Under the pieces are notes generated by a model. It ran no database searches, was not told the origin of the DNA, and was given only the letters and a program-made list of their open reading frames with translations. 64,000 nucleotides of DNA from Buchnera aphidicola (Formosaphis micheliae) (GTDB lineage: Bacteria; Pseudomonadota; Gammaproteobacteria; Enterobacterales; Enterobacteriaceae), in the NCBI RefSeq assembly GCF_039403185.1, contig NZ_CP135047.1:310001-374000 (forward strand), written 5' to 3'. Positions 1 through 64,000 of the stretch are shown in pieces (positions within the stretch are counted from its first letter, which is position 1; the number at the start of each line of letters is the position of its first letter). A program made the position numbers and the translations under genes.

Positions 1-822
1 TTTAAATAAAAATAATATATACATTTATTATATAAATAAAATTATTTTAAATTTTATTCAAAACTAAGATTATATAATATAAATTAATAGACAATGAAAT
101 TAATAGAAAACAGACTAATACAAAAATAAAAAATAGTAAAAAATATTAAAAAAAGTAAATTATTTTAAAAAAAATATTAAATAATTAACTATTTCTATAA
201 AATGTAGAGAAAAAATTTGAATATAATTGATTTATCAAACACTACTATAAAACAAATGAAATTTTCATCTACTGAAATAAATTATACAAAAAAACTATTT
301 TTTAAAGAGTTTATTTTAAAAAATTACATTAATCAAATAAAATATAAAAGTTTTTAAAAAAAATTGATATGATATTAAATTTTTATAGTAATAATAAAAA
401 TATATAGTGTATGAAATGCAAATATATTTTTCTAAATATAACTTGACTGTAGAACTGATTAAATCAGTAACCATTGATTAAAAAATAATAATATTTAAAA
501 ACAAATGAATATTATTAAAAAACAAAACAATATATGACTCATAACATAAAAATTATTAATTATATATATATTATTATTACTAACAATATGATAAAAATAA
601 AATTAATAAATATGTTGATAATTCTATCAGTTTAACTATTAATTATACAGAATGTATTTTTTAATACTCAAATGATAATTATATTAGATGAATAAGATAC
701 TATATCAGTTAATTATTGACTAAAACAGTTATATTAAAACAAAAATATAAAAAATTATAAGATTTTTAAAGAAAAAACCTTATAATATATTTATATCATG
801 AAAAATATTTTTTAAATAAAAA
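1..822. other. gene-free AT-rich stretch left of znuB
   Basis: No open frame with recognisable homology was found on either strand. The sequence is AT-rich with short A and T runs. The only structured element noticed is the hairpin at 754-786, listed separately. It may be an eroded gene or spacer; nothing in it could be tied to a named gene. Confidence 0.6.
754..786 (-). terminator. probable terminator of znuCB
   Basis: An 8-bp perfect inverted repeat (754-761 with 779-786) lies 37 bases beyond the znuB stop. Read on the minus strand it is followed by a U-rich run. The stem is all A/T except one G-C pair, so it is weak. Confidence 0.5.
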
Positions 823-1605
823 TTATTTTATCATATAACTTATTACAAAAAAAATTAATAAACTCAATACTATAGAAGAACTAATTGGAAAACTAAATAA
901 TATAGATATAATTATACCACTTGTCATACCGAACATACCAATGATAGTAGCCAAAATAGCCATTTGTTCTGGAGAACTAGAAAACCTTTTGGAAATTGCA
1001 GCTGGCATAATCAATAGTGACGTAATTATCAAAGAACCAATTAATTTAATAGCTATAATTATAGTTAATGTTGTAATAAACATAAAAATTAAACGAATTT
1101 TAAAAATATTTACACCTTCAATAATAGCTAATTCTGGATTAATTGAACATAATAAAATTTTATTCCAATAAATGTATAATATTAATAAAATAATTGTAAT
1201 TATCATTGCAACCATAACAACATCAAACAATGTTATTTTCAATAAATTACCAAAAAAGTAATTAGAAACATCAATACGATTTTTTTCTGATATACAATTA
1301 AATATAATCATACTTAAAGATACTGCACTATTAGTCATAATACCTAATATTAAATCTAAAGAAAGATATAAATCTTGTTCTAAAATAACAATAAACAAGG
1401 ACAGTATTAATAATAAAAATAATACCATATAAAATGGATTAATATTAAAAAATATACCTCCAGCTAATCCCAATAAAGAAGAATGAGATAATGTATCACT
1501 GAGAAAAGTCATACGACGCCATACTATAAATGAACCTAAAGGACCAGTAACTAACGTTAATAACATTCCTGCTAACCATCCTTGTAAAAATAGTTCAGTT
1601 ATCAT
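823..1605 (-). CDS. znuB: zinc ABC transporter permease ZnuB
   Basis: Inner-membrane permease of the high-affinity zinc importer, working with the ATPase ZnuC encoded just upstream. The 260-residue product matches the E. coli length (261) and is hydrophobic throughout, with about seven to eight membrane segments. The conserved start WLAGMLLTLVTGPLGSF, the stretch NPFYMV and the late IGSLIITSLLIMPA are typical of this family. The gap to znuC is 40 bases, so the two are probably one transcript. The periplasmic binding protein ZnuA is not in this window. Confidence 0.93.
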   Translation of the reverse strand: MITELFLQGWLAGMLLTLVTGPLGSFIVWRRMTFLSDTLSHSSLLGLAGGIFFNINPFYMVLFLLLILSLFIVILEQDLYLSLDLILGIMTNSAVSLSMIIFNCISEKNRIDVSNYFFGNLLKITLFDVVMVAMIITIILLILYIYWNKILLCSINPELAIIEGVNIFKIRLIFMFITTLTIIIAIKLIGSLIITSLLIMPAAISKRFSSSPEQMAILATIIGMFGMTSGIIISILFSFPISSSIVLSLLIFFVISYMIK

Positions 1606-1645
1606 AGTTAAAATAGTTTTCCACCTAAGGAGATATTAAACGTTA

Positions 1646-2356
1646 TTACGACGTTTTTTTGTGTTGATGATAATATACAGCAAAATTTTTTATACCAGTT
1701 AAACCAAACATAGCAATAAATTCTTTATTTCTACATACTATCTCAGGTGTTCCTGAACAACATATGTAAGTGTTTAAACAATAAACTTCATCTGTATATG
1801 ACATTACTAAATTTAAATCATGCGATACCATTAAAATAGCACATTTAAATTCACAATGAATTTGATTTATTAATGAATATAATTCAACTTGTCCTTGAAT
1901 ATCTATCCCTTGTGTAAATTCATCTAAAATTAATAAATCAGGTTTATTAAGCAAAGCCCTAGCTAATAACATCCGTTGCATTTCACCACCAGATAATTGA
2001 TGTAATTGTACATTTTTTATATCCCATATTTTCATACGTTGTAACATTTTCTTAATAGATGTTTGTTTGACTTTATAAGATAATTTCATAAATCTATTTA
2101 CAGTAATTGGTAATAGTGTATCTAAATGTAATTTTTGAGGAACATAACCAATATTTATATTAATTTTTCGTATAATATGGCCTGAATCAGGTGTTAATAA
2201 ACCTAAAATCACTTTTACAAGAGTAGACTTACCTGCTCCATTAGGTCCTATTAAAGTAACAATTTTATTAGAAATTAAATTTAACGATACGTTAGAAAGA
2301 ATACATCGATGATTAAAGGTAATAAAAATATTTTTTACATTTACTAATGAAACCAT
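1646..2356 (-). CDS. znuC: zinc ABC transporter ATP-binding protein ZnuC
   Basis: ATPase that powers zinc import with ZnuB. Walker A is GPNGAGKST (about residue 37), the ABC signature is LSGGEMQR, Walker B is LLILDEF, and the H-loop is MVSHDL. The family's DEPTQG is DEFTQG here, a Pro-to-Phe change after the catalytic Glu. The C-terminal region holds the ZnuC-type CLNTYICCSGTPE. I chose the ATG at 2356 (MVSLVNV), which matches the E. coli N-terminus; an in-frame GTG at 2371 would add five residues. 236 residues, slightly shorter than E. coli (251). Confidence 0.93.
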   Translation of the reverse strand: MVSLVNVKNIFITFNHRCILSNVSLNLISNKIVTLIGPNGAGKSTLVKVILGLLTPDSGHIIRKININIGYVPQKLHLDTLLPITVNRFMKLSYKVKQTSIKKMLQRMKIWDIKNVQLHQLSGGEMQRMLLARALLNKPDLLILDEFTQGIDIQGQVELYSLINQIHCEFKCAILMVSHDLNLVMSYTDEVYCLNTYICCSGTPEIVCRNKEFIAMFGLTGIKNFAVYYHQHKKTS

Positions 2357-2520
2357 TGAGATAACACACAAGTTAAAATATGTATATACATACTACCATA
2401 TTTTATTAAAAATTAATTATTTTAAATAAATATAATAAAAAACTTAATATTTATAAGTAAAATTACTATTAATTGATAATATTAAAAATATAAAATATTT
2501 TTATATGTTTAATATTTAAT

Positions 2521-3963
2521 CTATAATACTTTTAAAATTCTAGTAGTATTTGTTTTTCCTATTTTACCCATAATATCCCCTTGAGTAACAACAACTAAAT
2601 CACTAGATGATAAAAATCCATTATTTTTTACAACAAAAATAGCATCTATTGCAGCTTCTAATCCTTCATTATGTGTATTAAAATAAATAGGAATTACACC
2701 TCTGTACAAAGTACATAAATTTAATGTTTTTTTATGTTTAGATAAAGCAAAAATAGGCAATCCTGAAGTAATTCGAGACGTAATTAAAGCCGTTCTTCCA
2801 GATTCTGTCATAGCAATAACTGCTTTTACTCCTTCTAAATGATTAGCAGCATACATAGCAGACATAGAAATAGCTTCTTCTATATTTTTAAATCTTAAAT
2901 TAAGTCTATGTCTAGAAATATTAATACTAGGTACTTTTTCAGCTCCTTTACATACTTTAGCCATAGTTTTTACTGTCTCAGATGGATATTTACCAGCAGC
3001 TGTTTCAGCTGATAACATTACTGCATCGCTACCATCTAATACAGCATTAGCTACATCCATTACTTCGGCTCTTGTTGGCATAGGATTAATAATCATAGAT
3101 TCCATCATCTGTGTAGCAGTAATTACAACTCTATTGAGTTGACGAGCTCTACTTATAAGAGTTTTTTGAATTCCAGCTAACGCTGGATCACCAATTTCAA
3201 CACCTAAATCACCTCTAGCAACCATAATAGCGTCAGAAGATAATATAATTTCATCTATAATCTGACTATTTGCCACAGCTTCTGCTCTTTCTATTTTTGC
3301 AACTATTTTAGCATGACTACCTGCTTTTTGTGCTAATTGACGAGCTAAATTTAAATCGTTTCCTGATCTTGGAAATGAAACTGCTAAATAATCAACTCCA
3401 ATACTAGCTGCAAGAATTATATCTTGTTTATCTTTTTCAGTCAAAACTTCTGCAGATAAACCTCCACCTAATTTATTAATACCTTTATTATTTGATAAAA
3501 TTCCTCCAATTAATATCTTAGTATAAATTTTATCATTAGTAACTTTAATTACTTTTAATTGTATTCTTCCATCATCTAATAATAAAATATCGTCAGATAG
3601 AACATCCTGAGGTAATTTTTTATAATCAATACCTACTCCTTTTTTATCACCACTATTTTTATCTAAATTAGCATCAAGAAAAAATAAATCACCGGTTTTT
3701 AAATAAACTTTATTATCTATAAATTTAGTAATACGAATTTTAGGACCTTGTAAATCACCTAATATTGCTAGATGACGCCCTAATTTGTTCATTATTTTTG
3801 AAATTTTTTTTGCTCTATATTGATGTTCTTCTTTGTTTCCATGTGAAAAATTTAACCTTAGTACGTCAGCACCTGACTTAATTATTTTTTCAAGATTATC
3901 ACATTTATCCGTAGCAGGTCCTAATGTAATAACTATTTTTGTCCTTCGAATACGATTAATCAC
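2521..3963 (-). CDS. pykA: pyruvate kinase II
   Basis: Converts phosphoenolpyruvate and ADP to pyruvate and ATP, the last step of glycolysis. 480 residues, full length for the family. The start [14 protein letters not shown], the GDLQGPKIR stretch, the active-site region [11 protein letters not shown] and [10 protein letters not shown], and the C-terminal end GKTNTTRIL are all present. It resembles PykA rather than PykF in sequence, and its position next to zwf is the enterobacterial pykA position. The ATG at 3963 has a clear AGGAG ribosome site just upstream. It diverges from zwf across about 400 bases. Confidence 0.96.
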
Positions 3964-4364
3964 AAAATATCTCCTGTTATTTAAAAAAAATATTTTTAAA
4001 ATATTTTAAAATAAAATATATCAAATATTTATTAAGAATTATGACTACATATATACAACATATAACTTTTATTCATATTCAGTATATATATAATATACCT
4101 CAAACTATATTATTATGACCAATAAAGTTGATGTTAATATCTTATTATATTATCTGTATATTACAAACAAAATTATAGTAATAATCAAACATAATATTAG
4201 TATTTATGAAATCTTATTATTATAAATATGATTAATCAATCTACTTATTTTCTAACTCAAAATTAAAATGACTTTTATTTATTTTTAAACAATTAATTTA
4301 TTTAAAATTTGTTAAAATTATATTAATATTATATTTTATGCAATAAAATTAAGGAATATTAATT
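3964..4364. promoter_or_regulatory. divergent leader region between pykA and zwf
   Basis: A 401-base spacer between two genes transcribed outward, so promoters for both must lie here. It is too AT-rich to single out one convincing -35/-10 pair. No open frame with homology was seen. In E. coli the regulator gene hexR lies between pykA and zwf; no trace of it is visible here. Confidence 0.45.
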
Positions 4365-5843
4365 ATGCAAAAAAAAAACAATTACATATGTAATTTAGTG
4401 ATTTTCGGTGTTAAAGGAGATTTATCTAAAAAAAAATTAATACCTGCCATTTACCAATTAGAATATTCTAATATGTTGCATAAAGAAACTCGCATTATTG
4501 GAGTTGGACGCGCAAATTGGAATACAGAAAATTTTTTAAATATGGTAAAAAAAACATTAGATAAATTTTTAGATTATAAAATAGATAATAATACTTGGAT
4601 TAAATTATCTAATAGACTAATTTTTTGTAATCTTGATATAACAGAAATATCCAATTTTAACAAATTAAAAAAAATTTTATCAAAAAAAAATCACTTAATA
4701 ATTTATTATTTAGCTGTACCACCTAATTTATTTTGTTCTATTTGTCAAGGATTAGGTATACTTAAACTTAATCATTCGCTAACAAGAATAATAATAGAAA
4801 AACCATTAGGAACATCTTTTAAAACATCTCAACAAATTAATAATGAACTAAGTAAATATTTTAATGAAAATCAAATATTTAGAATTGACCATTATTTAGG
4901 AAAAGAAACTATTTTAAATTTATTAACATTACGTTTTGCTAATTCTATATTATTTAATAACTGGAATAAAACAACAATTGATCACATACAAATTACTGTA
5001 TCTGAACAAATAGGTATCGAAGGCAGATGGGAATATTTTGATAAATCAGGTCAAATTAGGGATATGGTTCAGAATCATCTATTACAAATTTTAACAATTA
5101 TTACAATGGCACCTCCTATAAATTTAGAAACTAATAATATTCGTCATGAAAAAATTAAAATACTACGTGCTTTAAGAAAAGTTGATTTAACAAACTTTAA
5201 ACAAAATGTTGTACTTGGTCAATACACATCTGGAACAATTAATGGAAAAATAGTTCCTTCATATATACATGAATCTAATACTCATAAAATAAGCAATACT
5301 GAAACTTTTGTTGCTATTAAAACATATATAGATAATCATCAGTGGAATGGGGTACCAATTTATCTCAGGACTGGAAAAAGACTACCTATAAAATGTTCAG
5401 AAATAGTAATACATTTCAAAAAACCAACTATTAATTTATTTGAAAAACAATATAATGATCAAATATTTACAAACCAATTAATTATTAAATTGCAACCTAA
5501 CGAAGGAATTATTCTAAAAATTATAAATAAGGTACCTAATTTAAATTATGAATATGTTCTAAAAAATGTAAATTTAGAATTTAAATATTCAAATGAATTT
5601 TATAACAAACGATTACCAGAAGCCTACGAAAGATTATTATTAGCTAGTATTCAGGGAATACAAACATTATTTGTGAGCAGAGAAGAAATTGAAGCATCGT
5701 GGATATGGGTAGACAACATTATAAATACACGTGATAAAATAAATCAAGTACCTCTAAAATATCAAGCTGGTACTTGGGGTTCTCCTGATTTATTTGAAAA
5801 AATTATTCAAAAAGACGGAAGAAAATGGCATATAAGTATGTAA
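4365..5843 (+). CDS. zwf: glucose-6-phosphate 1-dehydrogenase
   Basis: First enzyme of the oxidative pentose phosphate pathway, making NADPH from glucose 6-phosphate. The nucleotide-binding turn is FGVKGDLSKKKL near residue 15 and the active-site signature RIDHYLGKE is near residue 175. 492 residues against 491 in E. coli, so full length. The ATG follows AAGGA at a usable distance. The start codon is followed at once by an in-frame A10 run (codons 2-5), so slippage there would abort the product. Confidence 0.96.
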   Translation: MQKKNNYICNLVIFGVKGDLSKKKLIPAIYQLEYSNMLHKETRIIGVGRANWNTENFLNMVKKTLDKFLDYKIDNNTWIKLSNRLIFCNLDITEISNFNKLKKILSKKNHLIIYYLAVPPNLFCSICQGLGILKLNHSLTRIIIEKPLGTSFKTSQQINNELSKYFNENQIFRIDHYLGKETILNLLTLRFANSILFNNWNKTTIDHIQITVSEQIGIEGRWEYFDKSGQIRDMVQNHLLQILTIITMAPPINLETNNIRHEKIKILRALRKVDLTNFKQNVVLGQYTSGTINGKIVPSYIHESNTHKISNTETFVAIKTYIDNHQWNGVPIYLRTGKRLPIKCSEIVIHFKKPTINLFEKQYNDQIFTNQLIIKLQPNEGIILKIINKVPNLNYEYVLKNVNLEFKYSNEFYNKRLPEAYERLLLASIQGIQTLFVSREEIEASWIWVDNIINTRDKINQVPLKYQAGTWGSPDLFEKIIQKDGRKWHISM

Positions 5844-6281
5844 AAACATTTAAATATAACGTATATAATTTATAATAAAAAGATTAATTTTATATAATAT
5901 TATCTAGGTTCTATAAATATAACAATACAAAATCATATAAAATTTTCTTATCATTATCTCAAATTTATAATATAGTGTAGATAAGATTATATCTAATATA
6001 AAATATAGTAAAATTTATCATAAGTTTTCTTAATAAAAAATAATATAAAAATATAATTTTAACAATAAGTTAATAAATTAAATACATTAAATACATAAAA
6101 CATTTTCTTTGAAAATTTTATTTACTTAAAAAAAATACTTAATTTGATAACTAAATAAAAAAAGATACTATATAGTAAAAATCAAATAAAATATAAAATT
6201 ATTTGATAATTAAACACTCATATCAATTTTTTTTACTTTAAATTTAAAATGTTATTTACTAATTAAGGAACATGAAATATT
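5844..6281. other. spacer between zwf and htpX without a gene
   Basis: 438 bases of AT-rich DNA with no recognisable coding remnant. An AAGGA ribosome site for htpX lies at its right end. Confidence 0.55.
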
Positions 6282-7160
6282 ATGATACGCATTATTCTTT
6301 TTATGTTGACTAATTTGTCTGTTATGTTCATATTTGGAATAATTCTTAGCATGACGGGTATTAAATCACATAGTATATATGAATTAATTATTATATCTGG
6401 ATTATTTGGATTTAGTGGATCTATAATATCGTTATTATTATCTAAATGGATAGCCTTACGTTCTGTAAATGGAAAAATAATTAAAGTACCATCAAATGAA
6501 AACGAAATTTGGTTAACTAATATAATATATTTACAAGCTAAAAAAATGAATATTTCCACACCTGAAGTCGCAATTTATCATGCATTAGATATGAATGCTT
6601 TTGCTACAGGATCAAACCGAAATTCTTCTTTAATAGCTATTTCAACTGGTTTATTAAACAATATGACTCGAGATGAAATAGAAGCAGTAATTGCTCATGA
6701 AATAAGTCATATAGCTAATGGTGATATGGTTACAATGACCTTAATACAAGGGGTAGTGAATACATTTGTAATATTTATATCTCGAATATTATCACAAATA
6801 ATAAACACGTTACTATCTGATAATAAAAATGAAAATGAACATCAACATTATAATTCTACGACATATTTTTTTATAACTATGATATTTGAACTTATATTTG
6901 GAATATTTGCAAACATAATTACAATGTGGTTTTCAAGAAAGCGTGAATTTTATGCAGATTCTGGATCAGCTAAATTAGTAGGAAAAACAAAAATGATAGC
7001 AGCTTTAGAACGATTACAACAAAGTTGTGAACCACAAGAATTAAGCAATTTATCAACATTTTGTATTCATGGAAAAAGTCAATCTATAATGAATTTATTT
7101 ATGTCTCATCCATCATTAAATAATAGAATTTATGCATTATATAAAAATATATATATGTAA
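6282..7160 (+). CDS. htpX: membrane zinc protease HtpX
   Basis: Inner-membrane metalloprotease that degrades damaged membrane proteins, overlapping in role with FtsH, which is also encoded in this window. Two N-terminal membrane segments (residues about 5-25 and 35-55) precede the zinc site HEISH near residue 139; two further hydrophobic segments follow, then the third-ligand region [14 protein letters not shown]. 292 residues, equal to E. coli (293). The AAGGA sits 12 bases before the ATG, slightly far. Confidence 0.95.
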
Positions 7161-8047
7161 TCGATATGTTGGAAAATATATATATATTAATATATTATTT
7201 CATTTTCAATACTAAGTTATAAATTTAGCAATATTAATTGTGTAATACATATATTAAAATAAATACATAAATTAATGCAATTATTATTATTTATACCATA
7301 AATAATCAATATATTATTTTTTAAAAAAAAATTACTTTTTTTTAAAAATATTTAATACAAACAACTGATATTAATAAATTTTTTAAATATAAATATACAT
7401 ATGTTATAAATATAAAAATTAAGAATATTATAAAAAAATAATAACATATTATATATATTTAATTAATAGACTATCATAAAAGAAAAAATTTATTATAGCA
7501 GTTTATATTTAACAAAATATTTTTTTTATAATAAAAAATATGTAGAATTAAATAATTTCATTAATTAAAACGTTTATTTTTATCACTATAAAATAAATAT
7601 TACTAATATAATTAGTATATTTATAAAAACTTTATTTTTAATAATTATATAAAAATATTATTAATATATAGTAATATTATACTTTATTATTACATAAAAA
7701 ATAAATTTTAATTTAAATATTTCTATTTAACATATCAGTAAATATTTATAAAAAATCGTATATTTATTAAAGGCCTTTATATACGTATATATAGGTCTTT
7801 AATAATTGATAGATATTCATATTTTTTAGTATATATTTAATTGTATAAATAATTAATAATAATATCTCTATTAATATATATCATATTTTTTTTTAATAAC
7901 ATATTTAAACGCACCATAAGTTATTGTAATTAAATATACGAGATAGAATTTAATAAAATATTTTTTCATATATAAAATATATAAATTTTTAATTTACTCT
8001 ATTTTCTTATAAAGATTATTTTATCTCGTTTCACTATGGAGCGCTTA
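7161..8047. other. gene-free spacer between htpX and yoaE
   Basis: 887 bases without an open frame that resembles a known protein. A hairpin at 7764-7805 is the only structured element noticed. In some Buchnera genomes the cold-shock gene cspC sits between htpX and yoaE, as I recall; no CspC-like motif is readable here, so if present ancestrally it has been erased. Confidence 0.5.
7764..7805. terminator. isolated hairpin, terminator-like
   Basis: Arms 7764-7776 and 7793-7805 pair over 13 positions with one G-T pair, including GGCC, which is rare in this background. The loop is 16 bases and itself nearly palindromic. It lies 600 bases past htpX, so it may be the terminator of a gene that has since been lost. 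Confidence 0.45.
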
Positions 8048-9607
8048 ATGGAATTTTTTTTCAATCCATCAAATTGGGCTGGGTTGTTGACACTTGTCAT
8101 ATTAGAAGTTGTATTAGGAATTGATAATTTAGTATTTATAGCTATTTTATCAGATAAATTACCATCATCTCAACGTGATAAAGCTCGTATTGTAGGACTG
8201 TGTTTAACTTTATTAATGCGTCTTATATTACTTTCATTAATATCTTGGCTGGTTACCTTAAGAACCACATTAATTACTAATCAATATTTTACATTATCTG
8301 GCAGAGATTTAATTTTATTATTTGGTGGTTTTTTTTTACTATTTAAAGCAACTATTGAATTACATGAAAGATTAGAAAATCATCCAGAAGAAAATAAACA
8401 TGATAAACACTATGCTAATTTTTGGATAGTGGTCATACAAATAGTAATATTAGACGCAATATTTTCGTTAGATGCTGTTATTACAGCAGTAGGTATAGTT
8501 AATAATATATTTATTATGATGACTGCAATTATTATAGCTATAGGGATAATGTTACTTACTTCAAAAAAATTAACAAAATTCGTTAACTTACATCAAACAG
8601 TGGTAGTTTTATGTTTAAGTTTTCTTCTCATGATTGGATTTAGTTTAGTATTAGAAGCTTTTAGATTTCATGTTCCAAAAGGGTATTTATATGTTGCTAT
8701 AGGTTTTTCAATTTTAATAGAATTATTTAATCAAATAGCACGACGTAATTTTATTAGACATCAATCCATACGTCCCATGAGACAAAGAGTTGCTGAAGCT
8801 ATTTTGCGACTAATGATTAAAGAACAAAAAAATAATAATAATATAAGTAACAACAAAAATTATAACAAAAAAACATCGCATAAATCTTCTTTTGATACTG
8901 AATCTTTTAAAGATGAAGAAAAATATATGATTAATGGAGTATTAACCTTAGCAGCAAGATCTATTCGTAGTATTATGACACCAAGAAGAGAAATTTCTTG
9001 GGTAAATATTAATCAAGATACGCGTGAAATGAGATTACAATTATTAGATACACCTCATAGTCTATTTCCAGTATGCAAAAATGAACTAGATGAAATTATC
9101 GGAATAGTCAGAGCTAAAGAATTATTAGTAGCTATAGATAACAATTTAGATGTGGAAACATTTGCTTCTAAAACTCCTCCTATTATTATTCCTGATACTT
9201 TAGATCCAATTAATTTATTAGGAGTATTAAGACGATCCAAAGGCAGCTTAGTAATAGTAACTAATGAATTTGGAGTAATACAAGGATTAATCACTCCATT
9301 AGATTTATTAGAAGCAATTGCAGGAGAATTCCCAGACGCTGATGAAACACCAGAGGTAATAGTAGAAAATAATAGTTGGTTAGTTAAAGGCGGTACTGAT
9401 TTACATTCCTTACAACAATTACTTGATACCAAACAACTGATTCAAAAAAAAGATACTTATGCTTCTTTAGCTGGATTATTAATTGCACAAAAAGGTCAAT
9501 TACCTTTACCAGGAGATACTATTTATATTGCACCATTACACTTTCATATTATTGAAGCTACACAATATAGAATTAATCTAGTTAGAATTACTAAAGACAA
9601 ACAATAA
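8048..9607 (+). CDS. yoaE: TerC-family membrane protein with CBS and transporter-associated domains (YoaE)
   Basis: Integral membrane protein of uncertain substrate. The first about 240 residues are a TerC-like domain with the [12 protein letters not shown] and [15 protein letters not shown] stretches, whose acidic residues lie inside membrane segments. A K/N-rich linker follows (residues about 258-290), then a CBS pair (about 300-425) and a CorC/HlyC-type C-terminal domain. The ATG at 8048 has GGAG six bases upstream and gives 519 residues (E. coli 518); an in-frame ATG at 8036 lacks a ribosome site. Metal export is suggested for the family; the function is not proven. Confidence 0.92.
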
Positions 9608-9754
9608 AATACATTAAGAATAAATGTTATTCATATAGATAAAAATCAAAAAAACTATATATTTTTATAGGAAATGATATTAAATTATATATAATATAAA
9701 AATATTTCCTATTTACTAAATACAAAATAATTCTAACCACTATATAAAAATATC

Positions 9755-10435
9755 ATGTCTAATAATACAATATATAAAACTATTTTAGCAGTTGATACTT
9801 CCATGGATGGATGTTCTGTCTCATTACTTCACAAAAATATTATTATAAATACATTAAAAATTTGTAAAAAAAATCATTCAGATAATATTTTACCAATGAT
9901 TAACAAAATTTTAAATCTTGCAAAAATTCATATTAAACAACTATATTCTATTAGTTTCTGTAAAGGACCTGGACATTATACTAGTATACGGATTGCATTT
10001 TGTATAGTAAAATCATTGTCTTTAAAATATAATTTACCTATTATTGGTTTTTCAACATTTATCTGCTTAGCAGAACAAGCGTGGAGAAAATATACTGCAA
10101 CAAAAATTTTAATTGCAATAAACGCAACAAAAAAAAATATATATTGGGCTCAATATATTCGTACAAAAGATAATATTTGGACTGGACAAATTACAGAATC
10201 ACGTATTAAAATTAATGATATACATAAAAAAATTGAAGACATTTCTGATAAATGGACATTAGTAGGTAATACTTGGAATGCTAACTTGTTTAAAAAAAAT
10301 AAAAAATTAACAATAACAGGAATTACTACACCTAATGCACGAGATATTATTAGTTTGTCAGAATCAGTATGTGTAAGTAATCAAAACCTATCTAATTATA
10401 ATGAATCTATTATTTATTTGGATGAATATACTTAA
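9755..10435 (+). CDS. tsaB: tRNA N6-threonylcarbamoyladenosine synthesis protein TsaB
   Basis: Partner of TsaD and TsaE in making t6A37 on tRNAs that read ANN codons. 226 residues (E. coli 231). The N-terminal ILAVDTSMDGCSVSL and the FCKGPGHYTSIRIAF stretch match the family; the usual GPGSFTG is GPGHYTS here. The AWRKY/ AWRKN-type middle motif is present. It converges on minE with 37 bases between the stops. Confidence 0.9.
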   Translation: MSNNTIYKTILAVDTSMDGCSVSLLHKNIIINTLKICKKNHSDNILPMINKILNLAKIHIKQLYSISFCKGPGHYTSIRIAFCIVKSLSLKYNLPIIGFSTFICLAEQAWRKYTATKILIAINATKKNIYWAQYIRTKDNIWTGQITESRIKINDIHKKIEDISDKWTLVGNTWNANLFKKNKKLTITGITTPNARDIISLSESVCVSNQNLSNYNESIIYLDEYT

Positions 10436-10472
10436 ATATTCACTATATCGTTAAAAAAGATAGTCAATTAAT

Positions 10473-10724
10473 TTACTTTAATAAAGTTATATTCAATTTT
10501 AGTCTAGAAAGATTTTTTTCAATTTTATCAAATTTAATTTTCACCATATCTGGATTAATCTGCACATATTTTCGAATTACTGTTAGTACATCTTTTTTTA
10601 ATGCAATAAAATAATCTGGTTCATTTAAATGTCTATTATTTTTCGTTAAAATAATTTTTAGACGTTCTTTGGCAAGATTAGCAGTATTGTTTTTACGCAC
10701 TAAAAATAAATCTAATATGAACAT
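10473..10724 (-). CDS. minE: cell division topological specificity factor MinE
   Basis: Ring protein that drives pole-to-pole oscillation of MinD and so keeps MinC off mid-cell. 83 residues (E. coli 88). The N-terminal MinD-binding helix carries KNNTANLAKERLKIIL and the C-terminal topological domain carries the PDYFIALKKDVLTVI stretch. It starts 3 bases after the minD stop, so translation is probably coupled. Confidence 0.93.
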   Translation of the reverse strand: MFILDLFLVRKNNTANLAKERLKIILTKNNRHLNEPDYFIALKKDVLTVIRKYVQINPDMVKIKFDKIEKNLSRLKLNITLLK

Positions 10725-10727
10725 ATA

Positions 10728-11540
10728 TTATCTCCTAAACAATCTACGAAAAAAACTTTTTTTTTCCTCCTGAATAAATCGAAAAGGACATTTTTTTCCC
10801 ATTAAACGAATAATTGTATCATGATATGATTGACCAGCTTTGGACGTTTTATTTAAAATAATTGATTCCCCTTGATTAGAAGCTCTTAATATAGCAGTAT
10901 CTTCTGGAATAACTCCTATTAAAGTAATTTGTAAAATTTCTAATACATCATTTACACTTAACATATCTCCTAAGTGTACTTTGATCGGATCATATCTAGT
11001 TAATAAAAGATATTCTTTAACTGGTTTTTCATTATTTTCAGATCTCCTTGATTTAGAAGAAATCATTCCTATGATTCTATCAGAGTCACGTACTGAAGAA
11101 ATTTCAGGATTAACAACAACAATCGCTTCATCTGCAAAATATATAGGCAACATAGCTCCTTTTTCTATACCTGCAGGAGAATCACAAACAATAATGTCAA
11201 AATTCATATCAGACAAAGTATTAAATACTTTTTCTACACCATCTTTAGTTAGAGCATCCTTATCTCGTGTTTGAGAGGCAGGTAAAATAAATAAATTATC
11301 AGTTTTTTTATCTTTAATTAAAGCTTGATTTAAACTCACATCACCGTTAATAACATTAATAAAATCATATACTACCCTTCTTTCACAGCCCATAATTAAA
11401 TCTAAATTACGTAAACCTATATCAAAATCAATTACTATAGTTTTTTTTCCATTTTGTGCTAATCCAGTAGCTAAAGCAGCACTGGAAGTTGTTTTTCCAA
11501 CACCTCCTTTTCCCGATGTAATAGTAATAATACGTGTCAT
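10728..11540 (-). CDS. minD: septum site-determining ATPase MinD
   Basis: Membrane-cycling ATPase that recruits MinC and is released by MinE. 270 residues, the same as E. coli. The deviant Walker A is GKGGVGKTT at residues 10-18, switch I region is DFDIGLRNLDL, Walker B-like is DIIVCDSPAG. The C-terminal amphipathic membrane helix is kept (KKSFFRRLFRR). Middle gene of minC-minD-minE on the minus strand, 18 bases after minC. Confidence 0.96.
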   Translation of the reverse strand: MTRIITITSGKGGVGKTTSSAALATGLAQNGKKTIVIDFDIGLRNLDLIMGCERRVVYDFINVINGDVSLNQALIKDKKTDNLFILPASQTRDKDALTKDGVEKVFNTLSDMNFDIIVCDSPAGIEKGAMLPIYFADEAIVVVNPEISSVRDSDRIIGMISSKSRRSENNEKPVKEYLLLTRYDPIKVHLGDMLSVNDVLEILQITLIGVIPEDTAILRASNQGESIILNKTSKAGQSYHDTIIRLMGKKCPFRFIQEEKKSFFRRLFRR

Positions 11541-11558
11541 CTCTTCACCTACAATAAT

Positions 11559-12257
11559 CTATTTAAATTTACGAATATTTAATTTATTATTTTTAAAAAA
11601 AATTTGAGCTCCTTTTCCTATATAATCTACTGGAATCTGATCTATTAACCAATACACGCCAGCAATAGATACTAATTCAGAAAACAATTTTGTACAAAAA
11701 ATATGACAGGTGATGTCTCCATTAGCACCTGCTAATACTCTACCACGCAATATTCCATAAATATAAATGTTACCATCTGCTACTAATTCTGCACCTGAAC
11801 TAACATTATTCATTACAACTACATTTGAGTTTTTAATATAAACAAATTGTCCTGAACGAATAGGTGTATTAATTACATGTGTACCTATACAATTTACATT
11901 AACAATTTTTGATTTTTTTTCTTGCAAAAAAATATTTTTTTTAAATTTACTATCACCTATAGATAAAATAGGTAAACCTGATTCTAATATTTTATTTTTT
12001 AATCTACCTTCTTTACAACAAATTACACCAACAATATGTAATCTAAATGATAAAATAATTTTTTTTATATCCGCCCAATTTACCTGATCAGATAAATTTG
12101 AAACATTAACAACTATAGGAATATTTTTAAAAAACATAGGAGATTGACTTATTGTCTCATTTAAATCTTTTTTAATTTTTTCTATATTACAATCTAATAT
12201 ATATAAAACAGACAATGTAAATACACTACCTATAAACTTAATTGTTCGTTGCACCAT
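11559..12257 (-). CDS. minC: septum site-determining protein MinC
   Basis: FtsZ antagonist that blocks septa away from mid-cell. 232 residues (E. coli 231). The N-terminal FtsZ-binding domain (about 1-105) is followed by the beta-helical MinD-binding domain with TPIRSGQFVYI, SSGAELVADGNI and the conserved YGILRGRVLAGANGD. First gene of minCDE; the promoter must lie in the 297-base spacer shared with rsmC. Confidence 0.94.
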   Translation of the reverse strand: MVQRTIKFIGSVFTLSVLYILDCNIEKIKKDLNETISQSPMFFKNIPIVVNVSNLSDQVNWADIKKIILSFRLHIVGVICCKEGRLKNKILESGLPILSIGDSKFKKNIFLQEKKSKIVNVNCIGTHVINTPIRSGQFVYIKNSNVVVMNNVSSGAELVADGNIYIYGILRGRVLAGANGDITCHIFCTKLFSELVSIAGVYWLIDQIPVDYIGKGAQIFFKNNKLNIRKFK

Positions 12258-12554
12258 ATTATTTAAATTTCTAATACCATATTTAAATGATTATTTTTAT
12301 AAATGATATTTATCATAAAACAATCATATTATTATTAAATTATATATGTAGAGTCAATTTTATAAAACAAGTTACACAATCAATATTAATTAAATAAATT
12401 AAAAAATATTTTTATATATTTTATTAAATAAAATATTATTTGTCATTAAATTAATACATATAAAAATACTTTTTACTAATCACTTATACAATTTATTAAA
12501 TAAATAATGTACTATAACTTAAATACATTTAACAAAATTACCAAAAAATAATTT

Positions 12555-13573
12555 ATGATAAAAAAACTAACTAAATCCAGTCAATTGATCTTAAAAAATC
12601 ACATTTTATTTATTAATAAAAAAGTTATATATTATGGAAATATACAAGATAAAATACCAGATTTCATACCTACGATATATAGCACAATTTATACACACAT
12701 GTATAACCATTACAATACATTAATTAATAATATACAAAATCATACTATCTACTATTCATTATTTCCTCATGAAAATATAATATCAAATTTTGATACTTTA
12801 ATATATTTTTGGCCAAAAAATAAATCTGAAGCAAATTTTCAATTACAATATTTTTTTTCAATTTTTAAAAAAAAAAACATATTTTTATAGTAGGAGAAAA
12901 TAATAGTGGAGTAAACAGTGCTGTATCAATGTTTCGAATGTGGATTAATTTAAATAAAATAGACACAGCAAAACATGCAGTTTTATTTTATGGACGTTTA
13001 GATCAAAACACACATTTTAAACTTTCTAATTATATTCATTTACATATATGGAATGACTATAATATTATAACCTTACCCGGAGTATTTGGTTATAAATCAA
13101 TTGATTCAGGCAGTAAACTATTAATTTCTACTTTTACTCAACAGATTACCGGAAAAATATTAGATATTGGTTCAGGATCAGGAATTTTATCTTTAGCATT
13201 ATCAAAAATATCAAAAAACACTTCAATTACAATGACTGAAGTTAATCTATTTGCTATTATATCCAGTAAAATCACATTAACATATAATGCTAAACCTTAT
13301 CAAATGTTATTAAGCAACCTGTATTCATCTGTTTCACATAAATTTGATATGATAATGTGTAATCCACCTATTCATAATAATTTACAATTATCTCTACAAG
13401 TCACCAAAAGTATCATCCAATATTCGATAAATTATTTAAAATATGGAGGAGAATTAAGATTTGTGACTAATAGCTGTATTTCTTATCATAAAATATTGAA
13501 AAATACATTTCATAAATATAAAATATTAATTCAAAACAACCACTTTAAAGTATATCAAGCAAAACTTTTTTAA
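12555..13573 (+). CDS. rsmC: 16S rRNA m2G1207 methyltransferase RsmC, frame broken at an A11 run
   Basis: Methylates G1207 of 16S rRNA. The gene lies in two frames. Frame one, 12555-12890, gives the degenerate N-terminal domain up to FSIFKKKN and includes CDTLIYYWPKNK-like DTLIYFWPKNKSEANFQL. Frame two, readable from about 12878, continues with HIFIVGENNSGVNS and carries the SAM-binding ILDIGSGSGILSLAL and catalytic NPPIH. The break is at A11, 12867-12877. One added A makes 1020 bases and a 339-residue protein (E. coli 343), with no other lesion seen. I therefore annotate one gene, either rescued by slippage or newly broken. Confidence 0.85.
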
Positions 13574-13596
13574 TCATAAAAAAACATAATCACATT

Positions 13597-13681
13597 TACC
13601 CGGAGCGGGACTTGAACCCGCAAAGCCTATAAAGCCGAGGGATTTTAAATCCCTTGTGTTTACCAATTTCACCATCCGGGC
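13597..13681 (-). tRNA. tRNA-Leu (anticodon UAA)
   Basis: 85 bases fold as a class II tRNA with a long variable arm. The acceptor pairs GCCCGGA with TCCGGGT, including the G1-U72 pair also found in E. coli tRNA-Leu(UAA). The anticodon loop is TTTAAAA between AGGGA and TCCCT. The T loop is TTCAAGT, the discriminator is A. The 3' CCA is not encoded. Followed on the same strand by the end of the pair; tRNA-Cys is upstream of it. Confidence 0.96.
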
Positions 13682-13694
13682 TAATATTTTTATA

Positions 13695-13765
13695 AGACGC
13701 ATCCCGGAATTGAACCGAGTTAAACGGATTTGCAATCCGCTGCATATCCAATCTGCCAATGCGCC
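13695..13765 (-). tRNA. tRNA-Cys (anticodon GCA)
   Basis: 71 bases with acceptor GGCGCAT paired with ATGCGTC, anticodon stem GCGGA/TCCGT around the GCA anticodon, T loop TTCAATT and discriminator U as required by CysRS. The CCA end is not encoded. It is 13 bases upstream of tRNA-Leu(UAA) in the same direction, and both are probably cut from one transcript. Confidence 0.95.
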
Positions 13766-13798
13766 TAATAAGATACATATAACCAAATAAATAAATTT

Positions 13799-13826
13799 AT
13801 TATAACAAAACAATAAAAATTTACAA
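13799..13826 (-). promoter_or_regulatory. putative promoter of the tRNA-Cys/tRNA-Leu pair
   Basis: On the minus strand a TTGTAA box (13821-13826) and a perfect TATAAT box (13799-13804) are separated by 16 bases, ending 34 bases before tRNA-Cys. The AT-rich background makes chance matches common. Confidence 0.45.
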
Positions 13827-13884
13827 TATTATTTCATGAATATTTTAAAAAACTAATTTATTTTTAAAACTTACATAAATTTTC

Positions 13885-13913
13885 TTTTCAAAATGAATAA
13901 AATAATGTATTAT
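13885..13913 (+). promoter_or_regulatory. putative promoter of tRNA-Ser
   Basis: TTTTCA (13885-13890) and TATTAT (13908-13913) are 17 bases apart. A GCGCG run follows directly, a GC-rich discriminator of the kind seen at stable-RNA promoters and striking in such AT-rich DNA. The tRNA begins 45 bases downstream. Confidence 0.55.
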
Positions 13914-13957
13914 GCGCGTATATATTTTTTTTTAAATTTTAAAAAAATAATGTTTAA

Positions 13958-14042
13958 GGAGGAGTGGCCGAGTGGTTGAAGGCAGCGGTCTTGAAAACCG
14001 CCAATAAGAAATTATTCGAGAGTTCGAATCTCTCCTCCTCCA
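13958..14042 (+). tRNA. tRNA-Ser (anticodon UGA)
   Basis: 85 bases, class II. The acceptor GGAGGAG pairs perfectly with CTCCTCC. The anticodon TGA is in the loop of GCGGT/ACCGC. The long variable arm pairs AATAA-side with TTATT-side. T arm is GAGAG-TTCGAAT-CTCTC. The discriminator is A, whereas E. coli tRNA-Ser has G. CCA is not encoded. Confidence 0.96.
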
Positions 14043-14547
14043 CTGTGTTAACCAAAAAATAATAATTTTATCATTACGTTTTATACATTATAATATAAAA
14101 TATTTATCACACATTAATTTACAGTAATATACATTAATAATATTAATCAAAATTATATCTATTACAGTAAATAGTAATTAAATATAAAATATAATAAGTA
14201 AAACTAAACAATATTATAGATTTATTTTAATTTAAATAATTTTTATATCATTTAAACTTATTTTGTTAAAATTAAGATAACTTATATAAAAAATATTAAG
14301 TTAATTTAATTCATACTATTATAATAATATAGTATTTATTTAACTATTATGTTTATATAAATTAAACTAATATAATTAAGATTATAAAAAATAATTATTT
14401 ATTATAATAATAATAGTTGTTATAGTAATAATTTGATATATAAAATGTTATTTAAGAAAATTTTTTTATGAAAAAATAGTTTTAAAATACTGTAATATAT
14501 AATTTTATTTACTTATAACATCATAATAAAAATATCTAGGAAATTAT
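14043..14547. other. spacer upstream of flgB; no flgA or flgN seen
   Basis: 505 bases with no recognisable coding sequence. In enterobacteria and in larger Buchnera genomes flgA and flgN are found next to flgB; neither has a readable remnant here. The flg operon promoter is expected in this stretch. Confidence 0.5.
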
Positions 14548-14964
14548 ATGTTTGATAAAATAAACAATTTATTTCAGTTCAGCAAAGATGCTCTCAATTT
14601 AAGAGATTTTAAACAAACTATAATATCTTCTAATATAGCTAATGCAAGTACGCCTAATTATCATCCAATAGATATTAACTTTGCTCATGAAATTAATAAA
14701 ATTTTAAATAAAAAAACAAAAATAAAAAATTATTCATTATCTTTATCTACTACTTCTAATAAACATTTTACTTCTAATCAATTTAATATTAATAAATTAA
14801 AAAGTAGTGTTGTGATCAATAATACTAGACCATATATATCAAATAATGTTGTTAATATGGATAAAGAACGAATTAAATTTATAAAAAATACCTTAAAATA
14901 TCAAGCTCAAATTACTTTTTTAAAAAATGAAATTCAAAATATCATTAATGCTATAAAAGGATAA
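14548..14964 (+). CDS. flgB: flagellar basal-body rod protein FlgB
   Basis: Proximal rod protein of the basal body. 138 residues, the same as E. coli. The rod-family N-terminus is visible as SSNIANASTPNYHPIDINF near residue 30 and the C-terminal helix as NTLKYQAQITFLKNEIQ. Start supported by AGGA seven bases upstream. First gene of the flg cluster, 9 bases before flgC. Confidence 0.93.
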   Translation: MFDKINNLFQFSKDALNLRDFKQTIISSNIANASTPNYHPIDINFAHEINKILNKKTKIKNYSLSLSTTSNKHFTSNQFNINKLKSSVVINNTRPYISNNVVNMDKERIKFIKNTLKYQAQITFLKNEIQNIINAIKG

Positions 14965-14973
14965 ATTAATACT

Positions 14974-15384
14974 ATGTCTCTATTCGGTATATTAGATATT
15001 GTTGGTTCTGCTATGGACGCACAAATTAAAAAAATGCTTACTTTTTCAAGCAATATAGCAAACGCAGAAAAATTTATTAATAAAAATGGACAATTTTCTC
15101 CATATGTCTCAAAAAAAGTTATACTAAAACCAGATACTAAATTTGGAAAATACACCAATGGAGTTAAAGTAGATAAAATTATTAACAATCCTAGTCCTTT
15201 TAAAGTAGTATATAACCCTGATAGTCCTTTAGCTAATTCAAAAGGTTATGCTCCTACTTCTAATGTAAATATAATTTCGGAAATGATCCATAATATTTCT
15301 ACATCTCATGATTATCAAGCAGATGCAGCAATTATTAATACAATTAAATATATGATTTTAAAAACATTATCAGTAGGTTCATAA
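14974..15384 (+). CDS. flgC: flagellar basal-body rod protein FlgC
   Basis: Proximal rod protein. 136 residues (E. coli 134). The N-terminal SNIANAEKFINKNGQF and the conserved C-terminal NVNIISEMIHNIS and YQADAAIINTIKYMILKTLS match FlgC. Lies between flgB and flgD, 17 bases before flgD. Confidence 0.94.
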   Translation: MSLFGILDIVGSAMDAQIKKMLTFSSNIANAEKFINKNGQFSPYVSKKVILKPDTKFGKYTNGVKVDKIINNPSPFKVVYNPDSPLANSKGYAPTSNVNIISEMIHNISTSHDYQADAAIINTIKYMILKTLSVGS

Positions 15385-15401
15385 ATAATAGAAAATAAAA
15401 A

Positions 15402-16079
15402 ATGAACATTTTAGACAATAATCTTATAAATAATAATACATATATAAGTAATAATAATGAAATTTATTTAAAAAAAAATAATGAACTAAATTCTAAAAAT
15501 AATTTTTTAAAATTACTTATTGCTCAAATAAAAAATCAAGACCCCATTGATCCTATAAAAAATACAGATATTACTTCATTATTAACGCAAATTGAAAACA
15601 CTAATGACATAAAAAAAGTAAATGATACATTGTTACACATATCAGAAAATAGTAATAATTTAACTTTAGCACAAACGTCAGAAATTATTGGTCATGGAGT
15701 ATTATTTCCTAGTTATCAAATTGAACATGACAATTCAAAAGACAACATATTTGGAGTATATTTATCAGAAGATACAACGTTTGCTGATGCAACTATTAGC
15801 GATAAAGATGGAAAAATTATATTTTTTAAAGATTTAAGTAATTTTAAAGCTGGAGTTCATCAATTTAAATGGGATGATTCTTATGATAAAGATATAAAAA
15901 TATTGGATGGCATGTATAATATAAATGTAAATGCAAGAAATGACAAAAAATTAATTTTTTGTCAACCATTAGTTTATGGTATGGTAGATGGAATTATCAA
16001 CGTAGATAACAATAAAAAAATGGCCGATTTAGGTAAATTTGGATTAATAGAACTCAATAGTATCAAAAAAATTTTTTAA
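15402..16079 (+). CDS. flgD: hook-assembly scaffold protein FlgD
   Basis: In flagella FlgD caps the growing hook and is discarded. 225 residues (E. coli 231). The N-terminal FLKLLIAQIKNQDPIDPIKNTDIT is the family hallmark, followed by a FlgD Ig-like segment (FKAGVHQFKWD, LDGMYNINV). Its client, the hook protein FlgE, is missing directly downstream, so its present role is unclear. Confidence 0.93.
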   Translation: MNILDNNLINNNTYISNNNEIYLKKNNELNSKNNFLKLLIAQIKNQDPIDPIKNTDITSLLTQIENTNDIKKVNDTLLHISENSNNLTLAQTSEIIGHGVLFPSYQIEHDNSKDNIFGVYLSEDTTFADATISDKDGKIIFFKDLSNFKAGVHQFKWDDSYDKDIKILDGMYNINVNARNDKKLIFCQPLVYGMVDGIINVDNNKKMADLGKFGLIELNSIKKIF

Positions 16080-16460
16080 TATTTTGTAGAATATATTTCG
16101 TATATAAAATTATTTAATATATTAAAAAAATATAAGATTTTTTTATGTATCATAATAATTTGAATACTTATGATTAAATACATGATAATCTATTAATTAT
16201 TAGATTTATTTTAATTAAATCAATTTCAACATATAATTAAAATGTAATATCTTCATAATTATTGATTAGTTAAAAAAATAAAAAATATTTAAACTAAAAA
16301 ACCATACATTTCACATTTATATAAAAATGTTATAGATAATACTAATATTTAATAAACATATACATATTTATACAACTTATGTAACATATAATATAATTTA
16401 ATTATGTACTTATATATTAAAAAAAATAAACAAATAAATATTTTTTTAATAGGATTTTTT
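16080..16460. other. site of the missing hook gene flgE
   Basis: In the standard flgBCDEFGHIJ order flgE, about 1.2 kb, lies between flgD and flgF. Only 381 bases separate them here, with stops in all frames and no readable FlgE motif. The gene has been deleted or eroded beyond recognition. Confidence 0.65.
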
Positions 16461-17240
16461 ATGGATTACATAACACGTCAAGCCATGACACATGCAAATA
16501 AAATACTAGATCAACAAGAAATAATAGCTAATAATTTAGCTAATATATCTACAATTGGTTTTAAAGAACAATTAACTGATCAACTATTATCTCCGATAAA
16601 AAACAGTAGTACAACATATAAATATGATCAATATTATTCATCTCATAATAGTTATCCTTATTCAAATTTTTCCTCTGGATTTTTAAAACATACCAATAGA
16701 AATCTAGATTTATCTATTATAGGAAATGGATGGTTTGTAATACAAGATAATTCATCTAAAAATAAGGAAGGCTACACTAGAAATGGAAAATGTAATATTG
16801 ATAACAATGGATTATTAATGATGAATAATCATCCAGTTATCGGTAGATTAGGTGTAATTAAAATTCCTAAAAACAAGAATATATATATATCGTCCAATGG
16901 TAACGTTAATATTATACATCAAGATAAAAATCATAAAGAAAGTATTTCTGTAATAGAAAGATTAAAACTAGTTAATCCAAATACACAAAATATGACACGT
17001 GGTCAGAACAGTATATTTTATCTTAACGAATTAGAACTAAATAAATGGAATAACAAATTACCACACGATAATACTATAAAATTATCTTCAGGTGTTTTAG
17101 AAGAAAGTAATGTTAACTTGAATGAAAATTTAATAAATACTATTTTAAATGAAAGAAATTTTGCAATAGAAATGAAAATTATTTCAAATAATAATGATAA
17201 CATACAACATGCTAATCAATTATTAAATATCAATTATTAA
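16461..17240 (+). CDS. flgF: flagellar basal-body rod protein FlgF
   Basis: Distal-side rod protein. 259 residues from the ATG at 16461, which has AGGA six bases upstream (E. coli 251); an in-frame ATG at 16404 adds a 19-residue extension with no support. The start [18 protein letters not shown], the middle [15 protein letters not shown] and the late [12 protein letters not shown] match FlgF. The family resemblance to FlgE was checked: length and motifs fit FlgF. Confidence 0.92.
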
Positions 17241-17262
17241 TATAAAAACAAGGATAAAAAAT

Positions 17263-18045
17263 ATGATACCTTCATTATGGATTGCAAAAACTGGATTAGA
17301 TGCTCAACAAATTAATATGAATGTTATTTCAAATAATTTAGCAAACGTTAACACAAATGGTTTTAAGCGTGCTCGAGCAATATTTGAAGATTTAATTTAT
17401 AAAAATATGCGTCAACCTGGATTTAATTCATCAGACGATATTAGTTTACCTTCTGGATTACAATTAGGAACAGGAGTTAGACCTGTATCCACAGAAAGAA
17501 TTCATAGTCAAGGTAACTTATCAAAAACTGATTCATCAAAAGATATTTCAATAAATGGACAAGGTTTTTTTCAAATTCAATTACCTGACGGAAATTTAGC
17601 TTATACACGAGATGGATCTTTTCAAATTAATCAAAATGGTCAATTAGTAACTAACAGTGGTTTTCCTATTCTACCTAATATAAATATACTACCTAATACA
17701 GTTGATTTAATTGTTAGTCGCGATGGGATTGTATCTGCTAAAATTCAAAATCAAGCACAACCTACACAAATTGGACAATTAAAATTAGTAAATTTTATTA
17801 ATAATGCTGGATTAGAAAGTATTGGAGAAAACTTATATCAAGAAACACGCTCCTCTGGTTCTCCAATTGATTCAACACCAGGTTCTAACGGAACAGGTTT
17901 ATTATATCAAGGATATGTAGAAACATCTAATGTTAATGTAGCAGAAGAATTAGTTAATATGATTCAAACACAAAGAGCTTATGAAATTAATAGCAAAGCA
18001 ATAAATGCTACTGACCAAATGTTACAAAAATTATCTCAATTATAA
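17263..18045 (+). CDS. flgG: flagellar distal rod protein FlgG
   Basis: Main distal rod protein. 260 residues, identical in length to E. coli. The N-terminal [33 protein letters not shown], the central [18 protein letters not shown] and the C-terminal [20 protein letters not shown] are strongly conserved, more than in the neighbouring flg genes. Preceded by AAGGA. The strong conservation argues that the rod is still used. Confidence 0.96.
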
Positions 18046-18100
18046 ATATCACATAATTAATTAAGTTAATTTAAATAATCTAGCATTTACTTGTATTATA

Positions 18101-18838
18101 ATGATAATTATAAGGTATATACAAGTGTTTAAGTTATTATCAAAGTGTAAATATTTCTTAATTATTATTGTTTTATTCTCTTTAACTGGTTGTAATTCAT
18201 CTTATAATTACAAAAATAATGATACTGATAAAAATATTACAAATAATTTTTCTAATACAGAAACAAATAAAATAGGAATAAACACATTATTAAAAGAAAC
18301 AGAAATGAAAAACAATATTTTTAAACCATTATTTGAAGATCATCAACCACATAATATAGGAGATACAATAACTATTATATTACAAGAAAATTTAAGTTCT
18401 AGTCATAAAACATATTCAAATATTAGTCATAATGGAACCAGTAGTTTTTCTATGAATTTACCAACAATGTCTGAAACTTATTCGTCTCATTACGGAAATA
18501 AGTTAGGTTTAGATGGTTTAGCAAAAAATAATTTTTTTGGAAAAGGTTCTTCATCTGATCAAAATTCTTTTTTAGGCGTTATTACAGTTACTATTAAAAA
18601 TATATTACCTAATGGTAATTTTAATATCTATGGAGAAAAAGAAATATCTATTAATAAACAAAAAGAATTTATACGTTTTTCAGGTGTAATAAATCCTTAT
18701 TCTATTTCAAAAAATAACACAGTTATATCTACACAAGTAGCTAATGCACATATAGAATATATTAATAATCACTATGTAAATACAGCAAATAAGATTGGTT
18801 GGTTACAACGTTTTCTTTTTAAAGTTTCTCCTATGTAA
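18101..18838 (+). CDS. flgH: flagellar L-ring lipoprotein FlgH
   Basis: Forms the outer-membrane ring of the basal body. A lipoprotein signal ends in LTGC. The body has PLFEDHQPHNIGDTITIILQENL, NGTSSFSMN and the conserved C-terminus NKIGWLQRFLFKVSPM. From the ATG at 18101 it is 245 residues; the in-frame GTG at 18125 has AAGG nine bases upstream and gives a signal of the E. coli length, so the true start may be there. Confidence 0.93.
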   Translation: MIIIRYIQVFKLLSKCKYFLIIIVLFSLTGCNSSYNYKNNDTDKNITNNFSNTETNKIGINTLLKETEMKNNIFKPLFEDHQPHNIGDTITIILQENLSSSHKTYSNISHNGTSSFSMNLPTMSETYSSHYGNKLGLDGLAKNNFFGKGSSSDQNSFLGVITVTIKNILPNGNFNIYGEKEISINKQKEFIRFSGVINPYSISKNNTVISTQVANAHIEYINNHYVNTANKIGWLQRFLFKVSPM

Positions 18839-18884
18839 AATTATTAATTTTTAAAATAATTAATTTGAAATGCACTATAGTACA

Positions 18885-18972
18885 AATAATTTTTAGAGCT
18901 TTACTTTTACATTTACCAAATTTTAAAAAAATATTTTAAAATAGTAATCGATTAGTAAGCTCTAAAATTATT
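18885..18972. repeat. long imperfect inverted repeat between flgH and flgI
   Basis: Arms 18885-18902 and 18957-18972 pair over about 16 positions with one bulge; the core AGAGCTT/AAGCTCT is unusually GC-containing for this spacer. The 54-base loop holds further self-complementary T/A runs. It could stabilise, process or partly terminate the flg message between the L-ring and P-ring genes. Confidence 0.6.
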
Positions 18973-19015
18973 AGAAGTAACATTTTTATCATCATATATC
19001 AATTAGGATATATTT

Positions 19016-20134
19016 ATGTTTGCTTTATTTTTTTTGAAATTCATTCTATTTTTTTGTTTAAAAGTCAGCTCAATAGTCTATGCTGATAAAATTAGAGATC
19101 TCACTAGCGTTCAAGGATCTCATGAAAATCAGCTAATTGGATATGGTTTAGTAGTTGGATTAGATGGTACTGGAGATCAAATAATGTATTCTCCTTTAAC
19201 ATTGCAAACATTAAATAATATGCTCTCTAAATTCGGAATTAGACCGCAATCTAATACTCGCATACAACCAAAAAACATAGCTTCTGTTATAGTTACAGCA
19301 GAATTACCAAATTTTAGTCACCAAGGAGAAAAAATAGATGTTGAAGTTTCTTCTATTGGAGATGCTAAAAGTTTAACAGGAGGAACTTTATTAATGACTC
19401 CTTTAACAGGAATAGATAATAAAATTTATGCTATTGCACAGGGTAATATTTTAGTAAGTGAAACAAAAAATCATACATTTAATAATGATAACAAAAAATA
19501 TATACATCATTTAAATGGAGTTAGAATAAATAATGGAGCTACTATTGAAAGAGAAATTACTTCTAACTTTGGAAAAGAAAAAAAAATTAATTTACAATTG
19601 AACAAAGCAGATTTTAGCATGTCTCAACGTATCAGTGATATTATTAATATAAATTATCCAAATTCTTCAATTCCTTTAGATGCTAGAACAATTCAAGTAA
19701 AAGCACCAAATGATAGTAGTCAACAAGTTCGTATGTTATCTAAAATTCAAAATATCAATGTTGATTTACCAGAACAAGAAGCAAAAATAACTATTAATTC
19801 AAATACAGGATCAATTGTTATTAATAAAGACGTATCTCTTGATTCATGTATTATAATAGATAAAAATATATCTTTAGTTATCAATAAAAGCGATATAATA
19901 AACAAACCTAATTCATGTATAATTCATACTAAGGTACCACAATCTATTGATAAACGGAAAAATCATGTACCATCTATTACTAGTCAAATGCAAAAAACTG
20001 AAACTAATAATATAAATCTTGATAATATTGTTCGTACTTTAAATTCATTAGGTATAAAACCAATAGAATTAATATCAATTTTACAATTAATGAAAAATTC
20101 AGGATGTTTACATGCAAAACTAGAAATTTTATAA
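19016..20134 (+). CDS. flgI: flagellar P-ring protein FlgI
   Basis: Forms the periplasmic ring around the rod. 372 residues (E. coli 365). An N-terminal signal peptide of about 23 residues ends near VYA. The mature start KIRDLTSVQGSHENQLIGYGLVVGLDGTGDQ, the ASVIVTAELPNF stretch and the ISVSSIGDAKSLTGGTL-like middle are typical. Start supported by AGGA eight bases upstream. Confidence 0.95.
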   Translation: MFALFFLKFILFFCLKVSSIVYADKIRDLTSVQGSHENQLIGYGLVVGLDGTGDQIMYSPLTLQTLNNMLSKFGIRPQSNTRIQPKNIASVIVTAELPNFSHQGEKIDVEVSSIGDAKSLTGGTLLMTPLTGIDNKIYAIAQGNILVSETKNHTFNNDNKKYIHHLNGVRINNGATIEREITSNFGKEKKINLQLNKADFSMSQRISDIININYPNSSIPLDARTIQVKAPNDSSQQVRMLSKIQNINVDLPEQEAKITINSNTGSIVINKDVSLDSCIIIDKNISLVINKSDIINKPNSCIIHTKVPQSIDKRKNHVPSITSQMQKTETNNINLDNIVRTLNSLGIKPIELISILQLMKNSGCLHAKLEIL

Positions 20135-20151
20135 CAGGATAAATAAATAAT

Positions 20152-20463
20152 ATGAAAAACGAATTTAATATTTTTTTAAATCCAATCTATAATTATTCTA
20201 CATATACATCTCATCTATCATCAAACAAACAAAAATATAATGATTTATTAAAAATAACCAAAAATATAGAGGGATTGTTTATACAAATGATTGTAAAAAG
20301 TATGAGAAATAGTTTTCCACATGAAAATTTATTATCAAATGAATCTGAAAGCGTTTATCAAGATATTTATGATAATACATTATCACAAGCAATAAGTAAA
20401 AAAGGTTTTAATTTTTCAAAAATTATTGCGCAGAAAATTTTAAAAGACACTAATTTAAAATAG
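20152..20463 (+). CDS. flgJ: FlgJ rod-assembly domain only
   Basis: 103 residues that match only the N-terminal rod-capping half of E. coli FlgJ (313 residues): EGLFIQMIVKSMRNSF and the downstream ISKKGFNFSKIIAQKI stretch. The C-terminal peptidoglycan hydrolase domain is absent, as is usual in Buchnera. 17 bases after flgI. It is the last gene of the flg cluster, since flgK is not found downstream. Confidence 0.88.
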   Translation: MKNEFNIFLNPIYNYSTYTSHLSSNKQKYNDLLKITKNIEGLFIQMIVKSMRNSFPHENLLSNESESVYQDIYDNTLSQAISKKGFNFSKIIAQKILKDTNLK

Positions 20464-21720
20464 TTAATCAATTTATTACATAATATATTTAAAAAATATA
20501 TTTTTAAAATTTTTTATAAAAAAGAGTTAAATATTACTATTTTTTATATCTTATGAATTTAATAATTTTTATTACATATACATAGAAATATTAAGCATCC
20601 CATAACAATTTAAAAACAATATTAAATATAAAAATGGGATGCAAAAAAAAATAAAAAAATATCAACTATGATATTTAATCACATTACTAAAAATATTTTA
20701 GATACATATTCATCTATATCAAAACCATATTTCTATAATTTGAAATTATCGAATATATGATTAAATTCAATTTTTATATATTACAAACTATTAAGAAATA
20801 ATCTAATAATTAAATAACTAACCTGTCATTACTATAATATTAGTAATACACAAATATATATATTATATTTATTAGAAATATATAAATAAATTATTAACTA
20901 GATTTATGAAGTGTTTTTATTTGTGATGTATTATTTTTTTAATACTTAACATTACTATAATTTATAGAACAAAGATAAAAACTATATTAATTTATTTTAT
21001 AAACTATTTTTAGTATAATGTCATATTAATTCAATACAATATATGAGATATTATTTAGAAATATTTTTTATATAACATGATACGTCAATTCAAATCAAAT
21101 AAGTATTATATTATAAAATTATATTTATACATAATCATTTTATATTTAGTACAACTATAAGATACATAATTCATCTACACAAAATTATCACATAAAAAAA
21201 CTTTATTTAAAATAAGAAATTAATTTTTTTTTTACTATAAATAATAAAATATTTTTGATTTTTTAAAAAATATATTGTATATAATACATTTTATTTATGT
21301 CATACTCATTTAAATTATTATTGATTATTAATTTCATTTTATCAGAATTTTTTATATTTTTTTAATTAAAATGAACTATTTTTTTTATTAAATTTTTTAA
21401 AACTATATCTTGAGAATATATTAATTTAATTAAACTAAATATTTTTGTATTTTATCTGTAATTAATTATAAAAAATATTTTTTCTAAACAATTATATTTT
21501 ATAAAAAATTAAATTAATTAATTTTTTTGTTTAATATAATTACTATTATTTATATTTTTTTAATATTTTATACTTGTATTAATATAAAAGTATAATCAAT
21601 AGATTATAGAAAAAATATGAATTTTTTTATTTTTTCTTTCATAATTATTTTTTTATATAATTTACTGCACGTTATGTCATTTAATTAAATAAGAACTAAA
21701 ATATTTTATTTATTATTACT
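20464..21720. other. gene-free stretch between flgJ and rne; no flgK
   Basis: About 1.26 kb with no open frame of recognisable origin. Larger Buchnera genomes carry flgK here. No FlgK-like motif could be read on either strand, so the gene is deleted or fully eroded. An inverted repeat at 20595-20642 is the only structure noted. Confidence 0.55.
20595..20642. repeat. 9-bp inverted repeat after flgJ
   Basis: GCATCCCAT (20595-20603) and ATGGGATGC (20634-20642) pair perfectly around a 30-base loop. The GC content of the arms stands out. No U run follows on the plus strand (an A run does), so it is not a standard terminator for the flg message, but it may be an end-protecting structure. Confidence 0.5.
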
Positions 21721-21721
21721 T

Positions 21722-21915
21722 TTTATTAATAAATAATACAGAATAGTGCAATAATTTTAATTTAATCATTTTTTGATACAATGATAATACGTGTTGTCTA
21801 CTATTTTTATGTTTATCTCTTTAATTTACTTCTGTTCTCTTATTATTTAATAGATTACAAGATAACTCTATACTGGAACAATTGCATGTACTTCATGAGT
21901 ATTTTCTTTTAATAC
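21722..21915 (-). pseudogene. rne: decaying remnant of the RNase E small domain
   Basis: Directly after the rne stop at 21916-21918 the same frame continues as VLKENTHEVHAIVPV, matching the E. coli stretch after residue 430. A second stop and a frameshift follow, then LLNNKRTEVN is readable in another frame (E. coli LLNEKRSAVN), and further on HVLSLYQKM and a YSVL segment. This is the 3' part of rne, no longer translated as one protein. The left boundary is approximate. Confidence 0.8.
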
Positions 21916-23205
21916 TTATTTTTCAATGAATTTTAAAATAGAAAGAGATAATGAATCATTATCTCGAATAGTACCTAACCCACCACATCGAGGACAAATA
22001 TGATAACTTGATTCTCCCAAAGATGGACTAAGACGTTGACGAGACATTTCTAATAAACCAAATTTAGAAATATTACTTATTTGAGTACGAGCGCGATCAT
22101 GTTTAACTAATTCACGTAATCTATTTTCAATTTCACGCTGATGATAACTAGACGCCATATCAATAAAATCTATAACTATTAATCCTCCTAAATCTCGTAA
22201 TATTAATTGACGAGCAATTTCATCAACTGCTTCAATATTAGTATGTAATGCAGTTGTTTCTATATCTATAAATTTAGTAGAACGTGACGAATTAATATCT
22301 ATAGCAATTAACGCTTCCGTAATATCTATTACAATAGATCCTCCTGATGGTAATCTAACTTCTCTTTGAAAAACAGAATTAATTTGTGACTCTATTTGAT
22401 AATGACTAAATAAAGGAGTTATTCCCTTATAAAGTTTAATTTTGTTACTGAAATCAGGTCGACCTAATAATTTTATATGTTGATGAGCTATCTTTAAAAT
22501 TTTTGGATTATCAATAAGAATTTCACCAATATCTGATTTAAGATAATCACGAAAAGCTCGTATAATCACATTACTATCTTGATATATTAAAAAAGGAGCA
22601 TTATTATTTTTTGCAGCCTGTTTAATTGCATCCCAATGTTTTAATTTAAAATTAAGATCTAATGTTAATTCATCAATAGATTTTCCCACTCCAGCAGTTC
22701 TAATTATTAACCCCATATTATTAGGTAATTTCAATGAAGATAAAATCTCTTTTAATTCCAATCTTTCTCTTCCTTCCACTTTTCTAGAAATACCGATTGC
22801 ATGTGGATTATTTGGCATTAAAACCAAATAACTACCTGCTAAACTAATAAATGTAGTTAATGCTGCTCCTTTACTACCTCTTTCTTCTTTATCTATTTGT
22901 ACAATAATTTCCTGTCCTTTTTTTAAAATATTTTTAATGTTAGGTTTTATATATGAAAAACAGTTATTAGAAAAATAATCTTTAGAAATTTCCTTTAAAG
23001 GCAAAAAACCATGTTTATTAAATCCATAATCAACAAAAACAGCTTCTAAACTGGGTTCAATTCTAGAAATTTTTCCTTTGTAAATGTTAGATTTTTTATT
23101 AACATGTCCATGTTTTTCAATACCTAAGTTATATAAACGTTGTCCATCAACAAATGCAACTCTCAATTCTTCTCTCTTAGTTGCGTTAATTAACATTCTT
23201 TTCAT
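21916..23205 (-). CDS. rne: ribonuclease E, truncated after the zinc-link
   Basis: Endonuclease for mRNA decay and for rRNA and tRNA maturation. The 429 residues cover the S1 domain, the 5' sensor and the DNase I-like fold, with both magnesium-binding aspartates ([15 protein letters not shown] and IVIDFIDM). The zinc-link CPRC is kept with its cysteines at 404 and 407, the E. coli positions. The small domain (about 430-529) and the whole degradosome scaffold are missing because of a TAA at codon 430; E. coli has 1061 residues. The fold can probably still dimerise through zinc, but the tetramer interface is gone. Confidence 0.92.
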
Positions 23206-23664
23206 TAGAACATCTCTATTATTTTTTTGATAAGTGTTAAGATGTATAATAATATCAAACTAAAGTAAAAAAAATAAATACATAAATCATATAATTTATA
23301 TATAGTTAAACAATGATAAATTAAATTATGCTCAATTGTTTTTGATATAGCATATACTTAAATTTAATACATTATATTTAATTAACATTACATTATTTAA
23401 TAAAATACATTTTAATAAACTATTCAAAGAATATATGTAAAATTGATGATATAAAATATTAAATAAAAATAGTAAAGTATTACATAATAATATTTTATCA
23501 TAAATAGATGATTATTTTTTTAAATATAACGTATATTATTAATGACTCACTATACAATAGATAACGTATAATTCAATATATAAAAATAAGATATATGCTT
23601 ATATTAAAATAAACTATATACTAATTAAATTAACCTATATCAATCAATAACTAAATATATAAAA
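23206..23664. promoter_or_regulatory. divergent leader region of rne and rluC
   Basis: 459 bases between outward-facing genes. E. coli rne has a long structured leader used for autoregulation; no clear hairpin with GC content was recognised here. No coding remnant seen. Confidence 0.4.
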
Positions 23665-24615
23665 ATGTCGTTAATTCGTAATATATACATCACGGAAGAC
23701 ATGGAACAACAAAGAATAGATAATTTTTTAATAAAAAAATTTAAAACTATGCCAAAAAGTTTAATTTATAAAAATATTAGAATTGGTAAAATAAAAATAA
23801 ATAAGAAAAAAATTAAACCAAAATATAAATTAAAGATAGGTGATAAAATAAATGTTATCTCTATGATGACAAATCATCTAACAAAGAACAAAATTACAAT
23901 TATAAATCAAAAAAAAATTTTTAAAATAAAAAATATATTTTTTAACAACATATTATATGAAGATGAACATTTATTAATAATAAATAAACCATCTGGAATA
24001 GCTGTACATGGAGGTAGTGGAATACACTTCGGGATAATAGAATGTATAAGGCAATTAAGACAAAAAAATACCTTTCTTGAATTAGTACATCGATTAGATC
24101 GTTCTACATCTGGAATCTTGCTATTAGCTAAAAAACGTTCAGCATTAATTAATTTACATCAACAATTAAGAGATAATCAAATTAAAAAAAAATATTTAGC
24201 TTTAGTTCACGGAAATTGGCCTGAATCAAAAAAAATTGTCATCACTCCTTTGCTAAAAATAAAACAATTTAATAAAAAAAATATTGTTATAGTAAATAAT
24301 AAAGGAAAAATATCAGAAACTCATTTTAAAATTCAAAAAAAATATATTAATAATACTTTACTTTCAGTAACTCCTATTACTGGTAGAACTCACCAAATTC
24401 GTGTTCATACATCACATGTCGGACATCCAATAGTATTTGATGATAGATATGGAAGACATGATTTAGACATTTATAATAAGACAAAAGAAATCAACAACAG
24501 ATTATTATTACATGCTAATGAAATTAATTTTTTACATCCAAAATTTAATTATCGCATCAATATATTAGCCCCATTAGAAAAAAATGTTAAAAAATATTTA
24601 GATTTACTCTTATAA
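23665..24615 (+). CDS. rluC: 23S rRNA pseudouridine synthase RluC
   Basis: Makes pseudouridine at 955, 2504 and 2580 of 23S rRNA in E. coli. 316 residues (E. coli 319). N-terminal S4 RNA-binding domain (about 14-75), then the catalytic domain with the HRLDRSTSG motif holding the catalytic Asp, and GRTHQIRVHT. The N-terminal region is very Lys-rich. Lies divergent from rne, as in E. coli. Confidence 0.94.
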   Translation: MSLIRNIYITEDMEQQRIDNFLIKKFKTMPKSLIYKNIRIGKIKINKKKIKPKYKLKIGDKINVISMMTNHLTKNKITIINQKKIFKIKNIFFNNILYEDEHLLIINKPSGIAVHGGSGIHFGIIECIRQLRQKNTFLELVHRLDRSTSGILLLAKKRSALINLHQQLRDNQIKKKYLALVHGNWPESKKIVITPLLKIKQFNKKNIVIVNNKGKISETHFKIQKKYINNTLLSVTPITGRTHQIRVHTSHVGHPIVFDDRYGRHDLDIYNKTKEINNRLLLHANEINFLHPKFNYRINILAPLEKNVKKYLDLLL

Positions 24616-24739
24616 TTTTAATTATTATTAGTTAAAATAAAATCAACGTTAATTACTACTATATAAACTATATAACTGTAATAGCTTTAAAAAGCTATTA
24701 ATTTATATTTCATTTAGTCAATAGGATGAAAATATTATC

Positions 24740-24904
24740 ATGGCTGTACAAAAAAACAAACCAACACGTTCCAAAAGAGGTATGCGTCGATCTCATGATG
24801 TATTAAAAACGTTACATTTATCTATAGATAAAACATCTGGAGAAACACATATTAGACATCATATAACAAAAAATGGATATTATAAAGGTAAAAAAGTAAT
24901 CTAA
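24740..24904 (+). CDS. rpmF: 50S ribosomal protein L32
   Basis: A 54-residue frame matching L32 from start to end: [20 protein letters not shown], then [21 protein letters not shown]. coli has 57 residues. AGGA lies 13 bases before the ATG. Gene order rpmF-fabD-fabG-acpP is the enterobacterial order with plsX and fabH missing between. Confidence 0.95.
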
Positions 24905-25067
24905 CACATACAAAAAAATAAAAAAATATAATTTACTAAGACACACCATAAAATGTAAATTATATTTTTGAAAAAATATGATATTAATATATAATTAAAA
25001 AAATATTGTCTTTAATAAAATATTATTAGATATGTTAAAATTTAAAAAAAATGATTCTATAAAAAAA

Positions 25068-26006
25068 ATGAATCTATTTGCTATGATATTTCCAGGTCAA
25101 GGCATACAAAAAAAAAATATGCTAAATGAATTATCATTACAAGACACTATTGTTAAAAATACTTTTAACGAATCATCAAGTGCAGTAGGATACAATCTAT
25201 GGAAATTGATAAAAAATGATACTAATAATCAATTAAATTATAGTGAATTTATACAACCAGCAATATTAACTACATCTGTAGCGATATATCGTTTATGGAT
25301 TGATAAACATGGATATTTTCCTGATATTATGGCGGGTAACAGTTTAGGAGAATATTCTGCATTAGTATGTGCTAATGCTATTTCATTATATGACTCAGCA
25401 AAGTTAGTCCAATTTCGTGGAAAATTAATGCAAAAAATAATACGTTATAAACAAGTTGCTATGTCAGCTATTATTGGATTAGATAAAAAAAAAGTTATTG
25501 ATATATGTAATCAACAAAAAAAAAATCAAATAGTAGATCCATCAAATTTTAATACTTTAAATCAAACTGTTATATCAGGTAATAAATCAGCCGTAGAACG
25601 TGTTGGTATCGATTGTAAAAAATCTGGAGCCACACATGTTATACCACTTAACATAAATATAGCTGCTCATTGTCGATTAATGATACCTGCTGCTAATAAA
25701 TTATCTCGTTTTATAAAAAAAATTCATTTTAATAAACCTACTTGTCCAGTAATAAACAACATTGACGTTAAATGTGAATTTTCTAAAAAAAAAATATGTA
25801 AAGCTTTAGTAAAACAATTAAGTTATCCAGTTAGATGGTATGAGATTATAGATTTTATTAAATTACAAGGAATTAAATTAATTCTAGAGGTTGGATCAAG
25901 TTCAATTTTAACTAAATTAAATATAAATAATATTTCTATCACATCTATTGCATTAAACAATTCATCAAATTTTTTAACAGCATTTCATCGAATAAAAACT
26001 ACATGA
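25068..26006 (+). CDS. fabD: malonyl-CoA:ACP transacylase
   Basis: Loads malonyl groups on acyl carrier protein for fatty-acid synthesis. 312 residues from the ATG at 25068, which matches the E. coli start (309); an ATG at 25032 would add 12 residues and neither has a clear ribosome site. The oxyanion stretch FPGQG is present. The nucleophile motif is GNSLGEYSAL where the family has GHSLG, so the residue before the catalytic Ser is changed; the second active-site His (NIAAHCRLM) is kept. Its stop overlaps the fabG start. Confidence 0.93.
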   Translation: MNLFAMIFPGQGIQKKNMLNELSLQDTIVKNTFNESSSAVGYNLWKLIKNDTNNQLNYSEFIQPAILTTSVAIYRLWIDKHGYFPDIMAGNSLGEYSALVCANAISLYDSAKLVQFRGKLMQKIIRYKQVAMSAIIGLDKKKVIDICNQQKKNQIVDPSNFNTLNQTVISGNKSAVERVGIDCKKSGATHVIPLNINIAAHCRLMIPAANKLSRFIKKIHFNKPTCPVINNIDVKCEFSKKKICKALVKQLSYPVRWYEIIDFIKLQGIKLILEVGSSSILTKLNINNISITSIALNNSSNFLTAFHRIKTT

Positions 26007-26734
26007 ATAGACAAAAAATAGCTATTGTTACAGGAGCATCCCGTGGTATAGGGTTAGATATTTTAAAAAAATTAATTAGAAAAAATATTTTTGTAATAGG
26101 AACATCTACTACTAAAAATGGGATGAATAAAATTAATTATTATTTAAAAAATAAAGGTATAGGGATTATTTTAGATGTTAATGATTATCTATCGATAAAT
26201 ACATCTATAAAAAAAATTTATGAACAATATAAATTCATTGATATATTAATTAATAATGCTGGAATTAATCGTGATAAACTACTTATTAATATGACTACTA
26301 TAGATTGGGAAGATGTATTACGCATTAATTTAACAGGTGTATTTCATATGTCAAAAGAGATACTCTATACAATGATTAAAAGACGGTACGGTAGAATTAT
26401 TACTATTGGTTCAGTTGTAGGACATATCGGAAACCCTGGACAAACAAATTATTCTGCAGCTAAATCTGGTTTAATTGGTTTTCATAAATCCTTAGCGTTA
26501 GAAGTAGCATCTTTTGGAATTACTGTTAATATAATTTCTCCTGGTTTTATAAAAACAGATATGACTAATTCAATAAATAAAAAAAAATATGATAATTATA
26601 TATCTAAAATACCAATGAAACGTTTTGGACAAGTTAATGACATATCGTCAGCTGTTTTATTTTTTATATCTAACCAAGCTTCATATATCACTGGACAAGT
26701 ATTGCATATCAATGGTGGTATGTATATGAATTAA
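26003..26734 (+). CDS. fabG: 3-oxoacyl-ACP reductase
   Basis: NADPH-dependent reduction step of fatty-acid elongation. 243 residues (E. coli 244). Cofactor loop TGASRGIG at residues 10-17, NNAGINRD, catalytic Ser in TIGSVVG, and the YSAAK Tyr/Lys pair; NISPGFIKTDMT follows. The start overlaps the fabD stop by four bases, so translation is coupled. Confidence 0.96.
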   Translation: MNRQKIAIVTGASRGIGLDILKKLIRKNIFVIGTSTTKNGMNKINYYLKNKGIGIILDVNDYLSINTSIKKIYEQYKFIDILINNAGINRDKLLINMTTIDWEDVLRINLTGVFHMSKEILYTMIKRRYGRIITIGSVVGHIGNPGQTNYSAAKSGLIGFHKSLALEVASFGITVNIISPGFIKTDMTNSINKKKYDNYISKIPMKRFGQVNDISSAVLFFISNQASYITGQVLHINGGMYMN

Positions 26735-26766
26735 TATAATAAATTTATGTAAGGATATTTTATATA

Positions 26767-27015
26767 ATGAACAATATAGATCAACGTATAAAAAAAATAT
26801 TGTCTGAACAATTAGGTATACAAGAATTAAACATTAATAAGAACCATTCTATTACAGATGATCTTGGGGCAGATTCTTTAGACTTTATAGAACTAGTCAT
26901 GAAATTAGAAAAAGAATTTAATATTGAAATACCTGACAAAGAAACTGAAAATTTAACAACAGTACAAAAAATAATTCACTTTATAAAAAATAATACTGAC
27001 GAAAAAATAAAATAA
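26767..27015 (+). CDS. acpP: acyl carrier protein
   Basis: Carries acyl chains on a phosphopantetheine arm. 82 residues, slightly longer than the 78 of E. coli. The attachment serine is in GADSLDFIELVMKLE at residue 37. Acidic, four-helix composition. AAGGA-like ribosome site upstream. Together with fabD and fabG it forms a compact fatty-acid gene group. Confidence 0.96.
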   Translation: MNNIDQRIKKILSEQLGIQELNINKNHSITDDLGADSLDFIELVMKLEKEFNIEIPDKETENLTTVQKIIHFIKNNTDEKIK

Positions 27016-27107
27016 AACTATTTTCATATTTATAATAACGAAATTAATATCATAATATTATATTAAAATATTAATATATAAATTAATAAAATAGGAAATA
27101 TTATAAA

Positions 27108-27770
27108 ATGAAAAATAGTCAATTTATTGTAGTTGAAGGAATAGAAGGATCAGGTAAAACGAGCATTTGTCTCATTATATTAGAATTATTAAAACAATAT
27201 AATATTAAAAAAATAATTAATGTTAGACAACCTGGAAGTACTCCTATTGCTGAAATGATACGTAATATAATAAAAAACAACAATGAAGAAAAATTAATTA
27301 AAGAAAGTGAGCTATTATTAATATGCGCTGCACGATTACAATTGATAGAAAATATTATTAAACCTGCTTTACAAAAAGGAATATGGGTCATAAGTGATAG
27401 ACATATTTTATCTTCATTTGCTTATCAAGGAGGAGGATCTCATATTAACACAAAATTAATAACTACTTTAAATAAAATATTATTTTCTAAACTAAATCCA
27501 AATTTAACAATTTATGTAGATATTGATCCTAAAATAGGATTAAAACGAGTATATGCCAGAGGATTACCTGATAGAATAGAAAAAAATAGTTTAGAATTTT
27601 TTAAACGAACTAGAAAAATATATTTAAAAATGATAAAAAATAATATCAATACAATTTATATTAATGGAAATCAAGATATTAATTTAATAAAAAAAATATT
27701 ACAAAAAAAAATAAAACACTGGCTAAAAAATGATTATTACCCTACACCCTTGGCTTACTCAACTTTATAA
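27108..27770 (+). CDS. tmk: thymidylate kinase
   Basis: Phosphorylates dTMP to dTDP. 220 residues (E. coli 213). P-loop EGIEGSGKTS at residues 9-18, the DR(H) motif DRHILSSFAYQGGG, and a lid region with RIEKNSLEFFKR. A G-to-TREPGG variation is seen as RQPGSTPIA. It overlaps holB by 41 bases, so the two are translated from one message. Confidence 0.93.
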   Translation: MKNSQFIVVEGIEGSGKTSICLIILELLKQYNIKKIINVRQPGSTPIAEMIRNIIKNNNEEKLIKESELLLICAARLQLIENIIKPALQKGIWVISDRHILSSFAYQGGGSHINTKLITTLNKILFSKLNPNLTIYVDIDPKIGLKRVYARGLPDRIEKNSLEFFKRTRKIYLKMIKNNINTIYINGNQDINLIKKILQKKIKHWLKNDYYPTPLAYSTL

Positions 27771-28725
27771 AAATATTGTATTACAATATCAAAAAGGAAA
27801 ACCTCATCATGCAATTTTAATAAATACCCATCGAGGTATAGGTGTTTTAAACCTTGTTAATGCCATTACATGTTGGCTTTTATGTACAGAAAAAAAAAAT
27901 ATTTATTTTTGTGGATCATGTCATGGATGTCAATTAATGTTATCTAATAATCATCCTGATTATTACCAAATAACACTCAAAAAAAATAAAAAAACATTTG
28001 GAATAGAATTAATCAGAGATACTATTCATAAAATATCATATACTTCTCAACAAGGTGGAGAAAAAGTTATAAATATTTCAGATATAGCATATATTACTCC
28101 ACAAGGAATATGTGCATTACTAAAAAATTTAGAAGAACCTCCAAAAAATACTTGGTTTCTATTAATTAACTACAATACAACAATAGTTCCTAATACTTTA
28201 AGTAGTCGCTGTATATCCTACTTTTTACCACCTCCAATAGAATACATTGGACTTAATTGGTTAAAAAAATATAATAATACCTACAATAAAAATCATGAAA
28301 TATCATTATTAACAGCATTAAGAATTTCAGAAGGATCTCCTATTATTGCTAAGAAAATACTTTACGGTAAGTTATGGTCAGAAAGAACATATTTTTTTAT
28401 ACAATTAAACAAAGCAGTAAATGAAAAAAATTTTTTCCATTTATTATCTATTTTTAAAAAAAAAAAAATAAATATTATATTTTATATCAATTGGATTTGT
28501 TTTTTTTTATTAGATATAATTAAATGGAAATATAATTTATATTCATCAATAATTAATTTAGATCAAAAACAACTTATACAATACTACTCAAATAATTACT
28601 CTATTCAATCTATAAACAATACAACGTCATCTTGGATTCAATGTAGATTTCAATTAATCAATGTTATTGGAATAAATTATGAATTACTATTAACAAAAGA
28701 ACTATTAAAATGGGAATTAGAATAA
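27730..28725 (+). CDS. holB: DNA polymerase III delta-prime subunit
   Basis: Part of the clamp loader. 331 residues (E. coli 334). The zinc-binding module is CGSCHGCQLMLSNNHPDYY, and the LLKNLEEPPKNTWF and SSRCISYFLPPP stretches are typical; it lacks an active P-loop, as expected. It contains an in-frame A13 run (28456-28468), the longest A run noted in an intact gene here, which may make the product population mixed. Confidence 0.93.
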   Translation: MIITLHPWLTQLYKNIVLQYQKGKPHHAILINTHRGIGVLNLVNAITCWLLCTEKKNIYFCGSCHGCQLMLSNNHPDYYQITLKKNKKTFGIELIRDTIHKISYTSQQGGEKVINISDIAYITPQGICALLKNLEEPPKNTWFLLINYNTTIVPNTLSSRCISYFLPPPIEYIGLNWLKKYNNTYNKNHEISLLTALRISEGSPIIAKKILYGKLWSERTYFFIQLNKAVNEKNFFHLLSIFKKKKINIIFYINWICFFLLDIIKWKYNLYSSIINLDQKQLIQYYSNNYSIQSINNTTSSWIQCRFQLINVIGINYELLLTKELLKWELE

Positions 28726-28789
28726 TATACTAGATACCTTTTCTACTTACTATATTAATTAACGAACTAAAATCACAGAGAGATTTGTC

Positions 28790-29575
28790 ATGTTTCTGAT
28801 AGATTCACATTGTCATCTTGACCGTTTAAAACAAATAAAACAACAAAAAAATGGAATTAAAAATATATTAAAAAAAGCTAAAGAAAACAACGTACATGTT
28901 ATACTTACAATTGCTACATCTATAACTAACTTCTTAGATATACAAACATTAATAGGAATACATAAAAATATTTTATACTCATGTGGTATACATCCTTTAT
29001 ATATTAAAGAAAATAATGTGGATCAAATCAAAAAACTAGAAAAATTTTCTCAAAATAAATATGTTATAGCACTGGGAGAAACAGGATTAGACTACTACTA
29101 TACAAAAAATAATAAAAATGAACAAAAATATGTTTTTAGAAAACACATACATATTGGAATCAAATTAAATAAACCAATTATTATACATGCAAGAGAATCA
29201 ATTAATGATATTATATCTATTTTAAAAGAAAAAGAATTCAATAACAGTACTGGAGTAATACACTCATTTACTGGAGATATATCTGATGCAAAAAAAATAT
29301 TAGATTTAGGATTCTATATCTCTTTTTCAGGTATTATTACATTTAAAAACTCAGATAAAATCCGTCAATCAATTAAATACATTCCTTTAGACCGAATGTT
29401 AATTGAGACTGATGCACCATATTTATCTCCTGTACCTTATCGTGGTCATGAAAACCATCCTGCATATTTAAAACATATAGCCTATTGTATTACAAAAATA
29501 AAAAATATAGATTTAGGATCATTTTCATCAATTATAAAAGATAATTTTTATACACTATTTAAAATAAAAAATTAA
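28790..29575 (+). CDS. ycfH: TatD-family metal-dependent deoxyribonuclease (YcfH)
   Basis: A TatD-family hydrolase next to holB, the usual position of ycfH. 261 residues (E. coli 265). Metal-site motifs are DSHCHLDRL at the start, GETGLDYYY, PIIIHARES, GVIHSFTGD and ETDAPYLSP. The natural substrate of this branch is unsettled; 3'-5' DNase activity and D-amino-acyl-tRNA deacylation have been proposed for TatD relatives. Confidence 0.92.
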   Translation: MFLIDSHCHLDRLKQIKQQKNGIKNILKKAKENNVHVILTIATSITNFLDIQTLIGIHKNILYSCGIHPLYIKENNVDQIKKLEKFSQNKYVIALGETGLDYYYTKNNKNEQKYVFRKHIHIGIKLNKPIIIHARESINDIISILKEKEFNNSTGVIHSFTGDISDAKKILDLGFYISFSGIITFKNSDKIRQSIKYIPLDRMLIETDAPYLSPVPYRGHENHPAYLKHIAYCITKIKNIDLGSFSSIIKDNFYTLFKIKN

Positions 29576-29840
29576 TATAATTTTATTGTACATAAACAAA
29601 TATATAATGATCTAGTCTATACTTATTATTAAATTAAATTAATAACATTACATATATAAATTAATAAAAAACCAATATTTAACATTAATCTTATTAGATA
29701 AATATTACACATACTAAAAGTACGTATATAAAAGTAAGATAAAAAATAACATATACAATGAATTATATAATAAATACAGAGCATATTGTGTATATAGATA
29801 AGATACAATTGTGCCTGATTACATTAAGGAAATTTTAAAA

Positions 29841-31274
29841 ATGTTTAAAAACACATTTTCTAATCTACAAAAAATAGGAAAATCCTTAATGCTACCGGTC
29901 TCTGTATTACCTATTGCAGGAATTTTATTAGGTATAGGATCAGCTAAATTTAGCATAATACCAGAAATAATTTCTCATATTATGGCTGAATCAGGTGGAT
30001 CTGTATTTACTAATATGCCATTAATATTTGCAATAGGAGTAGCACTGGGTTTTACTAAAAATGATGGAGTATCTGCTTTAGCTGCTGTTATTGCATATGG
30101 AATTATGACTAAAACATTAACTGCAATAATACCTCTATTATTAAATATTTCTCAAACAGAAACGATTCATAAACATTTGTCTGATACAGGAATATTAGGC
30201 GGTATTATTTCTGGATCTATAGCAGCATATATGTTTAATAGATTTTATAATATCCAACTACCAGACTACTTAGGTTTTTTTTCTGGAAAAAGATTTGTGC
30301 CAATTATTTCAGGTATTACTGCTATATTAATAGGTATTCTTTTATCTTTTATATGGCCTCCCGTAAGTAAATATATTCAAATATTTTCGCAGTGGGCTGC
30401 TTATCAAAATCCAATATTTGCTTTCTCAATATATGGTTTAGTTGAACGTGCATTAATACCATTTGGATTACATCATATATGGAATGTACCTTTTCAAATG
30501 CAAATAGGAGAATTTACTAATGCTATAGGACAAACATTCCATGGAGATATTGCCAGATATATGGCTGGAGACAATACTGCAGGTAAATTATCAGGCGGTT
30601 TTATCTTTAAAATGTATGGATTACCAGCTGCAGCATTAGCTATATGGCAAACATCTCATCCTGAAAACAAATCTAAAATTGGAAGTATCATGATATCTGC
30701 TGCATTAACTGCCTTTCTAACAGGTATTACGGAACCAATAGAATTTGCGTTTATAATAGCATCTCCCATGTTATATGTTATTCACTCAATTTTAGCAGGT
30801 TTAGCTTTTCCTGTATGTATTATATTAAATATGCGAGCAGGTACAAGTTTTTCTCACGGAATTATAGATTTTATTGTTTTAAGTGGCAATAGTCATAGAC
30901 TATGGTTGTTTCCAATTATTGGTATTATTTATGGATTAATATATTACTCTATTTTTTATATTTTGATAAAAAAGTTTAATTTAAATACACCTGGTAGAGA
31001 ACAAATAAGTAATTTATTAACTCATCTTAGTGAAAAAAAAATAGCTATACATATAATTAATGCGTTAGGAGGAAAAGATAATATAACAAATTTAGATGCA
31101 TGCATTACACGATTACGAATTACTGTACGTGATACATCTAAAGTTAATATAATACGATTAAAAACAATAGGAGCAGCAGGAGTTGTAATATCTGGATCAG
31201 GAGTACAAGCTATCTTTGGAACGAAATCCGATAACTTAAAAACTGAAATAGATAAATATTTATTACTTAAATAA
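29841..31274 (+). CDS. ptsG: PTS glucose-specific EIICB component
   Basis: Imports and phosphorylates glucose. 477 residues from the ATG at 29841, which has AAGGA seven to twelve bases upstream and matches the E. coli start exactly; an upstream in-frame GTG at 29811 is not needed. The EIIC membrane domain covers about 1-385 (with [10 protein letters not shown] near the sugar site), and the EIIB domain follows with the phosphorylated Cys in [10 protein letters not shown] at residue 421, the E. coli number. A hairpin lies just after the stop. Confidence 0.96.
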
Positions 31275-31286
31275 TAAATTATAAAA

Positions 31287-31317
31287 ATAAGAGTAAGAAA
31301 AATATACTTACTCTTAT
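31287..31317 (+). terminator. probable ptsG terminator
   Basis: An 11-bp perfect inverted repeat (31287-31297 with 31307-31317) begins 13 bases after the ptsG stop, loop nine bases. Only a loose T/A run follows. Confidence 0.6.
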
Positions 31318-31433
31318 ATACTATAATGTAAATAAATATATTTATACTTAATAAAAAATTTTTAGTATATGAATACAAAAATAATTATCGTATAATATAC
31401 TTTACTTTTATTATCATAAAATATAAAGAAAAT

Positions 31434-31775
31434 ATGGAAAAAAATAATATTTTTGAAAAAATTATCTCTAGACAAATAAAATCAGACATAATATTTCAAG
31501 ACAAAAGAGTTACAGCATTTAAAGATATTCGTCCTAAATATCCAGTTCATATTTTAATCGTGCCAAATACAAAAATTGTTTCATCTAATGAAATTAATGA
31601 AAACAATAAATATATTTTAACTGATATTTTTTTTACTGCTATTAATATAGCAAAAAAAATGGGTATACATAATTCAGGCTATCGTTTAATATTAAACTGC
31701 AATAATCACGGAAGACAAGAAATACCACATTTACATGTACATTTAATTGGAGGTGAACTACTAAAAAACATTTGA
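31434..31775 (+). CDS. hinT: HIT-family purine nucleoside phosphoramidase HinT
   Basis: Hydrolyses adenosine phosphoramidates. 113 residues (E. coli 119). The histidine triad is HLHVHLIGG near the C-terminus. The N-terminal FEKIISRQIKSDIIFQDKRVTAFKDI and PVHILIVPN match HinT. No strong ribosome site. It converges on the porin gene. Confidence 0.93.
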   Translation: MEKNNIFEKIISRQIKSDIIFQDKRVTAFKDIRPKYPVHILIVPNTKIVSSNEINENNKYILTDIFFTAINIAKKMGIHNSGYRLILNCNNHGRQEIPHLHVHLIGGELLKNI

Positions 31776-32103
31776 TATAATAAACAAATTCAAACCCATA
31801 ATACATAATTAAAATAATTTATATACAAATATATAACACTTAAATAAAAAATACGTTATTATCCTATAATATAAAAAATAAATTTAATAAATAATGATTA
31901 ATTTTACTTTTCATAAAACATCATAATTTTATCTATTTGCTCTGCTGAATTTCATTTTGTAATAACAATAAAACGAGTCAGTTAAAATGAAATGATTAAT
32001 CAGCAGAGATAATATTAATTAATATTATATTGTAATAATAATTTTCAATTTTTAAATATTATATAACATAGTAGATAATTAAATTAATACAAAATATCAT
32101 TTA
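31776..32103. other. convergent spacer between hinT and the porin gene
   Basis: 328 bases of AT-rich DNA whose only clear feature is the long hairpin at 31940-32008. Confidence 0.5.
31940..32008. terminator. long bidirectional hairpin between hinT and porin
   Basis: Arms 31940-31958 and 31984-32008 pair over 19 bases, with a five-base bulge in the right arm; CTCTGCTGA with TCAGCAGAG gives a GC-containing base. The genes on both sides point toward it, so it can serve both as a terminator. Its length and 25-base loop are more than a terminator needs. Confidence 0.6.
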
Positions 32104-33216
32104 TTAAAATTTATAAATGATACCGGCACTAATCACATTACCTTCATGAACTCCATCAATTATGTCAGCATTCTTATTATGTTTTAATAAATCAAATTTA
32201 TAATCTACATAAGAATACATGTGATCACTAAAATTATAATGACCAGATACATTCATTTGTCTATTTAAAACTCTTTTATCTGCAAAACTTTTTTGATCCA
32301 TTGTATGCATATTTTTTCCATATGATTCAGAGTAAGCTAAAGAAGAACTTAATCCAAAATCAAAATTATATTCACCAAAAAATTCTAAATTACTAGATTC
32401 ACCAATAAATTTAGTATTTTTAGCATATGGAGTTACATTATGACCTTCTCCATAAAAACCAGCAATATAACAATTATTTTTTGCATACTTTAAACCTATT
32501 CCATATGCATCAGCATTATCTCCTTGTCCATCCATAATTTGAATAGGTGTTCGATTACTAGAAAACCAAGATGCTACTGCAGTAATACCATATTTATTAG
32601 TGTATTGTATAGAACTACCCCAACCATCTCCATTTTCTTTAGCGAGATTAGAATGTTGATGTTTTGATTGATACTGTAAACTAGTTTTTAAATGATTTGA
32701 TAAACCAAAAAAATTATGATTACGATAAGTCAGTACATTGCTCGTACGATGAATTAAGAATGCATCATCTTCTTTAAAAAAATTGTTACCATGTACAAAA
32801 CCATGAGGATTGGTTACAGATTTAGCATCGTACATAATTCCGTAATTTCTTCCATAATCTATAGAACTCCAATTACCAAATTTAACTCCAACTAATCCTA
32901 AATTTATTTTATCATCATAATAATGTTTTATATACTTATCTAAAACAAAACCTTTTCCAGTATATTCTAAACAAGAATATCCTGTTAATTGATTACCAAT
33001 ATCTGTTGTTCCAAAAAGACCAATAGTATATTCACTAGCATCAACATCATATGTTTTAATTATAGAACGCGGTTGATTTACAAATCTATTTTTTTGATCA
33101 ATCTCTCCATAAACATTTAACGTATTTCCATTTTTATTATATATTTCTACTCCATATACTGTACTCATAATTAATAAAATTGGCATCATTATGATCAAAG
33201 CAATACGATTTATCAT
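32104..33216 (-). CDS. ompF: outer-membrane general porin (OmpF/OmpC type)
   Basis: Trimeric beta-barrel that lets small solutes across the outer membrane. 370 residues, full length. A signal peptide of about 22 residues ends near VYG, mature start VEIYNKNGNTLNVYGEID. Further porin marks are TRFGLKG-like regions, NSYG/GRNYG in loop 3 and the C-terminal Phe (VISAGIIYKF) needed for barrel assembly. It sits next to asnS, the E. coli ompF position. Loops are shorter on acidic residues than in E. coli, so selectivity may differ. Confidence 0.93.
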   Translation of the reverse strand: MINRIALIIMMPILLIMSTVYGVEIYNKNGNTLNVYGEIDQKNRFVNQPRSIIKTYDVDASEYTIGLFGTTDIGNQLTGYSCLEYTGKGFVLDKYIKHYYDDKINLGLVGVKFGNWSSIDYGRNYGIMYDAKSVTNPHGFVHGNNFFKEDDAFLIHRTSNVLTYRNHNFFGLSNHLKTSLQYQSKHQHSNLAKENGDGWGSSIQYTNKYGITAVASWFSSNRTPIQIMDGQGDNADAYGIGLKYAKNNCYIAGFYGEGHNVTPYAKNTKFIGESSNLEFFGEYNFDFGLSSSLAYSESYGKNMHTMDQKSFADKRVLNRQMNVSGHYNFSDHMYSYVDYKFDLLKHNKNADIIDGVHEGNVISAGIIYKF

Positions 33217-33287
33217 TTTTATCTATTACCTCATAACCTTCAGTTATATTTAATATTAAACAACTATTATTTTTTATTAACAGAATA

Positions 33288-33306
33288 ATAAAACAACTAG
33301 TTTTAT
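33288..33306 (-). terminator. possible asnS terminator
   Basis: A 7-bp inverted repeat (33288-33294 with 33300-33306) lies just past the asnS stop on the minus strand. It has one G-C pair only, and a T-containing run follows. Confidence 0.4.
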
Positions 33307-33328
33307 CTTATTGATTAATTTATGTTTA

Positions 33329-34723
33329 CTAAAAATCAATATTACGTACAGTTCTAGGAAAAGGGATCATATCTTTTATATTTTTAATACCAGTAATATA
33401 AGCTATAAACCTTTCTATACCTAGTCCAAAACCTGAATGAGGTACTGTACCATATTTTCTTAAATCTCTATACCACCAATAATCTTTCTTATTTAATCCT
33501 AACTCTAATAATCTACTATCTAATACTTCAAGTCTTTCTTCTCTTTGAGAACCACCTATAATTTCTCCAATATTAGGTAGTATTACGTCCATTGCAGATA
33601 CTGTTTTCTGATCGTTATTTAAACGCATATAAAATGCTTTTTTGTTTTTAGGATAGTTACTAATTATTACAGGTTTTTTAAAATATTTTTCAGTAATATA
33701 TCGTTCATGATCAGTTGATAAATTCATTCCTAAAAATACATCATTTCTAAATTTAATATTTGATTTTAATAAAATATTAACAACATCTATATAATTAATA
33801 TTAATAAAATCACTATCTAAAAAGTATTTTAACCGATTTACAATATTTAATTCATTAAAATTTTTTAAAAAAATAATGTCTTGTTTACATTCATTTAATA
33901 CAACAGATACCGAATATTTTAACATTTCTTCTGAAAAAGAACATATATCTTTCAATGTAAAAAAAGCTGTTTCTACTTCTAACATCCAGAATTCCGCTAG
34001 ATGTCTACTTGTATTTGAATTTTCTGCTCTAAAAGTTGGCCCAAAAGTATACACTTTTGACAGAGCACATGCATATGCTTCTAAAGTTAATTGACCAGAT
34101 ACAGTTAAAAATGACTCTTTACCAAAAAAATCTTCATTAAAATTAATATTTTTTTCTCCAGACATATTATGTATATCTAGAGTAGATACCCGAAACATTT
34201 CACCAGCACCTTCTGCATTAACTGCTGTAATTATAGGCGTAGCTACTAAAAAATAACCTTTTTGATCAAGAAATTTATGTAATGCTTTAATTAAAACATG
34301 TCTTATTCTAGTAATAGCTCCAATTAAATTAGTACGAATTCTTAAATGAGCAACATCTCTAAGATATTCTATACTATGTTTTTTTAAAGAAATTGGATAA
34401 GTGTTAGGATTTTTAATCCATCCTAATACTACTATTTTTATAGCTTTAACTTCATATACTTGTTCTTTTCCCTGAGATAAAATTAATTGTCCAGTAACAG
34501 TGACAGAACAACCAGATGTTAAATGTAACACCTCTGTAGTATAATTATTAAGAATATCACTTGCTACTACTTGTATAGAATTCAAACAAGAACCGTCATA
34601 AACATTAATAAATGATATTCCTAATTTTGAAGTTCTTCGACTCCGTACCCATCCTTGAATAATAATTATACTATCTAATTTTGTCCTATTTAAATGTACA
34701 TTAACTATTGATACTACATTCAT
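33329..34723 (-). CDS. asnS: asparaginyl-tRNA synthetase
   Basis: Charges tRNA-Asn. 464 residues (E. coli 466). N-terminal OB-fold with [21 protein letters not shown], class II motif 2 [19 protein letters not shown] and motif 3 GFGLGIERF. Start matches E. coli (MNVVSIV). Clear full-length gene. Confidence 0.96.
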
Positions 34724-35234
34724 AAATCATTCCATTAATATCATCTAATTAATTAAATTAAATTATATCTCATACTATCTTAAATTAACAAGTATACTAA
34801 AATAATTATTAATAATTACTTGAGTTAAAATTAAATCAATATATTTTATAAAATTATTTTTTTAAAATATGCATATCTTATATACATATAAATATTTATT
34901 TTAAATATAATAAAATATTTAATAATTATATATTAAAAAATATATTAATTAATACACATTTATTTTAAATTAAATAAACATAATGATCATTGTATATTTA
35001 TTTAATAAATAAGCAATATAGATATCTAATAATCTTTATAATCTCTTGTGAATATAAAAATATAGTTTTATATATATTTTATATTATATCAATCATATTA
35101 TGTAAAATTACATATTTATTTTTAATTATAACTATATATAATATGAAAATCTATTAAATCTGTACATTGTACATATAATATAGAATATTCACAAACAACA
35201 TTAATATAAACATACTTATAATTAAAAAAAATAA
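34724..35234. other. spacer between asnS and trhO without a gene
   Basis: 511 bases with no recognisable coding remnant. Some relatives carry other genes around this point, but nothing readable remains here. Confidence 0.5.
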
Positions 35235-36182
35235 TTAAATAATACCATATAATTGATCAAAACAATTAACTGAACAACAACCATAAAATGTTTCATTACA
35301 TGAAATACATTGAATAAAAAGTTTATGACAAAAGTTATAATTACAATTTCTATGAGTATCACAAGCTTCATAGCATTGATGACAATAAGAAATAATATCT
35401 TTAGAAACTCGTTCTCCTAATCTAGCATCAAATACAAAATTTTTTCCTTTAAAACGAATAGGTAACTTATTTTTTTTAGCATCATGCACATACCCTAAAA
35501 TACCTCCATAAATATGATATATTTTTTTAAAACCATTTATCTTCATCCAAAAAGTAGCCTTCTCGCAACGAATACCACCTGTACAGTACATAACAATTTT
35601 TTTATTTTTTTTATTATGGAATAAATCTACAATAACTTTTAGTTGATCACGAAAAGTATTTTTATAAATTACTACTGCATTTTCAAAATGACCTACTTCA
35701 TATTCATAAATATTTCTCATATCAATAAACGTCACATCATTATCATCTAACATCATATTAACACGACTAGCTGTTAAATATACACCAACATTTTTATTGT
35801 CAAATAATACATCTTCATTAAAACCATCTGCAACAATTTTATTTCTTACTTTCACACGTAAACTCCAAAAAGATTGTTTACGATCCAACGCATGATTCAT
35901 ATTAAAATGATAAAATTGATTACATAATGTAAATAAATATGCCTTCATTATAGTATAATTTTTTATTGGTACACTAATTTGTGCATTAATACCTTCATTT
36001 GCAATATAAATTCTACCTAATATGTTTAAATCATTAAAACCTGTATATAAATTATTTCTAATTAATGTAGGATTACTAATATCACAATATTTATAAAAAG
36101 AAATTGTTATACGTTCTTCACTATCATATACAAAATTAGATTTTAATAATTTGTTAGAAATACGATTATAAAGATATGACAT
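35235..36182 (-). CDS. trhO: tRNA U34 hydroxylase TrhO (YceA)
   Basis: Rhodanese-domain protein that hydroxylates U34 of some tRNAs with oxygen. 315 residues (E. coli 350; the basic C-terminal tail is absent). N-terminal acylphosphatase-like domain with YIANEGINAQIS, then the rhodanese domain with VTFIDMRNIYEYEVGHF and the active Cys in MYCTGGIRCEKA, then a Cys-rich C-terminal cluster (CHQCYEACDTHRNC and later CxxC pairs) that looks metal-binding. Confidence 0.93.
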   Translation of the reverse strand: MSYLYNRISNKLLKSNFVYDSEERITISFYKYCDISNPTLIRNNLYTGFNDLNILGRIYIANEGINAQISVPIKNYTIMKAYLFTLCNQFYHFNMNHALDRKQSFWSLRVKVRNKIVADGFNEDVLFDNKNVGVYLTASRVNMMLDDNDVTFIDMRNIYEYEVGHFENAVVIYKNTFRDQLKVIVDLFHNKKNKKIVMYCTGGIRCEKATFWMKINGFKKIYHIYGGILGYVHDAKKNKLPIRFKGKNFVFDARLGERVSKDIISYCHQCYEACDTHRNCNYNFCHKLFIQCISCNETFYGCCSVNCFDQLYGII

Positions 36183-36395
36183 ATATCATTATTCCTTTAC
36201 AAAAAAATATTTTATATTTTAAACAATATAAATTTTATCCATATATAAAAAACCATAAAAACTATTTTTTATATTCTATAAAGTTAAATTAATATGAAAC
36301 AAAATTATATATCATATATAATAAAATAAAAATTAAAAAATATATGTATTTATAATATAAAAATGATTACTTTTATATAAAACTATTTTATTGTA

Positions 36396-39251
36396 TCATA
36401 ATTCTAATATCAATTGTATTTGCTTAATTAATTTATATTGCATATTTTCTAAATTTAATAACGTTAATTTATCTTTTTTAATAATATTAATTGGGGCAAA
36501 TTTTACATATTTTTTATCTGATAATTTATTTTTTATATTTATTAAATTTGACTGAATAATATGTATTTCCTTATATAAACGAGTGATCTCAAAATCTTTA
36601 TCTACTATACCTGAAATAGGAACTGATAATTCTGCACCATCTAAAAGTTTAGTAATCGATAAAGGAAGTTTTGCATTATCTGAAACAATAGTAATACTTT
36701 TTAATTGAGCTAACATTTTTAAATAATTTTCATGTATTTTAATAATATCAATTATTTTGCTATCTACATGTTTAAAAAATACAGGTAATAATTTATTAGC
36801 AAGAGATTTAATTGATGAACGAATGTTTCTAATAGAAACTACTACAGATTGAATCCAATTCATATTAAATATTACTGAATTATCTATTAAATTAATATTA
36901 TATTCAGGAAATTTCCGCAACATAATACTCTTATCTGAAATATTAGTCAATATTCTAATTCTTTGCCAAATTTCTTCAGTAATAAAAGGAATAATTGGAT
37001 GAGCCAAACATAATAACGCTTCAAGTACTTGTACTAAAGTATATTTAGTACCTGTTAAATCTAAACGATCTGAACTATGAATAAATTTTTTTACTGATTC
37101 TAAATACCAATCGCAAAATTTATACCATACAAAATCATATAATATATTAGATGCTTGATCAAATCGATAAGTATCTAAAGCATTGCGATATTTCTTTACA
37201 ACATCATTAAATTCTAAGATGATCCATTGATCAGCTAAAGTTAAAAATTTAAAATGTTTATACTGAATTAATTCTTTATTTGACACATTTAGCAAAATGA
37301 ATCGACTAGCGTTCCATAACTTATTGCAAAAATTACGATAACCTTTTAGTCGATTCATATCCCAAACAATTTCACGTGCAGTTGATGCTAAAGAAGAAAA
37401 AGTAAACCGTAACGCATCAGCACCTGTTGCCTGAATGCCTTTTGGAAATAATTTTTTAGTCTTTAGAACAATATCCTGCAAATTATGAGATTTAATCATA
37501 TAAATTGTACGTTTGTTAATTAACTGTTCTAAACTAATACCATCAATCATATCTATAGGATCAATTACATTACCATGTGATTTAGACATTTTTTTTCCAT
37601 TTTCATCACGAATTAACCCTGTAATATATATAGTTTTAAATGGTATTTGTGGATTTCCTTTATCATCCTTTATTAGATACATGGTTAACATAATCATACG
37701 AGCTATCCAAAAAAATATAATATCAAAACCACTAACTAAAACACTAGTGGGATGAAAACGCTTTAAAAAATCTGTATTATTTGGCCAACCTAATGAAGCA
37801 AATGACCATAAACTAGAAGAAAACCATGTATCTAATACATCTTCATCTTGTGTAATTATTTTATCTGAATTAATATTATATTTTTGACGAACCTCCATTT
37901 CATTTTTTCCAACATATATATTATTATCTAAATCATACCAAACAGGAATTCGATGTCCCCACCATAATTGTCTAGAAATACACCAATCTTGAATATTTTC
38001 CATCCATGAAAAATATAAATTTTTATATTGTTTTGGAATAAATACAATATCTCCGTTCCTCACCGCTTGCGTTGCTACTTTTGCTAATTGAGTGGTGCGT
38101 AAATACCACTGATTAGTTAACATTGGTTCAATTACTGATCCACTTCTATCACCATGCGGTACCATAATTTTACGTGAAATAACTTGATCTAATAAATTTA
38201 ATATACTTAGTTCATCAATAATATACTTTCTTGCAATAAAACGATCTAAGTTTTTAAATTGAGTAGGAATAACATATGATTGATAATCATATATTTTCCC
38301 AGAAATATTAAAACATTTTGGAAAATCTATTATCTTACCGTCTAAAGTAAAAATATTAATAATTGGTAAATTATGTTTTATACTCACCTTATAATCATTA
38401 AAATCGTGCCCTGGTGTAATTTTTACACATCCAGTGTCTTGATTTATTTTAACATATTCATCAAAAATAATAGGAATAGGACGATTGATTAATGGAATTA
38501 AAACATGTTTACCTAATAACTTTAAATACCTTTTATCATTAGGATTAATAGCTATCGCTACATCACCAAATAATGTTTCTGGACGAGTAGTCGCAACCAC
38601 TAAATATTTATCTTTATAAAACGCTGAACAATCTTCCAATAAAGGATATTTAATATACCATATAAATCCATTAACTAGTTTATTGTTAACCTCTAAATCA
38701 GAGACCACTGTTTGCATCTTTGGATCCCAATTTACTAATCTTTTTTTTCTGTAAATTAAATTATCTTTATACAGTAAAATAAACGCTTGTATTACAGCTT
38801 GTGAAATACCCATATCTAATGTAAAACGCTCACGACTCCAATCAACAGAATTACCCAACCTGCGCATTTGATAAACAATTTCTGAACTAGATAACTTCTT
38901 CCACTCCCATATCTTGTTTATAAATTTTTTTCTTGTATATTCTTGTCTATTTTTTTTTTCTTCCAGTAATAATTTTTTTTCAACAATTACTTGTGTTGCA
39001 ATACCAGCATGATCAGTTCCTACTTGCCAAAAAGTGTTATCACCCATCATCCGATGATACCTAATTAAAATATCCATTATAGTCTGTTGAAAAGCATGCC
39101 CCATATGCAAATTACCTGTAATATTAGGAGGCGGAATCATAATACAAAAATTATTTTTACTTAAATTATTAGTTGGTTGAAACAATAAATTAGTTTCCCA
39201 AAAATTATATAAATGTTTCTCAATATCTTGTGGTATAAAATTTTTTTTCAT
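36396..39251 (-). CDS. valS: valyl-tRNA synthetase
   Basis: Charges tRNA-Val and edits misacylated Thr. From the ATG at 39251 it is 951 residues, exactly the E. coli length; a TTG at 39272 would add seven. Class I motifs are HMGH in PPNITGNLHMGHAF and KMSKS in GKKMSKSHGN. The editing domain has ATTRPETLFGD. The C-terminal coiled coil (about 880-951) is kept. valS-pepA is the enterobacterial arrangement, with holC missing between. Confidence 0.96.
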   Translation of the reverse strand: MKKNFIPQDIEKHLYNFWETNLLFQPTNNLSKNNFCIMIPPPNITGNLHMGHAFQQTIMDILIRYHRMMGDNTFWQVGTDHAGIATQVIVEKKLLLEEKKNRQEYTRKKFINKIWEWKKLSSSEIVYQMRRLGNSVDWSRERFTLDMGISQAVIQAFILLYKDNLIYRKKRLVNWDPKMQTVVSDLEVNNKLVNGFIWYIKYPLLEDCSAFYKDKYLVVATTRPETLFGDVAIAINPNDKRYLKLLGKHVLIPLINRPIPIIFDEYVKINQDTGCVKITPGHDFNDYKVSIKHNLPIINIFTLDGKIIDFPKCFNISGKIYDYQSYVIPTQFKNLDRFIARKYIIDELSILNLLDQVISRKIMVPHGDRSGSVIEPMLTNQWYLRTTQLAKVATQAVRNGDIVFIPKQYKNLYFSWMENIQDWCISRQLWWGHRIPVWYDLDNNIYVGKNEMEVRQKYNINSDKIITQDEDVLDTWFSSSLWSFASLGWPNNTDFLKRFHPTSVLVSGFDIIFFWIARMIMLTMYLIKDDKGNPQIPFKTIYITGLIRDENGKKMSKSHGNVIDPIDMIDGISLEQLINKRTIYMIKSHNLQDIVLKTKKLFPKGIQATGADALRFTFSSLASTAREIVWDMNRLKGYRNFCNKLWNASRFILLNVSNKELIQYKHFKFLTLADQWIILEFNDVVKKYRNALDTYRFDQASNILYDFVWYKFCDWYLESVKKFIHSSDRLDLTGTKYTLVQVLEALLCLAHPIIPFITEEIWQRIRILTNISDKSIMLRKFPEYNINLIDNSVIFNMNWIQSVVVSIRNIRSSIKSLANKLLPVFFKHVDSKIIDIIKIHENYLKMLAQLKSITIVSDNAKLPLSITKLLDGAELSVPISGIVDKDFEITRLYKEIHIIQSNLINIKNKLSDKKYVKFAPINIIKKDKLTLLNLENMQYKLIKQIQLILEL

Positions 39252-39409
39252 ATGTATACTTTTAATAATCAATATTATATTTATTAGTTTAACAATAATA
39301 ATTAATTATATACCTCGTATTTTATCAGATAATAAACTACTATATAATATTTAATTTTTATTCAATATTATTTAATAAATAATTATATTATATTAATTTA
39401 ATATATTTT

Positions 39410-40924
39410 TTAAGAATAAAAATTTAAACCAGATTTGTTTAATAAAAATTGAATTAATAATAAAATAGGTCTTCCAGTAGAACCTTTATTTTTACCAGAA
39501 ACCCAACTTGTACCTGCTATATCTATATGGGCCCAATGATATTTTTTAACAAAATGAGATAAAAAACAAGCTGCAGTAATTGCTCCAGCTGATTTTGTAT
39601 TACTAATATTAGCTAAATCAGCAAAATTAGAATGTAAAGTATCTTTATATTTATCAAATATAGGTAACTGCCATACTGTATCTCCAGTTTGTTTACTAGC
39701 CTTAATTATATCTTTAACTAATAAATTACAGTTAGAAAATAAACCACTAATACTATTTCCTAAAGCAGTCACACACGCACCAGTCAAAGTAGCAATATCA
39801 ATTACTATACTTGGTTGAAATCTTTCTACATAAGTTAATATATCACATAATATTAAACGTCCTTCAGCATCAGTATCTAAAACTTCTACTGTTGCTCCAG
39901 ACATCGTTTTAATAATATCGCCTGGACGAAATGCTCCTCCACCTGGCATATTTTCACAACTAGCTAAAATTCCTATAATATTTAAAGGTAATTTTAATTT
40001 TATTACAATATACATTATACCATATACAACAGCAGCTCCTGACATATCATATTTCATTTCATCCATACATTTTGAAGATTTGATAGATAATCCTCCAGAA
40101 TCGAATGTGACTCCTTTACCAATTAAAATAATTGATTGAAACATATTGTTATTTAATCCATTATATTTTATTAATGACATATAAGGTTTATTTTTTGAAC
40201 CTTTGCTTACCGCTAAATATGCATTCATACCTAACATATTAAGTAATTTTTCATCTACTATCTCTATTGATAATTTAGAATCGCTATTTTGTTCTAAATT
40301 TTTTACTTTTAATTTTAAATAATTAGGTGTACAAATATTAGGAGGTAGATTAGCAAGATCTTTAGTTTCTTTAATACCTTGATTAATAATTACCCCATGT
40401 TGTATAGCCATTTCTCCAAAAAATATATCTGACTTTTGATAAATATTAAAAAATATATTATGCAACGTTGATCGTTTGATTTTATATATACTTTTAAAAT
40501 AATTAAATTGATATGAAAACTTTTCAATTACTTCTAAAGCTACCCTAATCTTCCAATACATATTTTTATTATCTATAAATAAGTTGTTTATAAATAATAC
40601 TGCCTCCGTAGCAGATGTACTGTTTAAAACATACATAGTTTTTAAAAGAATCTTTCTATATATATCTTCATTAAAATCAGATTCTTTTCCACATCCTATT
40701 AATAAAACTCTATCAGAAAAAATATGAGGAACATTATATAACAATAAAAATTGATTAACTTTTCCTTCTAATTCTCCAGATAAAATATATTTATTAATAC
40801 ATCCTTTACTAATTTCATCTAAATATTTTGCAGCTATAGATAATTTTTTATTTTCAAAAACACCTACTACTACACATTCTTTTTTTAATTGTTCTACATT
40901 AAAATAATTTATATGAAATTTCAT
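39410..40924 (-). CDS. pepA: leucyl aminopeptidase PepA
   Basis: Zinc/manganese aminopeptidase, hexameric; the E. coli protein also binds DNA. 504 residues from the ATG at 40924 (E. coli 503), with GGTGA six bases upstream; an in-frame start at 40972 is not supported. Metal-site stretches are GKGVTFDSGGLSIK, MKYDMSGAAVVYG and the signature DTDAEGRL, where the family has NTDAEGRL: the first Asn is Asp here. It diverges from argF over 370 bases; in E. coli PepA also acts at carAB, and pyrBI next door has decayed. Confidence 0.94.
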   Translation of the reverse strand: MKFHINYFNVEQLKKECVVVGVFENKKLSIAAKYLDEISKGCINKYILSGELEGKVNQFLLLYNVPHIFSDRVLLIGCGKESDFNEDIYRKILLKTMYVLNSTSATEAVLFINNLFIDNKNMYWKIRVALEVIEKFSYQFNYFKSIYKIKRSTLHNIFFNIYQKSDIFFGEMAIQHGVIINQGIKETKDLANLPPNICTPNYLKLKVKNLEQNSDSKLSIEIVDEKLLNMLGMNAYLAVSKGSKNKPYMSLIKYNGLNNNMFQSIILIGKGVTFDSGGLSIKSSKCMDEMKYDMSGAAVVYGIMYIVIKLKLPLNIIGILASCENMPGGGAFRPGDIIKTMSGATVEVLDTDAEGRLILCDILTYVERFQPSIVIDIATLTGACVTALGNSISGLFSNCNLLVKDIIKASKQTGDTVWQLPIFDKYKDTLHSNFADLANISNTKSAGAITAACFLSHFVKKYHWAHIDIAGTSWVSGKNKGSTGRPILLLIQFLLNKSGLNFYS

Positions 40925-41294
40925 AATTTCACCCAAAGCAATTTTATTTAAAATATTAAATAATAAATCCATTAATTATAAATATAAAAATAAGATATAC
41001 AACAATATATCTTGTCAAACTATAGTTTAAGATATAAGATTAAAATAAATTTAAGAATAAAATAAAAGAATATTTTATAATATCATAATGAAATTAATAT
41101 TCATTTATTTATTACAAAGATATTTTAATTATTTACTAACATATTTTATTGATAATATCACACTTATAACATTACAACATAATAATATATGATTAACATC
41201 ATAATTAGTATATTTTTAGTTAAAATATCATATAAATTATATGGTAATAAATAACATTTAAAACAATTATTTTTTTAAAAAAAAGATTTTTAAT
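40925..41294. promoter_or_regulatory. divergent leader region of pepA and argF
   Basis: 370 bases between outward-facing genes; promoters for both should lie here. No ARG-box-like pair could be told apart from the AT background. No coding remnant. Confidence 0.4.
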
Positions 41295-42314
41295 ATGAAC
41301 ACATTATATAACCGTCATTTTCTAAAACTATCTGATTTTACACAATCTGAAATAATGTATTTAATTAAATTAGCCATAAAATTAAAACAAATAAAAAAAA
41401 ATAAAAAAGAAATACAATATCTTTTAAAAAAAAATATTGTATTAATTTTTGAAAAAGCATCCACTCGTACAAGGTGTGCTTTTGAAGTAGCAGCATTTGA
41501 TCAAGGAGCAAATGTCACTTATTTAGGTCCTGGTAATACGCATTTTGAATATAAAGAATCTATTATAGATACTGTTAAAGTATTAAGTAGAATGTATCAT
41601 GGTATACAATATAGAGGTCATGACCATAATATTGTAAAAACATTATCTCAATTTTCTACTATTCCAGTTTGGAATGGATTAACAGATAAATATCATCCTA
41701 CTCAACTTTTAGCTGATTTGTGTACTATACAAGAATTATGTACTCAAAAATATATGCATGAAATTCATTGTGCTTACGTTGGTAATGCAAAAAACAACAT
41801 TAGTCATACCCTTTTAGAAGCAGCAGCAATAACAGGATTAAACTTAAGATTAGTAGCTCCTAAACAATATTGGCCTGATAAAAAAATTTTATTAAAATGT
41901 CAATTAATAGCACAAAAAAAATATGGAACAATCATTTGTACTGAAAATGTTGCTGAAGGAGTAAAAAATGTAGATTTTATATATACAGACGTTTGGGTAT
42001 CTATGGGAGAATCTGATAAATTATGGGAAAAAAGAATTCAACTATTAAAAAAATATCAAGTCAATGATACTATGATTAATTTAACAGAAAATGAACATGT
42101 CAAAATACTACATTGTTTACCTGCTTTTCATGATCAAACTACTATAATAGGGAAAAAAATATTAAACAAATTTAATTTACAAACAGGAATGGAAATTACT
42201 CATTCTATTTTTAAAAAACATTCTGATACTATTTTCGAACAATCTGAAAATAGATTACATACTATCAAAGCTTTAATTATATCTACTCTAACAGAAAATA
42301 ATCTCGTATCCTAA
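41295..42314 (+). CDS. argF: ornithine carbamoyltransferase
   Basis: Makes citrulline in arginine synthesis, an essential amino acid supplied to the host. 339 residues (E. coli 334). Carbamoyl-phosphate motif [13 protein letters not shown] near residue 55, ornithine-side HPTQ in [10 protein letters not shown], and HCLPAFHD near 275. All catalytic motifs are intact, in contrast to the related pyrB just downstream. E. coli has two paralogues; which one this derives from (argI is next to pyrB) cannot be told from name alone. Confidence 0.95.
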
Positions 42315-42403
42315 AAAATCACATATAAATAATTAAAAAAAAACTATATCAATTAAATTACATAAAATAAATATTTTTACATCATTTCTTAAAGTAAATA
42401 AAT

Positions 42404-43340
42404 ATGGAACATTCGTTATATAAAAAATACATAATTTCTATTCATAATTTTAATCGTAATCAATTAGAATTAATATTAAAAATTTCTGATTTTTTAAAAA
42501 AATACGAAATCTGATATATTAAAAATAAAATTATTGCAGTTGTTTTTTGAGCCTTTAACACAAACTAGATTATCATTTGAAGCAGTAATTCATCGATGAG
42601 GAGCTTCTTTAATAGGTTTTACTAATAATAAACGATATCTCTTTAAATAAAAAGGAGAATCATTAGCTGATACTATATTAGTCATAAGTAAGTACGTATG
42701 CTGATGTAATTGTTATTAGACATTCACAAGAAGGAGCTACTAAATTAGCGTCAGAATATTCTAATAACATATCTATACTTAAATTCAGGTGATAGAGCTA
42801 ATCAATATCCAACACAAAATTTATTAGATTTATTTACTATCTAAGAAATTCAATACAGATTAAATAACCTTAAAATTACTATGGTAGGAAATTTAAAATA
42901 TGGAAGAACAGTTCATTCGTTAACATAATATTTATCTAAATTTGAAAATAATTCGTTTTTTTTATTTCTCCAGATTCCTTAACTATACCACATAACATAT
43001 GTAATATGTTATCAAAAAAAATAAAATGGATTAGATGTAATAATATTAAAGATATTATTAATAAAAAAGATATTCTTTATATCAATAAAATTCAGACAGA
43101 AAAATTCAATATTACTAAACATTTCAATACTTAATCTCAATTTATTTTGCGATTAATAGATTTAAAAAAAAAGTAAAAAAAATTTAAAAATATTACATCC
43201 ACTACTTTGTATTAATGAAATTTCTATTAATATAGATCATACAAATTATTTATGGTACTTTAAACAAGAAAAAAATAAAATTTATACAAGGACAAGAATT
43301 ATTATCTTTAATATTAAATAAAAACTTAAATATTGATAAA
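42404..43340 (+). pseudogene. pyrB: aspartate carbamoyltransferase catalytic subunit, decayed
   Basis: Starts with an ATG and reads SLYKKYIISIHNFNRNQLEL, like E. coli PyrB, then stops at TGA after about 37 codons. Shifted frames give FFEPLTQTRLSFE (carbamoyl-phosphate motif, with its second-last Arg pair altered), [54 protein letters not shown] and TNYLWYFKQE. Many stops and several frameshifts interrupt it. It cannot make an enzyme. The 3' boundary with pyrI is approximate. Confidence 0.92.
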
Positions 43341-43806
43341 AATAATGATGTATACAAAATAAAAACAGAAAAAATTAAATATGGAAGTATTATTAATCAT
43401 ATTCCATAATATATCAAATTAAAATTGTTAACATTTTTCAAATTAACTAAAACTGAAAAAAAATTAATATAGATTTGAATTTACTTTCCAAAAAAATATA
43501 TAAACAAGATATTATTAAAGTAGAAAACATATTTTTAACTAATGGACAAATCAACAAATTAAAAAAATGTATAATCCATATGTTAGTATAAACTATATCG
43601 ATAATTATTAACTAGTTAGAAAAATATTTCTTATATTATTACCTAATATTATAAAAAATATTAATATGTCCAAATATTAGTTACATTAGTAATACTAATA
43701 CTATTAATTTTAATTTCAAATTCATTTAAAATAAATAGATAAATTTAAAATCTAAATATTGTAAAAAATAATTCGAAAAACATGTAATTCTATGTAATTA
43801 TAAATA
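43341..43806 (+). pseudogene. pyrI: aspartate carbamoyltransferase regulatory subunit, decayed
   Basis: Reads KIKTEKIKYGSIINHIP (E. coli LQVEAIKRGTVIDHIP) then stops; later KLLTFFKLTKTEKKLI, KVENIFLTNGQI, IDNYxLV, ICPNISYISN and CKYCKK-FEKHV are readable across frames. One zinc ligand has changed (the second Cys of the first pair is Tyr). Position after pyrB is as in E. coli. Confidence 0.88.
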
Positions 43807-43896
43807 ATCGTTATATATGTATAATTATTAATTAAAATTATTAATTTAAAATTATATATTTAATAAATAAAAACTATTCAATAATAAAGGATATAT

Positions 43897-44286
43897 ATGC
43901 TTAAATCAATTACTACAAAACAAGCCCCTCAACCTATAGGTCCATACTCTCAAGCTATAAAATATGGAAAAATGGTATTTGTATCAGGACAAATTCCTAT
44001 AGAAATTAATTCAAATAATATTAAAGGAGACATTGAGCATCAAACAACTATCACTTTAAAACATATCAAAACAATTATTGAACACTCAGGCTTAAAAATA
44101 AAAGACATAATTAAAACAACTATTTTTTTAACAGATATAAATCAATTAGAGACAGTAAATAAAGTATATAAAAATTTTTTTATAATAAATGAATCTACAA
44201 CATTTCCAGCTAGATCATGTGTACAAGTGTCCTCTTTACCTAATAATGCAAAAATTGAAATAGAAGTCATAGCAATGAATAATTAA
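43897..44286 (+). CDS. ridA: 2-iminobutanoate/2-iminopropanoate deaminase RidA
   Basis: Clears reactive enamine/imine intermediates released by PLP enzymes such as threonine dehydratase. 129 residues (E. coli 128). Conserved PQPIGPYSQAIKYG near the start and the active-site Arg in FPARSCVQVSSLP. Start supported by AAGGA. Position after pyrBI is the E. coli one. The intact frame beside the ruined pyrBI shows selective retention. Confidence 0.95.
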   Translation: MLKSITTKQAPQPIGPYSQAIKYGKMVFVSGQIPIEINSNNIKGDIEHQTTITLKHIKTIIEHSGLKIKDIIKTTIFLTDINQLETVNKVYKNFFIINESTTFPARSCVQVSSLPNNAKIEIEVIAMNN

Positions 44287-44299
44287 AATAATGGAATAA

Positions 44300-44320
44300 T
44301 CCTGGAACATTTTTCCAGGA
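44300..44320. terminator. hairpin after ridA
   Basis: Eight-base perfect arms (44300-44307, 44313-44320) containing TCCTGGAA/TTCCAGGA and a five-base loop, 13 bases past ridA. Genes converge here, so it can act on either side. Confidence 0.65.
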
Positions 44321-44355
44321 ACTAAATTTTAAAATAATCATTTATAATTTTCAAA

Positions 44356-44374
44356 TATGCCACAAAGTGGCATA
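44356..44374 (-). terminator. hairpin after deaD
   Basis: Perfect 8-bp arms (44356-44363, 44367-44374) with a three-base loop, 15 bases past the deaD stop. A T-containing run follows on the minus strand. Confidence 0.65.
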
Positions 44375-44388
44375 AATCAAGGAATATA

Positions 44389-46188
44389 TCATATATTACG
44401 ACGACGAGAAGATATATAACTTTTAATATTATCTTGTTTACTATTATTATTAAAATTATTAGAATTCTGATTACGTTCTTTAAAACGCCGACTATCAATT
44501 ATACGCATATTTTTTCGATGTCTAGTAATATAATTTCTTAAAGATAAAAGCTTTAAATTGATATTTTTATTGAGAATTCTAGTACGTACTAAACGTTTTA
44601 ATAAATCTTTAGATAAACCATGAGGTAATTCAATAGTAGCATAAGAAGCAAAAAGTTTAATATTTCCAATTTGACGACTAGTAATATTACCTTCATTAGC
44701 AATAGCTCCTACTATATGACGAACTTCTACTCCGTCATCACGACCTACTTCAATACGATATAAATCTATATCTTTTAAATCTCTTCTATCTCGACGAAAT
44801 TTACTCATTTTACTATAAGTATGCTGTCTTTCTTCTTCATAAGGTAATTTACTAATTTTTCTTATTTGTTCATCAGGTTTTATGATTAAAGGTCTTTCAC
44901 CTTGAGCCATTTTTAATAAAGCTGCAGCTAAACTTTCTATATCTAGTGTATTTTCTGGCTTTAATTTTGGCAATAAAGAGCGGTAATCATCTAAATCTAT
45001 ACTCTGTAATTGTATTTTAATTTTTTTAGAAAATCTAGAGAGACGACGTTCGCTCAATAATTCCGTTTTTGGCAATTCTACTTCTTTAATATTAATTTTT
45101 ATAGTACGTTCAATATTACGCAACAATCGTCTCTCTCTATTTTCAACAAACAATAAAGCTTTTCCTGTTCTACCTGCTCTACCAGTTCTCCCTATTCTAT
45201 GTACATATGATTCAACATCCATAGGAATATCATAATTAATTACAAAACTAATTCGATCAACATCTAAACCACGAGCTGCTACATCAGTAGCAATTAAAAT
45301 ATCTAAACGTCCATCTTTTAATCTTTCTAAAGTTTGTTCTCGTAAAGACTGATTCATGTCTCCATTTAAAGCAGCACTATTATAACCACTTTTTTCTAAT
45401 GCTTCTGACACTTCTAATGTAGCATTTTTAGTACGAACAAAAATAATAGAAGCAGAAAAATCTTCTACTTCTAAAAAACGTATCAAAGCATCAGTTTTAC
45501 GTCCATATACAATCCAAAAACTTTGTTGTATATCAGGTCGTGTAGTAATACTTGATTGAATACGTACTTCTTTTGTATTTTTCATAAATCGACGTGAAAT
45601 ACGACGAATAACATCTGGCATTGTAGCAGAAAACAAAGCTGTTTGATGATTATCAGGAATATTAGACATAATAGATTCTACATCTTCTATAAAACCCATT
45701 CTCAACATTTCATCTGCTTCGTCTAACACCACTCCTCGTAATTTTGATAAATTTAAAGTTCCTCTTTTTAAATGATCTAATAAACGACCAGGAGTCCCTA
45801 CTACGACTTGAGAACCTTCTCTAAGAGCTCTTAATTGTGATTCATATCTTTGACCACCATACAAAGCTAAAACTCGTATTCCAGATATATACTTTGAAAA
45901 TTCAGAAAAAGCTTCAGCCACCTGTATAGCTAATTCTCTAGTAGGTGTTAACACTAAAATTTGTGGTAAACTTATATTTAATTGTATATTGTTTAATAAG
46001 GGTAAAGAAAAAGCAGCAGTTTTTCCACTTCCAGTTTGAGCCATACCTAAAACGTCTTTTCCTAATAATAAATGAGGAATGCATGCAGATTGAATAGGAG
46101 ATGGTTTTTTATATCCTAATTCACCTAACGCTTTAACAATATGTGAATTTAAACCAAGAGTAGAAAATGTATTTTCAGTATGTGTCAT
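44389..46188 (-). CDS. deaD: cold-shock DEAD-box RNA helicase DeaD (CsdA)
   Basis: Unwinds RNA in ribosome assembly and mRNA decay. 599 residues from the ATG at 46188 (E. coli 629); a TTG at 46215 gives nine more residues with less support. Motifs: [42 protein letters not shown]. The RNA-binding domain near 485-555 is kept ([25 protein letters not shown]). The C-terminal tail is short and Asn/Arg-rich instead of the Gly/Arg-rich E. coli tail. nlpI is missing between it and pnp. Confidence 0.96.
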
Positions 46189-46590
46189 GCAGTACGTGTA
46201 CCTCTTATGTGACAACTGCGAGTGAATATAATTTATAATAAAATATACTTAATTTAAACGATAAAAAACTTATTACATTATACAAAATATAAAAAAACAT
46301 TTTTTATTTAAAAAAAATTTATATTTATTTTTATATATCAAATAAATTTAATTACTTTTATCTAAATTATTTTATAATAATTATCAATATAATCTATTTA
46401 AAAATTTTAAAAATTATATAGATAGATAATATCTATGTTAAACTTTTTTCAATAAAATACAATATTAATCGTTACTAAATAAAATTTACTAAACATATAT
46501 AATCTCAAATTAACAAACACATTTCTAATTTTACAACTTAAATAAAATTTATCATGTAAGGTAATACTAAAATACTATAATATATATATT
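46189..46590. other. spacer between pnp and deaD
   Basis: 402 bases. E. coli has nlpI here; no remnant is readable. It should hold the deaD promoter. Confidence 0.45.
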
Positions 46591-48672
46591 TCATTCAACT
46601 TCTTTAATACTTAAACGCAAACGACCTTGACGATCCATTTCTAAAACTTTTACTGATACAATCTGATTAATTTTAAGATAATGAGTTACCTTTTCTACTC
46701 TTTTATTAGATATTTGAGAAATATGAACTAATCCCTCTTTTCCTACTCCAATTGAAACAAAAGCTCCAAAATCAACAATACGTGTTACTTTTCCAGAATA
46801 TATTCGACCGACTTCCACTTCAGCTGTAATTTCTTCAATTCTACGAATAGCATTATCTGCTTTTTCTTGCATTACTGCAGAAATTTTTACTGTCCCATCA
46901 TCTTCTATTTCAATTGTTGTGCCAGTTTCTTCAGTTAACATTCTAATTATAGAACCACCTTTTCCTATAACATCTTTAATTTTTTCTGGATTAATTTTGA
47001 TAACATGTATACGTGGAGCAAATTCAGAAATTTCATGTCTAGGTGCTTTTAAAGATTTTTCCATGATATTTAAAATATATAATCTAGCTTTTTTGGCTTT
47101 CTCTAATGCTAATGTCATAATAGTATCAGTAACACCTTCTATTTTTATGTCCATTTGTAATGCTGTAATACCATCTTTTGTTCCAGCTACTTTGAAATCC
47201 ATATCTCCTAAATGATCTTCATCTCCTAAAATATCAGAAAGTATTACATAATTTTCACCTTCTTTTACTAAACCCATAGCAATACCAGCAACAGCTGAAT
47301 TAATAGGAACTCCCGCATCCATTAATGCTAATGATGCTCCACATACTGATGCCATTGACGAAGAACCATTTGATTCAGTAACTTCTGACACTATTCTAAT
47401 AGTATAAGGAAATAATTCTATATTTGGCATTACAGCTAATATACTACGTTTAGCTAATCTTCCATGTCCTATTTCACGTCTTTTTGGTGATCCAATTATA
47501 CCAATTTCACCCACAGAATAAGCTGGAAAGTTATAATGAAACAAAAAGTGATCTATTCTATCACCTAGTAAATCATCTAAATTTTGAGCGTCTCGAGAAG
47601 TACCTAATGTCGCAGATACTAATACTTGAGTTTCTCCTCTAGTAAATAAAGCCGATCCATGTGCTCTAGGTAAAATTCCAGTACACATATCTAAAGAACG
47701 AATCATATCATGATCTCTGCCATCAATACGTATATTATTTTTTAAAATGCGATTACGTACTATATTTCGTTCTATTTCATAAAATATATACTCAATTATT
47801 GATATGTCTAAAGAGGAATCTTCTTTAATTAAATTTTCTATAATCTCATTCTTAATATATTTTAATTGTTCAAATCTTTCTTTCTTTTCAATAATTTTAT
47901 ATGCGTTCTCTAAACTACATTTAGATAAATTTAATATTTTAGCTTTTAACAAATCATCAATAGGTAATATATTTATATTCCACTGAGATTTCTTATATTT
48001 ATCAGAAAAAATTCGAATGTTATCTATGACTATTCTTTGTTGTTGGTGTGCAAATAAAATAGCATCAATAATTTTTTCTTCACTTAATATATTAGCTTCA
48101 GCTTCAACCATTAAAATAGCAGTACTAGTACCCGAAACGACCAAATCTAAATTACTTACTTTTAATTCATCAGTAGTAGGATTTAAAATATATTGATTAT
48201 CAATCAAACCAACTCTTGATGCTCCAATAGGACCTTGAAATGGGATTCCTGATAAACTTAATGCAGCAGAAACACCAATAATAGATACAATATCTGGATT
48301 AATTTGAGGATTTACTGATACTACAGTAGCTATAATTTGAACTTCATTAAAAAAATACTTAGGGAATAAAGGACGAATAGGTCTATCGATTAATCTTGCA
48401 ATAAGTATTTCATTTTCACTTGGACGTCCTTCTCGACGGAAAAAACCTCCAGGAATTCTACCTACAGCATATGTCCTTTCTTGATAACTAACTGTTAATG
48501 GGAAAAAGTTTTGACCTATTTTTTGTATCTTATCACCTACAATAGTAACTAATACAGAAGTATCATCCATACTTACCATTATGGCAGAAGTTGCCTGTCT
48601 AGCCATCATACCAGTTTCTAAAGTTACAGTATGTCTACCATACTTAAATTTGTACACAATAGGTTTTAGCAA
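46591..48672 (-). CDS. pnp: polynucleotide phosphorylase
   Basis: 3'-5' phosphorolytic exoribonuclease. 693 residues (E. coli 711). Two RNase PH-like domains (the second with [23 protein letters not shown] and the active [16 protein letters not shown]), then KH ([17 protein letters not shown]) and S1 domains. I chose the TTG at 48672, which has AAGGA seven bases upstream and gives MLKPIVYKF like E. coli MLNPIVRKF; an in-frame ATG at 48705 lies before it. With RNase E truncated, PNPase cannot dock on a degradosome here. Confidence 0.95.
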
Positions 48673-48763
48673 AATAATATCCTTAATATATAATTTTTTG
48701 ATCATGACCTAAATAACTAATTCATAATATGAACCTATAAATTATAACATAGACAAATATTAT

Positions 48764-48803
48764 CCCTTTTTACTAATATATACTAATAATAGTATAAAAA
48801 GGG
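48764..48803 (-). promoter_or_regulatory. pnp leader hairpin, alternative to the rpsO terminator
   Basis: Arms 48764-48772 and 48795-48803 pair over nine bases. The right arm overlaps the left arm of the terminator hairpin at 48797-48821, so the two structures exclude each other. A leader stem between rpsO and pnp is known in E. coli as an RNase III site used in pnp autoregulation; this may be its counterpart. Confidence 0.45.
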
Positions 48804-48821
48804 CCTGATATAAGCCCTTTT
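48797..48821 (-). terminator. rpsO terminator
   Basis: AAAAGGGC and GCCCTTTT arms (48797-48804, 48814-48821) with a nine-base loop; read on the minus strand a T run follows the stem, the classic shape. It lies 73 bases past rpsO and before pnp, the position of the E. coli t1 terminator. Confidence 0.8.
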
Positions 48822-48893
48822 AAAAATTTTATTTTTATAAATTTAATTTATTACTGTAAAATTACTGTTATTTTAAAATTAATATATTTTAAA

Positions 48894-49163
48894 TTAACGA
48901 CGTAATAACAATAATTCAATTATTTTATTATATCGTGTAGAATTATTATTTTTTAAATAATTTAATAACTTTCGACGTTTAGATACCATTTTTAACAAAC
49001 CCCTACGACTAGAATGATCTTTTTTATGTATTAAAAAATGATTCTGCAAGTAATTAATCTGAGCTGTTAAAAATGCAATTTGCACTTCAGATTTTCCACT
49101 ATCTTTTTCATTAGATCCATATTGTATAATAATACTTCTTTTTTTACTCTCATTGAGAGACAT
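48894..49163 (-). CDS. rpsO: 30S ribosomal protein S15
   Basis: Binds 16S rRNA and organises the S6/S18 platform. 89 residues, the same as E. coli, from the ATG at 49163, which has GGAG six bases upstream; the in-frame start at 49175 is an artefact of extension. [28 protein letters not shown] and [21 protein letters not shown] are highly conserved. Confidence 0.96.
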
Positions 49164-49187
49164 ATTTTTCTCCATAATGACAAAAAA

Positions 49188-50108
49188 TTATTTTTCCTTT
49201 ATATTAAATGAAGATAATAATCTTTTAGGTGTGATATATCTTGTATTATTATCCATCTCTCCTAATCCAATGAATACATGTTTTTTTAATACTCTGACTA
49301 ATTTATATCTTCTTGTTATAGGAAAAAATTTTTTTTCCTTGACTAAAGATAGAACCTAATTCATTAGAAATATTTATAGTAGGAATATAAGAAATAGGAG
49401 AATCAATTGACATCAAAATATTATACAAATTTAATTCTTTGATATCTTTTAATAAATTCAATTGTCTGAACGTTATCATTCTATTTATTGGATAAGATCC
49501 TACTTGTATACGACGTAATTGTACTACATGAACACTGAAACTTAATAGTTCACCTAAATCATCTATAATAGTGCGTATATATGTTCCTTTAGAACACTTA
49601 ATATCTAACTTAATTAAATGTTTATTTCTAGAAAGACATTGTAAATGATAAATAATAATTTTTCTATATCTACGTGGAACTATAATTCCTTTTTTAGCAT
49701 ATTTATACAACGATATACCATGTATATTGAATCGTTGAGTATAATGAATAAATTTAGCTAATATTCTACTGAAACAATCTCAATGTTTCTTTCAATTTTT
49801 TAGTAGTAAAATTTACTTTACGTATATTTATTATTTCTCCAGTAGAATCAGATGTAGTGGTACTTGTACCTAATTTAGCAATTACTATATAACGTTTATC
49901 AAAATTAATAGAATATTGAGCAAATTTAATTGATTTACCACAGAAAACAGGTAACATTCCAGTAGCTAAAGGATCTAACGAACTTGTATGACCAACTTTA
50001 TTAACAAACAACATTTTTTATTTTCTGAACAACATGATTAAAAGATAATCCGCAAGGTTTATCTATTAATAACACACCATGAACATGTTTGTTTGTACTA
50101 AAAAACAC
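49188..50108 (-). pseudogene. truB: tRNA pseudouridine-55 synthase TruB, decayed
   Basis: Would make pseudouridine 55 in the T loop of tRNAs. It begins at a GTG (50106-50108) with AGAGGA four bases upstream and reads HVHGVLLIDKPCGLSFN. A frame change at an A6 run (50014-50019) follows, then HTSSLDPLATGMLP with the catalytic Asp. In that frame come TAG (49766) and TAA (49754), then a one-base shift near 49722, then YKYAKKGI, KGTYIRTIIDDLGE, and a third shift at A8T6 before the C-terminal domain (FIGLGEMDN, TPKRLL). Three shifts and two stops make rescue very unlikely. Confidence 0.88.
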
Positions 50109-50153
50109 GATATCCTCTTTTACTATTACCAAAATTATTATTAATTATTATAT

Positions 50154-50510
50154 TTATTCTTTCGTAATATTATTAATTAAATTAGTAATCTTCATACCAT
50201 AAACAAAAGAATCATCATACATAAAATATAATTTTGGTACAATTCGTAATTTTATGTTTTTACTTAATAAAATTCTTATAAAACCAGAAGCATTTTTTAA
50301 AATACTTATTATAGTTTGAATATTCTCGACTTTATTATTTAATGTAGTAAAAAAAATCTTTGCACAACTAAAATCACGAGTTATCTTAACATCAGAAATA
50401 GTAATGATTATATTCAGACGAGGATCTCTTAATTGATATTGAATAATAGTAGCTAACTGTTTTTTTAATTCTTGTTCTATTTTATAAGAACGATGATATT
50501 CTAGTATCAT
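50154..50510 (-). CDS. rbfA: 30S ribosome-binding factor RbfA
   Basis: Helps 16S rRNA 5'-end maturation in late 30S assembly. 118 residues (E. coli 133; the acidic C-terminal tail is missing). The KH-like fold marks are LRDPRLNIIITISDVKITRDFSCAKIFF, ASGFIRILLSKNIKLRIVPKL and the YDDS stretch. Lies between infB and truB as in E. coli. Confidence 0.92.
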   Translation of the reverse strand: MILEYHRSYKIEQELKKQLATIIQYQLRDPRLNIIITISDVKITRDFSCAKIFFTTLNNKVENIQTIISILKNASGFIRILLSKNIKLRIVPKLYFMYDDSFVYGMKITNLINNITKE

Positions 50511-50579
50511 TATTAATTCTCAAAAAAAATAAATTCAATACATTCATACTAATATTATGTCTTACGTAATATAATTTAA

Positions 50580-53219
50580 TTAACATTCAATTTCTTCCAT
50601 TACTTCAATTAAATCATTTATATGAATATTATTATAATTTTTTATACCAATACCACATTCCATTCCTTTTCTAACTTCTACAACGTCCTCTTTAAATCGA
50701 CGTAACGATTCTAATTCACCTTGATAAATTACTGTATTATTTCTTAATATACGAACAGATTTATTTTTTTTTATAATACCTTCAGTAACCATACAACCAG
50801 CAATTTCAGAAAATTTTGGTGATTTAAAAATACTTCTTACAATAGCCAAACCAATAATTTCCTGTTTATGTTTAGGAGATAACAAACCTAAAATAGATTG
50901 TTTTACTTCTTCAATTAATTGATAAATTACAGAATAATAACGAATATTAACATTTTCTAATAGAATCATACGTTTTGCGGAAGAATTAGGTCTAACATTA
51001 AATCCTAACAAAATAGCATTAGAAGCAACTGCCAAAGATACATCTGTTTCTGTAATACCACCTACTCCTGAACCAATAATTTTAACTATTACTTCCTGAT
51101 TAGACAATTTTAATAAAGCATCAGAAATGGCTTCTAAAGAACCTTGTACATCTGATTTCAAAACAATGTTTAATTCAGTAATACCATTTGAAATAGATAA
51201 ATTATTAAAAACGTTTTCTAATTTTATTCTTTTATAACCAGATAACTTCGTTTCACGATATTTTATTTGACGATATAAAGCTACATCACGTGCTTTTTTT
51301 TCATTGTTAACAACAGTGAATATATCTCCAATATTAGGTACATGAGATAATCCTAATATTTGTACTGGTATAGAAGGACCAGCTTCTACGATAAAATTAC
51401 AATTCTCATCTCTCATTGCACGTACTTTTCCATAAGCACACCCACATATTAATATGTCACCTTGCTTTAAAACACCTTCCCTCACTAATACTGTAGCTAT
51501 CGGGCCACGTCCTTTATCAAGAAACGCTTCTATTACTATTCCACTTGACATTCCATTAAAAAATGCTTTTAGATCTAACATTTCCGCTTGTAATGAAATT
51601 GCATTAAGTAAATTATCAATACCTTGTCCTAATTTAGCAGAAATATTAACGAATATATTATCTCCTCCCCATTCTTCAGCAACAATAGAATATTTCATTA
51701 ATTCTTTTTTTAATTTATCAATATTATTTTCTATTTTATCAATTTTATTCATAGCTACAATTATAGGAACATTCGCAGCTTTTGCATGTTGAATAGATTC
51801 TATAGTTTGAGGCATAATACCATCATCCACTGCAATAACTAATATAACAATATCAGTTACTTGTGCGCCTCTTGCTCTCATAGCTGTAAACGCAGCATGA
51901 CCAGGTGTATCTAAAAAAGTTATAATGCCATATTTTGTTTTTACACAATAAGCTCCAATATGTTGAGTAATTCCACCTGCTTCTTGAGAAACAACTTGGG
52001 AAGATCTAATACTATCTAATAACGACGTTTTTCCATGATCAACATGCCCCATAATAGTAACTACAGGTGATCTCAAAGATATTTTAGCTTTACTGTTACA
52101 ACGTTTTATATCATTGATTAATAGTTCTTCTAATTCGTTTTCATTACGTACAATAACTTTATGTCCCATTTCTTCAGCAATTAACTGAGCTGTATCTTTA
52201 TCTATTGTTTGATTAATTGTAACTATTATACCAAGATTCATCATTTTTTTAATTAATTCAGCACTTTTTACAGCCATTTTATTAGCTAATTCTGATACTA
52301 TTATTTTTTCGCCTATTAAAATATCTCTGTTTACAATTTGTATCGGTTTTTTAAAAGATTGTTGTAATAAACTATTTGAATTCTTTTTTTTATAATTATT
52401 ACTGACACAAAAAATAGATTTACTTTCTTCTTGATCTTTCTTAATATTTAGTGTCGTAATATAATTTTTTTTATTATGTATATTTTTAATCTTTTTATTT
52501 TTTGTACGACGCTTACTATCTATTTCTTTTAAATCATTATATTCCGTATGTCGAGTATTAAGAAAATTAATTGAACGATATTCTTTTTTTATATCTTTTT
52601 TATCTATTCTATGATTTAATTTATCTTTAAATATTTTTTTTTCTTCTTTAAGAAAAATGCAATTATTTGACTTATTTTTCGTATTTTTTACATCATAGTT
52701 ATAATTATTATGATTACATTTTTTTATTGAAATAGACTTATCACTTAATTTTAAACTTATAATTTTATCATTAATTATTTTATTTTTTGTTGAAGTAGTT
52801 ATTTTTTTTTTGTCATTTACAGAATGTTCGATTATTAATTCTTCTTGAATTTTATTAATATTGACATGACTTTTATCATTTAACATATGATTAATATTAT
52901 TTTTATTCTCTAATAATTTATTTCTTTCTATTTTATTTTTAAAAAACGTATGTTTTTTTCTAATTTCAATTTGAATAGATCTATTTTTACCTGAATTACT
53001 GATTACATTTAAAATACTACGTGTTTTTCTTTGTAAAGTAATAGGTTTTTTAACAGTATTTAAATTTTTATGTATATTCTTTAATAAAATATCTTTATCC
53101 GATATATTTATAAATTTACCCGTTTTTTCTAAAATTCCTAATTTTGAACAAATATTAATTAATTCATCTACTGATATATTTAGTTCTTGTGCTAACAATT
53201 TTATATTTAAATCAACCAT
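50580..53219 (-). CDS. infB: translation initiation factor IF-2
   Basis: GTPase that places initiator tRNA on the ribosome. 879 residues (E. coli 890). An N-terminal IF2N fold (residues 1-50), then about 240 residues of low-complexity Lys/Asn/Ile, a second IF2N-type domain (about 300-360), and the G domain with [17 protein letters not shown] and NKID. Domains II-IV follow with [16 protein letters not shown]. The linker is far from the E. coli Ala/Glu/Arg composition, which looks like AT drift. Confidence 0.96.
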
Positions 53220-53235
53220 TCCATCTCTTCCTATA

Positions 53236-54726
53236 TCAGGTATTATTATTACTAAACCAACAAATATTACGTGCTTCCATAATTAGTTTACCTGCTTTAT
53301 TCATATCTAATCCCTCAACATCAATCAAATCATCAATAGATTGATTAGCTAATTCTTCTAAAGAGGTAATATTGATATTCTTCAAACCTATAGCTAAGTT
53401 TAAACTCATTCCTTCTAAATTTAATATTTCCTCTGTTATACCATATGTTATATCATTTTCTTTTTTCTCCGATTCCTTAATTGTTACAATATTCATAGCA
53501 TTAGTTTGAATTTTTTTAGCTATATTTTCATTTATACTAAACGATGTAGATAATTCTTTTAAAGATATATACGCTAATTCTTCTAAAGAAGAAAAACCTG
53601 CCTCTATTAAAATATCAATTATTTCCATATCAACATTTAAATATTTAATAAAATTAGATCTAATGACATGTGACTCAGCTGTATGTTTTTTTTGTAAATC
53701 GTCAATTGTCATTACATTCAATTCCCATCCGCTAAGTTGTGAAGCTAACCGAACGTTTTGTCCATTTCTACCAATAGCTTGCGCTAAATTAATAGATTCT
53801 ACTGCAATATCCATTGTATTATTGTCTTCATCCATTACAATAGAAGATACATCAGCAGGAGACATCGCATTTATAACAAATTGAATAGGATTACTATCCC
53901 ATAAAACAACATCAATTTTCTCTCCACATAGTTCACTAGATACTGCTTGTACACGAGCTCCTCTCATCCCAACACAAGCGCCAACTGGATCTATTCTTTT
54001 ATCATTCGTCTTCACTGCAATTTTAGATCGAGACCCAGGATCACGAGCTGTTGCTTTTATTTCAATAATTTCTTCACCAATTTCTGGAACTTCAATACGA
54101 AATAATCCAATCAACATTTCTGATTTAGATCTACTCATAAATAATTGAACCCCACGAACTTCTGGATGAATAGCATATAAAATACCTCTAATACGATCAC
54201 CTAATCTAAAATTTTCTCTGGGTAACATATCTTCTTTAAGAATTAATGCTTCAGCATAATTATCTAAATCTAAAATAATGTTATCTCTATTAATTTTTTT
54301 TACCACTCCAGTAATAATTTCTCCTTTATATTTTTGAAATTGTTCAATTATCATTGCTCGTTCTGCTTCTCTTACTTTCTGAACAATTACTTGTTTTGCC
54401 GTTTGAGTTGCGATACGATCAAAAGTTACTGACGGCATAAGTTCTTCAATATAATCATTTAGTTGTATTGAGCTATCTTCCAAACGAGCTGCTTCTAATG
54501 TAATTTCTCGCATTGGTTGTGTAACTTGACCAACTACTAACCATCGACGAAATGTAAAAAATTCCCCATTATCGCGATTCATTTGAACTCGTACATCTAT
54601 TTCTTGATTATTTTTCTTTTTTGTTGCTGAAGCTAAAGCGCATTCTAATGCTTCAAATATTTTTTCACGTGGTAAAGATTTTTCATTGGATACTGCTGCT
54701 ACTACAGATAAAATATCTTTGTTCAC
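53236..54726 (-). CDS. nusA: transcription termination/antitermination factor NusA
   Basis: RNA polymerase-binding factor. 496 residues (E. coli 495). N-terminal domain (about 1-125), S1 (about 135-200), KH1 and KH2 ([35 protein letters not shown]), then two acidic repeats (about 365-430, 440-496). The start is a GTG giving MNKDILSVV, matching E. coli MNKEILAVV. 16 bases before infB; the pair forms the nusA-infB operon, with rimP absent upstream. Confidence 0.96.
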
Positions 54727-55120
54727 CGTAATTACCCCAATTTTAAACTGTAATAGTAAAAAACTAAATTAATATATTTAACATATAATTTATATTTAAT
54801 GAATATTAATACTACCAACATAAATTAATTTATCCATTGAAAAGTTTAATTATTATTGTAATAACATACTAATATCATTCAAATAAAAAATATAAATATT
54901 ATGAAATCACTAACAGTAAAAATACTATTTTATTTTCATAAAATATATATATATATTAACTTTGAATTACTTTTTAAAAAATTTTTAAAAACTTATTAAA
55001 AATTAACAGTTTTAATATGAATAAAAAAACCCGAATATTCGGGGAGGTATTATTTACTTATAATATTAATAGAATTCGATAATAACTGAGAAATACTCAT
55101 AAGATATCAAATATTTTTTC
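54727..55120. other. spacer upstream of nusA; no rimP seen
   Basis: 394 bases. In E. coli rimP and a tRNA precede nusA; neither rimP nor an initiator tRNA is readable here. The nusA promoter must be within it. Confidence 0.45.
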
Positions 55121-55209
55121 TACCGAGGACGGGATTCGAACCCGTATATCTTGTGCATAAGATACTACCACCTCATAGTAGCGTGTCTACCAAATTTCAC
55201 CACCTCGGC
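55121..55209 (-). tRNA. tRNA-Leu (anticodon GAG)
   Basis: 89 bases, class II. Acceptor GCCGAGG pairs with CCTCGGT, the anticodon loop is ATGAGGT with CTACT/GGTAG, the long variable arm pairs TATCTT with AAGATA, T arm ACGGG-TTCGAAT-CCCGT. Discriminator A, CCA not encoded. It sits beside secG, as leuU does in E. coli. Confidence 0.96.
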
Positions 55210-55360
55210 TACCATAAACAACATAAAAATATCTTATATTATCGATAACTAATTACATAAAATATTTAAATATGTATAAATACACAAAAATTCTATTATT
55301 GATATAATAATATACATTATATTGTTATAATGTACATGTTATTATTTACATTGTTATCAT

Positions 55361-55594
55361 TTAATGATGTCCATGAAAATTACATAATACTAAATTAATC
55401 AAAAAAAATAACGTAGCAAAAATAATAGTAATATAAACAATATGTTTATTTCGTTTTAAACAAGTAAATAATTTTTCAACATGACTAGACGAATAAGACG
55501 AATTAAGATTATAATCTTTTTGTACAATAATTAAAAAAATTAATATTACTGATACAAACATTAATAAACCTAAAAAAACATTATACATATTCAA
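55361..55594 (-). CDS. secG: protein translocase subunit SecG
   Basis: Small inner-membrane subunit of SecYEG. 77 residues (E. coli 110). Two membrane segments (about 5-25 and 52-72) flank a short cytoplasmic loop; VQKDYNLNSSY replaces the usual LQQGKGADMGASFG and has lost its glycines. ATLFFLINLVL is typical of the second segment. The C-terminal tail is missing. Annotated from position next to tRNA-Leu(GAG) and the segment pattern. Confidence 0.82.
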   Translation of the reverse strand: MNMYNVFLGLLMFVSVILIFLIIVQKDYNLNSSYSSSHVEKLFTCLKRNKHIVYITIIFATLFFLINLVLCNFHGHH

Positions 55595-56470
55595 GTATTC
55601 CTATTTCAATAATTAACTTAATGTTATATTTTTAATCGGTATTTATTAAATAAAATAAATCAATACTTTTATTAAATATATATAATGATAATGGTTACAA
55701 TCAAATAAAATATATAAATTATTATGACAAGAGATACTAAACGTAAAAATACTAATTAATATTAATTATGTACACAATAAAAATATTTAATAATATTATT
55801 ATATAAACTAATAACATAAATATATTATGTATTTATGATAATTATATTTATCACATAAAATTATATTTTTTAATTAAAAAAAATAAATATTTATAAAATA
55901 TAAAATAATTACGTGATAATTTATTTTATAGTAACAATACAAACAATAATTTAAAAAAACATTAATTATAATTTTTATTAATATTTTATAATAATACAAA
56001 AAATATTATATTTATTTAAAACAAAATATCATATTAAAACAATTATTTCTTAAACATAAAAATATTTACTATACATAAACTTACGTTTGTTAAATAAATA
56101 TAATTTAGTATACTATACCACATTTATAACAAATTTATTGAATATATTAATTAAAATATATGTATGCTTTTATATAACATTAAATTAACATAAAAATCCA
56201 ATTTATAGTATTATATCAACCACAATAATTTAAATATTTTTAACTTATACCATTTAACTTAATCATATATCTATTTAAAATATAATATATTTTATAATTC
56301 CATAACATTTAATACTATTAAAAAAATAATAATATATTTTACATACTACAGTGTAATTTATAATATATAAAACTAATTTCATTTATTTCTACTCAATATA
56401 CATATTTTTCATAAAAAAATATTTTATAATTGTGAACTTTAAAAACAATAATCAAATCTAATATAAATTA

Positions 56471-56506
56471 ACTATCTCTTAATTCATATCAAGATTAAGA
56501 GATAGT
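56471..56506. terminator. perfect 12-bp hairpin
   Basis: Arms 56471-56482 and 56495-56506 pair over 12 bases without mismatch around a 12-base loop. No strong T run on either side. It may be a surviving terminator of a lost gene in this gap or of the ftsH transcript. Confidence 0.55.
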
Positions 56507-56770
56507 CGTTTATAATTTATTAACTAATAAAAAACGCTCTATTATACATTTTATATCTTATTTTCATACACATTAAAATGTATAATAACTATCATGACGT
56601 CAACAGTATAATCCTTATAAAAGTATTTTAATATATGTGATAGTATAATAAAACTATACAATATATTTAAATAAACTATAATTAATACAAAATAATATAA
56701 AAAAATAAAAAATCATTATTAAGAAATAATTTAATGTTATCTAACGGATAGGATTAATTTGTAAAATATG

Positions 56771-56792
56771 TGTTATGCTATCACACATAACA
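56771..56792 (-). terminator. possible ftsH terminator
   Basis: Seven-base perfect arms (56771-56777, 56786-56792) with an eight-base loop, 38 bases past the ftsH stop. Confidence 0.4.
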
Positions 56793-56830
56793 ATCATTTT
56801 TATTTCGTAAAGATAGTTACATATTCAAAT

Positions 56831-58675
56831 TTAATTAACAGATGCATGATCTATCCAATTAACTGGATCACGAACTTTTTTTCTAGCCATTAGATCATCA
56901 ATTTGTGACGAATCAATTGTTTCATATTTTATTAATGCATCTTTCATCGCATGTAATATATCCATATTATTATTTAAAATATTTTTTGCACGCTGATAAT
57001 TAACATTTATTAACTGTCTTACTTCTTCATCAATAATTTTAGCAGTTTCATCTGACATATGCTTTGCTTTTGATACTGAACGACCTAAAAATATTTCGTC
57101 TTCATCTTCTGTATATAATAATGGACCTAATTTTTCTGAAAACCCCCATTGTGTAACCATATTTCTAGCTAATGTAGTAGCAACCTTTATGTCATTAAAA
57201 GATCCTGTAGATATATTTTCTACTCCATAAATAATCTCTTCTGCTAAACGCCCACCATATAAAGTAGATATTTGACTTTCTAACTTTCTTCGACTAACAC
57301 TAATTAAATCTTCTTCTGGTAAAAAAACTGTAACACCTAATGCTCGACCTCTAGGAATAATCGTAACTTTATGAGCTGGATCATGATCAGGAACTGATCG
57401 TCCAACAATAACATGTCCAGACTCATGATATGCTGTAATTTGTTTTTGTAATTCACTCATTACCATAGAACGACGTTCTGATCCCATAATTATTTTATCT
57501 TTAGCTTGTTCAAATTCTGACATAGATACCGTATGACGACTAATACGAGCAGCAAATAACGCTGCTTCATTAACTAAATTTGCCAAATCTGCCCCAGAAA
57601 AACCAGGTGTTCCCCTAGCAATAACCATAGAATTAACATCTTTATCTAAAGGGACTTTACTCATATGAACTTTAAGAATTTGATTCCTTCCTTTGATATC
57701 AGGTAAAGCCACAATGATTTGCCTGTCAAAACGACCAGGACGTAATAAAGCAGGATCTAACACATCTGGTCGATTAGTAGCTGCTATTAATATAATACCT
57801 TCATTTCCTTCAAAACCATCCATCTCTACTAACATTTGATTTAATGTCTGTTCTCTCTCATCATGCCCTCCTCCAACACCAGTACCTCTTTGTCGTCCAA
57901 CAGCATCAATTTCATCAATAAACATTATACATGGAGCTGATTTTCTTGAATGTTCAAACATATCACGTACCCTAGAAGCACCTACACCTACGAACATTTC
58001 AACAAAATCAGATCCTGAAATTGTAAAAAAAGGTACTTTAGCCTCTCCAGCTATAGCTTTAGCTAATAATGTTTTTCCTGTTCCAGGAGGTCCTACCATC
58101 AAGATACCTTTTGGTATTTTTCCACCTAATTTTTGAAAACGACTAGGTTCTTTCAAATACTCAATTAATTCTCTTACTTCTTCTTTTGCCTCATCACAAC
58201 CGGCTACATCAGAAAACGTAGTTTTTATTTCATTTTCTGATAACATACGAGCTTTACTTTTTCCAAAAGACATAGCTCCCTTTCCACCACCAATATGCAT
58301 TTGACGCATAAAAAATATCCAAACACCTATTAATAAAAACATCGGAAACCAAGATATAAAAATAGATGTAATTAAGCTTGGTTCTGGAGGAGCTTCACCA
58401 ATTACTCTAATATGTTTTAAGATAAGAGTATCCAGTAACTTAAAATCATTTATTGGCATATATGTTTTATATTTATTATTATTTTTTTTAATAAAATTAA
58501 TTTCGTGTCCATTAATACGTACTTCACGAATTTTATTTTTATTAACCTCTGACAAAAAAGTTGAATAATCTATTCTATGTATATTTCCATCATAAGAATT
58601 AAAATTTTGAAATATAGACATGAATACAACTGCAATAATTAACCAAATCATCAGATTTTTAACCATGTTACTCAA
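56831..58675 (-). CDS. ftsH: ATP-dependent zinc metalloprotease FtsH
   Basis: Membrane-bound AAA protease for quality control. 614 residues (E. coli 644-647); the C-terminal tail is short. Two membrane segments (about 8-23 and 100-120), Walker A GPPGTGKT, Walker [11 protein letters not shown], the second region of homology [21 protein letters not shown], zinc site HESGH near 417, and the third-ligand Asp region. The start is a TTG ([11 protein letters not shown]) with GAGG eight bases upstream; the ATG at 58666 lacks one. Downstream of rlmE, as in E. coli. Confidence 0.96.
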
Positions 58676-58714
58676 GGTATTAACCTCATATCAAAAATAT
58701 ATTAAAAAAACAGT

Positions 58715-59343
58715 CTAAGATGTAATCTTTTTCTTTTTAGCTGCTACAATAAATATCTCTTTAGAATTAGATCGAGAAGAATTTGGCTTACGAACATGTA
58801 CTGAGGAAAATAAGGTGCAAACTTTTTTTAAATATTCTTCAAATCCTTCTCCTTGAAATAACTTTATCAATAATGTTCCACCTTCTATTAATATTATATT
58901 AGAAATATTTAAAACTAATTCACATAATAAAATAAATTTAGGAATATCAATAGCGGAATACCCGCTGATATTTGGAGCCATATCAGACATCAAAACATTA
59001 ACAGATTTATATTCTAAATAATTTAATATTTTATACAATACTATTTCGTCTCTCACATCACCTTGAATAAAATGCACATTTTTAATAGGTAACATAGGTA
59101 ATACATCACAAGCTACTACTTTACCATATTTTCCTATTTTTTTCGCTGCATATTCTGACCAACTACCAGGAGCTGATCCTAAATCTACTACTGTCATGCC
59201 AGACGTAAATAATTTATCAGAATTATTAATATCCTTTAACTTAAATATAGATCTTGATCTAAACCCTTTCTGGTATGATAATTTGACATATTTATCACTT
59301 AAATGTCTATGAATCCAACATTTAGATTTATTTTTTTTTTCAT
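58715..59343 (-). CDS. rlmE: 23S rRNA 2'-O-ribose methyltransferase RlmE, frame broken at an A10 run
   Basis: Methylates U2552 of 23S rRNA. The first ATG (59341-59343) has AAAGGA 11 bases upstream and is followed at once by A10 (59331-59340). In the genomic frame it stops after 14 codons. With one extra A it reads through KSKCWIHRHLSDKYV and YQKGFRSRSIFKL into VVDLGSAPGSWSEY, MSDMAPNISG and LLIKLFQGEGF, giving 209 residues, exactly the E. coli length. Catalytic Lys-Asp-Lys are all in place. No other lesion seen. Without slippage only a start at the internal ATG 59197 (160 residues) is open, which would lose the first catalytic Lys. Confidence 0.87.
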
Positions 59344-59581
59344 AAATTAATATATCCTTTCTATTAAAACATTTAAATAAAAACCAAATAAATAATATAA
59401 TTAATTTTTTTTGTATTACTATAAAAATGTATATCTATAAAAATATTATTACATAAATATGATACAAAAATAACGAAAAAAAAATATATTAAATAATTAA
59501 AATAAAATAATTGAATCAATATATTTTATTAATATTTAATACAAATAATTACATTCATATAGATAAAAATATTTTATTTTA

Positions 59582-60061
59582 TCAAATATGGTCAATTTTT
59601 AATATTTTATAATATATAATACCATTAGGTGTATTAATCTCTACAATGTCCATTAATTTCTTTCCTAACAAACCTCTAATTATAGGAGAATTAATAGAAA
59701 TTAAATTTTGTTTTAAATTTGCTTCATCATCCCCTACAATCTTATATGTATATTGTTGTTTTGTATTAATATTATAAATAGTTATTGTAACACCGAAAAT
59801 TACTTTACCTACATTTAATATTTTGGTTATATCAATAATATAAGCATTTGATAATTTAGTTTCAATTTCCTGAATTCTCCCTTCACAGAAACTCTGTTCT
59901 TCTCTAGCTGCATGGTATTCTGCATTTTCTTTTAAATCTCCATGCGATCTCGCTTCAGCTATTGCTGAAATAATGTTAGATCGTTTCACTTCTTTTAGTT
60001 TTTTCAATTCTTTTATCAGTTTTTCAGCACCATGAATAGTCATCGGAATCTTTTGTTTCAT
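59582..60061 (-). CDS. greA: transcript cleavage factor GreA
   Basis: Rescues backtracked RNA polymerase by stimulating cleavage of the transcript. 159 residues (E. coli 158). The N-terminal coiled coil has [23 protein letters not shown] with the tip acids, the C-terminal domain has [20 protein letters not shown] five bases before the ATG. Upstream of rlmE and ftsH in the E. coli order, with yhbY missing. Confidence 0.96.
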
Positions 60062-60253
60062 ATATACACCTTAAAAATATGATTTAATTAAAATGAATAT
60101 TTTAAATTAAACAATAAAATGTAATCTGACAAAAACTATAAATCTTATATAATAAAAAATATATTTTATAATTATTTTATATAAATAATATTTATTAAAT
60201 TTTTGTATTATATTATAATATTATTAAAAACATTACTTTAAAATAATATAAAA

Positions 60254-60508
60254 ATGGATACTAAAAAAATAAAAACATTACTTAAAGATAAACTATCACT
60301 TAATGAAATTTATATTACAGGAAATAACAATCATCTCCATATTATTGCTATCGGAGAAATATTCCAAGGAATGAATGAAGTTAAAAGACAACAAAGTATT
60401 TATACATATTTAACAAAAGATATTTTAGAAAAAAAAATTCATGCTATTTCTATACAGTCTTACTCTCCAAAAGAATGGAGTACAAAAAAAATACTTTACA
60501 ATATTTAA
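60254..60508 (+). CDS. ibaG: BolA-family protein IbaG (YrbA)
   Basis: BolA-type partner of glutaredoxin, linked to iron-sulfur handling and acid stress in E. coli. 84 residues (E. coli 84-89). Conserved LSLNEIYITGNNNHLHIIAIG, FQGMNEVKRQQ and the C-terminal IHAISIQSYSPKEW. In E. coli murA follows directly; it is absent here. Confidence 0.91.
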   Translation: MDTKKIKTLLKDKLSLNEIYITGNNNHLHIIAIGEIFQGMNEVKRQQSIYTYLTKDILEKKIHAISIQSYSPKEWSTKKILYNI

Positions 60509-61309
60509 TACATTGTTTATACATATTTAAAATAACATATCTCAATTTATATTTTATAAATTACAATCCTACAAAAATATTGTACATTTATAATAAACAC
60601 TCAATTTACTTTTATTGTTATAATCATAAACATCAAAAAAAATAAAGTCATATTCATATATCAATAATATCTGATAATATAAAATATATTTATGACACTT
60701 ATATATTAAAATATTTAAATAAACTCTAATATAAACTTATAAAAAATAAATAAAATGTATCTTTAATAAAGTAATAAATTATTATCAATATGCTATATTG
60801 TATCTATATTAAATAATATATTCAGCTATAACGTATTTACTATCATAATTTATTGCTTATTAAAAAAATAATAATAATTAATATTATAAGAAATAAAATT
60901 AAAATTATTTTACTATATATAAAATAATAACTTATACATTATATTTTAATATATAATCTATCATTTAATTATTATTTTAATATTTATACATTTAAATTTA
61001 ATAATAATCGTTATGTACTATCACATAAACGTAATTTTTTAACATCATAAAGATATAATCTATTATGATATAATATATAAAAATTATACACTTATTTAAC
61101 AAATATTCTTTTAAAAACGTAATTAAAATATGCAGCAAATATAATAAAACATATTACTTTATAATTATATTAAATTCATTATTTTATCTAAAATAAATAT
61201 ACACAAAAAAATATATTTCAAAATATTTTATATTATATTTATATTTTTACATAAATATTTTATATAGATTATATTTATGACATAAAAGTTATGTGACTAG
61301 GAATCATTT
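60509..61309. other. gene-free stretch between ibaG and rplU; no murA
   Basis: 801 bases of very AT-rich DNA. murA, which follows ibaG in E. coli, would be about 1.26 kb; no remnant is readable. Promoter for rplU-rpmA expected at the right end. Confidence 0.5.
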
Positions 61310-61636
61310 ATGTACGCAATATTTATAAGCGGCGGTAAACAGCACAAAGTAAAAATAGGACAAATCATTAGATTAGAAAAAATTAACTTAAAAATAGGAG
61401 AATTAATTAATTTTAAAGAAATATTAATGATTACTGATTCTAACACAACAAAAATAGGTACTCCAATTTTATCAAATTATTTAATAGAAGGCTATATACA
61501 AAAACACGGACAACATAAAAAAATAAAAATAATAAAATTTAATAGACGTAAACATTACAAAAAAACTCAAGGACATAGGCAACAATTTACTGATGTAAAA
61601 ATTGAAAAAATAATTAACAATCAACAGGATAATTAA
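61310..61636 (+). CDS. rplU: 50S ribosomal protein L21
   Basis: Binds 23S rRNA. 108 residues (E. coli 103). [24 protein letters not shown] at the start and [22 protein letters not shown] near the end are diagnostic. AGGA seven bases upstream of the ATG. Three bases before rpmA. Confidence 0.96.
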
Positions 61637-61639
61637 TAT

Positions 61640-61900
61640 ATGGCTCATAAAAAAGCAGGTGGTTCTACTAGAAATGGACGAGATTCTAATGCTCAACGTT
61701 TAGGAGTTAAACGTTTTGGAGGAGAATATGTATCTTCAGGTAGTATTATTGTTCGACAACGTGGAACTAAATTTCATCCAGGAACTAATGTAGGTTGTGG
61801 AAAAGACCACACTTTATTTGCTACAACACATGGAATTATACAATTTACAATAAAAGGAATTAAAAGAAAAAAATATATAAATATTATTAAACATAATTAA
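61640..61900 (+). CDS. rpmA: 50S ribosomal protein L27
   Basis: Located near the peptidyl-transferase centre. 86 residues (E. coli 85). [20 protein letters not shown] and [24 protein letters not shown] are almost identical to E. coli. Second gene of rplU-rpmA, ended by a strong hairpin. Confidence 0.97.
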
Positions 61901-61922
61901 TTTTTTATCTGATCTAAATATT

Positions 61923-61954
61923 AAAAGATCTCTTAAAATTATAAGAGATCTTTT
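61923..61954 (+). terminator. terminator of rplU-rpmA
   Basis: Thirteen-base perfect arms (61923-61935, 61942-61954) with a six-base loop, followed by a run rich in T. One of the strongest terminators in the window, 22 bases past the rpmA stop. Confidence 0.85.
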
Positions 61955-62073
61955 ATTTTTTATATATAATATTAAAATATTAGAATCAATATTTCAATTT
62001 ATAAATAAATATTTACTAAGTTACTACAATTAATAATTATGTATTATAAAATAATTGACATTGTATCAAATAA

Positions 62074-63108
<1,035 letters not shown>

Positions 63109-63118
63109 TAATAAATAT

Positions 63119-63143
63119 AAAACGGGATTATTTAACCCGTTTT
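63119..63143 (+). terminator. obgE terminator
   Basis: AAAACGGG (63119-63126) pairs with CCCGTTTT (63136-63143), nine-base loop, ending in its own T run. Eleven bases past the obgE stop. Confidence 0.85.
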
Positions 63144-63420
63144 ACAACTGATATCATAACTCTAAATACCACTCTTCTTAAAAAAAATATATTTATCAAT
63201 TTACTATTAATTCACAACTAAAGAATCATTGAAATGTAGAATTCATTACATGTATATATTAAATAAATAAACATATATTATATAAATAATATCAAAATAA
63301 AAACATATAAAATAATGTTATAAATCATATAAAATATTATAATATATATAAAATTTATAATATATTATAATATCTCACATAATAATTATTGAACTACTAA
63401 AGATATTAATAAAATAAAGA

Positions 63421-63446
63421 AACCCGGTTAATCATTGTTCCGGATT
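63421..63446 (-). terminator. rpsI terminator
   Basis: On the minus strand AATCCGG (63440-63446) pairs with CCGGGTT (63421-63427), one G-T pair, followed by a T-rich run. Lies 32 bases past the rpsI stop and ends the rplM-rpsI message. Confidence 0.8.
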
Positions 63447-63477
63447 CCTATAAATACTTGTAATACGCATTTTATCA

Positions 63478-63873
63478 TTATCGTTTAGAGAACTGAGTAC
63501 GTCGTCTAGATTTACGAAATCCTACTTTCTTACGTTCTACTTGACGTGAATCACGTGTAACAAAACCTAATTTTCTTAATTCTATCCTTAATGATTCATC
63601 ATATTGTATTAAAGCACGACTAATTCCATGGCGAACTGCTCCTACTTGTCCAGAAATACCTCCTCCTCTCACAGTAATATAAAAATCGAATTTATTTAAC
63701 ATATCCACTAATGTTAACGGTTGATATACTATCATACATGATGTTTTTCTAAAAAAATAATCCTCTAATTTTTTTTTATTAACTATAATACGACCAGTAC
63801 CTAATCTCATAAATACGCGTGCAGAAGATCTTTTACGACGACCCGTTCCATAACTGTATTGCATATCAGTCAT
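63478..63873 (-). CDS. rpsI: 30S ribosomal protein S9
   Basis: Its C-terminal tail reaches the P-site tRNA. 131 residues (E. coli 130). [20 protein letters not shown] at the start, [20 protein letters not shown] in the middle and RRTQFSKR at the end; the terminal Arg that contacts tRNA is kept. 18 bases after rplM. Confidence 0.97.
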
Positions 63874-63891
63874 GATTTTTTATTATCCTTT

Positions 63892-64000
63892 TTAAAAAGT
63901 TAACAAACTTGGTTTTTGTGCTATATGGTTATGCGAATCTTTAGCATAAACTTTTAATTTTTTTAACATTGTACGACCTAAAGGCCCTTTAGGTAACATA
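63892..64000 (-). CDS. rplM: 50S ribosomal protein L13, 3' part only
   Basis: The window ends inside this gene. The last 36 codons read [20 protein letters not shown] then [15 protein letters not shown], matching the E. coli L13 C-terminus. Upstream partner of rpsI in the usual rplM-rpsI operon. Confidence 0.93.

Follow-up and report, generated by a model that had tools for sequence, protein, structure and literature searches.

In the Buchnera of Formosaphis micheliae, the gene (rne) for RNase E, an enzyme essential to E. coli, stops after 429 codons. Does this shortened gene still specify a working ribonuclease, or is it the residue of an enzyme that the bacterium has ceased to need? We examined this question in a 64-kb stretch of DNA (the window), which is part of the 554,353-base chromosome. 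When the first 8000 of the 8788 bases of the plasmid contig were used as a query, they proved 98.3% identical, over 74% of their length, to a plasmid from a Formosaphis micheliae Buchnera. The relevant features, with their evidence in brackets, are as follows.

21916..23205, minus strand: rne, RNase E core, 429 codons, stop included in the span (ORF list, Pfam, phmmer)
21918-21916, minus strand: premature TAA stop of rne (sequence)
22852..23100, minus strand: S1 domain, E. coli residues 36-118 (Pfam S1 at residues 38-117; F57, F67 and K112 kept)
22564..22851, minus strand: 5′ sensor, residues 119-214 (V128, R169 and T170 kept)
22372..22563, minus strand: RNase H-like subdomain, second part, residues 215-278 (groove residues H268, Y269 and Q270)
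22006..22371, minus strand: DNase I-like catalytic subdomain, residues 279-400 (D303, N305, D346 and R373)
21973..21996, minus strand: zinc-link CPRCGGLG, residues 404-411 (C404 and C407 kept)
21868..21915, minus strand: small-domain remnant, first frame, 15 codons with a TAG at the end (shuffle-tested match)
21722..21871, minus strand: small-domain remnant, second frame, 50 codons, TAA at 21823-21821 (shuffle-tested match)
20464..21721, minus strand: decayed former C-terminal half, ~12% GC, no remnant above shuffles (shuffles, GC)
20152..20463, plus strand: flgJ, convergent neighbour of rne, synteny anchor
23665..24615, plus strand: rluC, divergent neighbour of rne, synteny anchor

The boundaries given for the S1 domain (36-118) and the 5′ sensor (119-214) are those that we take to hold in E. 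coli.

The truncation of rne after codon 429 is confirmed. A sequence-only reading of this DNA had placed a TAA after that codon, and the ORF at 21916-23205 on the minus strand indeed ends in a TAA at 21918-21916. The 429-residue product comprises, as was also claimed, the S1, 5′ sensor, RNase H, DNase I and zinc-link portions, and the small domain and C-terminal half are gone. However, the stop does not lie directly behind the zinc-link. Eighteen residues separate it from the last glycine of that motif (G411), which leaves ~15 residues of the start of the small domain in place.

GC content by codon position is 40/33/10% in the ORF (27.6% overall) and 13/12/14% behind its stop, which indicates that the ORF is coding and the 3′ half is not. 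The protein is 74% identical to E. coli RNase E over residues 1-391, its residues 1-428 match E. coli RNase E structures in phmmer with E ~1e-211, and the Pfam models PF10150 (RNase_E_G) and S1 are covered over almost their full length. Twelve of the 12 positions checked (F57, F67, K112, V128, R169, T170, D303, N305, D346, R373, C404 and C407, a choice that is in part presumptive) have the E. coli residue. These include the catalytic residues of the Rne/Rng ribonuclease family, D303, N305 and D346, all three of which are named in the available text of PMC6538622. An AlphaFold model of the protein has a mediocre mean pLDDT of 71.9, with residues 392-429 mostly below 50, and is too weak for contacts to be read from it; used as a Foldseek query, it has RNase E structures as its best matches.

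The protein passes the TIGR00757 model of the Rne/Rng family (519.4 bits, cut-off 325.95), with positions 1-414 of 415 matched. It falls short of NF008074, the RNase E equivalog (869.1 bits, cut-off 908; positions 1-428 of 1068), probably because of its length, and of NF008689, the RNase G model (306.8, cut-off 594). Although the small-domain model PF20833 scores 27.5 (cut-off 26.8), only its positions 1-27 of 86 are covered, so that the complete domain is lacking; in the full-length sister G002 positions 1-85 are matched. The zinc-link agrees with the motif CPxCxGxG. Neither an ORF nor a remnant above shuffles was found for the membrane segment and C-terminal half (the degradosome scaffold). 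As in E. coli, where the gene likewise lies between rluC and a flagellar gene, and as in close relatives, the window rne is flanked by rluC and flagellar genes. Among the compared relatives, rluC adjoins rne in most loci, while flgI or flgJ is on the other side in the window's genus, the Baizongia group, G122, Thelaxes, Nipponaphis and Ceratoglyphina, and in only one of ten Periphyllus-group loci, whose flanks are short. RNase G has a paralogous core without segments that appear to stabilize the dimer-dimer interface, according to the accessible part of PMC2948425, but the window protein scores higher as RNase E than as RNase G and its neighbours are those of rne.

Behind the stop the small domain is still readable for ~65 codons, across two more stops and one frame change. 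The 15 codons directly past the TAA, VLKENTHEVHAIVPV, align with RNase E from residue 431 and are followed by a TAG at 21870-21868; the TAA, this TAG, the frame change and a further TAA all fall within 98 bases. We compared the 1452 bases behind the stop with 1000 dinucleotide shuffles of themselves. E. coli residues 431-530 score 29.6 bits on the real sequence (best shuffle 18.9) and the G003 small domain scores 32.7 bits (best shuffle 23.1), with 0 of 1000 shuffles reaching the real score for either query, which bears out the earlier claim that the lost domain can be read from residue 431 across a stop and a frame change. For the C-terminal half past the small domain no remnant was detectable, as 280 of 1000 shuffles score as high as the real sequence. 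GC content drops to 21% over the 200 bases next to the stop and to 11.7% farther on. No separate small-domain ORF was found; the longest ORF overlapping 20464-21915 encodes 43 aa on the opposite strand.

Some other candidates near the stop were set aside. A weak resemblance to the membrane segment behind the stop was rejected because it does not rise above shuffles. A terminator-like hairpin at 21965-21945 on the minus strand lies inside the end of the ORF and is followed by a T-rich stretch. By eye, its repeat is missing in G001-G003 and is found in the full-length rne of G151, and thus the hairpin is not linked to the truncation. With Rfam at gathering thresholds, we looked for an rne leader in the window and in three sister loci and obtained four tRNAs only.

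The sequence-only reading had proposed comparing rne length among sister genomes, and the other three of the four genomes in the window's genus (G001-G003) all have full-length genes of 1009-1020 codons. Its description of the truncation as a recent step holds insofar as the loss came after the split from these genomes. Yet G001-G003 differ from the window at 22-23% of core residues and its 3′ half is already unrecognizable, and the picture of one fresh stop gives way to the loss of that whole half.

Similar truncations are found well outside this genus. We surveyed 41 genomes, namely the window's genus and 37 genomes of at most ~900 kb picked out of a sample of 149, and host names for the relatives were inferred (G047 Baizongia pistaciae, G094 Thelaxes californica, G013 Cinara confinis, G062 Sarucallis, G102 Greenidea, G112 Mindarus keteleerifoliae, G153 Melaphis rhois, G163 Periphyllus lyropictus, G183 Cinara tujafilina, G192 Phyllaphis fagi, G033 Nipponaphis monzeni and G055 Ceratoglyphina bambusae), as were group names such as Periphyllus, Baizongia, Sarucallis and Cinara. 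Open frames of 966-970 codons occur in three of three genomes of the Mindarus genus, and frames of 981 and 1007 in two genomes of the G122 genus, where G122 itself has an rne of 417 codons. Nipponaphis (559) and Ceratoglyphina (518) retain the catalytic half with its small domain and lack the long C-terminal half. Matches were obtained in 10 of 11 Periphyllus genomes (open frames of 393-409) and not in the eleventh. The Baizongia/Melaphis genus likewise has matches in 10 of 11, with open frames of 203-475 and none in Melaphis (G153); four of these genes are frameshifted (G154, G156, G159 and G160), and three have a stop inside the matched stretch. Only three of 11 Sarucallis/Phyllaphis genomes have a match (open frames 415-418) and eight have none, and in the Cinara genus 0 of 16 genomes reach the family cut-off, the single hit of 12 bits lying far below it. 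Among the 41 surveyed genomes, three lack an RNase E match (G013 Cinara confinis, G062 Sarucallis and G102 Greenidea), and none was found in G153 and G171 either. Truncated and absent copies stand side by side in three genera. This recurrence of the core-only state in Buchnera, and its occurrence in several groups next to genomes wholly without the gene, had escaped the earlier reading.

The frameshifts of four gall-aphid Buchnera lie at runs of about ten A residues, near codon 36 in loci L172, L173 and L174 and near codon 210 in L179. Polymerase slippage at these sites could give some full product.

We aligned 60 rows from small genomes, some of which are not Buchnera. The small domain is present in 33 rows, partial in two and missing from 24; these counts lean towards three genera, with 10 rows from the Periphyllus group, 9 from the Baizongia group and 3 from the Sarucallis group. 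G104, whose rne is interrupted, was left out of the small-domain and residue-278 counts, and the interrupted rne of G160 was not aligned. The 24 rows without the domain are 380-429 residues long and end near the DNase I end or the zinc-link, with both zinc cysteines kept in 15. A tree built from the PNPase of 20 genomes joins the window to G002 and G003 (100/99) and G122 to G151 and G152 (100/96), all four partners having a full-length rne. Topology tests, which were run after the tree was seen, reject a single grouping of the 13 rows without the whole small domain or gene (p 4.6e-6), a grouping of the window with G122 (p 1.2e-4) and one of the window with the Baizongia group (p 3.3e-5). If the ancestors were full length, it follows from these rejections that the small domain would have been lost at least three times independently. 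The Thelaxes, Periphyllus and Sarucallis groups may add further losses, although the deep branches of the tree are weakly supported.

Is the remaining core under constraint? We took 38 reciprocal-best ORFs shared by the window, G003 and G002, mechanically found and uncurated, and divided the window branch by the distance between sisters. The ratio for rne, 2.40, is tied for the highest (range 0.65 to 2.40), and in the corresponding set of 38 ORFs from G122, G152 and G151 that for rne is second highest (2.74; range 0.55 to 3.16). The dN/dS ratio is ~0.17 (0.141/0.83) from the window to G003, a value that takes in time before the truncation, and ~0.08 (0.045/0.57) between the sisters. The core has thus evolved faster in both truncated lineages; together with the dN/dS of ~0.17 for the window, this reads as purifying selection relaxed but not absent. 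Periphyllus-group proteins are only 33-40% identical to E. coli RNase E, and D303, N305 and D346 are present in 10 of 10 rows; unconstrained sequence would hardly retain them through such divergence. Elsewhere among the truncated rows, R373 is changed in nine (it is K in full-length G001 and G002 also), T170 and F67 in G168, and F67 in G166.

We consider it most likely, and hold with fair confidence, that the window rne still encodes a functional RNase E of minimal form, which lacks the small domain, the membrane anchor and the degradosome scaffold. In the lineage of the Formosaphis Buchnera, a nonsense change behind codon 429, together with further stops, a frame change and decay, would have removed the small domain and C-terminal half. 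The remaining core would still be made and used, as a soluble minimal endonuclease of RNase H, S1, 5′ sensor, DNase I and zinc-link parts. It is expected to form the principal dimer through its DNase I faces and one shared zinc, to be unable to form the dimer of dimers, and to work untethered to the membrane and with no PNPase attached. Since R3, Q22, H268, Y269 and Q270 are kept and the stretch for K433, R488 and R490 is lost, only the RNase H half of the groove for structured RNA would be used. The 5′ sensor and channel would remain in use and the full groove would not, and the core is predicted to cut 5′-monophosphorylated and single-stranded RNA, and groove-dependent precursors poorly. The window rne would then represent one stage in a wear-down of the Buchnera enzyme from full length to catalytic half, to core with zinc-link, to core without zinc-link, and finally to absence. 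Groove residues were considered as a signal of truncation and proved unclean. Q22 or Q270 is changed in 10 of 10 Periphyllus-group rows, in Thelaxes and in some others, but both are kept in several truncated rows, and one or both positions are changed in G055 and G033, in which the small domain is present.

The alternative that the whole gene is already a dying pseudogene, with RNase E dispensable here and the 429-codon frame merely unbroken so far, we judge unlikely. The elevated rate of the core does fit relaxed constraint en route to loss. The A-run frameshifts within the core of some gall-aphid Buchnera also speak for this alternative, and so does the scarcity or absence of the gene in the Cinara group (0 of 16), the Sarucallis group (3 of 11), Greenidea, Melaphis and one Periphyllus-group genome. 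However, codon periodicity is strong, the frame is intact and all 12 checked residues are conserved in a gene whose 3′ part has fully decayed, and a divergent core is retained in nearly all of the Periphyllus group. It also counts against a working core that the 529-residue catalytic half of E. coli RNase E was insufficient for normal growth in a published test (available text of PMC9841416) and that removal of the zinc motif blocks tetramers and strongly lowers activity (PMC2631609, in the part available). On the enzyme in general, PMC9841416 describes a groove, made up of RNase H and small-domain residues, on which tRNA-precursor cleavage and E. coli viability depend, and PMC2631609 states that studies suggest tetramers to be necessary for full function. 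According to the portion of PMC4435900 at hand, the large domain and the zinc-link take part in the dimer, while the small domain has a role in both dimer and dimer-dimer contacts.

An error of assembly or base calling that hides an intact gene is very improbable: several lesions and ~1250 bases without coding signal are too much for one error, like truncations occur in other genomes, and the source assemblies were Pilon-corrected according to the accessible text of PMC11193766, although the sequence comes from one genome with short-read source data (NovaSeq). Just as improbable is a longer protein with the small domain, produced by readthrough, frameshifting or polymerase slippage, given the close succession of TAA, TAG, frame change and TAA. 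Slippage at A-runs is described for endosymbionts, but no A- or T-run of seven or more lies in 21700-21960, and the sole such run of the ORF is near codon 94.

Beyond a working core in the window, we give slightly less than an even chance to a wider proposal, in which a short RNase E of ~390-430 residues that still works has arisen repeatedly in Buchnera, lacking the small domain, the tetramer, the membrane anchor and the scaffold, in some species the zinc-link too, and has been kept through long divergence in the Periphyllus group. Function would then be independent of the tetramer, and the core would have adapted to the loss.

The window protein has the domains and residue numbering of the E. 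coli catalytic half, and a laboratory minimal RNase E peptide was reportedly described by Caruthers et al. in 2006. Unlike these, the window truncation is natural and chromosomal, with the zinc-link kept and the rest of the gene decayed. Two endosymbiont cases are already in print. In Moranella endobia, rne has also lost a C-terminal domain, 'PNPase C', and the available part of that account (PMC3620526) describes the domain loss only, with nothing on small-domain loss or recurrence. In the Buchnera of Cinara cedri, rne is absent and is found in the co-symbiont (PMC9035817, available text), which would be the end point of the same erosion; in the window, by contrast, the core survives. Among the papers listed by literature searches, none deals with a recurrent core-only state of the Buchnera enzyme or with the loss of its small domain.

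The window case alone is modest, and the recurrent series across Buchnera is the interesting part. The dispensability of the tetramer, zinc-link, structured-RNA groove and scaffold has been argued mainly from engineered mutants, and Buchnera supplies a series made by nature, which runs from the whole enzyme through the core to no gene at all and in which close full-length sisters can serve as controls. The series also qualifies the published view that gamma-proteobacteria ubiquitously have RNase E, even where the genome has shrunk (PMC4435900); the main text of that paper does not contain the word 'Buchnera'.

At residue 278 (window 22372-22374), the alanine is changed in 22 of 24 rows without the small domain, the window included. 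All 80 rows taken from named genomes, the best 80 among 590 confirmed loci, keep it, and it is changed in one of 22 full-length small-genome rows; the residue also varies in five of 33 small-genome rows with the small domain. E276 is the second site to reach six lineages, and it varies in eight of 22 full-length rows. A permutation gave P 0.0012 for any site reaching six lineages, ignoring residue type and done after the site was seen. The change at 278 is possibly compensation, or possibly drift in fast AT-rich lineages, which lose alanines in general.

Loss of RhlB as a partner was considered and rejected as an explanation. The listed DEAD-box matches of 20 genomes, some of which have a full-length rne, include no frame near the size that we take to be usual for RhlB, ~420 aa. 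Because such a frame is missing even where rne is full length, RhlB loss does not explain the truncation. PNPase was found in 20 of 20 checked genomes whether RNase E is present or not, and a DEAD-box gene adjoins it in all 20.
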